Virus record (IMG/VR): IMGVR_UViG_3300015245_000078
Coordinates: 1-23,949 of that record
DNA from: a virus
DNA length: 23,949 bases
Reading direction: 5' to 3' (one strand)
Under the pieces are notes generated by a model. That model did not search any database and had not been told where the DNA came from. It was given only the letters and a program-made list of their open reading frames with translations. This document shows positions 1 to 23,949 of this stretch, piece after piece (the first letter of the stretch is position 1; every line of letters begins with the position of its first letter). Made by a program: the position numbers and the translations under genes.

Positions 1-3000
1 GATTTCCGCGAGATCGCGCCGACCTTCGTGCTGTTTGCGCCGCGTGTCTGGGAATCCATCGCCTTCACTTTGACAATAACATTATTGCTTGAAACACCTT
101 CTTGCTTATCGAGCGCCTTTTGGACGTAGTCGCTAGCGTTGAGGCCGCCTTGTGACACTAACTTCTGTTGGCTGCTTAACTTGATTTTACTAGCCAAATC
201 TTGACGTCCGACAGTTTTTAGCATATTGGCTTTCTCCACGGTATTGATGTCGTCCATCGCACTCTGCAGTAATCCCTTCTTGGCATCATCCGGCAACTTC
301 TTGTATTCAGGGGTAGCGATAATTGTGTTCCATACAGCTTGCACCTGCTGACCGACATTCTGGTTGAAAGCGTTCTGTTGCACGGGTGTCAGCTTCACAG
401 TCTCAGTACCAACTTGGAGCGTTTTGGCAGGAATAGGAAATGCCCCTTGCCCAGCCTTTTGTAGCCGGTCAAGTTCAGTAGTGAGCGGCGTGTCTGTAGC
501 AGTGCTGGCCCGCAGCGGATCGATTATCGTACCAACTGGTCCTTCCGGCCGCTTCAGGTCATTGCCAAAGGCGTCTTGCTTCGGTAATAATGTTTCACGC
601 GCGCCGGGCACCTTGGCCTTTATAGCATCCAGTGCTGTATTGGCTTGGCGTTGCAATGAGTCACCAGCCTTCGATACGTCGCCTACAATCGTCGGAATGA
701 CCGATGCAGCCTCTTGGTTCACAAACTGTTTGGCGGACTGCTGTGGCTGTCGTATGGCGTCCAGAAAACCTGATACGCCAGACAGGAAGGATTGGTTGAG
801 GGCACTTTGTACAGCACCGGTGGTTGCTGTGGTGAGCGCGTCGGCAACCGTTCCCCCGCTGGACAGGCTATTTTGGAAGTTACCACCTATACCCAGTAAC
901 GCTCCAAACGGCCCAACGTAATTGAGTGAGCGCCATTTGCCATCAATCTTTATGGAGTTCTCCTGTTTGCCTTCGGCCTTCCACGCTTGTTGCTCTTTAG
1001 GATCGGTTGGGTATGCGCCGGTGAGTAGGCCATTTTTGCTCAGTGCGGCACCGACTACCATTGCGGCCGCGGTCCCGGTGGTAGCTTCTGACAGCGCCTC
1101 GACCAATTTACGCTGGTCAAACTTCTTGTGATAGATCTGCGTCAGGATCTCTTTCACCGGGCCAACCGGCGTATAATCGAACACCCGGGCAATGAAGGCT
1201 GATGGCACTTTTGTAAAAGGCATTGTTGTGTGGACAAAGGCCCGGTACACTGGGTTGTTGCTAGCGTTAAGCACAGCTTGTGCGGCCTTTGAGCCAATCG
1301 TCTCGTTGCCCAGCACGGCCTTGGTGGCAGCTTCAGTAGCAGTAGTTTGCATGGCTTCGGTGGGATGTGCGACTAACTCTGTCGCTGCAGCGCGTGCTTT
1401 CCGGCCGCGCAAGCCCTGATTGATGGCTTCGGTCTTGGCTAGATCCACTAAATTATCACGGTACGAAGCGTACCAGACAGGCTGATCAGCAGCGCCCATC
1501 AGGCGAAAGACTCCGTTGGTGTAGGCGTTCAGTATAGGATTCTTGAAGTTGAGCGTCTTGCCCACTTCGTACTTGTCGTTATTGATGCGGCGCTCGTCAA
1601 TGCCAGTCTTCAAGTATAGATAGCCTTTCTTGATGCCCTCAGCTCCACCGGGTACAAGGGCTCCGCCACTAAGCGTCTTACTACGTTTACGGGTCACTAA
1701 ACCAATGGCTTTATCAAAGGCCACGGCAATAGGATCAGACGCCTTCTTGAGTGCCAGGAAGGCAATGTTGCTAGCTGCGTTACCGGTCTGGGTGCGCAAG
1801 CCAGTCAGTAGGCCGGCCTTGTATAATCCGACCATCTTATCGACGAACTGGGTAGGTATGTGTTTACCGATAAACTGCATCAGGCCAGCAACAGCGCGGT
1901 TGCGCTCCTCGCTGCCGATTTCCGTGTTGCGGATGGCGTCGACGGCGGTGGCAAGGCCAGACTGCAACTCTGGCGTTAGTGTTATGCCTGCGCGGTTAAA
2001 CTCTCGCTGAGCGAATTGGCGCAAGCCTTCGGGGCTACGCCTAGCAATGATGGCGGCCGCTTGGATCGCCTGGCCAGATGCAGTTAGGTGAGCCGAAACT
2101 TTGTCGTAAATATCAGTTGCCTGCTGCAAGCTAGCCGGATCATGGCGCACATCCAGTGCAGCCGCCACAGTTTCGGCGTCAGCAACCGTTTGGCGGTCAA
2201 TTGTGCCTAGCTTCGAATCCAACCGTTGCTGGACGTCAGTGGCCAAGCCATCTATCCCCTGCGTCTGCATGCGGTTCAATGACTCCTTAAAGGTGTCCTT
2301 TTCTGGCGCCACCTGATACAACGGCGCACTCTGCTTCACGGTGCCTTGTAGCTCAGGACTCACCACATCGCTCTCAGGCACGGTTTTAGAAGCGTAGCGG
2401 GTTGCTTTGCCAGTGTCTGCTAAAGCCACGCCTTGCACATCCGTAGGCGGTAATAGGGGCATGTTTGCGCCCGCACCTTTGTCAATCAGCTGGGTATCTT
2501 TTGCGGCGGCGTCGTTTAATGCCACCGGCAATGCGTTATCACTGACCGCAAGCCGTGCGTCTGCCTGGGTAGCCGGTTCGACGCCTTGCGGCACCGGCGC
2601 GCGGTCAGCGAGGGGTACGGCCAACCTATCAGCTAGCGCCTGTTTTTGCTCCGCAAGTTGCGTCGCGTTAGTAATCTGGGGAGTCTCTATAGATGGTACA
2701 CTCTCGGGCACACCAGGGATCTTCACCGACCCAGCTTGTAGCGCAACACTGAGTCGTTGCGGCGTAGTGAGTTGCGCTGGCACCTTCTTAATTCCAAGCT
2801 CCTTGTACGCTTGCAAACGATTCTTGCCATCTTCCACGCCTAGATTGCCAGAGTGGTCTGGCATCACAACGAGCGGATCCACCTTTTCACCACTCTGTAT
2901 GCGCCGTTTGTATTCATCGACCACTGCACGGTCAGCCTTTTCGTAGGAGGTAAGCAAATCAGCGGAGATATTTTGTACCGGACTGTCGCCACTTGCCGCT

Positions 3001-3968
3001 TGGAGTGCTGTGGTGCGTACAATAGCAGGGAGCTTGCGCACGCCTTTGATGATATCTGGTGAGTGTACCAATGTACCGCCAAGGCCACCAAATACCAGAC
3101 CGCCAGCAATGTCTGAGCGGATCTTCTTGCGAGTCAGTGGTTCGTCTTGGCTGGCAGAACTGGCCACACCGTAGCCTGTTTGGATGGCGATGTCTTTACC
3201 AACATTCTTGGCCACTTCGCGTAGACCCACCTTACCAATCTCGCCGGCGGCGTGCCGGCTAGCAATTTCCAGCCCAGTTTTACCAAGTATTTTTGGTGCC
3301 AAGCCAGCGGCAGCTTGTACTGCACCCTCTTTAGCAACTTCGCCACTGCCGAGCGTCAGTGCATCAAGCAAGCTAGTACCAATATCGCCGGCGAGTTGCT
3401 GCGGACGCAGTAGTTTGGCCTTGGATGCTGTAGCTTCCCGTTCCAGCCGTGTGAGCGTAGGGCTAGGCGTGTGGCCACTCAACCGTATGGCCTCGGCCGG
3501 TATCTGCTTGGCAGGGTTAACGATGGCTGTCTGCAATAAGTGAGCCGGTGCCTGTACCGAGTTCCTGGCAATTTCGCCAATCTTTATAGCCGTCGGCGCC
3601 ATACCGGGCAGTTGAGGTTGTTGGGCGTACTGTGGTTTTGTGGCTAACTTGACAGTATTCAGAAAATTGGCATTAGCCTGAACATTTGGATAAATACTAC
3701 GTGGCGGAGTTGGGCCAACCGGTATATTGATCTTCGGAGGGGTAACCGCAACTACAGGGCGGAACGGCACAGTAGTGTGCGAAATTGGTGGCGGTACGGT
3801 CGCCGGCTGTGTTACGCGTAGTGGCGGACCAGTGGGTACAGTAGGAGCAACTTGCTTCTTTTTCTTCTTATCCTGGGCAGTAGGCGTTCCGGCCAAAGCA
3901 CTCTGAACACCACCGAAGAAATTGCCAACGGCGTTTCCGATGCTCGATAAAAACTTAGGGAGTGCCAT
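1..3968 (-). CDS. Giant internal virion protein with ParB-like segment (3' end outside window)
   Basis: The frame stays open from an ATG at 3968 to the left edge (1322 codons visible, no stop), so the gene is partial at its C-terminus. The start follows GGAGG with 5 nt spacing, and the site overlaps the stop of the upstream gene. The N-terminus (MALPKFLSSIGNAVGNFFGG) is followed by a Pro/Thr-rich linker to about residue 85. An Ala/Gly-rich stretch follows, and a segment near residues 355-395 (VMPDHSGN..VEDGKNRLQAYKELGIKKVPAQL) resembles the DGxxRLxA core of ParB/sulfiredoxin-like domains. Long helical regions follow; residues about 715-1000 (LLTGLRTQTGNAASNIA, TMPFTKVPSAF) resemble large polyvalent phage proteins. 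Position after the nozzle gene and the size suggest an ejected internal core protein. Role is inferred; the ParB-like match is from motif reading only. Confidence 0.8.
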   Translation of the reverse strand, partial: MALPKFLSSIGNAVGNFFGGVQSALAGTPTAQDKKKKKQVAPTVPTGPPLRVTQPATVPPPISHTTVPFRPVVAVTPPKINIPVGPTPPRSIYPNVQANANFLNTVKLATKPQYAQQPQLPGMAPTAIKIGEIARNSVQAPAHLLQTAIVNPAKQIPAEAIRLSGHTPSPTLTRLEREATASKAKLLRPQQLAGDIGTSLLDALTLGSGEVAKEGAVQAAAGLAPKILGKTGLEIASRHAAGEIGKVGLREVAKNVGKDIAIQTGYGVASSASQDEPLTRKKIRSDIAGGLVFGGLGGTLVHSPDIIKGVRKLPAIVRTTALQAASGDSPVQNISADLLTSYEKADRAVVDEYKRRIQSGEKVDPLVVMPDHSGNLGVEDGKNRLQAYKELGIKKVPAQLTTPQRLSVALQAGSVKIPGVPESVPSIETPQITNATQLAEQKQALADRLAVPLADRAPVPQGVEPATQADARLAVSDNALPVALNDAAAKDTQLIDKGAGANMPLLPPTDVQGVALADTGKATRYASKTVPESDVVSPELQGTVKQSAPLYQVAPEKDTFKESLNRMQTQGIDGLATDVQQRLDSKLGTIDRQTVADAETVAAALDVRHDPASLQQATDIYDKVSAHLTASGQAIQAAAIIARRSPEGLRQFAQREFNRAGITLTPELQSGLATAVDAIRNTEIGSEERNRAVAGLMQFIGKHIPTQFVDKMVGLYKAGLLTGLRTQTGNAASNIAFLALKKASDPIAVAFDKAIGLVTRKRSKTLSGGALVPGGAEGIKKGYLYLKTGIDERRINNDKYEVGKTLNFKNPILNAYTNGVFRLMGAADQPVWYASYRDNLVDLAKTEAINQGLRGRKARAAATELVAHPTEAMQTTATEAATKAVLGNETIGSKAAQAVLNASNNPVYRAFVHTTMPFTKVPSAFIARVFDYTPVGPVKEILTQIYHKKFDQRKLVEALSEATTGTAAAMVVGAALSKNGLLTGAYPTDPKEQQAWKAEGKQENSIKIDGKWRSLNYVGPFGALLGIGGNFQNSLSSGGTVADALTTATTGAVQSALNQSFLSGVSGFLDAIRQPQQSAKQFVNQEAASVIPTIVGDVSKAGDSLQRQANTALDAIKAKVPGARETLLPKQDAFGNDLKRPEGPVGTIIDPLRASTATDTPLTTELDRLQKAGQGAFPIPAKTLQVGTETVKLTPVQQNAFNQNVGQQVQAVWNTIIATPEYKKLPDDAKKGLLQSAMDDINTVEKANMLKTVGRQDLASKIKLSSQQKLVSQGGLNASDYVQKALDKQEGVSSNNVIVKVKAMDSQTRGANSTKVGAISRK

Positions 3969-3977
3969 AGTAGCCTC

Positions 3978-5009
3978 CTATGCGGTTTGCGGTTTTTGAA
4001 TGAGTCCTTGGAAGTAATCCAGCCACTGACTCGGGTCAGCGCCACTGTCGCTGATTGCTTGAGTTGCGATAGCCAGCTTAGCCTCGTCGGGTGCGTTGGT
4101 GCCAGCCAGCCGATCGAGCTGAGCTTTGAGCGCGCCGCTACCAGCCTCTTGCTTGGGAGCAATGGCCGACAGCTGGGCGATATTCTGCGGGTTGGTGTCG
4201 AGTCCTGCACCAGTGACGCCAAGCGTACCGAGTGCGGAATCAACGGCGTCCTTGACGGATAAAAGGTCAGACACGTTAGTGTAGTCGTTCGGGTTCACGT
4301 TTGGCTTGGCGGCGTCAAGTTGCGCCTTCTGCTGCGTAACGAACGAGCCGACCGAACCTAGATCTTGATTCTCATTTTGGGTGATACCAGTGTTTGCGTC
4401 ATTGAAGGCTTTCAGAGCGGTGCCTTGCTGTCCGGCACGATAACTGGAGTTCAGCACACCACGGGCAGCCAACGAGTTGTCAATGCCCTGTGAGGTGTCG
4501 GCGTAGTTGCCTTGCAGACCAGTGCGTTGCAAGTCGTAATTTTGGCGGATCTGGTTTGCCTTATCGGCTGCCAAGGCGTCTACCTTGCCAAATACCTCAT
4601 TGAATACGTCACCAAAGCGCTGTAGCAAGCCACCAATATCGCCACGTAGCGCTGCAATGCGTCCTGGGTCGAGGTTCGGATCCGCAACCTGACCAGATCC
4701 ATCACTACCATATAGGCCAGTGGAAGCGCCTAGCACACCAGTACCACCACCTACCGTTGGTGCACCGCGGTTCGGTGTAGCAGCCGCAGGCGTTGGGTTG
4801 GCCGCGCCGTACACGTTCACATTTGGATTGGTGGCATTGTGCGCAACGGAAAAGGCTGCATCACGGAATCCTTGTAGCGGGCCAACAGCGGGCGTCGCGG
4901 CGCCAATCGTGCCGGCTACAGCGGATCCTACATTGCGTGCACCAGGAATGTTTGAGGCGATATTCAATCCCTTGTTTACCGCCTTGCTGACGAAGCTACC
5001 GAGTCCCAT
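3978..5009 (-). CDS. Putative internal virion (ejection-type) protein, 343 aa
   Basis: I place the start at the ATG at 5009 (MGLGSFVSKAVNKGLNIAS), because AAGGAGAT lies just upstream; an in-frame TTG at 5027 would put that ribosome site inside the coding region. The protein is rich in Ala, Gly, Asn and Gln. Its N-terminus is amphipathic, with a low-complexity Pro/Ala/Gly region at about 60-115. A long helical stretch follows (about 125-250, containing LRGDIGGLLQRFGDVFNEVFGKVDALAADKANQI in two parts), and the C-terminus is helical. The N-terminus resembles that of the next gene (MALPKFLSSIGNAVGN). It lies between the nozzle gene and the giant virion protein, where podoviruses carry small core proteins. 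No enzymatic motif is seen; function is inferred from place and composition. Confidence 0.75.
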   Translation of the reverse strand: MGLGSFVSKAVNKGLNIASNIPGARNVGSAVAGTIGAATPAVGPLQGFRDAAFSVAHNATNPNVNVYGAANPTPAAATPNRGAPTVGGGTGVLGASTGLYGSDGSGQVADPNLDPGRIAALRGDIGGLLQRFGDVFNEVFGKVDALAADKANQIRQNYDLQRTGLQGNYADTSQGIDNSLAARGVLNSSYRAGQQGTALKAFNDANTGITQNENQDLGSVGSFVTQQKAQLDAAKPNVNPNDYTNVSDLLSVKDAVDSALGTLGVTGAGLDTNPQNIAQLSAIAPKQEAGSGALKAQLDRLAGTNAPDEAKLAIATQAISDSGADPSQWLDYFQGLIQKPQTA

Positions 5010-5083
5010 AATTTTGATCTCCTTCAATGGTTAAAGAGTGTCGGTGTTCATCATCCCGTTGCATGCGGTTATTCTCTACGGGT

Positions 5084-5092
5084 ATTGTAGCA
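5084..5092 (-). promoter_or_regulatory. Extended -10 promoter-like motif upstream of internal virion genes
   Basis: Reading leftward, the gap between the nozzle gene and the 343-aa gene contains TGCTACAAT, an extended -10 (TGnTACAAT) one base off the TATAAT consensus. No good -35 is present. Predicted start would be near 5077, giving a leader of about 68 nt to the ATG at 5009. The same type of motif recurs in other gaps of this module (9691, 16539, 17250). Confidence 0.4.
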
Positions 5093-6745
5093 CTACGCAT
5101 AGATCCGTTGCTCTGCCGGGAAGTTATTGCGGCCGTAGCGGCGATATCCAAAGTCCAAGCCAAGTAACACAAAACTCTCGCCTAGATTGGCATTTTCAAC
5201 ACGCACCTTTATAGTGCGACCTTGCTCGCCAATATCCAGCCGGATCGGTATGTTTTGCGTGGTAGTAGCTGTGGGCGAGACACCAGTTTCACTTGATCCC
5301 CCCAAAAGCGCTTGGCCGAGCAAGCCGCGACCCATGCCTCCTGAAAATGAGCTACCCGATATATTGTACGACCTAGTGATTTGGTTGCCGTCGATGATAA
5401 TAGTCACCTTCACAGAGCCCGACAGTTGCCGGAATAGCAACGTGACGTCCACGTAGCGCTTCTGCACATCGAAAAGTCCGAAGTCGTAGGCTTTCGACTC
5501 CCAAAACATGGCGATGGGATCGGTGCCATTATTGAAGCCAGTGGTTTGCCGCCACACAGACGGATCAGTTTCGTGGGCGTAATACAGCCCTTCCTCGTTG
5601 CTCGCATCGATAAACTCAGTAAAGGCGTTGGCGGCAATAAAATCGTTAGGCATCCAGCCGGTGTACTGCCGGTGGTAGCTGTACACACGGTTGTTTGTGG
5701 CAGAATTGCCAGTGGTTACCGCCGAATAATAAATGTTGTCGTGCCAAATACTTGTGGTACGCGGTAGATTAGTCGCAACAATAGCCTTAATGAACGGCCG
5801 GATCTTCAGAGACAATTCATTGGTGCGCAACTGATCGAAGTAGTTTTGCTGCGTACCAAAGACGTAGTAGCCCTTACGGCTGGCGAAGATCATGTCGTTG
5901 TCGACAGAGTCCACGGACCAGTGACTTACGCAACCAATGGCGTTAGTGACCAAACTAATAGTGGGCAAGCCATTGGCGTCGAACTCCAGGGAGTATATGG
6001 AACGTTCTTTAAAGATGATGAGCTGTGTCTGGTATTTGGCAAGGGCGGTAATCTTGTCGCCGTCATCTTTGGCAACGTCAATATAGTTGGCGCCGCTACC
6101 GGAAAAGTCTGTCGCGCCAGGGTGCGTGGTGGAATCGTACACCGAGTATTTGCCGGTGCCGGTCGGATTGGCGTTAGTAAAGTCCGAGACGTCGTTGGGG
6201 TCGGAAATATAGAGACGGTTTGGTTGCTCACGCACACCCGACACGATCTGTTTATCACCGTAGTAAATACCGAAAGCGGCGCGCACTGTGGTTGCTGGAC
6301 GCGATAACGTCAAGCCATCCAACACGGTGCTGGAGTTCGAGCCGTTATGTATGAACAGTTTCCCTTCGGCCTGCACAAAGCACACTCGGTCAGAATGCAC
6401 GAATGTGATGCTGCCAGCAAGTGATGTCCATATCGAACCCGATAGGTACTTCATTGCCGTGCCATCTATTGTGAGCAATATATTTGGCAAACCAGTAGGA
6501 TAATACGACGCGAGACCGCGGGGCGCGTTCACTAGCCCGCTGCCGACCTTTTCCCAGCCGTACGCCTTGGTGATGCCGCCAGTCTCAATAAAGTTGGCGT
6601 TCATGGCACTACTGCCCTCTTGGTCGTCGATAAATTCCTCAGAGGCAAATACGTTGATGCCTTTGCTCATGTTCAGGTAGCGCTGGTCAGCAACAGGCGT
6701 ACGCGCCCGGCCACGCCGCCGTACTCCCGATATTGCAAGCGTCAT
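5093..6745 (-). CDS. Tail nozzle / tail tubular protein B-like (P22 gp10 / T7 gp12 type)
   Basis: This 550-aa protein is beta-rich throughout. It opens with an Arg-rich leader (GVRRRGRARTPVADQRYLN) and N-terminal repeats on the theme 'set of values followed by aromatic'. Examples are FIETGGITKAYGWEKV, GLASYYPTGLPNILLTIDG and VCFVQAEGKLFIHNGS, typical of beta-propeller-like nozzle or stabilisation proteins at the tip of short-tailed phage connectors. Central residues (about 240-300) carry ALAKYQTQLIIFKERSIYSLEF and a following strand series, also common in this family. The start at 6745 has AGGGAG upstream and lies 1 nt after the preceding stop. The neighbouring connector-region genes agree with a head-to-tail order. 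Identity is by fold-pattern recognition rather than strong motifs. Confidence 0.7.
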   Translation of the reverse strand: MTLAISGVRRRGRARTPVADQRYLNMSKGINVFASEEFIDDQEGSSAMNANFIETGGITKAYGWEKVGSGLVNAPRGLASYYPTGLPNILLTIDGTAMKYLSGSIWTSLAGSITFVHSDRVCFVQAEGKLFIHNGSNSSTVLDGLTLSRPATTVRAAFGIYYGDKQIVSGVREQPNRLYISDPNDVSDFTNANPTGTGKYSVYDSTTHPGATDFSGSGANYIDVAKDDGDKITALAKYQTQLIIFKERSIYSLEFDANGLPTISLVTNAIGCVSHWSVDSVDNDMIFASRKGYYVFGTQQNYFDQLRTNELSLKIRPFIKAIVATNLPRTTSIWHDNIYYSAVTTGNSATNNRVYSYHRQYTGWMPNDFIAANAFTEFIDASNEEGLYYAHETDPSVWRQTTGFNNGTDPIAMFWESKAYDFGLFDVQKRYVDVTLLFRQLSGSVKVTIIIDGNQITRSYNISGSSFSGGMGRGLLGQALLGGSSETGVSPTATTTQNIPIRLDIGEQGRTIKVRVENANLGESFVLLGLDFGYRRYGRNNFPAEQRIYA

Positions 6746-6746
6746 A

Positions 6747-7379
6747 TTACTGACTCCCTATGTGGTGGTTGAACCTATCCCGCCGAGTGGTTGCAAACCG
6801 CTGTGGCCGGCGGCGGTTCTGAGCGTCAATAAGCTCCGCCACTTCTTGGCGGAACTCGTCCTCTTCGACAGATACATCAGCTTCGGGGTCTTGCGCTTGG
6901 CGGTAGTAGATTAGTGACGCCTTGGCAATCACCATCTGCGTGAAAACGACAGCTTGTGTGCTGGATATTTCCGGCGCTTCGAAGTACACGAACGACAAGT
7001 CATTATTTGGTTCAGTGCTGTGAAGTTCCCAATCGTGGTCTTCGGTAAGCACCAACCAGTATTTGTGGTCTCCTTGATGGTAGCTGACCGCGTCAGTGGC
7101 CATGATAAAGCCATAATCGAAGGTGCCATCGCTCACCGTTTCAATTGCTGGCAAGATGCCTAGGTTGAGATCACTTATGTCAGCAATGCCATTGTCATCA
7201 GTGGTAATGTCGGTAGTCTGCTTCGCCATATCGAAATCGAACGAGCGGTAAATGCGTTGCACGCCAGATGCAATGAAGAACGCGCGCCGGGCAGATTCAC
7301 CCGGTGGCACAGTGTTTTGATTCAAGAGATAAGCCAAGCCGAGTTGGGCTTGGTCGAGCGTTACTTGTGGGACAGCCAT
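6747..7379 (-). CDS. Head-tail connector (adaptor-like) protein, 210 aa
   Basis: The N-terminus (VTLDQAQLGLAYLLNQNTVPPGESARRAFFIASGVQRIYRSFDFDM) is helical. A beta-strand domain follows (about 55-135, including YGFIMATDAV and KYWLVLTEDHDWELHS), then a long C-terminal helical segment (AVVFTQMVIAKASLIYYRQAQ..EDEFRQEVAELIDAQNRRRPQ). This helix/strand/helix pattern, and the place between capsid and nozzle genes, fit adaptor or tail tubular A-like connector proteins. The ATG overlaps the previous stop by one base (TAATG), with GGAGA upstream, so translation is probably coupled. The assignment rests mainly on gene order. Confidence 0.55.
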   Translation of the reverse strand: MAVPQVTLDQAQLGLAYLLNQNTVPPGESARRAFFIASGVQRIYRSFDFDMAKQTTDITTDDNGIADISDLNLGILPAIETVSDGTFDYGFIMATDAVSYHQGDHKYWLVLTEDHDWELHSTEPNNDLSFVYFEAPEISSTQAVVFTQMVIAKASLIYYRQAQDPEADVSVEEDEFRQEVAELIDAQNRRRPQRFATTRRDRFNHHIGSQ

Positions 7380-7825
7380 TATATTTTCTCCGCGACGGTG
7401 TATTCCCGGAAGTGTCGGTATACCTTACGCCAATTCTTACGATACTCTTCACCTTTGCAGTCCCGCAAATGGTCAGGGTCGAAACGGCGCAAGAAGTCCT
7501 TCAGAGTTTCAGGAAGCACAGCTAATAACCGGCGGTTAGTATTTTTGTTGCCCCGCTCACCGTACGCGATGCCTAGTGTTTGCCGGGTGCGTCCGTAACC
7601 TTCTCTGTCCAATGTTGTACTACGCAACTGTGTAGCCTCTAGGACGGCGTCCAGGTGGTCCTGCCGTGCATCGGGATATATCATAAACCAAAGTGCCCTG
7701 GTGGCTTCCCAGCGCGCTTCACCTTGCTTGCAAAGAACAGAGTCTACCATTTTTGTTGCACGAGCATGACGGCCGATGACGTAATTCTGCTTTTCCTGCC
7801 CCGGTAACAAAATAAGGTTGCTCAT
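7379..7825 (-). CDS. Unknown 148-aa protein next to the major capsid gene
   Basis: I do not recognise the family. The protein is basic and mostly helical: residues 15-70 hold HARATKMVDSVLCKQGEARW and a segment rich in Trp and Tyr, and the C-terminal part (about 105-145) is Arg/Lys-rich (FLRRFDPDHLRDCKGEEYRK). No membrane segment, signal or repeat is seen. The start at 7825 has GGAGAC upstream. It is the first gene downstream of the capsid gene and its stop overlaps the start of the connector-like gene, so it probably belongs to capsid maturation or connector assembly. That role is inferred from order alone. Confidence 0.7.
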   Translation of the reverse strand: MSNLILLPGQEKQNYVIGRHARATKMVDSVLCKQGEARWEATRALWFMIYPDARQDHLDAVLEATQLRSTTLDREGYGRTRQTLGIAYGERGNKNTNRRLLAVLPETLKDFLRRFDPDHLRDCKGEEYRKNWRKVYRHFREYTVAEKI

Positions 7826-7855
7826 ATTTGTAGTCTCCGTTCAAAGTTGTGGTCA

Positions 7856-7881
7856 GGGGGAGTACAAAACGTATCTCCCCC
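7856..7881 (-). terminator. Hairpin downstream of major capsid gene (possible attenuator)
   Basis: GGGGGAG at 7856-7862 pairs with CTCCCCC at 7875-7881. An inner TAC/GTA pair with one bulge leaves a 5-nt AAAAC loop. It lies just after the capsid stop, where phages often reduce read-through or stabilise the capsid mRNA end. There is no U-tract on the leftward transcript, so full intrinsic termination is doubtful. Confidence 0.45.
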
Positions 7882-7892
7882 CTCAAGAGCTA

Positions 7893-8789
7893 CTAGGCTA
7901 CGTCTTTGACGTTGATCGCCTTAGCGTTGGCGTTTTCAGCCCGCGCTTCGATGGTCAATTCGCCACGTACGTGACCCTTAAGCGAGTTGCCGGTCTTTGC
8001 CAACTCCTCTTCAAAGGGCTTCTCGCCGTAAGCTACGCCCCACTTATCGACTTCCAAGAGTAACGCTGTGAACACAGTGTCGGCTTGGTCGTTGACGAAA
8101 CGGTGCTTGTGCACAGTCATGGTTTCGAAGTCACCCTCATACTCGCGTACAGTGTTGGTCTTCTTACCTGTTGCCGAGTCGTACTGACGGTCGCCTTGCG
8201 TAAAGGTGCTCGTTTTACGCTTCAGAGCGGGCGGCAGGAACAAATCCTGTGGCGCGCCGCCTTGCCAGTAGGCCAACTCCGAAAGGTCATTGAGCATGTC
8301 TTCGTCCCATACAGCCGTGCTAGAACCGTCGATCACGTTCGTGACGATCTTCGGAATGATGCCATCCATGCGGCGGGCGGTAGAAGCGTTACCGGACTGA
8401 CGAGTCTCGCGAACCACGGCCCGCTCGGCGTCGTTGCCCCACTCTTTCATGGCCTTATCAGCTTCGTAAGCGTACCGGCTGTCGAATCCGGCGTGGCGTA
8501 CCCACTCTTCAGTGCTGGAGACACTGAACGGAATCTCGACAATTTGCGTGAGGTTATCCACGCGGGTCGGACGGGTGCGGTCACCAAAGGTGGTGTCCGA
8601 GCCTTCAAGGACGGCGTTGCGAGCCGGCGTTTTTAGGGTGTCTACCAAGTTCACATGGGTAGTGGACTCTGCGGCAGTCTTCTGCAAATTTTTCAGAAAC
8701 CAGTTCTCGACTGGGCTGATGTTCTCGATAAAATTCGCAAGATCCTCTCGGATCGCTGTGTCATCGTAGGTTTTTTCTGGAGCGGCCAT
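7893..8789 (-). CDS. Major capsid protein, SU10-like (DUF5309 family)
   Basis: This 298-aa protein has the layout of the SU10/DUF5309 capsid family (HK97-fold). The N-terminus (TYDDTAIREDLANFIENISP) matches the family's opening 'TY..tg.rEDL.d.I..isP'. It is followed by a DTLKTPARNAVLEGSD segment (about 50-65), the conserved R-x-x-N-x-x-QI stretch (RPTRVDNLTQIVEIPFSVS, about 73-92), and a helix with ERAVVRETRQS (about 122-132). The C-terminus holds beta-strand segments (TMTVHKHRFVND). It sits directly downstream of the scaffold gene. The start at 8789 is preceded by AAGGGA. A stable hairpin follows the stop. This is one of the safest assignments in the window. Confidence 0.88.
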   Translation of the reverse strand: MAAPEKTYDDTAIREDLANFIENISPVENWFLKNLQKTAAESTTHVNLVDTLKTPARNAVLEGSDTTFGDRTRPTRVDNLTQIVEIPFSVSSTEEWVRHAGFDSRYAYEADKAMKEWGNDAERAVVRETRQSGNASTARRMDGIIPKIVTNVIDGSSTAVWDEDMLNDLSELAYWQGGAPQDLFLPPALKRKTSTFTQGDRQYDSATGKKTNTVREYEGDFETMTVHKHRFVNDQADTVFTALLLEVDKWGVAYGEKPFEEELAKTGNSLKGHVRGELTIEARAENANAKAINVKDVA

Positions 8790-8842
8790 AACAATTTCCC
8801 TTTCAGATAAAAATTAGTATTGAAGGGAGACCCTGACTTCCG

Positions 8843-9652
8843 TTAACTCTTCGGGTGACGAGCTGCAAAGCGCATCGCCATGATCGCCCGGCGCCCTTCT
8901 TGGGCTACCCTTGGATCCTTAGACATCGCTTGTTCTGACGCCTTATCGTAGTCAGATTTGACAGCGCTGCCTCCCTTGCCACTACCGCGCTCTGTCGTCG
9001 CCGTGTGCTCGACAGATGTTTTGGTCTTCTGCTGCGTAATGCCGCTTTTTACAGCACGCGAATACATTTTGTTGACCTTCTTGGCCGCAGCCAGTGGACT
9101 CAGATAACGGCCTGTACCGTTCTGGGTGGCGACAATGCTATTGAGGTGTAGGTCGCGACTGAGCACAGCCAAATCCTTCACCGCAAATAGGTGAGGGTAT
9201 TTCTCTTTAGCTTTGCCCCACTGGTTAGTTAGCACCTCGCGGGCCTGCATTTCGGTCTTAGCCCCTGTGAGCTGCACATTAGCGCGTTGCTCGGCCCATT
9301 CCTGGATAGCCTTGTTGGCTGCCTCGGGGTCTATCAGACCGTTTGCATCTCTTGGCAGAGTTCGTATGTCAAAGTTCTCGGGTACTTTGCCGGTTTGTGC
9401 CGGCTGGAACGGAACGAGTGTATCGTCCTCATCATCGTCTTCTTCGTCGTCTTCGGCTTCCGAACTGGAAGCGGAAGCGCCTGCACCAGTTGCTGAGGTC
9501 TCCACCTTTTCGCTGGACTCTGATGTGTCGTCACTCTCTTGGGTTTCGCCGTCGCTAGCGTCCCCATTTGCATTTTCCGCGGTTGTATCGGCTTCGTTGC
9601 CGGCTACTGCGTTATTGACTTCCTCTTGCAGATCTCCATCTGTGTCAGCCAT
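8843..9652 (-). CDS. Capsid scaffolding protein, 269 aa
   Basis: The N-terminal 85 residues are very acidic and Ser/Ala-rich, with a run of Asp/Glu at about 67-81 (EDDEEDDDEDD). The middle (about 110-190) is helical (EAANKAIQEWAEQRANVQL, EVLTNQWGKAKEKYP). The C-terminus is basic (EGRRAIMAMRFAARHPKS), as expected for the capsid-binding end of a scaffold. Size, charge distribution and position immediately before the major capsid gene agree. No protease motif is seen. The start at 9652 has GGAG 5 nt upstream, and an extended -10 motif sits about 40 bp before it. Confidence 0.8.
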   Translation of the reverse strand: MADTDGDLQEEVNNAVAGNEADTTAENANGDASDGETQESDDTSESSEKVETSATGAGASASSSEAEDDEEDDDEDDTLVPFQPAQTGKVPENFDIRTLPRDANGLIDPEAANKAIQEWAEQRANVQLTGAKTEMQAREVLTNQWGKAKEKYPHLFAVKDLAVLSRDLHLNSIVATQNGTGRYLSPLAAAKKVNKMYSRAVKSGITQQKTKTSVEHTATTERGSGKGGSAVKSDYDKASEQAMSKDPRVAQEGRRAIMAMRFAARHPKS

Positions 9653-9690
9653 ATTGCTCCATTTTCGCCTACAGGCTTATTGTCACTTTG

Positions 9691-9699
9691 ATAATACCA
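9691..9699 (-). promoter_or_regulatory. Extended -10 promoter-like motif before scaffold/capsid genes
   Basis: Leftward reading gives TGGTATTAT, an extended -10 (TGnTATTAT), in the short gap before the scaffold gene. The same nonamer occurs upstream of the small acidic gene at 16539-16547. No -35 is recognisable. Predicted start is near 9684, giving a leader of about 30 nt with a normal ribosome site. A capsid-proximal promoter would make biological sense. Confidence 0.35.
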
Positions 9700-9702
9700 T
9701 AA

Positions 9703-11454
9703 CTATGCCGGGAGCACACGCGCACCCGGCGATAGAGGCGTCCAATAGCAGGCAACCATTACATGGCCACCGGTAATGTCGGCAGTTGCAGGCTTCAGAC
9801 TAACGACGTCACCATCCACTAGCGGAGCAAACGGCGTGGTCACTGGAGCGGTGCCCGCAGCTACTGCGCCAGTCTTATCGATCACGACGCCCTTAGTAGC
9901 AGTTGTGGCGGTAATAGCGCTCATAAACACGTTGTCGACAGCTACCGAGCCGATGCGGAAGATAGCTGAAGCGCCAGCCATACTAGTGATTGGCGTAACA
10001 GTAACAGCAGCCATAACTTCACCTTGTACGTTAAACAGGGCGACGTTGGAGGAGCCACCAGTTAAGGTGATCGCCGTCATTGCAGTGACAAGACCAGTGC
10101 CGTCATTGCCCCCGGCATTTGCCGTTGTTACTAAAGCTGCAGCAGCAGTATTCGCGGCAATAACAGCGGCCACCAGTGCGCTGGTCGAGTTAATAGCACT
10201 GGCAGCGCGTCCTAGATTAACTGTAATGGCGCGCTGTTGGACGTCCACTACCACACCAAGGGTAGCCGTAGTGCCTCCTGGATCGACATAAGTTACTGTG
10301 ATGCCATTACCGGTATTACCGGTTGGTACAGCAGTATACACAAGATCGTTATTGTTCCCTGTAAGGCTTGTGGTAACCGTAGCGGTTGCGGCGCGGGCAC
10401 CGTAGCCCTGTGTACCACCGACCAGGTGAGTAGCTGCCATAGCGGTCACTACGCCGCTTCCATCATTTCCTGAGTGGTTAGCAGTAGCTACCAATGCATC
10501 AGCTGCGTCAGAAGCAGCAATGGCCGCCTTAACGAGCGTAGCAGTGCTAGTAATGGCTGAAGCGACGCCTGGCGTAGTCTCCACGACCGTGGCGGTGGGA
10601 CGCAGGCCAGTCGCATTGCTAGTCATTTGCGGCTGATTTGTAGCGGCCATTGTGCCGGTAAACGTGACGGTGTATTCACTACCGCTCTTGGTAACAGTAC
10701 CGTCAGTGTCTCCCCAGTTGGAGAGCGCTTGCAAGGCGGTGAGCATGGTTGCTGCCGAAACATTGAAAGCCAAAGCTGAAGTAGTTTGGCCGTTGAATGT
10801 CAGGGTGAACGTGCCAACACTAGCGTTCTGCACGCGCACTTTCTGCACTTCGTTCACCGTCGGGCTGGCGGTGCCCGGCGTAGTAGTCACAACCTCGACT
10901 TGCGGGTTGTGTGGGGTGAGGCTGTTGGCGTTCGTGGTTAGCAGTGGCACGTTTGTAGCGGCCAGTGCTCCCTGGAACGTGATGGTGAACGGTCCGCCAA
11001 CCGATCCAGACACGGCGACATTGCCGGTACCGATGGTTGGCACCTGCTCAAGGGCGGCCTGCAGCTGGGCAGCAGTGATTCCGTATGCCAGCGTTGCAGT
11101 AGCTTGGTCTTTGAACGTCATGGTAAATGTGCCGCTGGCAGCCTTCAGCGTAAGTGTCTGCACTTCATTAGTACCCGCGCCAGTAGCGAGGTTCACCACA
11201 ATGGCACTACCCGTTACGACCACACTGAGTGCTTGGCTGGGCAGGCTAGGATCTACATAGGCAACAGTAATGGCGTTTCCAGCCTCGCCGTAAGTCTCAG
11301 CGCTATAGTCAATATCGTTGTTTGCGCCAGTAAGCGACGTCGCTAGGGTTGCCCGCGCTGGTGCCGCAAATGTTACCTCTTTCAAAGTTCTACGTACTTC
11401 ATTTTCGGCACGTGCGCCTATGAGGGTTCGATAGTCATCGCGAACATCACTCAT
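9703..11454 (-). CDS. Repeat-domain virion protein (decoration or fibre-like), 583 aa
   Basis: After a helical N-terminus (DDYRTLIGARAENEVRRTLKE in two parts, 6-26) the protein is almost wholly Thr/Ala/Val-rich beta structure. Two kinds of repeat are visible. Type A is intact at about 356-468 (SLTGNNNDLVYTAVPTGNTG ... TAITLTGGSS). It also occurs once split, at 34-92 plus 299-348. Type B occurs twice, at about 96-199 and 200-298 (GTFTxTFxxQxTxxLAxxxxAA ... AATNxPxxTxNAxxLxP ... TTPGxAS). The two B repeats therefore sit inside the first A domain. The C-terminal 110 residues are a separate beta region. The start has AAGGAG upstream. Position between portal and scaffold suggests a head decoration or head-fibre protein; that role is inferred. 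No enzymatic motif is seen. Confidence 0.75.
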   Translation of the reverse strand: MSDVRDDYRTLIGARAENEVRRTLKEVTFAAPARATLATSLTGANNDIDYSAETYGEAGNAITVAYVDPSLPSQALSVVVTGSAIVVNLATGAGTNEVQTLTLKAASGTFTMTFKDQATATLAYGITAAQLQAALEQVPTIGTGNVAVSGSVGGPFTITFQGALAATNVPLLTTNANSLTPHNPQVEVVTTTPGTASPTVNEVQKVRVQNASVGTFTLTFNGQTTSALAFNVSAATMLTALQALSNWGDTDGTVTKSGSEYTVTFTGTMAATNQPQMTSNATGLRPTATVVETTPGVASAITSTATLVKAAIAASDAADALVATANHSGNDGSGVVTAMAATHLVGGTQGYGARAATATVTTSLTGNNNDLVYTAVPTGNTGNGITVTYVDPGGTTATLGVVVDVQQRAITVNLGRAASAINSTSALVAAVIAANTAAAALVTTANAGGNDGTGLVTAMTAITLTGGSSNVALFNVQGEVMAAVTVTPITSMAGASAIFRIGSVAVDNVFMSAITATTATKGVVIDKTGAVAAGTAPVTTPFAPLVDGDVVSLKPATADITGGHVMVACYWTPLSPGARVLPA

Positions 11455-11478
11455 GGTAAAAACTCCTTTATACTTGGA

Positions 11479-11718
11479 TTATAGACCTGCTTCAGCTTTT
11501 GGGCGAATTAACCGGCCAATGTGACATATCGCACATACCTCGGCTTCAAATTCCTTCTCTGTTTCATCAGGAACCATTTGATGTTGGCCCGGAGAGCAAG
11601 CTCGTTGTGTAACTCTCCACGACGAAGGCGCGCCAATTTCAATAACGCCGGGCGTAACTTCTACCCCTTCAGAAACCTTAACAGGTTTAGGATCAAACTC
11701 GTCGTCGGTAAGACTCAT
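11479..11718 (-). CDS. Small putative zinc-binding protein, 79 aa
   Basis: The C-terminal half holds two Cys/His clusters: CSPGQH (C41 to H46 region) and, about 20 residues later, CAICH (near 62-66). The spacing suits a small zinc ribbon, though this is a visual call. The N-terminus is acidic with a short beta stretch (GVEVTPGVIEIG). The ATG overlaps the TGA of the upstream gene (ATGA), indicating coupled translation. It is a head-region accessory protein of unknown role. Confidence 0.65.
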   Translation of the reverse strand: MSLTDDEFDPKPVKVSEGVEVTPGVIEIGAPSSWRVTQRACSPGQHQMVPDETEKEFEAEVCAICHIGRLIRPKAEAGL

Positions 11719-12089
11719 CGTTTATGCTTTCCCTGTTTCAGTTCGTCTTCGATCTCTTTAATTTGGTCACGCAAGCGTGGCTCCTCGCTTATCGAAGCTT
11801 GGACATCATTCAGAAGATACTCAGCGCCTTGAATCCAGCCTGTCATGTAACTGGCGCGCTCCTTATGAGCCATAAACTTTTCTGGCGGATCGTTTTCGTT
11901 AAGCGAGTCACGGCTTATGCGCTTCCGCTTAATCATCGCCTCAAGATGGCTGCGCAGCGCCTCCCAGCCCGGCTGTTGCAGCAGCTCCTGCACCTGCTTG
12001 ATATGCGCCAGTCTGTTGCTCAGGTGCTCCAATCGCTGCGTTGGGGTCATTTGCTGAAGTCTCTTCTGATCCTGTGGCTGTTGTTCCAT
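11715..12089 (-). CDS. Helical 124-aa protein starting inside the portal gene
   Basis: The protein is nearly all helix, Gln/Glu/Lys/Arg-rich, and likely a coiled coil. The N-terminus has MEQQPQDQKRLQQMTPTQRL, the middle QPGWEALRSHLEAMIKRKR, and then HKERASYMTGWIQGAEYLL. The C-terminal coil is RLRDQIKEIEDELKQGK. The ATG at 12089 is preceded by AAGGAAGGG. This places the first 149 nt over the 3' end of the portal gene in another frame, making a dual-coding segment. Starts further down (such as 11948) have poorer ribosome sites, so I keep the long form, though a shorter product cannot be excluded. Gene order suggests a portal- or packaging-associated factor; function unknown. Confidence 0.65.
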   Translation of the reverse strand: MEQQPQDQKRLQQMTPTQRLEHLSNRLAHIKQVQELLQQPGWEALRSHLEAMIKRKRISRDSLNENDPPEKFMAHKERASYMTGWIQGAEYLLNDVQASISEEPRLRDQIKEIEDELKQGKHKR

Positions 12090-14079
12090 TCGTGATACTT
12101 TCCCTTCCTTCTAGTTGGTCTATAATAAACTGTCCGTCTTTCGGATCAATATCACCATTGCTAACCATCGCACGGATGGCGTTGACCAGATCGGTGTTGC
12201 TTTGTTGGCCTTGTTGCTGGTTGTCGGTAGGGCTAGCCAAAAATTGCTCTAGGTCGGTCTTATTGAAGTCGTCGGATACTTCTTGTGCCAAACGCTCCAT
12301 GTTAAAGATCAGCGGCTTGACCATTGGCTGACCGTCCGGTCCGGTAGGTGGAGCGATTGGTTGGCCGCCAGGCTGTGCCGGTGCAATGCCGGCTTGAATA
12401 TACGACTGCGTCTGGATGGTAAATAGCTGCACTAGCCAAGCTTGTGTGTTGGCTAGACGGTCTTGTTTGCTCGGCGGCTCCATGGAGTCCTCGTCGATGG
12501 TGACAACCATTGTCTCGGTGAAGTCGTCGCCAGTCACTGGTAGTGCGACAGTCTTACCGTTGCGCTGGGTTTGTAGCATCATGTCTTCGTCCAAGAATTG
12601 ACGGTTGTTGCTGAGCCACCGGGAACCCACCTGTTTGAGCGACTGCATAAAGTTGGACTTCATGAACGTGACGATCTCGCCGGCGGCTTCCTGCAAGCGC
12701 TGGATGCCTGTAGCGGTGCCGGAAGTCTTGTCAGTGGCACTCGATGGCGTACCACTGCTATAAGAACTGACAGTGCCCCATTCGACACCTTTTTCCAGGA
12801 AGTTCATCATCATGGAGAAGAAATCTTTGTCGGGGCTATCGGGAGTAACAAACGTGGGTGCCGTTCCGCTAAAGCGGATCTCGCCACCCGGTTCGTACGA
12901 AAAATCGTAAATCGTAGTACCGGTGTCGTGCATCAAGATGCCACCGTTACCAACAACGTTTAGGTTATCCATAAACTGGTTGAAAATGTCATTATAGGCG
13001 TTAGCCATTGATTCGGTCACCTCAAAAATAGATTCACCCCAAGAATCGTGTGGGCGGCGCCGGATATAGAACGGCACTACTGGATACTTGCCGTGCCAGT
13101 AGGGTTGGTTCTCCTCGCGGATATTGTACCAAGAACCGTCGTCATCTTTGCCGACAGGTGCTGTTTGACCGGGAAGTATCGCTGCCTCGGCAAACGTGCA
13201 CAAGTGGACGCCGCTCTTCTTTTCGTAACACTCGAATATGTCGAAACCGTCCACAGTCTCGTCGATAGAATCTTGATCGGCGTTAGTTTGGCCTATTAGC
13301 TGGTTACGCGACTGCTTATACTTGGTTATTTCATCGCGTTGTTTACCGAGCGGCTTCAACTTCTTGATGACATCGTCTTTGTAGAGGCCAGATGACAATA
13401 GCTTCGAGCGGCTACGACGGAAATGCAAAATGATCCATTCTTTGTCTTCCCATGAGCGGTGTCCGGGCTGGCCGAAGACATCGAAAATGTTCAGCGGGTC
13501 AAGATCATTGTAGCCATATTGCGTTTCAGTAACTTTGGACTTCGTGTAGTCTATCGTGCCATCAGGCTTAGTGTAGTGCTGGTACGTTTTTTTGGTGCCG
13601 CTGCACCAGCGCGCTAAGCCCATACCGGTGCCACATACCACGGCGTCGGCCAGCATATCGAACTCACGGTCACGGATTGTTTCGTCCAGGTTGGGATTGT
13701 CGTAGTCGTACTGAAGTTTTAGGTTTGCCTTCTCGATGGCGTCACGGTCCTCAACAGAATAAATCTTGTCAAACATCTTCACTGAAAAGCCGGGACTAAG
13801 CGCCAGTAGCTTGGCAATAATCGTCCATGCCTTATAGCTCATAATCGGGATGAATACCTTGGACTTCCAGATCGAAATATTTTTGTACGTCTTGATGGCG
13901 TACATGTTTTGATACCACTCGGCAAACTTCTTGAATACCGGTTTTTGGTTGTTGTAGGCCAACGTATAGCGCTGCTTCCAAATTTTAGCGTCCGTCGTCC
14001 AGCTCTGAGCGTCAGAGGGTTCCTGCGTGGTAGTGTCACTTGCACCGGTATCGGTGACGTCAGCTTGGTTGGTTGCCAT
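11941..14079 (-). CDS. Portal protein, 712 aa
   Basis: A long protein directly downstream of the terminase block, with the usual portal organisation. A helical N-terminal part (about 30-130) has KIWKQRYTLAYNNQKPVFKK and SKVFIPIMSYKAWTIIAKLL. A mixed clip/wing region (about 130-330) includes DLDPLNIFDVFGQPGHRSWE. A helix near 365-390 (ANAYNDIFNQFMDNLNVVGN) precedes GGILMHDTG, a pattern common around the stem and tunnel of large portals. The C-terminal 170 residues are Gln/Gly/Pro-rich and probably disordered. The start at 14079 has AGGAG upstream and overlaps the preceding gene by 20 nt. Length is typical of the larger podovirus portals. Confidence 0.85.
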   Translation of the reverse strand: MATNQADVTDTGASDTTTQEPSDAQSWTTDAKIWKQRYTLAYNNQKPVFKKFAEWYQNMYAIKTYKNISIWKSKVFIPIMSYKAWTIIAKLLALSPGFSVKMFDKIYSVEDRDAIEKANLKLQYDYDNPNLDETIRDREFDMLADAVVCGTGMGLARWCSGTKKTYQHYTKPDGTIDYTKSKVTETQYGYNDLDPLNIFDVFGQPGHRSWEDKEWIILHFRRSRSKLLSSGLYKDDVIKKLKPLGKQRDEITKYKQSRNQLIGQTNADQDSIDETVDGFDIFECYEKKSGVHLCTFAEAAILPGQTAPVGKDDDGSWYNIREENQPYWHGKYPVVPFYIRRRPHDSWGESIFEVTESMANAYNDIFNQFMDNLNVVGNGGILMHDTGTTIYDFSYEPGGEIRFSGTAPTFVTPDSPDKDFFSMMMNFLEKGVEWGTVSSYSSGTPSSATDKTSGTATGIQRLQEAAGEIVTFMKSNFMQSLKQVGSRWLSNNRQFLDEDMMLQTQRNGKTVALPVTGDDFTETMVVTIDEDSMEPPSKQDRLANTQAWLVQLFTIQTQSYIQAGIAPAQPGGQPIAPPTGPDGQPMVKPLIFNMERLAQEVSDDFNKTDLEQFLASPTDNQQQGQQSNTDLVNAIRAMVSNGDIDPKDGQFIIDQLEGRESITNGTTATGSEETSANDPNAAIGAPEQQTGAYQAGAGAAATAGLGGAAQPS

Positions 14080-14407
14080 TTATTGCTCCTGACCTTATGC
14101 TATCACGGTTGAAAGGCTGCTGGCAGGCTTGGCGCATGAGCCGCATCTTGTTGAACATTACCTTTGCTGGCACGTGGGTACTGTCGGCGCCCATATCAAA
14201 ATCGAACCAATTCTGCTCCATATCTTCATCCACCGGAACTAGGAACAAAAACGCCTTCTTGGTGCCGTACTTACCCTTACCGATAGGCTCGCCAGTATCG
14301 ATAGCGTCCAAGAACATAAACTTTGTAGCAAGATAGGCAGCGAAGCCTTGGTCAGTGGTTTGGAACTCACGGCGGTTCGGATCCAGCTCATTCACATCAA
14401 CATCCAT
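14060..14407 (-). CDS. Unknown 115-aa protein between terminase and portal (DUF5659-like)
   Basis: A compact alpha/beta protein: TTDQGFAAYLATKFMFLDAI (about 17-36), a strand KKAFLFLVP, then FDFDMGADSTHVPAKVMFNK and a helix MRLMRQACQQPF. The order 'T.D...AAyL ... F.F ... v....f...+..l+' recalls DUF5659-like phage proteins, which lack a known function; I offer that as a tentative resemblance. The start has AAAGAGG upstream. The C-terminus overlaps the portal start by 20 nt, so the two are probably translationally coupled. Confidence 0.65.
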   Translation of the reverse strand: MDVDVNELDPNRREFQTTDQGFAAYLATKFMFLDAIDTGEPIGKGKYGTKKAFLFLVPVDEDMEQNWFDFDMGADSTHVPAKVMFNKMRLMRQACQQPFNRDSIRSGAINGNQPS

Positions 14408-14460
14408 TTTTGGCCTCTTTCCTGCTCATTTTACCCCAAAACGCTATATTTTACGCGCTT

Positions 14461-15768
14461 TTAGGTCAATAACCGCCCTGTGCTGTCATACACGCGTTTA
14501 CGGGATGCTCCACCGGCACTCGTTGGGTCTACCGTCTTGCCGTAGGTGTTCCAACAGTAGTATTCAAACGCGCGCATACCGTGCGACCACTCATCGTGGA
14601 TTGGCACCTCGTTGCTCTGGTTAATAAGCAGCACCGACTTTTTGGGATATTTGTAATTCTCAATGCAGTCGATAAAGCGGCCAGCGTTCTCGCGGTCGAT
14701 GATAAGCTTGGGCACAGATATGTGAGTGACGCGCACCTGAGTAGGGATATCCGGGATGCTCGACGTGCGTATGAAGATGCCGTGCTTGGCTAGCTCGGTA
14801 ATCGGACTAGTACCAGTGGTAAGCGTTTTGGCCCGGCCAGCAATGTCGCCAGTGTGTAGCGATGCCTCACGATATGGCCGCGAACGTATATACTGCACAA
14901 AGTGGCTTATGTCAGCCTGCGATGCTTCGTAATAATCAATCACGCGTAGCTCCGAACCAAACGGTTGCATGGCAATGATAGCTGTCGGGTCGTTCACTCC
15001 GAAGTCCCAGGTCCAGTGCACTGGCAGTGCTGGGTCATACGGCACGTCGCGCACCTGCGTAATATCGTCAAACTCTTTGTACACCACACCTTCTGGCTTC
15101 ACGAACTCAGCCATAATTTCCTGGCGGAAGACGTCCTCGCCCATTTCCCGGTACTCGGCCACCATGTCGTCCAGCTCTTCGCGGGATAGATCAGGATTGT
15201 CGTAACTAGTAAAATGAAACGACTTCCAGCGCGGATTATGCGCCAAGCGATAGATGCCCTTCTTACCCTTCGGAGTACCACTGGCAATGGCTGGCGCCCG
15301 GTGGGTCATAAGGTTTGGCCTAATAATATACGCCCAGATGTCCTCTGCCCAGTCGTCATATTCGTCCATGACCACCGCACCCCAGTTCGAGATACCGCGC
15401 AAGCCTACCTGATTATCAATGCCAAATAACTGCACCCGCCCACCGCCTGGAAACTCCACAAACAGTTCAGTGGCGTTCTGGTTCACTTTGATGTGCTTCT
15501 TACGGGCCTCAGTGAGCAAGCGGCCTATGTGATCCTTCCACACGATATTCTTGGCCTGGACACGCGTTGGCGCGATATAGGGGCACACCAGACCGGTAAC
15601 CATTGCCTTCTTGGCGAGCCACGAAATACAGAGTGACGTCTTGCGGAATTTGCGGCCAGCACGTATGACCTTAAAGCGAGCCGGATCCTGCCAGATAATT
15701 GACTGCTTGGCGTGTGGCCTGGAGGGGGCAAATACATTGAACTCCACTCTGGTATTACGGGGTGGCAT
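14461..15768 (-). CDS. terL: Terminase large subunit (ATPase and nuclease)
   Basis: The packaging motor is complete at 435 aa. Walker A is AGRKFRKT (37-44), a variant typical of phage terminases. Walker B is AVVMDEYDD (131-139), with D135 and the catalytic E136. A coupling motif SGT lies at 163-165 (ASGTPKG). The RNase H-like nuclease domain supplies D255 (HWTWDFGVNDP), D308 (HTGDIAGRA) and D392 (HDEWSHGMRAFEYY). The protein pumps genomic DNA through the portal and cuts concatemers. It overlaps the small subunit gene by 14 nt and precedes the portal block, a standard order. All key residues are intact. Confidence 0.93.
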   Translation of the reverse strand: MPPRNTRVEFNVFAPSRPHAKQSIIWQDPARFKVIRAGRKFRKTSLCISWLAKKAMVTGLVCPYIAPTRVQAKNIVWKDHIGRLLTEARKKHIKVNQNATELFVEFPGGGRVQLFGIDNQVGLRGISNWGAVVMDEYDDWAEDIWAYIIRPNLMTHRAPAIASGTPKGKKGIYRLAHNPRWKSFHFTSYDNPDLSREELDDMVAEYREMGEDVFRQEIMAEFVKPEGVVYKEFDDITQVRDVPYDPALPVHWTWDFGVNDPTAIIAMQPFGSELRVIDYYEASQADISHFVQYIRSRPYREASLHTGDIAGRAKTLTTGTSPITELAKHGIFIRTSSIPDIPTQVRVTHISVPKLIIDRENAGRFIDCIENYKYPKKSVLLINQSNEVPIHDEWSHGMRAFEYYCWNTYGKTVDPTSAGGASRKRVYDSTGRLLT

Positions 15769-16258
15769 CTTTTTTGCCTTCCTCGGTTCCGTCGGTCACC
15801 ACAATTTCGCGGATTGTATCGTCGACCAACTGCTTGTCGACCATGTCGGTTAGGTTCTTGGCGGTGAAGATGTAGGCCACAGCTTGAGTGGCGCCGACGA
15901 GGCCGATGTCGATTAGGTGCTCTTTGCGCAGCTGCTCGCACTCTTTATGAGCCTGAACAAACTCTGGGTAGCGAGGGCGTGTATCTTTTTTCCCTTTGGT
16001 AATGATCGTCCAGTGATACAAAGTTGTGTAAGAAACTCCTATTTTTCGTGCAAAGGCTTCAAAAAATGGGAGTTCCGTAGGGATTAACTTGTATTTTACG
16101 TGGATATTCTCGCCATATTTGGTATTTATGACGTGCCGCTCGATTTCTTCTTTTTTATAGTGCTCACGGGTAAAAAAGGCGATCATCTCAGCACAAAACT
16201 TCTTATTGTACTTCGGTGGTCGCCCTCCTTTACCGGGGTTCTCTTTTCGCTTGGTCAT
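15755..16258 (-). CDS. terS: Terminase small subunit, 167 aa
   Basis: The basic N-terminus (MTKRKENPGKGGRPPKYNKK) leads into a helix-turn-helix-like region with FFEAFARKIGVSYTTLYHW (about 75-93). That is the characteristic 'a..igVs..Tly.W' of DNA-recognising small terminases. A helical core follows (QAHKECEQLRKEHLIDIGLV) and then the conserved-looking YIFTAKNLTDMVDKQ. It recognises the packaging site on the phage genome and delivers DNA to the large subunit. The start at 16258 lies after AGAGGCGG. A leader stem (CTCTTTC with GAAAGAG, about 16264-16303) includes part of this ribosome site and might modulate translation. Confidence 0.85.
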   Translation of the reverse strand: MTKRKENPGKGGRPPKYNKKFCAEMIAFFTREHYKKEEIERHVINTKYGENIHVKYKLIPTELPFFEAFARKIGVSYTTLYHWTIITKGKKDTRPRYPEFVQAHKECEQLRKEHLIDIGLVGATQAVAYIFTAKNLTDMVDKQLVDDTIREIVVTDGTEEGKKDATP

Positions 16259-16317
16259 TTTCCGCCTCTTTCGGCGTTATTGAGGGAGACGACCCAGAAA
16301 GAGCCGCCTCCGCTTAA

Positions 16318-16515
16318 CTACTTGCTTTCGGACTGATCGGTGCTGTCATCAGCAGGAGCTTGTGCCTCGCTACTGTCGGTGGTCTCCTCCTTGTTTTCCT
16401 GGCCTTCGTCTGGCACGCTGGTTTGAGGCTGGGCCAGATCGTTCTGTGCTGGCTCGTTGGCCGGCTGGTTAGCGCTGGTTTGTACACCTTCAGGTTTCTT
16501 GTCTTCGTCGCCCAT
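16318..16515 (-). CDS. Small acidic low-complexity protein, 65 aa
   Basis: I choose the ATG at 16515 (MGDEDKKPEGVQTS) because GGAGG lies 9 nt upstream; an in-frame ATG at 16530 is inside that ribosome site. The product is almost entirely Glu, Asp, Gln, Ser, Thr, Ala and Pro, and should be disordered. No motif is recognisable. Its place before the terminase genes and behind a promoter-like motif supports a real gene, but no function can be given. Confidence 0.6.
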   Translation of the reverse strand: MGDEDKKPEGVQTSANQPANEPAQNDLAQPQTSVPDEGQENKEETTDSSEAQAPADDSTDQSESK

Positions 16516-16538
16516 AATAGGATCCTCCATTTAGTTTT

Positions 16539-16547
16539 ATAATACCA
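16539..16547 (-). promoter_or_regulatory. Extended -10 promoter-like motif upstream of terminase block
   Basis: Leftward reading gives TGGTATTAT, identical to the motif before the scaffold gene at 9691-9699. A perfect TATAAT also lies at 16547-16552 on the same strand, so the exact -10 is ambiguous. No -35 is convincing. Predicted start is near 16532, leaving a short leader that contains the GGAGG site. Confidence 0.4.
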
Positions 16548-16566
16548 TTATAACGCCACTGACTGT

Positions 16567-17214
16567 TTACGTGGTAACAGTAGGCGCCAATCCAGCAACT
16601 TTGTTGATGTCGGCACGCAAGCTGTCGTTGTTCGGGTACTTTTCCAAGTCGGTAGTGTCAGTGATGCCAAGCTCAGTAGCAACCTGTTCAAGTTGCCCGC
16701 GGTTCATTTTGGGCAGTAGATCAAGCACCACCTGTGTGGTGACGCTCGGCTTTGGAGCAGGTGGCTCGTTGGCGGCCGCAGAGGCAGTAGCGTGCGCAGT
16801 GTCGAGGTCCGGAGCAATCGCCCTGTACGAAAGCCACTCGCCATCTTCCTTATTGAGCACCTGCATATTTTGTCCTTGGCCGCGCGTCAGGTAGAGCAAG
16901 CGGCCACCCTTACGAACAGCGACCATGGGCGGCAGGATACCCTTGAGTTCATTCAGGTAACGGTAGCGAGTGCGCAGTACAGCTCCGCCACCACCGCTGC
17001 GGTTGGCAATCAGGATTAACTGAAGCAAACCATTTTTACTGGAAGCGCGCACAGCGTCTTCTTCCAAACCGTAATTGTAGATGGCATATTTATAGATTTC
17101 TTCCTTGCCCATCTCCAGCATAGTGTCGAGCCACTTCTGCTCGTCCGGAACGACCTGGACGTCTATTGGTATGTCGATCCACACGCGATCTTCTGCTGAA
17201 AGCTCTTCGGCCAT
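16567..17214 (-). CDS. Unknown 215-aa protein with C-terminal Rho-N/SAP-like helices
   Basis: The N-terminal half is alpha/beta (VWIDIPIDVQVVPDEQKWLD, then a helical MGKEEIYKYAIYNYGLEEDA), with a Gly-rich turn (NRSGGGGAVLRTRYRYLNEL) near 90-105. After a Pro/Ala linker (about 145-160) the last 55 residues form short helices (LLPKMNRGQLEQVATELGIT, then EKYPNNDSLRADI). They resemble the small helix-extended-loop-helix modules (Rho N-terminal/SAP type) found at the ends of phage structural proteins. The start at 17214 has GGGAG upstream and an extended -10 lies about 40 bp before it. A structural or packaging role is inferred from position only. Confidence 0.65.
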   Translation of the reverse strand: MAEELSAEDRVWIDIPIDVQVVPDEQKWLDTMLEMGKEEIYKYAIYNYGLEEDAVRASSKNGLLQLILIANRSGGGGAVLRTRYRYLNELKGILPPMVAVRKGGRLLYLTRGQGQNMQVLNKEDGEWLSYRAIAPDLDTAHATASAAANEPPAPKPSVTTQVVLDLLPKMNRGQLEQVATELGITDTTDLEKYPNNDSLRADINKVAGLAPTVTT

Positions 17215-17249
17215 TTCATTCTCCCTTGTAAGGTTATTGTGTCATTAAC

Positions 17250-17258
17250 AGTGTAGCA
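17250..17258 (-). promoter_or_regulatory. Extended -10 promoter-like motif before the 215-aa gene
   Basis: Leftward reading gives TGCTACACT, an extended -10 element close to TGCTACAAT at 5084-5092. The predicted start near 17243 leaves a leader of about 28 nt that includes GGGAG. A matching -35 is absent. Confidence 0.35.
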
Positions 17259-17268
17259 CGAACCGGGA

Positions 17269-17571
17269 TTACTTGTATTCGGCCTTGTGCCGTTCCATGA
17301 GCGCCCGCACTTTAACGAGCAAATCCCGGTTAAATGGTCGGGGATATGTGTCAGGCCCGCAGTCCCACAGTTGCATTTTAGGGGTATCTGCCGGGAGTTG
17401 TCCTCGTTCGGTAATAATAATACGATCAGCCCAACTCATGAGCATATACAGCGTCTCAGGACTATTGGTCTGCATACCGGCTGGTATAACGTCATGCCCC
17501 CAATATTTTAGATGGTTAGCAATGGTGACGCTCCGGTTGTTGCCTTGGTCGCAGACGACGAGAATCTTCAT
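17269..17571 (-). CDS. Low-molecular-weight protein tyrosine phosphatase-like protein, 100 aa
   Basis: The N-terminus MKILVVCDQGNNRSVTIANH reproduces the signature of the low-molecular-weight phosphatase/arsenate reductase fold: a beta strand ending in C-x5-R-S (C7 nucleophile, R13) followed by a helix. NSPETLYMLMSWADRIIITE fits the family's central helix-strand unit. D70 or D74 (LWDCGPDTYP) could be the general acid. At 100 aa it is shorter than the usual 140-160 aa enzymes. I start at the ATG at 17571, because the alternative TTG at 17604 has no ribosome site. The ATG also lacks one but has an extended -10 seven bases upstream, suggesting a leaderless mRNA. Substrate is unknown; dephosphorylation of a host or phage protein is only a guess from the fold. 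Confidence 0.7.
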   Translation of the reverse strand: MKILVVCDQGNNRSVTIANHLKYWGHDVIPAGMQTNSPETLYMLMSWADRIIITERGQLPADTPKMQLWDCGPDTYPRPFNRDLLVKVRALMERHKAEYK

Positions 17572-17578
17572 TACTATC

Positions 17579-17587
17579 AATGTAACA
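17579..17587 (-). promoter_or_regulatory. Leftward promoter-like -10 for the phosphatase-like gene (leaderless)
   Basis: Leftward reading gives TGTTACATT, an extended -10 ending 7 bp before the ATG at 17571. Transcription would therefore start at or next to the start codon. It lies about 80 bp from a rightward TGTTACAAT (17665-17673), forming a divergent pair. Confidence 0.45.
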
Positions 17588-17664
17588 CAATTTGGTACTT
17601 GCAATCCCGCTTATGTTGGTAGATGCTAAATAAGTATGAATAGAAAAATGATACCAACCAACTA

Positions 17665-17673
17665 TGTTACAAT
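17665..17673 (+). promoter_or_regulatory. Rightward extended -10 promoter-like motif
   Basis: TGTTACAAT is an extended -10 with 5 of 6 bases matching TATAAT. No -35 match is found at 16-18 bp. Predicted start near 17680 puts the strong hairpin at 17700-17734 only 20 nt into the transcript, and the structured segment at 17756-17862 after it. Confidence 0.45.
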
Positions 17674-17699
17674 AGCCTTGTACCATTTTTCTTACATAC

Positions 17700-17734
17700 C
17701 CAAAACCCCGCTAGGAGACTAGCGGGTGTTTTGG
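17700..17734. terminator. Strong 15-bp hairpin, probable bidirectional terminator or attenuator
   Basis: CCCGCTAG (17707-17714) pairs with CTAGCGGG (17719-17726) around a GAGA loop. The stem continues outward with CAAAAC plus C17700 against GTTTTGG, with one bulged T at 17727. A second T-run (TTTT at 17735-17738) follows on the plus strand, and GTTTTGGG follows on the minus strand. An alternative pairing TAGGAG (17712-17717) with CTCCTA (17741-17746) would disrupt the hairpin, so a switch is conceivable. It separates the leftward and rightward arms. Confidence 0.65.
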
Positions 17735-17755
17735 TTTTGGCTCCTACCATAATGT

Positions 17756-17862
17756 CGCAGCCGGCCTAAAGAGCTGCGCACTAAACCGGTAACCTCGCGA
17801 AGGGAACGGCAAAGGGCAGGCAAACAAGGCTGTGTGCGTTTCCAGCTGGAGTGCACACAGCC
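17756..17862 (+). ncRNA. Candidate structured RNA in the divergent region
   Basis: Three elements follow one another. First, CGCAGC/GCTGCG (17756-17761 with 17773-17778) carries an 11-nt loop whose CGG could pair with CCG near 17786, a possible pseudoknot. Second is a small CCT/AGG hairpin at 17793-17803. Third is a perfect 10-bp stem GGCTGTGTGC/GCACACAGCC (17828-17837 with 17853-17862) capped by TCC-AGCT-GGA. There is no sensible reading frame here and no U-tract after the last stem. It may be a leader acting on transcription, or a separate small RNA. The strand is assumed from the upstream promoter-like motif. Between 17863 and 18011 I see nothing clear. Confidence 0.4.
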
Positions 17863-18011
17863 AACGTCTTAGCTTTATTACTCTCGGGTATAAACACGAG
17901 GCTTGTTTGCCATGCACTCGAACTTTTACATCTAAAAACGCCTCTATATCTTCTACCTACCCCTCTCCGTATTCCTGTTCAGCTAAACAACAAAGGTTAG
18001 TACCTAGTACA

Positions 18012-18036
18012 GTAACCAACAAAAAAAATAGGTTAC
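18012..18036. repeat. Inverted repeat GTAACC-N13-GGTTAC
   Basis: Two 6-bp arms flank an A-rich spacer, ending just before the -35 region of the promoter at 18039-18067. The same arms with an AAAAA spacer recur at 18814-18830. It may be an operator or an RNA hairpin; the unequal spacing (13 against 5) argues against one simple dimeric operator geometry. Confidence 0.4.
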
Positions 18037-18038
18037 TC

Positions 18039-18067
18039 TAGACGCGCTCATGTTTTTACAGTATACT
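18039..18067 (+). promoter_or_regulatory. Rightward promoter for the 64-aa gene (leaderless), with CATGAGCG-type site
   Basis: TATACT (18062-18067) is a good -10. TAGACG 17 bp upstream is a weak -35 (4 of 6). The -10 ends 7 bp before the ATG at 18075, so the mRNA should be leaderless. The spacer carries CGCTCATG (18045-18052), the reverse complement of CATGAGCG. That octamer also lies in the spacers of the promoters at 18779 and 20752. Confidence 0.5.
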
Positions 18068-18074
18068 AACAGAC

Positions 18075-18269
18075 ATGAGTTACCAATTCCGTGCCCACCG
18101 ATTTCCAAATTCTGAACGTGCTTCTTGGCGTCAACTAAACGCCATATACGCCTTGCAGAAGCGTTTGGGCATTAGACAGACCTACGATAAGCGGACAACT
18201 AAAAAGGCCGCTAGTGACCTCATTGCGAGCCTTACAAAGCGTCTTGGTAAGCAGGCGTCATTATTCTAA
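18075..18269 (+). CDS. Small protein, 64 aa, with a T.KQ/ASDLI-type helical module
   Basis: MSYQFRAHRFPNSERASWRQ is followed by LNAIYALQKRLGIRQTYDKR and TTKKAASDLIASLTKRLGK. The arrangement 'S/T..Q...i..L...lGi ... t.+eAS.lI..L' matches a short helical module often found as a tail on phage or plasmid DNA-metabolism proteins, here standing alone. It is basic. There is no ribosome site, but a -10 box 7 bp upstream predicts a leaderless message. It is the first coding gene of the rightward arm. Molecular function unknown; nucleic acid binding is plausible from charge. Confidence 0.65.
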   Translation: MSYQFRAHRFPNSERASWRQLNAIYALQKRLGIRQTYDKRTTKKAASDLIASLTKRLGKQASLF

Positions 18270-18305
18270 CTATTTTTTCCTGGGAAGCGGAGGTATTATA
18301 TATAC

Positions 18306-18374
18306 ATGCTTACTGAAGAGGATGGATGGCTTGGTACGCTTTGTGAAGACGCTACGTACGATTTTTGGCAGTAG
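18306..18374 (+). CDS. Possible 22-aa acidic micro-ORF
   Basis: ATG at 18306 has GGAGG at 18289-18293 (12 nt away, slightly long) and encodes MLTEEDGWLGTLCEDATYDF followed by WQ and a stop. It is acidic and aromatic. It overlaps the 3' end of the minus-strand 59-aa gene by 23 nt. The ribosome site is the only support; it could be chance. Confidence 0.25.
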   Translation: MLTEEDGWLGTLCEDATYDFWQ

Positions 18375-18531
18375 TACGCGGTGCGATGATTTCTTTTTCG
18401 AATAAGAAAGCTAAAGCGCTGCTAATGAGATAGATTGCAACTGGTATTTTCCACGCGGGGTTACTGTTTAGTAATGCTCCGAACAACCATAGCCCAGACA
18501 GAAGAGCACTTAGATAGCAGATGTTTTTCAT
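18352..18531 (-). CDS. Two-helix membrane protein, 59 aa (holin-like size)
   Basis: Two hydrophobic segments, about 5-22 (CYLSALLSGLWLFGALLN) and 29-45 (IPVAIYLISSALAFLFE), are joined by a short NSNPAWK turn, with a basic C-terminal tail (PRTTAKNRT). Small size and this topology resemble class II holins, but also many unrelated phage membrane proteins such as superinfection-exclusion factors. No endolysin is visible nearby. I start at the ATG at 18531 rather than the in-frame ATG at 18540, because the consensus -35/-10 pair at 18539-18567 would start transcription at about 18531. It lies on the minus strand within an otherwise rightward region. Confidence 0.6.
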   Translation of the reverse strand: MKNICYLSALLSGLWLFGALLNSNPAWKIPVAIYLISSALAFLFEKEIIAPRTTAKNRT

Positions 18532-18538
18532 GCTGCAC

Positions 18539-18567
18539 ATTCTATACTAAAATTAAATGCCTGTCAA
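18539..18567 (-). promoter_or_regulatory. Consensus leftward promoter for the 59-aa membrane protein (leaderless)
   Basis: Leftward reading gives TTGACA (18567-18562), a 17-bp spacer and TAGAAT (18544-18539), 11 of 12 consensus bases. The -10 ends 7 bp before the ATG at 18531, predicting a leaderless mRNA. This is the strongest promoter match in the window. Confidence 0.7.
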
Positions 18568-18572
18568 TACAC

Positions 18573-18656
18573 CTAACTAAACAACAGCGGTATAACTTTG
18601 AAGATGATAATCCACGCTGCCACCAGGGAACCGACAATGATTAAAAATAGTCTCAT
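18573..18656 (-). CDS. Single-pass membrane micro-protein, 27 aa
   Basis: The reading frame encodes MRLFLIIVGSLVAAWIIIFK followed by VIPLLFS. It is one continuous transmembrane helix with a basic residue at each side. A TATACT box (18665-18670, leftward) ends 8 bp before the ATG, so the message would be leaderless; a weak GGA also precedes it. The stop lies just before the promoter of the 59-aa membrane gene, so the two form a tandem of tiny membrane proteins. The hydrophobic bias over the whole length supports coding. Possible roles are holin or antiholin partner, toxin, or regulatory peptide; none is proven. Confidence 0.5.
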   Translation of the reverse strand: MRLFLIIVGSLVAAWIIIFKVIPLLFS

Positions 18657-18664
18657 ATATTTCC

Positions 18665-18670
18665 AGTATA
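18665..18670 (-). promoter_or_regulatory. Leftward TATACT -10 box before the 27-aa membrane gene
   Basis: TATACT matches 5 of 6 consensus bases and lies 8 bp from the ATG at 18656, the same geometry as the TATACT box at 18062-18067. No -35 is recognisable, since the upstream DNA is the GC-rich inverted repeat at 18676-18725. Confidence 0.4.
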
Positions 18671-18675
18671 CCAAA

Positions 18676-18725
18676 AGCCCGGCGCTAGTGACCGCCGAGA
18701 CCAATCTGCGGTGTAGAGCCGGGTT
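18676..18725. other. GC-rich two-tier hairpin
   Basis: AGCCCGGC (18676-18683) pairs with GCCGGGTT (18718-18725), including one G-U. An inner CCGC/GCGG stem (18692-18695 with 18708-18711) closes a 12-nt loop. There is no U-tract, so it is not a standard terminator. It may end the rightward transcript of the 64-aa gene or be a small RNA. The remainder of 18726-18778 shows nothing else. Confidence 0.35.
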
Positions 18726-18778
18726 GACCTAAATAGTACCATTTAACAGGGTAAAAAGATAGTGGTGGCAGCGGGGTA

Positions 18779-18807
18779 TTGACAAGTTAATAACATGAGC
18801 GTAGTAT
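18779..18807 (+). promoter_or_regulatory. Main rightward early promoter (TTGACA-N17-TAGTAT)
   Basis: A perfect -35, a 17-bp spacer and a 4-of-6 -10 predict a start near 18814. CATGAGCG fills the 3' half of the spacer (18794-18801), so a protein bound there would block polymerase. The transcript would begin with the GTAACC/GGTTAC hairpin. It would carry the 95-aa gene, the large structured RNA, the methyltransferase-like gene and RNase H. Confidence 0.6.
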
Positions 18808-18813
18808 GTGAAT

Positions 18814-18830
18814 GTAACCAAAAAGGTTAC
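18814..18830 (+). repeat. Perfect short hairpin GTAACC-AAAAA-GGTTAC at predicted transcript 5' end
   Basis: A 6-bp stem with an AAAAA loop lies at the predicted start of the early transcript. It could protect the mRNA 5' end, or act as a DNA operator; compare 18012-18036. Confidence 0.5.
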
Positions 18831-18929
18831 GCAAAAAAGCACTTTAACAACCAGACTAGCACCAATTGCGAAGCCGCCTTGGCCGCTTCCGACAGGTGCC
18901 TCTGGTTCGTGCTCAGGAGACCATACAAA

Positions 18930-18980
18930 ATGCTACACTACTGGATCATCAAACTAATAAAACGGCTTGTAGAAGGCTAG
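18930..18980 (+). CDS. Possible 16-aa amphipathic peptide
   Basis: ATG at 18930 has AGGAGA at 18915-18920 (9 nt spacing) and encodes MLHYWIIKLIKRLVEG. Hydrophobic residues alternate with Lys/Arg as in a membrane-active amphipathic helix or a leader peptide. The stop lies 22 nt before the ATG of the 95-aa gene, inside the predicted early transcript. Length is too short for statistical support. Confidence 0.35.
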   Translation: MLHYWIIKLIKRLVEG

Positions 18981-19002
18981 TAAACTAAGGGGAGAATTAA
19001 AA

Positions 19003-19290
19003 ATGCGCAAACTATACTTGGATCCACAAAAACTTGCTGAATCCGAAAGAGGCAACAAAATAGTAAAGGATTTCATGAATAACCCTACGGCACTTGCTTA
19101 CAATATCGAAAAAGTAGCCGTGGTGCACGTCACCAAAAACTACGGCAACGAAGCAATCTATCCAGCAAACGAGGCTTCCAAGATCTTTGCCAGGATTGCT
19201 AGCACAAAGACACTGACTCGGGAGACCATTGCGCTCATCAAAAAGCTGGGCTACCGTATTGATGTCGAAGCTAGCACGCCAGAACTTTAA
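19003..19290 (+). CDS. Unknown 95-aa early protein
   Basis: The start has AAGGGGAG at 18987-18994 with ideal spacing. The protein begins MRKLYLDPQKLAESERGNKI and continues with NPTALAYNIEKVAVVHVTKN, YGNEAIYPANEASKIFARIA and a helical C-terminus (TKTLTRETIALIKKLGYRID). It looks like a compact alpha/beta protein with no membrane segment or Cys/His cluster. I do not recognise the family. It is the first full gene behind the TTGACA promoter and is followed directly by the large structured RNA, so an early role, possibly connected with that RNA, is worth considering but unproven. Confidence 0.75.
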   Translation: MRKLYLDPQKLAESERGNKIVKDFMNNPTALAYNIEKVAVVHVTKNYGNEAIYPANEASKIFARIASTKTLTRETIALIKKLGYRIDVEASTPEL

Positions 19291-19295
19291 TAACC

Positions 19296-19683
19296 GTCCT
19301 GGTGTCAGGACAGCTCCGTGTGCGGTAACCCCACCCCCCTCGCGCGGAGCTTCCCTGGCAACAGGGCACTAAAGGTGTCGAAATCGAGACCTTTACATGG
19401 CGATGCAGCCGGGACGCCTACCCGGCTGAGGCAACATAACCCAAACCCGATTGTTGCTACGTGATAGGTTTGGGTCGAGGGTTGAAGTCCCTCCATCGCC
19501 TTGCAACTCCGGCGCGGCATTAGTGATTAGTAATGGTACTTTAATCAAATAAGCCGCGCCGGTAGATAGCAAACTAGTGAGCACTGCGGGGCGTGCAAAC
19601 GTCCAGTACCTTAAGCACACTACAACAGAGTGCAATGCGTTAAGCATAGGGACGGTAGGCCCCACCCGGCCGTCCCGCAGTGT
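19296..19683 (+). ncRNA. Large multi-helix structured RNA, about 390 nt, family unknown
   Basis: Nearly every part of this non-coding stretch pairs with itself. The helices are: GTCCTG/CAGGAC (19296-19311); AGCTCCGTG/CGCGGAGCT (19312-19320 with 19343-19351); CCCTG-GCAA-CAGGG with a GNRA loop (19353-19366); and TAAAGGT/ACCTTTA (19370-19376 with 19389-19395). Next comes the tRNA-like module (19399-19500). A perfect 10-bp CCGGCGCGGC/GCCGCGCCGG (19509-19518 with 19553-19562) has nested TGATTA/TAATCA. Then come a CGT-GCAA-ACG hairpin (19592-19601), ATGC/GCAT (19635-19647), and a long-range CACTGCGGG/CCCGCAGTG (19582-19590 with 19674-19682). No group I or II intron core, tmRNA or RNase P signature is seen. 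It resembles large ornate phage RNAs such as GOLLD or ROOL only in character. Plus strand assumed from the operon. Confidence 0.7.
19399..19500 (+). ncRNA. tRNA-like module with pseudoknot in place of the anticodon arm
   Basis: GGCGATG (19399-19405) pairs with CATCGCC (19494-19500) as a 7-bp acceptor-like stem. Two bases later comes GCCGGG/CCCGGC (19408-19426) with a 7-nt loop, in the D-arm position. GAGGG-TTGAAGT-CCCTC (19477-19493) is a 5-bp stem with a 7-nt T-loop-like loop, joined to the acceptor strand without a gap, exactly as in tRNA. The loop keeps T54, T55 and A58 but has G at position 56. Between D and T arms lie two interleaved stems, GCAACA/TGTTGC (19431-19436 with 19452-19457) and CCCAAACC/GGTTTGGG (19440-19447 with 19467-19474), an H-type pseudoknot. 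There is no CCA end and no anticodon loop, so it is not a normal tRNA. Confidence 0.6.
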
Positions 19684-19699
19684 CCATTACAACAGAAAG

Positions 19700-19747
19700 A
19701 TGAAAAATGAACTCGACGCCACCAATAACATCCAAGAGAGTGACTGA
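19700..19747 (+). CDS. Possible 15-aa leader peptide coupled to the methyltransferase gene
   Basis: The frame encodes MKNELDATNNIQESD and ends in TGA overlapping the next ATG (TGATG). That geometry typically couples translation of the downstream gene, which itself has only a weak AGAG ribosome site. The peptide's own ribosome site (AGAAAG) is weak too, so it may be coincidence. Confidence 0.3.
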   Translation: MKNELDATNNIQESD

Positions 19748-20358
19748 TGAAAATCCTTAACCTCTTTGCCGGTATTGGCGGCAATAGAGCGCTCTGGGGC
19801 AATGACCACGAAATAACCGCAGTCGAAAACGTGGAAGCAATCGCTGACGTCTACCGTCAACTGTGGCCTAATGACACGGTTGTCGTGGCGGACGCGCACC
19901 AGTATTTACTCGACCACTACAAGGAGTTTGATTTTATTTGGTCATCGCCGCCGTGCCCGACGCACTCAAAAACAAATCTCTTTTTGAATGCCAAGGGCTA
20001 CGTGCGTTATCCAGACATGACGCTGTACCAAGAGGTTATATTTTTGCAACATTTTTGTTGTGTTCCTTGGGTCGTGGAGAATGTGATTGCCTATTACAAA
20101 CCGCTTATACCGCCAACACGAGAACTTGCTCGGCACTATTTTTGGAGTAACTTCCACTTGGGGAAGTTCTACAATCCAACAAACTTGACACTCCAAGATG
20201 CCGGGATTAGGCAACTAGAACGCGGCTATGGCATTAAACTGCCAGCAGGCACAGCAAGCGACAAGCGCAAGCTCCTACGCAACGTTGTCATCCCGGAGCT
20301 TGGGCTGCATGTATTTAACTGCCGAGATAACCTAAAACAAAAGACGTTACCCCTATGA
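19747..20358 (+). CDS. Compact DNA C5-cytosine methyltransferase-like protein, 203 aa
   Basis: Motif I is MKILNLFAGIGGNRALWG (FAGIGG at 7-12), for S-adenosylmethionine binding. ENVEAI (27-32) fits the acidic motif II. The catalytic PC motif is SSPPCPTHSKTN (C70), and motif VI is VVENV (E111). The C-terminal RKLLRNVVIPELGLHVF (174-190) fits motif X. The region between VI and X is very short and lacks an evident QxRxR motif VIII and a full target-recognition domain, as in other small phage-encoded members. It probably methylates phage DNA, perhaps against host restriction, but activity is uncertain. The stop overlaps the RNase H start (ATGA). Confidence 0.75.
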   Translation: MKILNLFAGIGGNRALWGNDHEITAVENVEAIADVYRQLWPNDTVVVADAHQYLLDHYKEFDFIWSSPPCPTHSKTNLFLNAKGYVRYPDMTLYQEVIFLQHFCCVPWVVENVIAYYKPLIPPTRELARHYFWSNFHLGKFYNPTNLTLQDAGIRQLERGYGIKLPAGTASDKRKLLRNVVIPELGLHVFNCRDNLKQKTLPL

Positions 20359-20762
20359 ATAAAGTCTACTCCGACGCCTCTTTCGATTCCCCTACAGGTT
20401 TCGGTGCTTACTGTATTGTGGTGGTTCCGCATGGCGGCAAAGCGGACTGGTACGTCAAAGATTGTCTCGGCGGGCACGGTTCGAACGACATAGAGACCGC
20501 AGGACTGCGCGAAGCGATCCTAGTGGCACATGACCTCAGCTTGAAAAACCAGCGCCAGTCTGCGGTATTCTGTGATAGCCTGAGTTCCATCCAAGCGCTG
20601 AGCGCACTCGCTCGCAACAATGGTGTAGCGTTACAGCACATCCCGGCGCATACCGTTGGCAAAGAAGGCGGTTTTATTAACGACGACATCAAACGACAAC
20701 ACTGGGCCGACATTATGGTGCACCGGTTTCTGGCGGACCACGTATCTAAACTTGACAAATAG
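20355..20762 (+). CDS. rnhA: Ribonuclease HI-like protein, 135 aa
   Basis: The protein has the RNase H fold with a complete acidic set: D7 (VYSDASFD), E47 (NDIETAGLREAI), D74 (VFCDSLSSIQ) and D119 (HWADIM). A histidine in the flexible loop (HIPAHT, H99) corresponds to the catalytic-loop His of bacterial RNase HI. Length is close to that of compact RNase HI enzymes. It should cleave RNA in RNA-DNA hybrids, for example primer removal during phage replication. Its ATG overlaps the stop of the methyltransferase-like gene, and its last codons contain the -35 of the next promoter. Confidence 0.85.
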   Translation: MNKVYSDASFDSPTGFGAYCIVVVPHGGKADWYVKDCLGGHGSNDIETAGLREAILVAHDLSLKNQRQSAVFCDSLSSIQALSALARNNGVALQHIPAHTVGKEGGFINDDIKRQHWADIMVHRFLADHVSKLDK

Positions 20763-20787
20763 CATGAGCGTGTCTCATAATCATGAG
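20752..20787 (+). promoter_or_regulatory. Promoter for the SSB operon with three ATGAG/CTCAT half-sites
   Basis: TTGACA (20752-20757), an 18-bp spacer and CATAAT (20776-20781) form a promoter overlapping the end of the RNase H gene. Half-sites lie at 20764-20768 (ATGAG), 20774-20778 (CTCAT) and 20783-20787 (ATGAG), alternating in orientation with 5- and 4-bp spacings and covering the -10. Predicted start is near 20788, with AAAGGAG and the ATG at 20812 downstream. Confidence 0.6.
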
Positions 20788-20811
20788 CGTAATTAAAAGG
20801 AGACCACAATA

Positions 20812-21477
20812 ATGGGCGATTATGATCGCAAACCGAAAGAGTCTAGCGGGATGTTCCTGCGACTCAAAAGCAAAGAAGAAAAATGCCGTATACGGATCTT
20901 GGCATCGCCGCTGCGCGAACCACAAATATGGATTGATGGCCGGAAGGCACCAATGCCGGCAACCGAAGTGATTGAGCTGAGTAGCGGGCAGTGGGCTACT
21001 ATCATGCGCAAGCCAGACTACCGAATTGCCGAAGTCTACCATTTCATCGTGATGGACCGGGCCGACGGCCAACCGAAGATTTTCAGCACCACCGGCGGTG
21101 TGTATGGTAAGGTCCGCGACTTTGCCAAAAATGAAGAGTGGGGAGATCCAAAAAATTACGACCTCACCATAACGCGAACTGAAATGCCTGGCAAAAATTA
21201 CTATGAAGTAGTTCCCTCACCACAGAAGTCAGATCTGACCCCGCGGGAGCTGGAAGCAGCCGACAAACTGCTGCAGAAAATTAAAGACGAAAATGTCCTG
21301 CCGGCGGCACTGCCCGCTTCAGTCGCGCAGCCCGATGACATCGACGAAGATACCGAGCCGGAAGACCTACCGGGCCAAGGATCCGGTGAACGCGTATACC
21401 AAGCCAACCAGCAATACCAGGATGAGCCGCCGGGCGATCCGAACGATATGCCTACGGACCTACCGCCAGAAGCGTAG
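20812..21477 (+). CDS. gp32-like single-stranded DNA-binding protein, 221 aa
   Basis: An OB-fold-like body spans about 12-136. It opens with MFLRLKSKEEKCRIRILASP, holds aromatic-rich strands (IAEVYHFIVMDR) and a KIFSTTGGVYGKVRDFAKNE segment. It ends with EWGDPKNYDLTITRTEMPGK and YYEVVPSPQ. The latter 'W.dP..YDl.i.R...g...Y.V.Ps' pattern is typical of phage gp32-like binding proteins. No zinc-ligand cluster is seen. The C-terminal tail (about 174-221) is acidic and disordered (DDIDEDTEPEDLPG), as usual for recruiting replication partners. The start has AAAGGAGACCACAA upstream and its own promoter. It would coat phage single-stranded DNA during replication and recombination. Confidence 0.8.
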   Translation: MGDYDRKPKESSGMFLRLKSKEEKCRIRILASPLREPQIWIDGRKAPMPATEVIELSSGQWATIMRKPDYRIAEVYHFIVMDRADGQPKIFSTTGGVYGKVRDFAKNEEWGDPKNYDLTITRTEMPGKNYYEVVPSPQKSDLTPRELEAADKLLQKIKDENVLPAALPASVAQPDDIDEDTEPEDLPGQGSGERVYQANQQYQDEPPGDPNDMPTDLPPEA

Positions 21478-21478
21478 T

Positions 21479-21703
21479 ATGGACGAGAAAAAATATCAGC
21501 GCATCATAAAACAGATAAAAGCGGTTGAACGTGCCCACTGTAATTGCAAGCGCGAGCGGCTGACCCGAGCAATCCGGGAACTGGAACGCTTACGGGACAA
21601 TGAAGACATCACGCTCAGCCGCACCGGGTATATTTACATCGAAGAGCGATTGGAAAAACTTAATAGCAAGCTAAAAAGGAGCCGATACCATGGCAGATTA
21701 TAA
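21479..21703 (+). CDS. Unknown 74-aa basic helical protein
   Basis: I use the ATG at 21479, one base after the SSB stop; longer in-frame starts lie inside the SSB gene. The product (MDEKKYQRIIKQIKAVERAH CNC..) is a helical, Lys/Arg/Glu-rich protein, likely a coiled coil. It has a CNCK motif at about 21-24 and an IYIEERLEKLNSKLKR C-terminal helix. No strong ribosome site is present, so translation is probably coupled to the SSB gene. Its end overlaps the start of the PcfJ-like gene by 14 nt. Function unknown. Confidence 0.6.
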   Translation: MDEKKYQRIIKQIKAVERAHCNCKRERLTRAIRELERLRDNEDITLSRTGYIYIEERLEKLNSKLKRSRYHGRL

Positions 21704-22958
21704 CGGTTATGCAAAACATATAGGTGCGCCACAGAAAGTGCTTACTTGGATTACTGCAAGAGTGGAACCCTACCTCAAAGACCATTCTGAAAACCAAGGA
21801 GAAATTGAACACATCGTTGACTACTTAGCTTCTCCGGATGCCCCCAACAACATTACCGCCATGACTTACGAGCAGGCCACACAAAATGCCGAGAAGTGGC
21901 TAAAAACGCTCCAAAAACGTGGTGAATATATCAAAGAAGTGGAGGCAGATATCGAGGTCGTACTGGACTTTGAAGACGGCTTTAAAATTGTAAAGCTCAT
22001 CGGCAAAAACGCCTTTGATCGTGAAGGCTACCTGATGGCCCATTGCGTTGGCTCATACTACGAACGCTGTAACTCTGGGAAAACAGAAATATATTCTTTG
22101 CGTGACAAGAACAATATGCCGCACGCTACCATGGAAAAAGACCAACAGGTCAAGGGCAAAGGTAATGGCGACATTCACCCTAAGTATGTTGGCTATGTTG
22201 TAAAATTCTTGGAACACGTCGGTATGACTGTGGGCGACAGCGAAATGCGCCATCTCGGCTATATAAATGTGGAGCGTTTTAAGAGCGAATTAGCCAAAAA
22301 CACTGACTATTTTAACAGTAAATATGTACCGACAAGCCAAAAACTGTACGACCGCGATGGGGACGAATTTGCCAGTTTTGAGCTTCTAAATGTTATTCCC
22401 TTACTCACTGTTTATAATGAAAAAATTAAGATCAATTTTGAACTTCCTTCGTTCATTAAACTGTCATTCGAGCGGCTGGTTAAGAAGATAAAAGCTACAA
22501 AGGGATCGAACGCTACGAGTGGCAATTACGCCCCCTCTGCTACGAGTGGCTATGGCGCCCCCTCTGCTACGAGTGGTGATCGCGCCCCCTCTGCTACGAG
22601 TGGTGATTACGCCCCCTCTGCTACGAGTGGTGATTACGCCCCCTCTGCTACGAGTGGCTATGGCGCCCACTCTGCTACGAGTGGTGATCGCGCCCCCTCT
22701 GCTACGAGTGGCTATGGCGCCCACTCTGCTACGAGTGGTGATGACGGAATAGCGGTAGCTATAGGTCGGAAGGCCAAGGCAAAAGCGTCTCTAGAGTGCT
22801 TCATCGTACTCGCCGAATGGCATGAGGGCCAAAAATTCACCGATGCCAAACCACTGACAGTTGTATCTGCTAGAGTAGATGGCAAGAAAATTAAAGCTAA
22901 CCAGTGGTACAAACTTGTAGATGGCAAGTTTGTGGAGACGGATGACAGTAACGAGTAA
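21690..22958 (+). CDS. PcfJ-like protein fused to nonapeptide repeats and DUF7666-like tail, 422 aa
   Basis: Residues about 100-178 carry the PcfJ-type core: GYLMAHCVGSYYERCNSG (113-130), TEIYSLRDKNNMPHATME and QVKGKGNGDIHPKYVGYVVK. After a linker, residues 275-346 hold eight tandem nonapeptides on the pattern ATSG(D/Y/N)xAxS. A beta-rich C-terminus follows (GIAVAIGRKAKAKASLEC.. IVLAEW .. ARVDGKKIKANQWYKLVDGK). This repeat-plus-tail order matches the phage/bacterial DUF7666-type proteins I know of, in which short repeats resemble a beta-helical stack. PcfJ is named from a conjugative plasmid gene; its molecular role is unsettled. The start has AAGGAG upstream, within the preceding gene. It is probably an early protein, function unknown. 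Confidence 0.75.
   Translation: MADYNGYAKHIGAPQKVLTWITARVEPYLKDHSENQGEIEHIVDYLASPDAPNNITAMTYEQATQNAEKWLKTLQKRGEYIKEVEADIEVVLDFEDGFKIVKLIGKNAFDREGYLMAHCVGSYYERCNSGKTEIYSLRDKNNMPHATMEKDQQVKGKGNGDIHPKYVGYVVKFLEHVGMTVGDSEMRHLGYINVERFKSELAKNTDYFNSKYVPTSQKLYDRDGDEFASFELLNVIPLLTVYNEKIKINFELPSFIKLSFERLVKKIKATKGSNATSGNYAPSATSGYGAPSATSGDRAPSATSGDYAPSATSGDYAPSATSGYGAHSATSGDRAPSATSGYGAHSATSGDDGIAVAIGRKAKAKASLECFIVLAEWHEGQKFTDAKPLTVVSARVDGKKIKANQWYKLVDGKFVETDDSNE
22512..22727 (+). repeat. Eight in-frame 27-bp tandem repeats within the PcfJ/DUF7666-like gene
   Basis: Each unit starts GCTACGAGTGG and ends CCCTCT or CACTCT. A ninth, partial copy follows at 22728. Units differ at only a few bases, which change the residues at positions 5, 6 and 8 (NYAP, YGAP, DRAP, DYAP, DYAP, YGAH, DRAP, YGAH). 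Near identity at the DNA level means recent expansion by slippage or recombination. Confidence 0.9.
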
Positions 22959-23362
22959 TGACAGCTATCAAAACCCACTACAACCTCGGTAGCGTGGTAA
23001 TCACCAAATCAGATGGCGCCTTTGAAAAAGGCAAAGTGAAGGCGATTCGGCTGTACCTCCGCGATGATGCGCTAGAGCCAATCATCAACTACGAAATCAT
23101 CATTAAATGGCGCGACGTAGTGCGTATCGACAAACAACGCAAGTCAGTGTATAGCACAGTGGAGTATTTTACGATCAACCAAGAAGCCGAGCTTAAAGCC
23201 AATTTTAACCTGTATAAAAAAACCGAAACAACGCTTAGCGAGGAGCAACGCAAACTGCCCCAAGCCGAGCGGGACCGCCTCATTTTATGGAATATGAGGT
23301 TTGATAAATCTAAGATACCCAAGGAGGAGGACAAAGATGTCGGAACAAAAACAACAAACTAA
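22958..23362 (+). CDS. Unknown 134-aa protein with N-terminal small beta-barrel look
   Basis: The ATG shares one base with the previous stop (TAATG). The N-terminal part (LGSVVITKSDGAFEKGKVKA, then IINYEIIIKW and VVRIDKQRK) has the strand pattern of a small SH3/KOW-like barrel. VYSTVEYFTINQEAELKANF follows, and the C-terminus is charged and helical (SEEQRKLPQAERDRLILWNM). I do not recognise the family. It overlaps the next HTH gene by 26 nt, and the GGAGGAGG ribosome site of that gene lies within its last codons. It may bind nucleic acid, judged only from the barrel-like pattern. Confidence 0.65.
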   Translation: MTAIKTHYNLGSVVITKSDGAFEKGKVKAIRLYLRDDALEPIINYEIIIKWRDVVRIDKQRKSVYSTVEYFTINQEAELKANFNLYKKTETTLSEEQRKLPQAERDRLILWNMRFDKSKIPKEEDKDVGTKTTN

Positions 23363-23537
23363 TCTCGGGCAACTGATCCACGACCACTGCTACATTGCGC
23401 AGAAGAGTCGGAAGACGCTTGCCGCGGAAATTGACATCACTGAATCCGAGCTACAAGGCATGGCCGCTGGGCGAGTGCCAGCAGGCAGTGTGCTCATCAA
23501 ACTAATTAACTGGCTCGCAAAGGAGACCACAACATGA
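23337..23537 (+). CDS. Small HTH (XRE-like) protein, 66 aa
   Basis: I place the start at 23337 (MSEQKQQTNLGQLIHDHCYI), since GGAGGAGG precedes it; a longer in-frame start at 23301 has none. Residues about 19-62 (AQKSRKTLAAEIDITESELQ, then GMAAGRVPAGSVLIKLINWL) read as helix-turn-helix with the 'la.+i.is...l..i..G...p....l.kl..wL' layout of XRE/Cro-type regulators. At 66 aa it is Cro-sized. It is a candidate for the protein that binds the repeated ATGAG half-sites, though nothing links them directly. Confidence 0.65.
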   Translation: MSEQKQQTNLGQLIHDHCYIAQKSRKTLAAEIDITESELQGMAAGRVPAGSVLIKLINWLAKETTT

Positions 23538-23893
23538 GTGCAGTATTTACTCGCGATTCATGGCTCAGTATCAAAAAAATGCAAGGGCGCAGATTGCACA
23601 AAGACACCATCGCGCGCAAAACCGGCTGGTCTGAAGCTACGGTCGAGCGTGTTATGCATACGCGCACCTTTCCCGAATACCGGCGCGTCATAGCGAAGGC
23701 CACTGAATCAATCCGGCGCCGACGGGCGGCCATAGCATGGCAAAAACGTGATGATTTTATCGTGGCACCCAAGCCAAAGCGTTACAACTTCACCGCCAAT
23801 GGCTACCCGGATTTCTGGTCGATGCTGACAGTAGGCATAGTAGTGGTGGTATTTATCCTGGTCATTTTGTTGGGCAAAAAATTAAGCGAGTAA
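23534..23893 (+). CDS. HTH-containing protein with C-terminal membrane anchor, 119 aa
   Basis: Residues about 20-54 (RLHKDTIARKTGWSEATVER, then VMHTRTFPEYRR) form a helix-turn-helix-like unit. A basic region follows (IRRRRAAIAWQKR). Residues 94-114 (FWSMLTVGIVVVVFILVILL) are a strong single transmembrane helix near the C-terminus, with a short KKLSE tail. The HTH would face the cytoplasm in an N-in arrangement, giving a membrane-tethered DNA-binding protein, possibly linking phage DNA to the membrane. The start has AAAGGAGACCACAA upstream, the same 14 bases as before the SSB gene. It overlaps the preceding gene by 4 nt (ATGA). Confidence 0.65.
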   Translation: MSAVFTRDSWLSIKKMQGRRLHKDTIARKTGWSEATVERVMHTRTFPEYRRVIAKATESIRRRRAAIAWQKRDDFIVAPKPKRYNFTANGYPDFWSMLTVGIVVVVFILVILLGKKLSE

Positions 23894-23906
23894 TAGGAGA
23901 AAAACA

Positions 23907-23949
23907 ATGTCAAAGAAATTGGAAGGAAAGATTGCTCTCATCACGGGCG
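23907..23949 (+). CDS. Start of a short-chain dehydrogenase/reductase-like gene (partial)
   Basis: Only 14 complete codons are visible, MSKKLEGKIALITG, with TAGGAG upstream. The pattern 'l.gK.alITG' is the usual opening of the Rossmann fold in short-chain dehydrogenases, whose next residues would complete TGxxxGxG. The gene leaves the window. If real, it is an unusual metabolic gene within a phage early operon. Fourteen residues allow only a provisional call. Confidence 0.5.
   Translation, partial: MSKKLEGKIALITG

Follow-up and report, generated by a model that had tools for sequence, protein, structure and literature searches.

The early operon of the virus IMGVR_UViG_3300015245_000078 contains a large non-coding structured RNA of ~395 nt, located between a gene for a 95-aa protein and a methyltransferase-like gene. 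This RNA folds much more stably than expected by chance, has no match among the catalogued RNA families, and is a candidate for a new kind of phage RNA of which only one copy is known. We favor, tentatively, the idea that it is a phage-encoded RNA with a tRNA-imitating core, which acts in trans as a tRNA mimic; a cis-acting role in the early mRNA is almost as likely.

Genome setting and folding of the element

The window (the whole stretch of DNA that was analysed, which is the virus record of 23,949 bases) carries its capsid, portal and terminase genes on the − strand, while the early genes are read rightward from the + strand. The capsid and portal are of the SU10 type, and the terminase and capsid have a distant likeness to those of Pelagibacter and Manatee Spring phages. 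Based on the capsid protein, the closest relatives in the collections are G001 (37 kb, 74% identical) and G002 (14.8 kb, 71%); a third, C92 (a contig of 37.6 kb, capsid 71% identical), comes from a bin of a groundwater metagenome that is labelled Poribacteria. An in-frame TAG in the C92 portal, considered as a case of stop-codon recoding, is merely the end of the gene. Positions 21690-22958 of the window encode a PcfJ-like protein with tandem ATSGDYAPS-type repeats.

The features discussed below are the following.

18779-18807, + strand: early promoter-like site (TTGACA-17-TAGTAT, from a consensus scan), probable start of the RNA-bearing transcript
19003-19290, + strand: 95-aa gene preceding the RNA; its family of small phage proteins, with homologues in IMG/VR and INPHARED, has no known function
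19296-19689, + strand: whole structured RNA element (z = −9.4), + strand favored, helices kept in a 1.3-kb context
19296-19367, + strand: 5' domain, a 6+7+11 bp rod or else several consecutive hairpins, of which one has a GCAA loop (z = −5.5)
19370-19395, + strand: hairpin of 7+3 bp (z = −4.6)
19399-19500, + strand: tRNA-like domain (descriptor test; domain z = −4.6)
19406-19428, + strand: 8-bp hairpin (loop ACGCCUA, pairing probability 1.0) where a tRNA has its D arm
19430-19475, + strand: probable H-type pseudoknot, with stems 19430-19436/19452-19458 and 19439-19447/19467-19475, where a tRNA has its anticodon arm
19501-19572, + strand: hairpin domain with a perfect 10-bp stem, 19509-19518/19553-19562 (z = −5.6)
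19575-19689, + strand: 3' domain of several helices (z = −4.6), with 19575-19587/19677-19689 as the closing helix and a GCAA tetraloop at 19595-19598
19747-20358, + strand: short C5-methyltransferase-like gene of 203 aa downstream of the RNA (Pfam DNA_methylase, 2.8e-07; PHROG DNA methyltransferase)

The minimum free energy of 388 nt of the element is −187.2 kcal/mol, compared to −133.6 ± 5.7 in 100 dinucleotide shuffles, none of which folds as well (z = −9.4); the final helix stretches the 3' end to 19689. The five sub-domains are individually significant, with z from −4.6 to −5.6. A scan of the region from 16.0 to 23.9 kb with a 140-nt window shows the folding beginning just past the 95-aa gene and weakening ahead of the methyltransferase gene. 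The main helices have probabilities of ~0.95-1.0, and the same holds when they are folded inside the 18813-20100 context. Neither strand of the element has a noteworthy coding frame, and a 90-aa antisense frame which lies over it has no phage match. The large folded non-coding RNA which the first-pass annotation had placed between these two genes is therefore real, and its folding energy is not that of an ordinary sequence. It had been described as "almost fully base-paired": the strong folding stands, but the wording is somewhat strong, since ~68% of the bases are paired.

The perfect 10-bp and 9-bp stems noticed at first are those of the hairpin domain and of the probable pseudoknot, the latter with P = 0.98. 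The second stem of the pseudoknot, in which GGCAACA pairs with UGUUGCU, consists of six Watson-Crick pairs and one G-U pair and is equalled by ~3% of shuffles (p about 0.03), so that the pseudoknot is plausible but not established. As for the two GCAA tetraloops that had been proposed, the predicted fold includes the one in the 3' domain (P = 0.83); the second caps a local hairpin, CCCUG-GCAA-CAGGG, which loses to the rod of the 5' domain by ~10 kcal/mol (−44.9 for the rod, against −34.9 kcal/mol for three hairpins).

The reverse strand folds less well relative to shuffles (z = −5.3), which points to RNA of the + strand, the reading strand of the flanking genes. It is in the 5' and 3' domains that the two strands differ most (−4.7 versus −0.1 and −3.5 versus −0.7). 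This strand preference argues against a structure that works at the level of DNA, such as the hairpins of a replication origin or palindromes bound by proteins, as does the presence of G-U pairs in the predicted helices (10 of 132). The sequence does contain several perfect inverted repeats and folds well with DNA parameters too (z = −10.5), but we consider this the least probable of the explanations discussed here.

Transcription and the possibility of a cis-acting role

On the + strand, neither a promoter-like nor a terminator-like site flanks the RNA, so that it is probably co-transcribed as part of an early polycistronic transcript. The promoter-like site upstream of the operon comes from a scan whose sites are, as a whole, no more numerous than in shuffles; G001 likewise has TTGACA-17-TAGTAT ahead of its early genes. 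The ATG of a 61-aa frame (18795-18980) sits inside this site and the region folds as a leader, which is why the frame is probably not a gene. The leader has z = −3.4 over 18813-18945 and z = −4.6 over 18801-18940. Ahead of the late operon, on the − strand, the segment 17620-17735 contains a terminator-like hairpin (17707-17726) and a long hairpin (z = −8.3 on the − strand); further hairpins are found at 17730-17925 (z = −2.7 on the − strand). On the other side of the RNA, a 15-codon frame (19701-19748) starts just after the last helix and overlaps the start of the methyltransferase gene (TGATG), an arrangement which suggests that the two may be translationally coupled.

The RNA could be a cis-acting element which sets the stability, the read-through or the translation of the downstream genes (methyltransferase, RNase H and ssDNA-binding protein) in the form of an antitermination leader, a riboswitch-like leader or a stabilising intercistronic structure, and this is a serious possibility. 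It agrees with the position of the RNA, which implies co-transcription, and with its having neither a promoter nor a terminator of its own. The last helix ends at 19689, only a few nucleotides upstream of a stretch rich in purines and of the short frame mentioned above, and the same phage has structured leaders at the start of the early transcript (18813-18925) and ahead of the late genes (17620-17735). However, the RNA is larger and more complex than usual mRNA leaders, no catalogued leader or riboswitch family matches it, relatives with a similar operon start lack it, and a tRNA-like acceptor/T arm would have no obvious role in such an element.

A tRNA-like domain in the center of the element

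The first-pass annotation did not describe one domain of the element. In the segment 19399-19500, a 7-bp stem (GGCGAUG/CAUCGCC, 19399-19405/19494-19500) stacks like an acceptor stem, without linker, on a 5-bp T arm (19477-19493) whose loop is UUGAAGU. The T arm has the tRNA-type G53-C61 pair, U54, U55, a purine at position 57, A58 and a pyrimidine at position 60; position 56 is a G, where tRNA has a C. D and anticodon arms are absent, and the 8-bp hairpin and the probable pseudoknot take their place. A contact between GC of the hairpin loop and UG of the T loop may replace the G18-U55 and G19-C56 pairs.

A descriptor of this acceptor/T-arm arrangement was composed after the sequence had been seen, with base 56 left free because the domain has a G there. 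It finds one site in the window (19399-19500) and none in 6000 mononucleotide or 10,000 dinucleotide shuffles of the RNA. In 1.75 Mb of other strand sequence it finds 14 sites, 12 of which are tRNA genes according to ARAGORN (ten in the tRNA cluster of L106, one in L103 and one in L114); the other two, in L059 and L011, are atypical tRNA-like elements. With the loop relaxed to any 7 nt, 61 of 1000 shuffles fit, and the tRNA-type loop thus carries much of the weight. The best match of a single-sequence model of the domain in a 5.5-Mb genome is a true tRNA-Met, and a genuine phage tRNA-Leu has an identical 17-base T arm. Taken with the specificity of the descriptor, these matches indicate that the central domain is probably derived from a tRNA or mimics one.

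The acceptor stem is not followed by an RCCA or CCA end. Instead, UUGC comes next and pairs into the adjacent helix, which makes processing and charging like those of a tRNA unlikely.

The atypical L011 element (2636-2726) has an acceptor, a D-arm-like part, a T arm and an anticodon region that is long and unusual, and is called by neither ARAGORN nor Rfam. The L059 site (around 2359-2451, − strand) matches the Rfam tRNA model at 27.7 bits, just under the cut-off, and comes directly after the apparent end of an HNH endonuclease gene.

Searches for known families and homologues

None of the 4227 models of Rfam 15 matches at gathering cut-offs, nor is there a match at E ≤ 10 on a 761-base region. 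At E ≤ 10 this includes the tRNA model (RF00005) and the models of group I and group II introns, tmRNA and RNase P, whose signatures had also been judged lacking at first sight. ARAGORN finds no tRNA or tmRNA gene in the window, and no tag reading frame or message part of a tmRNA was found. Run singly, the GOLLD model (RF02032) gives no match at E ≤ 10. The ROOL model (RF03087), also run singly, gives no match either, but this result is weaker, since the same run was silent in every control genome and its sensitivity is unproven. The likeness to GOLLD and ROOL that had been proposed is a resemblance, and kinship with them is not supported.

No second member of the RNA was found by any search route, in collections from which close relatives of this record may be missing. 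Homologues were found neither by blastn among phages and plasmids, nor with single-sequence covariance models (R1 and R2) on the collected loci and 50 viral records, or on the metagenome-assembled genome that contains C92 and the genomes of its phylum, of which there were only 3. Scanning IMG/VR for exact patterns of the T arm and of the pseudoknot gave matches which are not homologues according to the model search. No comparable folded stretch was found in G001, G002 or C92, and none of the IMG/VR and INPHARED homologues of the 95-aa gene was seen with this RNA after it. Both the RNA and the methyltransferase are missing from the equivalent position of G001 and C92, ahead of the RNase H gene, so that this slot seems to be a position for variable cargo.

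An association of such RNAs with the methyltransferase family was considered and dropped, because the folded stretches near its homologues are scattered, without a fixed place, and because the tRNA-like piece of L011 has no ornate folding (z = −0.85). One such stretch, large and non-coding (2380-2700, z = −7.3), lies upstream of a methyltransferase homologue in another IMG/VR phage (L013) and does not match Rfam.

A single, sporadic copy with a tRNA-like piece could also be folded debris of a decayed mobile intron, ribozyme or tRNA, devoid of present function, and the relative G002 does carry a tRNA-Trp gene. We regard this as improbable: every domain has near-perfect helices, which are not expected after decay, and there is no signal of an intron, RNase P or tmRNA. 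Both flanking genes are complete, and an interrupted gene is not indicated, as the homologues of the 95-aa protein match to near its C-terminus and those of the methyltransferase align from residue 1.

Proposed role and comparison with known RNAs

In the reading that we tentatively favor, the RNA, which lies between two early-operon genes, would act as a + strand molecule; it would be made from the early promoter and would persist as, or be cut from, the polycistronic transcript. Its core would imitate the tRNA half made up of the acceptor and the T arm, and a hairpin and a probable pseudoknot would stand in for the decoding half. It may then work in trans by occupying a host factor which recognises the elbow or the acceptor arm of tRNA; the ribosome, a tRNA-processing enzyme or a tRNA-directed defence nuclease are conceivable targets. 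Its location next to a methyltransferase, as early cargo that is optional, would be in keeping with such a role. Counted against it are the lack of homologues, of a CCA end and of a promoter or terminator of its own, the G at position 56 and the post hoc nature of the descriptor. That the RNA represents an undescribed phage class, in which a tRNA acceptor/T arm has been grafted on a pseudoknotted body as a mimic directed against a host tRNA-dependent system or defence, is a more doubtful proposition. Some defence systems are evaded or countered by phage tRNAs (PMC11555353), and phages also employ RNA mimics against CRISPR (PMC10651486). As the half of the tRNA that is retained is recognised by many host factors, it offers a direct handle for naming the target; if the tRNA-mimic reading is true, phages remodel parts of tRNAs into non-decoding RNAs.

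We know of no described function for GOLLD and ROOL, which are also large structured phage RNAs. The RNA of the window resembles them in being large, ornate, phage-borne and non-coding, and in its probable pseudoknot, GNRA loop and connection to tRNA. It could be an RNA-only scaffold or cage former which works like GOLLD or ROOL and is unrelated to them in sequence, but this is rather unlikely. Neither covariance model matches, and its ~395 nt compare with the sizes of about 660 nt and over 800 nt discussed in PMC12286853, where many GOLLD members exceed 800 nt. GOLLD and ROOL adjoin tRNA islands (PMC12286853), whereas the RNA described here sits in an early protein operon, in a window that has no tRNA genes.

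Antitermination RNAs of the HK022 put or EAR type are structured RNAs located inside early or long operons, and are much smaller than ~395 nt. The RNA of the window is similar in being a structured RNA inside an operon, but it is far larger and has no match to them.

The phage tRNA genes share with it the 7-bp acceptor stacked directly on a T arm of 5 bp whose loop is UUNRANY, up to the identity of the T arm with that of the tRNA-Leu. In contrast to them, it has no D arm, anticodon arm, C56 or CCA, it is embedded in a larger fold, and it is below detection as a tRNA by ARAGORN and Rfam.

A tmRNA retains the two tRNA arms discussed here, acceptor and T arm, but has other structure on the anticodon side, plus a pseudoknot. 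The RNA of the window differs from it in that it has no message part, tag frame, CCA end or model match, and the ends of its acceptor are buried inside the element, but it has the same general plan: acceptor and T arm kept, anticodon side replaced, and a probable pseudoknot.
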